Part shown: in pieces, positions 1 through 7,334 of the stretch
Layout of the letters: each line of letters opens with the position of its first letter
Numbering within the stretch: position 1 is the first letter of the stretch
Assembly (NCBI GenBank): GCA_016840965.1
Contig: JAEORI010000368.1
Coordinates: 1-7,334 of the forward strand
From: Candidatus Thorarchaeota archaeon
GTDB lineage: Archaea; Asgardarchaeota; Thorarchaeia; Thorarchaeales; Thorarchaeaceae
Direction of reading: 5' to 3'
DNA length: 7,334 bases
Made by a program: the position numbers and the translations under genes
The notes under the pieces: generated by a model
Told to the model about the DNA's origin: nothing
What the model saw: only the letters and a program-made list of their open reading frames with translations
The model's database searches: none

Positions 1-128
1 ACTTGGATAGAATACGTGAACATCCATCGTATAGCGAGTTATTAGAGGAAGCTGAAGTAAGCAAAGAACGGGTGAAGACATACGGATCATCAGCAGCATC
101 ACTGATGTATATCTTTGGTAAGAAATAG
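1..128 (+). CDS. C-terminal end of an unidentified protein (partial)
   Basis: An open frame enters from the left edge (first full codon at base 3) and ends at TAG 126-128, giving 41 visible residues that finish MYIFGKK. The visible tail is charged and probably helical (it contains LLEEAEVSKERVK), followed by a short apolar stretch. No family can be recognised from so little, and the start lies outside the window. It converges on the DUF362 remnant, with an imperfect inverted repeat between them. Codon choice looks like that of the neighbouring genes, so this is probably a genuine gene end. Confidence 0.6.
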   Translation, partial: LDRIREHPSYSELLEEAEVSKERVKTYGSSAASLMYIFGKK

Positions 129-179
129 GGGAGAAACAAAAGGAATGAATCTGTCTTCTTGCATTTTGAATCTCTTGTT

Positions 180-204
180 TTTCGAATTATCTTTCTAATC
201 GAAA
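180..204. terminator. Imperfect hairpin between two convergent gene ends
   Basis: TTTCGA at 180-185 pairs with TCGAAA at 199-204. After a one-base bulge the stem continues as TTA (187-189) with TAA (196-198), leaving a pyrimidine-rich six-base loop. It lies between the stop of the left partial gene (128) and the stop of the minus-strand remnant (209), with a run of T just before it. The position suits a bidirectional terminator. AT-rich stems occur by chance, so this is tentative. Confidence 0.35.
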
Positions 205-208
205 TTCT

Positions 209-571
209 CTATTCATATCCAAATACACGCAGCTCTGTTTTCCAAGTTTCAATTATTGTTTTGAGCGGAGTCCCAAGTATTCTAATTCTCTCAAAGTTTA
301 ATTCGCCCACTCCCCTTACTGCAGCTTGTTCGAGATATGGTATGTCATTTGGATACACCCCTGCGATTCTAACAGCGATACAATCAAGGGCAAGGGGGTC
401 TTGGCTAGCAAGAATTGTATTGAGAATGAATGGGTCTTTCCCTCTTGTATTTGTCATATCAACATCATTGCTTACAACTATTGCACCAACAAGAAGTATC
501 TTCAAGATATATCTCAGTTGATCCTCATAAATCCTGTACTTCTTAGGTCTGTAGATGGGTTCTGGGGGTCT
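209..571 (-). pseudogene. C-terminal remnant of a DUF362-family protein
   Basis: The minus-strand frame from 571 down to the TAG at 211-209 contains a segment typical of the end of DUF362 proteins: ILASQDPLALDCIAV, then RIAGVYPNDIPYLEQAA, then a GVGELNFERIRILG-like tail. In that family the S-x-DP-x-A-x-D signature follows a small glycine-rich loop. Family members usually have about 300 residues or more; only about 100-120 remain. No ATG, GTG or TTG exists in frame before a weak TTG at 505-503, and the frame is closed by a stop at 574-572, inside the 23-base repeat. The missing N-terminal part would lie where the leucine-rich-repeat gene now begins. This suggests truncation at the repeat junction. 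A short expressed protein starting at TTG 505 cannot be excluded. Confidence 0.55.
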
Positions 572-581
572 TTATATTCGA
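559..581 (+). repeat. 23-bp direct repeat, left copy
   Basis: These bases are identical to 1935-1957 in the same orientation. The two copies bracket the leucine-rich-repeat gene, 1376 bases apart. The truncated DUF362 frame on the opposite strand ends within this copy. Confidence 0.85.
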
Positions 582-602
582 GATATGTAAGGGAGTTGAA
601 GG
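559..602 (+). promoter_or_regulatory. Promoter-like repeat copy 1 with TATA box
   Basis: This contains the left copy of a 23-base exact repeat (559-581) that includes GGTCTTTATATTCGA. The T/A-rich core at 571-577 looks like an archaeal TATA box, and a start about 25 bases downstream (near 600) would give a short leader to the gene at 615. Similarity to the second copy (1935-1978) continues more weakly for about 21 bases, with about 13 matches, ending in the purine-rich GTTGAAGG. Confidence 0.5.
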
Positions 603-614
603 TTCAAGTCTATA

Positions 615-1910
615 ATGAGAGATGAAGGTAGGATGATTACTCTCACCTACACCCTTGAGGACGGAACTCAGAAGCAGATGGAGTTCGATGAGAGTGTGAG
701 AGAGGTTCAACCCTCTGGAGACATGTGGTCTGGTCGTATTACTCACATCGATCTTACTCCGCTAGCCCGTTGCACAGAGCTAGTCACACTCCGTTTGTAT
801 GGTAATTTGATACAGAATCTCGACCTCTCCCCCATAGCTAGCTGCACTGAGCTTGAGAATCTCCTGCTGGACGAAAACCAGTTACAGAGTGTCGACCTCT
901 CTCCATTGTCAAGTTGTTCCAAGTTGCAAAACCTCGGACTGGACAAGAACGATTTACAGGGTGTTGACCTCTCTCCCTTGGCAAGCTGTGGTAGGCTTCA
1001 ATCAATATCGCTGCATGATAACAACCTACAGCGCATTGATCTAATCCCTCTCGCTTCTTGCCCTTCGCTCAGTGGTATCTCTCTGTGGAATAACCCACTT
1101 GAAAACATCGATCTCACCCCTCTTACATTATGTGAAAATCTGGAGAATGTCGGACTAAAAGTAGGAGAGATTCGTGGATTATCTTGGATCCCTATTTTAA
1201 GTACTCATTCTCCTGTGATGTGTCCTGAACACTGGACTACATTCTACGAGAGGCCCACCCATACCTATCCTTTGTCCTTCCTCATCAGCGTCGTAAAGAC
1301 CTACCCGCAGGACTTGCGTATATTACTGGATGTTCTCAAATGTGTGGGTCTAGGTGAATATGGATTCGTTGAATTGGACCCTAATTTGGTTCTTGACTCC
1401 TTCTCCCAAAGTACTACAATGGACGAAGTCCGAGAGCGTCTAATTACTCACATCACTGAGATAATTATTAGAGAAACTGAAACGGATGGCCCCACTACAG
1501 GGCTTTCTTTTACGAATAAAGAAGTAGCTGCCAGGTTCCAGAGAATCATTGAGATGAGAGCACAAGAGATAGAACGTGTGAGAGTTGGAGTAGATGATGA
1601 ATTTTTTGATCTCAGGGAACTCTATGTTACAGCTTATGGATATGAAGTCCTGAGTACTCTTCCTCTCTCTCCTGCTACTCGAGATAGATTTGCTCCCGAC
1701 TCGCGGCTCAAAACAGATTTGAAAGGGTTGGAGATGGTAAAGCAAGCCTTTGGGGAGCTAGGTTTTGATATAAAGACCGCTGAAAAGTCAGTCCCTGGTG
1801 TGAAGATGAGTGATGAGCTGAAGCAGGTGATCTTGTGGATAGTGGAGAACCACGGCCATTCTTGGTTTCGCATCTATGAAGCGGGGGACAGGTATCAAGC
1901 TGAATACTAA
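615..1910 (+). CDS. Leucine-rich-repeat protein with an uncharacterised C-terminal region
   Basis: The product has 431 residues. After a short N-terminal beta-rich segment (about 8-46) come six tandem 24-residue leucine-rich repeats (about residues 47-190). Each follows the plan L-x-PLASC-x-x-L-x-x-L-x-L-x-x-N-x-L-Q-x-[VI]-D, with a cysteine retained at the same position in nearly every unit. Residues 191-431 are not recognised; they are mostly helical-looking and charged, and end in WFRIYEAGDRYQAEY. There is no signal peptide or membrane segment, so the protein is probably cytoplasmic. Leucine-rich repeats usually form a curved protein-binding surface, and the partner is unknown. An alternative start is ATG 633 (residue 7), which has GAAGGTAGG directly before it; both starts have an AAGGT upstream. 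A TATA-like box at 571-577 is well placed. Direct repeats flank the gene, so it may be a mobile or duplicated cassette. Confidence 0.85.
   Translation: MRDEGRMITLTYTLEDGTQKQMEFDESVREVQPSGDMWSGRITHIDLTPLARCTELVTLRLYGNLIQNLDLSPIASCTELENLLLDENQLQSVDLSPLSSCSKLQNLGLDKNDLQGVDLSPLASCGRLQSISLHDNNLQRIDLIPLASCPSLSGISLWNNPLENIDLTPLTLCENLENVGLKVGEIRGLSWIPILSTHSPVMCPEHWTTFYERPTHTYPLSFLISVVKTYPQDLRILLDVLKCVGLGEYGFVELDPNLVLDSFSQSTTMDEVRERLITHITEIIIRETETDGPTTGLSFTNKEVAARFQRIIEMRAQEIERVRVGVDDEFFDLRELYVTAYGYEVLSTLPLSPATRDRFAPDSRLKTDLKGLEMVKQAFGELGFDIKTAEKSVPGVKMSDELKQVILWIVENHGHSWFRIYEAGDRYQAEY
753..1184 (+). repeat. Six tandem 72-bp leucine-rich-repeat units
   Basis: Each unit encodes 24 residues. The middle units share recognisable DNA, such as GACCTCTCTCC at their junctions, which indicates expansion by internal duplication. 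The last unit is the most diverged: its cysteine context becomes TLC and its asparagine is lost. It probably forms a capping repeat. Confidence 0.75.
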
Positions 1911-1934
1911 GTTCTTTTCGATTCCTATCTTACA

Positions 1935-1957
1935 GTTCTGGGGGTCTTTATATTCGA
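1935..1957 (+). repeat. 23-bp direct repeat, right copy
   Basis: These bases are identical to 559-581. The copy begins 24 bases after the stop of the leucine-rich-repeat gene. Confidence 0.85.
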
Positions 1958-1978
1958 TTTGTGCTAAGGAATTGGAGG
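1935..1978 (+). promoter_or_regulatory. Promoter-like repeat copy 2 with TATA box
   Basis: This holds the second copy of the 23-base repeat (1935-1957) followed by about 21 bases of weaker similarity to the region before the leucine-rich-repeat gene. The TATA-like core lies at 1947-1953, so transcription would begin near 1975. The only thing downstream on this strand is the interrupted small frame at 1994-2259. It is either an orphan promoter left by duplication or the promoter of a short transcript ending at the 2247-2268 hairpin. Confidence 0.45.
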
Positions 1979-1993
1979 GCTTGGCTTGAATGT

Positions 1994-2259
1994 ATGTTTC
2001 TACTCAACTTTAGATTTGCTCATTTCCTGTCTGGTATGCAGACGATCAATGAATTCCCGATCATGATTGCATCTATTTACTAGTTCTATGGGGACTTCTT
2101 GCTTCGCCAAACGATTATCGAAAAAGGAAGAATCTTCTAGATTGGATGAACCGTCATAACGTAAAAGTGGAGAAAGCACGTAGGAAACTAGATAATTCGA
2201 GAGTTGAAACTGAACGACTTACAAGTCAATTAAAAGAAAAAGGGATGAGTGGGTTTTGA
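1994..2259 (+). pseudogene. Interrupted small membrane/coiled-coil reading frame
   Basis: This gap of about 365 bases holds no intact gene. An ATG frame at 1994 runs 29 residues, ending in FPIMIASIY, to TAG 2081-2083. A second frame, open from 2053 to TGA 2257-2259, has no usual start before ATG 2146. It reads YLLVLWGLLASP, then a strongly charged K/E/R-rich stretch resembling a coiled coil (VEKARRKLDNSRVETERL). Joining the two by one frameshift near 2071-2083 would give a protein of about 88 residues with one membrane helix and a cytoplasmic coiled coil. The amino-acid makeup of the second frame looks genuinely coding. It could be a decayed gene, a sequencing error, or only the 37-residue ORF from 2146. 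No family is recognised. Confidence 0.35.
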
Positions 2260-2268
2260 CTCCCACTC
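2247..2268. terminator. Hairpin terminator between convergent units
   Basis: GAGTGGG (2247-2253) pairs perfectly with CCCACTC (2262-2268) around an eight-base loop containing TTTT. It overlaps the last codons of the small plus-strand frame and lies 7 bases beyond the ahcY stop codon on the other strand, so it could end transcription in both directions. No long U-tract follows on either side. Confidence 0.45.
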
Positions 2269-2275
2269 GATTATT

Positions 2276-3563
2276 CTAAGTTCCTTCCGCATATGCTCGT
2301 GCATAGCGTTTCTGTTCCTCTGTCCACTGGTCAATGCTGATACCCATCGTTTCGAGCTTGGCTAATGCTGTTTCATTATCAAGTTCTTTCGGGAACTCGT
2401 ATACTGCTGCCTTGAGACTCTTGCCGTTTTTGGCCATCCAGATCATCGCGTTCAACTGGCTCGAGAAGCTGAGGTCCATAACCTTTCTAGGAAGCAGCAC
2501 CAAATGCTAACTTCTCACTAGGATGTCCCTCGGCGGCTGCAAGGTTTGCTAGTCTACCTTCTCCAAGCAAATAGAGGAATCGACCGTCCTTGGTTTCGTA
2601 TTCATCAAGAGCATTTCTCACTCTCTTCTTGCTCTTACTTAGAGCCATCAAGTCTGGTTCATTTACTTCGACATTATAATGACCCAGATTGCCCATGATT
2701 GCACCACTCTTCATCTTCTTCATATGCCTGCCAACAACAACATCCTTCATCCCTGTGGCAGTGAAGAAGACGTCTCCCAGTGGAGCCGCATCATCCATCT
2801 TCATGACTTGGTACCCGTCCATTCTGGCTTGTAAAGCCTTGACAGGGTCGACCTCGGTGACTATGACATCTGCGCCGAGCCCTCGTGCTCGAAGAGCCAT
2901 TCCACGACCGCAATAACCGTAACCAGCAATGACAACAGTCTTCCCAGCAACAAGAATGGCAGTGGCTCTCAGGAGACCATCGAATGCACTCTGCCCGGTG
3001 CCGTAGACATTATCGAATAGGTGTTTTGTATCTGCGTCGTTGACTGCCATAATAGGATACTTTAGAGCTCCATCTTCAGCCATCGCTCTTATCCTGATGA
3101 CCCCGGTCGTTGTTTCTTCCGAACCCCCGTAGAGGTTTGGTATCATTTCCTTGTGTTTGTTGTGCAGTGTGAATATCAAATCCGCACCGTCATCGAGTGT
3201 GAGTGTTGGTTTGATCTTCAGAGTCTGTTCAATACACCAATAGTATTCCTCAGTATTCAGACCATGCCATGCAAAGACAGGTACGCCATTGGTTGCTAAG
3301 GCTGCTGCTACTTGGTCATTTGTTGAGAGTGGGTTACATCCTGACCAAGCAACCTCAGCACCAGCTGCTCTGAGAGTTTCTACGAGTACTGCTGTTTCTT
3401 TTGTCACATGTAAGCAACCTGCAATCCTCATTCCCTTGAGGGGTTTCGTCTTGGAGTACTTCTCTCGCAAATGCATGAGAACTGGCATATGTTTCTCTGC
3501 GTAATCGATGAGTTTCCTACCTTCTTCAGCAAGACCAATATCTTTGACTTTATAGTCAGTCAT
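2276..3563 (-). CDS. ahcY: S-adenosylhomocysteine hydrolase, intron-containing (two exons)
   Basis: This enzyme reversibly splits S-adenosylhomocysteine into adenosine and homocysteine using tightly bound NAD, relieving inhibition of methyltransferases. Exon 1 is 3563-2516 and exon 2 is 2484-2276. Spliced, it gives 418 residues, normal for the archaeal form. Family signatures: GCLHVTKETAVL (49-60), WSGCNPLSTND (73-83), FAWHGLNTEEYYWCIEQT (97-114), GSEETTTGV (147-155), VNDADTK (174-180) and DNVYGTGQS (184-192). The NAD-binding GYGYCGRG is at 214-221, GNLGHYNVEV at 291-300, and GHPSEVMDLSF spans the splice junction at residue 350. The C-terminus ends YAEGT and lacks the KPDHYRY-type tail seen in many bacteria and eukaryotes. 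ATG 3563 is preferred because the family N-terminus starts there and GGAGG lies at 3580-3576; the upstream in-frame extension would run into the divergent gene. Unspliced, translation stops at 2487 after 358 residues, the last few of them intron-encoded, without the conserved C-terminal part. Confidence 0.93.
2485..2515 (-). other. 31-nt archaeal pre-mRNA intron with bulge-helix-bulge motif
   Basis: Read on the minus strand, exon-side CTAG (2521-2518) pairs with intron-end CTAG (2490-2487) as the 4-bp central helix. Bulge 1 is TGA (2517-2515) and bulge 2 is AAA (2486-2484). Inside, GAAG (2514-2511) pairs with CTTC (2494-2491), then AGCA pairs with TGCT around a TTTGG loop. Outside, ATC (2524-2522) pairs with GGT (2483-2481), including one G-U pair. 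Cutting between bases 2 and 3 of each bulge removes 31 bases and joins AGTG to AGGTT, restoring Ser-Glu-Val of the family motif exactly. The intron splits a GAG codon after its first base, is not a multiple of three, and carries an in-frame TAG (2489-2487). The motif geometry matches introns cut by the archaeal tRNA-splicing endonuclease. Confidence 0.87.
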
Positions 3564-3650
3564 TTGAACCACAGACCTCCTTGAAACCACAATGTATATG
3601 AATGCTACATAGCAATTTTGAATAAAGTGCATTAAAAAAGAGAGAAAAAT
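3564..3650. promoter_or_regulatory. Shared divergent promoter region of ahcY and the Lrp-type regulator
   Basis: The 87 bases between the two start codons are AT-rich. TGTATATGAA (about 3594-3603) would suit a TATA box for the plus-strand regulator gene, with a leader of about 27 bases. CTTTATTCAA read on the minus strand (about 3620-3629) would suit ahcY, leaving its GGAGG (3580-3576) inside the transcript. Both assignments are by position only. A regulator binding here could act on both genes. Confidence 0.4.
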
Positions 3651-4589
3651 ATGCAATTAACACTATCAGAAGCTGAAAAGATGCTTTTAGAGGTTCTAGT
3701 ACAGAACTCTCGATACACTCCCTCTGTCATTGGACAAGTACTTGGAAAGAGTCGAAACTGGGTTTCACGTACCATCAGAGGTCTTGTGAAGAATGGTGTG
3801 ATTCGTAGCTACACCACAATTGTTGATCCCTCACAAGTAAAAGCCGCAAGAGACACTATCCTCTTTATGAAAAGCAATCCTAGAGAGCAAGATGTGAGTG
3901 GGCGAGTTTTGCAGTTTGATGAACTTGAATCGTTGGATGGTATAGCTGGCGAGTTCTCTCTTGTTGGGTTCTTCAGGTTCGACAGTTCTGGTGCATTTGA
4001 GGATCTACTCGATAGGGTTGACAATGTAGTAGCAAGCTCTGGAGCTGGAAAATACAATCTAGTCCAGATTCTCACCACTTACAAGAAAAATCGATTCAAA
4101 ATTGCACTCAGAGAGTCAACTGAGTCATACCTCTCTCCAAAGGAACTGGCAATACTCAGAACTATGCATCGTCAAAAACCAACAGCTGAAAAACCATTTC
4201 CTCTCTCACAGGAAGCAATTGGGAAGCTAATGAAACCTACCATGAGCCAACCTGCTGTTTCTAAGGCAATAGAGAAGCTCCTGATTAAAAGAGCAATAGT
4301 CGGACATTCAATTGATATTGACTTTAGTTACATCGGTCTACCTGTGAAATTCTTTGTCAGGGTGAAGGTATCCCCGGGCACTGCAAGTGAAACCGCGCAG
4401 GAACTCACAGATATGGATGAGGTATGGAACCTTTATCGAACTAGTGAAGACTACACACTATTTGCTATTGTACGAACAGAAAGCATCGAATGGTTCAATA
4501 AATTCCTTCGAAAATTATACACGAATGAGAACGTTCTTGATACGCAGTCCTATATCTCTCTTGAAGAGTGGTTTATTCCATTTCACTGA
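3651..4589 (+). CDS. Tandem Lrp/AsnC-type transcription regulator
   Basis: The 312-residue protein appears to be a duplicated Lrp/AsnC architecture. The first winged helix-turn-helix spans about 5-55 (TPSVIGQVLGKSRNWVSRTIRGLVKNGVI) and is followed by an alpha/beta effector-like domain at about 64-145. The second helix-turn-helix spans about 161-218 (LSQEAIGKLM...SQPAVSKAIEKLLIKRAIV), followed by a second alpha/beta domain at about 228-308. A single Lrp unit is about 150 residues, so this one chain resembles two protomers. Lrp-family proteins bind DNA as dimers or higher oligomers and often sense amino acids, but the ligand here cannot be read from sequence. It is transcribed divergently from ahcY with only 87 bases between starts, which suggests control of itself and of ahcY (inference). 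The start has only a weak purine-rich AGAGAG before it. Its 3' end overlaps the convergent membrane gene by 17 bases. Confidence 0.8.
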   Translation: MQLTLSEAEKMLLEVLVQNSRYTPSVIGQVLGKSRNWVSRTIRGLVKNGVIRSYTTIVDPSQVKAARDTILFMKSNPREQDVSGRVLQFDELESLDGIAGEFSLVGFFRFDSSGAFEDLLDRVDNVVASSGAGKYNLVQILTTYKKNRFKIALRESTESYLSPKELAILRTMHRQKPTAEKPFPLSQEAIGKLMKPTMSQPAVSKAIEKLLIKRAIVGHSIDIDFSYIGLPVKFFVRVKVSPGTASETAQELTDMDEVWNLYRTSEDYTLFAIVRTESIEWFNKFLRKLYTNENVLDTQSYISLEEWFIPFH

Positions 4590-5169
4590 GATTGTACAAT
4601 CTTGGTCTTCCAAGCCAGTGATTTCTCCATAGGTCATTATTTCTATAATAAACCAGTATTGGAAGCCATGCAAGTATCATGATTGCACTCATGAGACTGT
4701 TTGCCATCCAATATGCAGTTCCACTGATGGGTCCAAAAGGCGCAAAGAAAAGAACTAGTGGTCCCACAACATCATACGGATTTATCCATGGCCACATGAT
4801 CGGATTGAACCAATGCATAGGATAGTCTAGTAGGAGATGCGAGAGAACACCGACTAAACAGGAGAGAAAAAGCATAGTAGAAAGAGTGCACACCTCTTTC
4901 AGTTCACCTTTTTCCACTTTGAAAATCGTGGAAATAATCGGAGGATAAAACAACCAAGTCACAACAACCGCAAGGAGTGTACCTGCAGTAACAGCTCCTA
5001 CTAGACTATGGAGGAAGAGATGGTCTGGTAAATCACTAAAAAATATCCACATGAGTGGAACTTCAATGTCGGGTATGACCGAGCCAACTACCACCCCGGG
5101 CAGTAAAAGTTTCTTGTTTGTCTTCGATAAAACAAATGCAAGTGGATAATGGAGTGGTGTGATGGGCAT
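4573..5169 (-). CDS. Multi-pass membrane protein, DUF4184 / YdjM-like metal-dependent hydrolase type
   Basis: The product has 198 residues and about four or five membrane segments (roughly 22-46, 54-78, 97-115, 133-148 and 158-175). The N-terminus MPITPLHYPLAF, with GSVIPDIE at 29-36, HSLVG at 54-58 and SHLLLDYPMHWFNP at 110-123, matches the plan of small membrane proteins annotated as DUF4184 or YdjM-like metal-dependent hydrolases. Conserved candidates for metal binding are His7, Asp34, His54, His111, Asp115 and His119. The substrate is unknown, and enzyme activity is inferred only from the family name. The stop (4575-4573) lies within the convergent regulator gene. It is divergent from the carbonic anhydrase gene with an 88-base gap between starts. 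Confidence 0.7.
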   Translation of the reverse strand: MPITPLHYPLAFVLSKTNKKLLLPGVVVGSVIPDIEVPLMWIFFSDLPDHLFLHSLVGAVTAGTLLAVVVTWLFYPPIISTIFKVEKGELKEVCTLSTMLFLSCLVGVLSHLLLDYPMHWFNPIMWPWINPYDVVGPLVLFFAPFGPISGTAYWMANSLMSAIMILAWLPILVYYRNNDLWRNHWLGRPRLYNLSEME

Positions 5170-5257
5170 TTCGACCTATCTCATGACAAGCCAGATTTTT
5201 CCATATTTCAGCATATTGAAATATGAAACATTGTACTCATTTTCTAAGGTGCAAAGA

Positions 5258-5785
5258 ATGGGACTTTACGAATTCAATGGTAAAACACCTAAAGTTCATC
5301 CTGATGCTTACGTATCGCCTCGAGCAAATCTGATTGGAGATATTGAGATTGGAGCTGACTCCAGTATTTGGGAGTCTGCCGTGATAAGAGCTGATTTGAA
5401 CTTCATTCGAATAGGAAAAGGAACTTCAATACAAGATAATTGTACCGTGCACACGACTTTCATGCATGCAACCATCATTGGTGATTATGTCACCGCTGGT
5501 CACAATAGTGTTCTACACGCTTGCAAGATTGGTGACCGAACAGTTATTGGAATGGGCGCGATAGTTCTAGATGGTGCAAAGGTTGGCAACGACTGTGTAA
5601 TTGGAGCGGGCTCAGTGGTGACCGAGGAGAAAGTCATTCCAGACGGAAGTCTGGTCCTTGGTATTCCTGGAAAGGTGGTCAAGGAGGTTACAGACTCTAT
5701 GAAAGAGGCTTTCAAAGCTGGCGCTGAGTTATACGTAGAACTCGGAAAACAGCATAAGAAATCTGGGTCAGGAAGATCCGAATAG
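5258..5785 (+). CDS. Gamma-class carbonic anhydrase (CamH-like), left-handed beta-helix
   Basis: This 175-residue protein is built of hexapeptide repeats (such as IGDIEIG, IGDRTVIGMGAIVLDGAKVG and VIGAGSVVTE). Such proteins form a trimeric left-handed beta-helix with a metal at each subunit interface. The three expected metal-binding histidines are His65 (CTVH), His82 and His87 (GHNSVLH). Arg44, Asp46 and Gln59 match other conserved positions. The acidic loop and proton-shuttle glutamates of the Cam prototype are absent, as in the CamH subclass, so activity is probable but unproven. It would interconvert carbon dioxide and bicarbonate in the cytoplasm. ATG 5258 was chosen because AAGGTG (5246-5251) lies six bases before it and the family N-terminus begins there; the same frame opens upstream at 5159 but would overlap the divergent gene. 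The stop is 17 bases from the convergent zinc-ribbon gene. Confidence 0.85.
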   Translation: MGLYEFNGKTPKVHPDAYVSPRANLIGDIEIGADSSIWESAVIRADLNFIRIGKGTSIQDNCTVHTTFMHATIIGDYVTAGHNSVLHACKIGDRTVIGMGAIVLDGAKVGNDCVIGAGSVVTEEKVIPDGSLVLGIPGKVVKEVTDSMKEAFKAGAELYVELGKQHKKSGSGRSE

Positions 5786-5802
5786 ACTTCCATTTCATTG
5801 TG

Positions 5803-6351
5803 TTATTTTGGTCCTGGCCCTTGATCATCTTTTTTGATTACTTTACTCTCCTGCCCCCCAACAACTCCGTGCTGCTGTGCTTTTAATAATCCAATGCAGA
5901 CGATTAGAGGTAAGGCAATTATCCATGGAACAAAAAGAAAGATGATTACAATGAGAGCGCAAAGTACGCAATCTTCAGAAGAACCAGATACTTCACGTTC
6001 TTTTACAACGACGACATCTTCGCCCACAGCTTCTATCGCTTTACCACAATTTTGGCAGTTCACGCTTCCTGTAGCTATTCCATGTTCATCTTTGTATATG
6101 TAGCTTGAACCACAGTGTGGACACTTTATTTTGATACCATCCACGGTTTCGCTCAAGAAATCAATTGATGGCTTTAATGTGTCCGTTTCATCTATTGGGA
6201 TTCCTGTTAGTTGTTGAGGTCCTTCTTGAGCAATAAACCGCGTCATGCAATTCTGACATTCTATGGAGTTCGATTCATCAATTTTCTCTTGTGAGTAAAA
6301 GTATACTGCACCACAATTTGGACATCTTAGTCTTTGGCCTGCTGATGACAT
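5803..6351 (-). CDS. Double zinc-ribbon membrane protein
   Basis: The product has 182 residues. Two zinc-ribbon motifs are clear: Cys10/Cys13 with Cys32/Cys35, and Cys77/Cys80 with Cys99/Cys102 (CPNC...CQNC and CPHC...CQNC). The second is followed by an acidic linker and one long apolar segment at about 128-156 that should anchor the protein. A polar, lysine-containing tail follows and ends in GPGPK. There is no signal peptide, so the ribbons probably face the cytoplasm. Such ribbons bind zinc structurally and commonly mediate protein or nucleic-acid contacts. A specific role cannot be assigned. ATG 6351 has AGGAG at 6363-6359 and a TATA-like GTATATAAC at 6393-6385 on this strand. Confidence 0.75.
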   Translation of the reverse strand: MSSAGQRLRCPNCGAVYFYSQEKIDESNSIECQNCMTRFIAQEGPQQLTGIPIDETDTLKPSIDFLSETVDGIKIKCPHCGSSYIYKDEHGIATGSVNCQNCGKAIEAVGEDVVVVKEREVSGSSEDCVLCALIVIIFLFVPWIIALPLIVCIGLLKAQQHGVVGGQESKVIKKDDQGPGPK

Positions 6352-6484
6352 ATTCCCTCTCCTGTTTAAGTGATTATTTAGAAGGTTATATACTTAGTTA
6401 CATTTTAGATGAATCATCAACTTCAATTCCAACTGGTAAATCTAATATCGTGCATTGTAAACAGTATTTTGAGGACGACGACTG
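6352..6484. promoter_or_regulatory. Divergent promoter region of the two zinc-ribbon genes
   Basis: The 133-base region has one strong TATA-like element at 6385-6393, TATATA being readable on both strands. For the minus gene it places transcription start close to 6362, just at the ribosome-binding site. For the plus gene it would give a long leader of about 70 bases, so that gene may use another element. The plus gene has GAGG at 6471-6474, ten bases before ATG 6485. Confidence 0.45.
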
Positions 6485-7237
6485 ATGCGCAGAAGATACT
6501 CAATCCCTATGGCTTTCATCATTATCTCATTATTCCTCTTAGTAGGAACCGTATCTGCTCAATCAAGTCTAGTTGCCAATATTACTCGAGAGAGTGAATA
6601 CGTTTGGGGCGGCGACTATAATGATTATGTTGCAGACTTGGATGCTGGACACTGGACTGTAGTTGTCAATTCGGAGTCTTTCTGGGACTTGGAAGTAAAG
6701 ATTATTGTAGCAACTGATAGCGGATATACCAATGTGGTCGTTGAAAGTGGTGCTGATTATGGAAATTACCCAAGAGTTGCTTTTGATTTAGCTTCAGCAA
6801 GTACTGTATATATCCGTGTATCAGAGAATTCTGTGTATTCTGATAGCAGTGGCTCTTACCGTGTCGGTGTGTATGATGACACCCACATTCCAGGTTTCTT
6901 TGAATCACTTACGTTCTTTGAATGGATAATACTGATTTCAGTACTATCATTTCTAATTCCTATGATTATTTGTGTAGTGGCAATCCGACGCTCTCGTCGT
7001 ACAACTAGGAGGGCGATGGGCACAATTGCAATTGAGGCTCCAATGCATGCTATACCTGATCGGTATCAAGGTAGTGTACAGACACATGGCAGTAGAACTA
7101 CTACAGTCCGTCTGCCCGTAGAATGTCCCTCATGTGGTGCTCAAATCTCACACGAGAGTGTTGATTGGACTGGGCCATTAGAAGCCCAGTGTGGTTATTG
7201 CGGTGCAACCATGCGAGCAACGTTCGAGAACGTCTGA
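6485..7237 (+). CDS. Exported single-pass membrane protein with cytoplasmic zinc ribbon
   Basis: The product has 250 residues in four parts. A signal peptide occupies about 1-25 (MRRRYSIP, an apolar core, then VSA). An extracellular beta-rich domain follows at about 26-145, containing HWTVVVNSESFWDLEVKI and STVYIRVSENS. It resembles small beta-sandwich domains such as the bacterial pre-peptidase type in general pattern only. A membrane helix lies at about 146-167, followed by the arginine-rich stop-transfer RRSRRTTRR. A cytoplasmic tail of about 80 residues ends in one zinc ribbon (Cys214/Cys217 and Cys236/Cys239). The plan, an outside domain linked to an inside zinc ribbon, suggests a surface sensor or anchor. 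It is divergent from the double zinc-ribbon protein. The function is unknown. Confidence 0.75.
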   Translation: MRRRYSIPMAFIIISLFLLVGTVSAQSSLVANITRESEYVWGGDYNDYVADLDAGHWTVVVNSESFWDLEVKIIVATDSGYTNVVVESGADYGNYPRVAFDLASASTVYIRVSENSVYSDSSGSYRVGVYDDTHIPGFFESLTFFEWIILISVLSFLIPMIICVVAIRRSRRTTRRAMGTIAIEAPMHAIPDRYQGSVQTHGSRTTTVRLPVECPSCGAQISHESVDWTGPLEAQCGYCGATMRATFENV

Positions 7238-7264
7238 AAAAAAATGGGGAGGACAATCTCCCCA
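7237..7264 (-). terminator. Hairpin with U-tract ending the right-edge minus-strand gene
   Basis: TGGGGAG (7245-7251) pairs with CTCCCCA (7258-7264) around a six-base loop. On the minus strand the stem is followed directly by eight T (complement of A at 7237-7244), the form of a classical intrinsic terminator. On the plus strand it sits right after the stop of the zinc-ribbon gene, so it may act in both directions. Confidence 0.7.
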
Positions 7265-7274
7265 GTTTCAGATT

Positions 7275-7334
7275 CTATTCTAGTTGAATACTTTCAAGAG
7301 CTTGTAACCTTGGAAGACTGACCACAGCACCAAT
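7275..7334 (-). CDS. C-terminal end of an unidentified protein (partial)
   Basis: A minus-strand frame enters from the right edge and ends at TAG 7277-7275, giving 19 visible residues that finish LQALESIQLE. The well-formed hairpin and U-tract just beyond its stop support a real gene end. It converges on the zinc-ribbon membrane gene. No family can be named from so few residues. Confidence 0.5.
   Translation of the reverse strand: MGAVVSLPRLQALESIQLE

What the first reader, a model, noticed from the sequence alone, without database searches (positions are those of the whole stretch)
2485..2515. BHB-type intron in the mRNA of a metabolic enzyme gene (ahcY)
The S-adenosylhomocysteine hydrolase frame is interrupted at its conserved GHPSE-VMDLSF motif by 31 bases carrying a stop codon and a frame change. 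Those bases fold exactly as an archaeal splicing motif: CTAG/CTAG central helix, 3-base bulges TGA and AAA, and an inner GAAG/CTTC plus AGCA/TGCT stem. Cutting at the standard position in each bulge restores the canonical motif with no base left over. A random frameshift would have no reason to satisfy length, frame, motif and structure together. BHB introns are common in archaeal tRNA and rRNA genes. In protein-coding genes they are rare; the well-known case is cbf5 in Crenarchaeota. One in ahcY would be notable.
Basis: partly seen in the sequence, partly recalled or inferred. Interest (0 to 1): 0.96.

Follow-up and report, generated by a model that had tools for sequence, protein, structure and literature searches.

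The report
Mobile mRNA intron in archaeal ahcY
In several Asgard archaea the gene for the enzyme S-adenosylhomocysteine hydrolase is interrupted at the same point by a 31-32-base insert, which is predicted to be cut out of its messenger RNA by the tRNA-splicing enzymes and was likely carried between lineages by a homing-endonuclease element that also swaps the gene's 3' end, a rare kind of intron for a protein gene.

Summary
The minus-strand ahcY frame breaks after GHPS at 31 bases (2515-2485); leaving them out gives 418 residues, as in intronless relatives. The insert recurs at the same base in 6 of 42 related Asgard genomes whose site is on a contig; 17 of 120 listed protein relatives end there. 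Seven DNA versions (31-32 nt) keep the bulge-helix-bulge (BHB) pairing with compensatory changes. Relatives have the splicing endonuclease, RtcB and tRNA introns of similar size. Splicing is inferred: no RNA was seen.

From this site onward the ahcY 3' end is swapped between some lineages, and displaced 3' ends lie elsewhere; five full-length ones start within the GHPS codons. A LAGLIDADG homing-endonuclease family sits convergently behind ahcY in 5 of 47 genomes (one a remnant); a C-terminal remnant lies in the window (2080-2260). Intact endonuclease and intron were not seen together. I conclude: a real BHB mRNA intron (about 0.9), probably spread by co-conversion with a homing-endonuclease element (about 0.55). 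New variant of a known kind.

The parts
2516..3563 (-). ahcY exon 1 (ATG at 3563 to ...GHPS + first base of the next codon)
   Evidence: Pfam AdoHcyase / AdoHcyase_NAD; coordinates
2485..2515 (-). 31-nt BHB intron (predicted)
   Evidence: also in 6 genomes
2276..2484 (-). ahcY exon 2 (EVMDLSF... to stop); far more diverged from the nearest genome G026 than exon 1 is
   Evidence: divergence from G026 6.4% far upstream vs 22.5% here, p 3e-10 uncorrected
2518..2521 (-). central helix, 5' strand CTAG (exon 1)
2515..2517 (-). 5' bulge TG^A with predicted 5' splice site
2511..2514 (-). inner helix, 5' strand GAAG
2505..2508 (-). inner hairpin stem AGCA
2496..2499 (-). inner hairpin stem TGCT
2491..2494 (-). 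inner helix, 3' strand CTTC
2487..2490 (-). central helix, 3' strand CTAG (intron); its TAG is the stop of the unspliced frame
2484..2486 (-). 3' bulge AA^A with predicted 3' splice site
2521..2528 (-). GGACATCC (GHP codons): stretch at which full-length displaced ahcY 3' ends of other genomes begin; inferred crossover or target site, just before the 5' splice site
2080..2260 (+). C-terminal remnant of a LAGLIDADG homing-endonuclease gene, convergent with ahcY
   Evidence: 38% identity to P0127 over the aligned part; 70.6% nt identity over 187 nt to the G025 gene, E 5e-15

Best explanation
The 31 bases at 2485-2515 interrupt ahcY at the same place as in six other Asgard genomes and are predicted to be a bulge-helix-bulge intron that the tRNA-splicing endonuclease would cut out of the mRNA and RtcB would likely rejoin, and it likely reached these genomes as part of a homing-endonuclease element that replaces the 3' end of ahcY. 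Shown from sequence: same insertion point, conserved pairing with compensatory changes, exact restoration of the reading frame, the enzymes' genes in relatives, exchanged and displaced ahcY 3' ends, full-length displaced ones starting at the same codons, and homing-endonuclease genes or remnants right behind ahcY in some genomes and the window. Inferred: excision and ligation in the cell, cutting of intronless ahcY near the GHPS codons by the endonuclease, and repair from an intron-bearing donor that copies intron plus downstream exon. The intron would remove the junction from the mature mRNA and, by splitting the target, would also protect it from being cut again (untested).
Against: No RNA evidence. 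The window's free-energy minimum is not the exact BHB; G003 keeps 3 of 4 central pairs, G033 has a mismatched first inner pair, G004's outer helix lacks its first pair. Two covariation measures are weaker: pairs with a change on both sides (4; 16 of 500 shuffles as high) and further pair types (8; 167 of 500), and seven related rows are few. Intact endonuclease and intron were not found behind one ahcY: the five genomes with the gene at ahcY are intronless (complete frame in G040 and G032 only), and of seven intron-bearing loci only the window has a remnant, though contigs of G002, G033 and G003 end near the site. Of six intron-bearing genes compared with their nearest gene, window and G001 show a significant 3' shift, G003 and G033 only near the junction, G004 and G002 no excess. 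Strong shifts also occur between intronless genes. Three other endonuclease-flanked genes (OTC, ScpB, aminotransferase V) show no frame break. In G040 the two ahcY 3' copies are 96% alike and the duplicate starts inside exon 2, not at GHPS; in G001 the displaced end is only slightly closer to G026 than the active one (77% vs 72%). Only one EndA gene was found in G003 and G006.
Confidence: 0.72

Rival explanations
1. A real BHB intron, but ancestral and not mobile: inherited and lost many times by precise deletion; the 3'-end swaps are unrelated recombination.
For: Loss of a BHB pre-mRNA intron is known for cbf5 (PMC2738675, abstract and first part of Results seen). The intron core is alike in distant clades. 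G025 lacks the intron but keeps the CCTAGTGA flank, as a loss footprint would. A covariance search found no convincing copy outside ahcY. Strong 3' shifts also occur between intronless genes.
Against: Would need many losses, since the 18 intron-bearing tips require 18 changes. Window and G001 carry the intron together with an unusual 3' segment. Window and G002 introns are 94% identical although G002's exon 1 is at most 77% identical to any other gene compared.
Confidence: 0.27
2. The gene is a decaying pseudogene, or the insert is an assembly error.
For: Frame break and in-frame stop; metagenome assemblies.
Against: Same site in independent assemblies, a single ahcY match per genome, compensatory changes, and exon 2 under constraint like intronless genes: 24-31 silent vs 6-16 replacement codon differences in six pairs of intron-bearing genes, 25-36 vs 6-13 in six intronless pairs.
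Confidence: 0.03
3. The ribosome copes instead: bypassing of the 31-32 bases, frameshift with readthrough, or two separate polypeptides.
For: A hairpin and a stop at the break, as in known bypass sites (recalled).
Against: Lengths 31 and 32 demand different frames; in the window the codon before the landing site is AAG, not the take-off GAG (read); the exon-intron helix covaries, which bypass would not need.
Confidence: 0.03

Closest known systems
cbf5 pre-mRNA intron of Crenarchaeota (PMC2738675)
   Different: Other gene, other archaeal group; the cbf5 intron is explained by presence in a common ancestor and at least two losses, with no homing endonuclease or 3'-exon swap in the parts I read; splicing has cDNA support there, none here
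Small hairpin BHB introns of Thermoproteales 16S rRNA, e.g. Pog.S1205 co-converted by the neighbouring Pog.S1213 endonuclease (PMC4496867, passages)
   Same: BHB intron under 50 nt without its own gene, next to a LAGLIDADG enzyme that can move it
   Different: rRNA gene; there the enzyme lies inside a second intron 8 nt away, here in a free-standing convergent gene behind the target gene
Mobile ORFs (mORFs) of fungal mitochondria that replace gene 3' ends, atp6, atp9, cox2, nad3 (PMC3630166, passages)
   Same: LAGLIDADG gene downstream of a foreign gene 3' end, native 3' end displaced beyond it
   Different: Mitochondria; gene hybrids without BHB intron (a group I intron is listed in one); the gene here is convergent and has extra helix-turn-helix matches

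Membership tests
Archaeal BHB intron | Two 3-nt bulges on opposite strands separated by a 4-bp helix at the exon-intron borders | tested here: met
   Central helix 4 of 4 pairs in window, G001, G002, G004, G033; 3 of 4 in G003; G037 pairs on alignment A6
Archaeal BHB intron | Cleavage between 2nd and 3rd bulge base yields the correct mature sequence | tested here: met
   HPSEVM in 6 of 6; G037 read; 418-aa product for the window
Archaeal BHB intron | Pairing conserved by compensatory change | tested here: met
   caution: only 7 related sequences, and two of five measures are reached by some shuffles
Archaeal BHB intron | Host has EndA splicing endonuclease and RtcB ligase | tested here: met
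   Relatives only, 8 of 8; the window's own genome is not held
Archaeal BHB intron | Excised and exons ligated in the cell | not testable with these tools
   No RNA data
3'-end-replacing homing-endonuclease element (mORF type) | LAGLIDADG endonuclease fold | tested here: met
3'-end-replacing homing-endonuclease element (mORF type) | Endonuclease lies between two copies of the target gene's 3' end | tested here: met
   G040 ahcY: 126-nt end of C15 is identical to the exon-2 end on C4, then endonuclease, partial 3' duplicate, then the gene that follows ahcY in G039; duplications at OTC, ScpB, aminotransferase V
3'-end-replacing homing-endonuclease element (mORF type) | Active 3' end foreign, displaced one native | tested here: inconclusive
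   G001 77% vs 72% to G026; G040 copies 96% alike
3'-end-replacing homing-endonuclease element (mORF type) | The same anatomy at the window locus | tested here: inconclusive
   Shifted exon 2 and a C-terminal endonuclease remnant, but no displaced 3' end within 1-2275
3'-end-replacing homing-endonuclease element (mORF type) | Endonuclease cuts the unoccupied target | not testable with these tools
   Needs in vitro cleavage
Co-converted hairpin intron (Pog.S1205 type) | Gene-less BHB intron moved by a neighbouring endonuclease | tested here: inconclusive
   Intron is gene-less and next to a remnant, but intact enzyme plus intron was not found together

The most novel reading that the evidence does not exclude
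In these Asgard archaea a free-standing LAGLIDADG endonuclease family homes into the 3' ends of housekeeping genes, swapping the last exon, and at ahcY the cassette carries a minimal BHB intron placed at the cut site, so that tRNA-type splicing both repairs the message and shields the gene from re-cutting: a selfish, spliceable gene-end cassette.
Probability: 0.45. Interest if true: 0.93.

Novelty: new variant of a known kind. Interest (0 to 1): 0.86.

Why it matters
BHB introns in archaeal protein genes are rare; the documented case that I found is cbf5 of Crenarchaeota. A recurrent one in a metabolic enzyme of Asgard archaea would show that tRNA-type splicing of mRNA is not confined to that group, that gene callers truncate such enzymes (17 of 120 listed database proteins end at this site), and offers presence/absence pairs of near-identical ahcY genes (for example P0102 and P0114) in which gain, loss and effect of a pre-mRNA intron can be tested. 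The link with 3'-end-swapping homing endonucleases would supply a route by which such introns spread.

Tried and rejected
Rfam found nothing at gathering scores, ARAGORN no tRNA in the window. Single-sequence folding energies do not discriminate. The first DNA alignment of three sequences was mis-registered and was replaced. Several exon-1 figures (pairs with G002, G003, G033, G019 and some others) are invalid because of a one-codon offset; one search repeats the comparison on a codon alignment; exon-2 counts are anchored at VMD and unaffected. A recombinase attachment site was my first idea for the swaps; no integrase turned up among 17 proteins given to Pfam, and the LAGLIDADG gene replaced it. 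A scan of viral contigs for exon 2 found no relative. A covariance search of 47 genomes, with stricter filters, gave six strong matches, all of them sequences the model was built from, so it is no independent proof of them; the six weaker matches are five empty ahcY sites and one isolated hit in G002. Of 63 further loci (L018-L080), 40 show no insert; 23 fell below my anchor cut-off, 15 of them with the intronless spacing, the others undecided (L042 ends before the site). Four of 120 proteins were left out of the tree (P0042, P0054, P0069, P0086). A deeper homologue search for the endonuclease gave 8 proteins. A PADLOC scan of neighbouring genes gave only weak matches, best 1.2e-6. The printed output was cut, so some truncated 3' copies were not seen in full.

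Full report
What was claimed. I checked the observation, then relatives, then surroundings.

Pfam finds S-adenosylhomocysteine hydrolase in two pieces. With the exons held fixed, shuffled inserts reach the observed pairing at these cut sites in 94 of 100,000 trials. Against this, bulk folding energy is ordinary (a 71-nt piece gives z -2.08) and the window's lowest-energy fold uses another outer helix.

It recurs and covaries. Among the 120 best protein relatives listed of 7999, 17 stop shortly after GHPS with related tails such as EKLAFVAAS, VREAFAAS, VRRAFAAL; two of them are probably genomes counted below. In 47 genomes of the class of G001, 44 have an ahcY match, one each; the site lies on a contig in 42 (41, plus G037, whose second piece appears). 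Six of these 42 carry the insert: G001, G002, G003, G004, G033, G037; the other 36 do not. Named records behind these loci are mostly titled Thorarchaeota, but G004's (L005) is titled Lokiarchaeota. Lengths are 31 or 32 nt; six of six spliced products read HPSEVM, and G037 does so on reading its sequence. On seven sequences 93.3% of pair cells are standard, with changes on both sides at one central-helix pair (U-A to C-G between exon and intron) and three inner pairs; covariation exceeds all 500 shuffles and all slid controls, while the number of double-change pairs (16 of 500 as high) and of pair types (167 of 500) are weaker. Exceptions: G003 lacks one central pair, G033 one inner pair, G004 the first outer pair.

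The machinery is there in relatives. EndA-family genes occur in 8 of 8 genomes searched, two paralogues in 6 of 8. By my reading one has the Tyr-His-Lys set and the other lacks the His; that these residues are catalytic is recalled. (Alpha-beta)2 enzymes are one of four archaeal types (PMC12397907, passages); that this pair forms such an enzyme is inferred. RtcB is in 8 of 8. tRNA introns are common: 12 of 29 tRNA matches in G001 are 100 nt or longer, and ARAGORN reports introns of 29, 30 and 32 nt in three tRNAs, and of 9 and 17 nt in two others, in G001 and G004. Exon 2 of intron-bearing genes is constrained like that of intronless ones. So the splicing reading is strong, though no RNA was available.

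The intron is scattered. On a tree of 117 exon-1 proteins (quick method) the 18 intron-bearing rows need 18 changes, at least 12 forced by starred branches, no fewer than shuffled labels (mean 17.0). P0102 (intron) and P0114 (none) are almost identical in exon 1.

The 3' end of ahcY is exchanged at this site in some lineages. The window matches G026 at 6.4% divergence far upstream but 22.5% after the site (p 3e-10, uncorrected), the shift starting some 20-35 nt before the site. G043 and G045, both intronless, go from 4.7% to 29.5%, with the change at the GHPS codons. Of six intron-bearing genes, window and G001 show a significant 3' shift, G003 and G033 one only near the junction, G004 and G002 no excess; regional differences in rate are a confounder. 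G001 shows a telling anatomy: exon 1, intron, exon 2, about 1.5 kb with a NosD-like gene, then a second ahcY 3' end starting at ATCC, followed by sequence that lies downstream of ahcY in G031 (82% over 932 nt). Displaced 3' ends occur in other genomes too. Five that run from VMD to EGT inside contigs (G001, G025 and three in G032, one of these with a stop) begin within the GHPS codons; others, in G022, G030, G040, G042 and G021, are degenerate or truncated at their start, or lie at contig ends.

How it most likely works. An intronless ahcY is cut near the GHPS codons by the endonuclease; repair from an occupied allele copies in the donor's 3' exon, with or without the intron. In the intron-bearing form the BHB RNA is removed by EndA and joined by RtcB. 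The cutting, the co-conversion and the splicing are inferred. What weakens the link: no locus shows an intact endonuclease and an intron together, shifts occur without introns, and three other endonuclease-flanked genes lack a frame break.

What is known. BHB pre-mRNA introns are documented for cbf5 (PMC2738675, abstract and first part of the results seen). Gene-less hairpin BHB introns moved by a neighbouring endonuclease are known in 16S rRNA (PMC4496867, passages), and LAGLIDADG elements replacing gene 3' ends in fungal mitochondria (PMC3630166, passages). Abundant tRNA introns were reported for other Asgard lineages (PMC11291895, passages). In the passages seen, three reviews (PMC6379350, PMC4090602, PMC13149111) name none in ahcY. 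Ten full-text searches listed no paper on an ahcY intron by title or abstract; they cover open-licence papers only. The combination is a new variant of known kinds.

Noticed in passing
window 559-602 and 1935-1978: A 44-nt direct repeat (82% identical) with a TATA-like stretch flanks the leucine-rich-repeat gene at 615-1910, suggesting tandem duplication or exchange of such genes in this variable stretch.
   Followed up: partly
window 209-505 (-): Short frame; 238-485 is 75% identical in DNA over 248 nt to part of a longer gene downstream of ahcY in G005 (L155), so apparently a truncated remnant.
   Followed up: partly
window 1-205: Matches sequence downstream of ahcY in G026 (76% nt), so the stretch between it and ahcY in the window looks like a variable island.
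   Followed up: partly
L198, L199, L203 (G032, G022): Displaced ahcY 3' ends are accompanied by varied neighbouring genes, one with HD-CE and HATPase domains; weak PADLOC matches only.
   Followed up: partly
L166 / L103 (G025): Intronless ahcY that keeps the CCTAGTGA flank typical of intron-bearing genes and has a partial endonuclease gene behind it; possible footprint of intron loss.
   Followed up: no
P0078: Protein-only relative with a longer tail after GHPS (57 nt to the stop instead of 27-36), hinting at a longer intron version; DNA not available.
   Followed up: no
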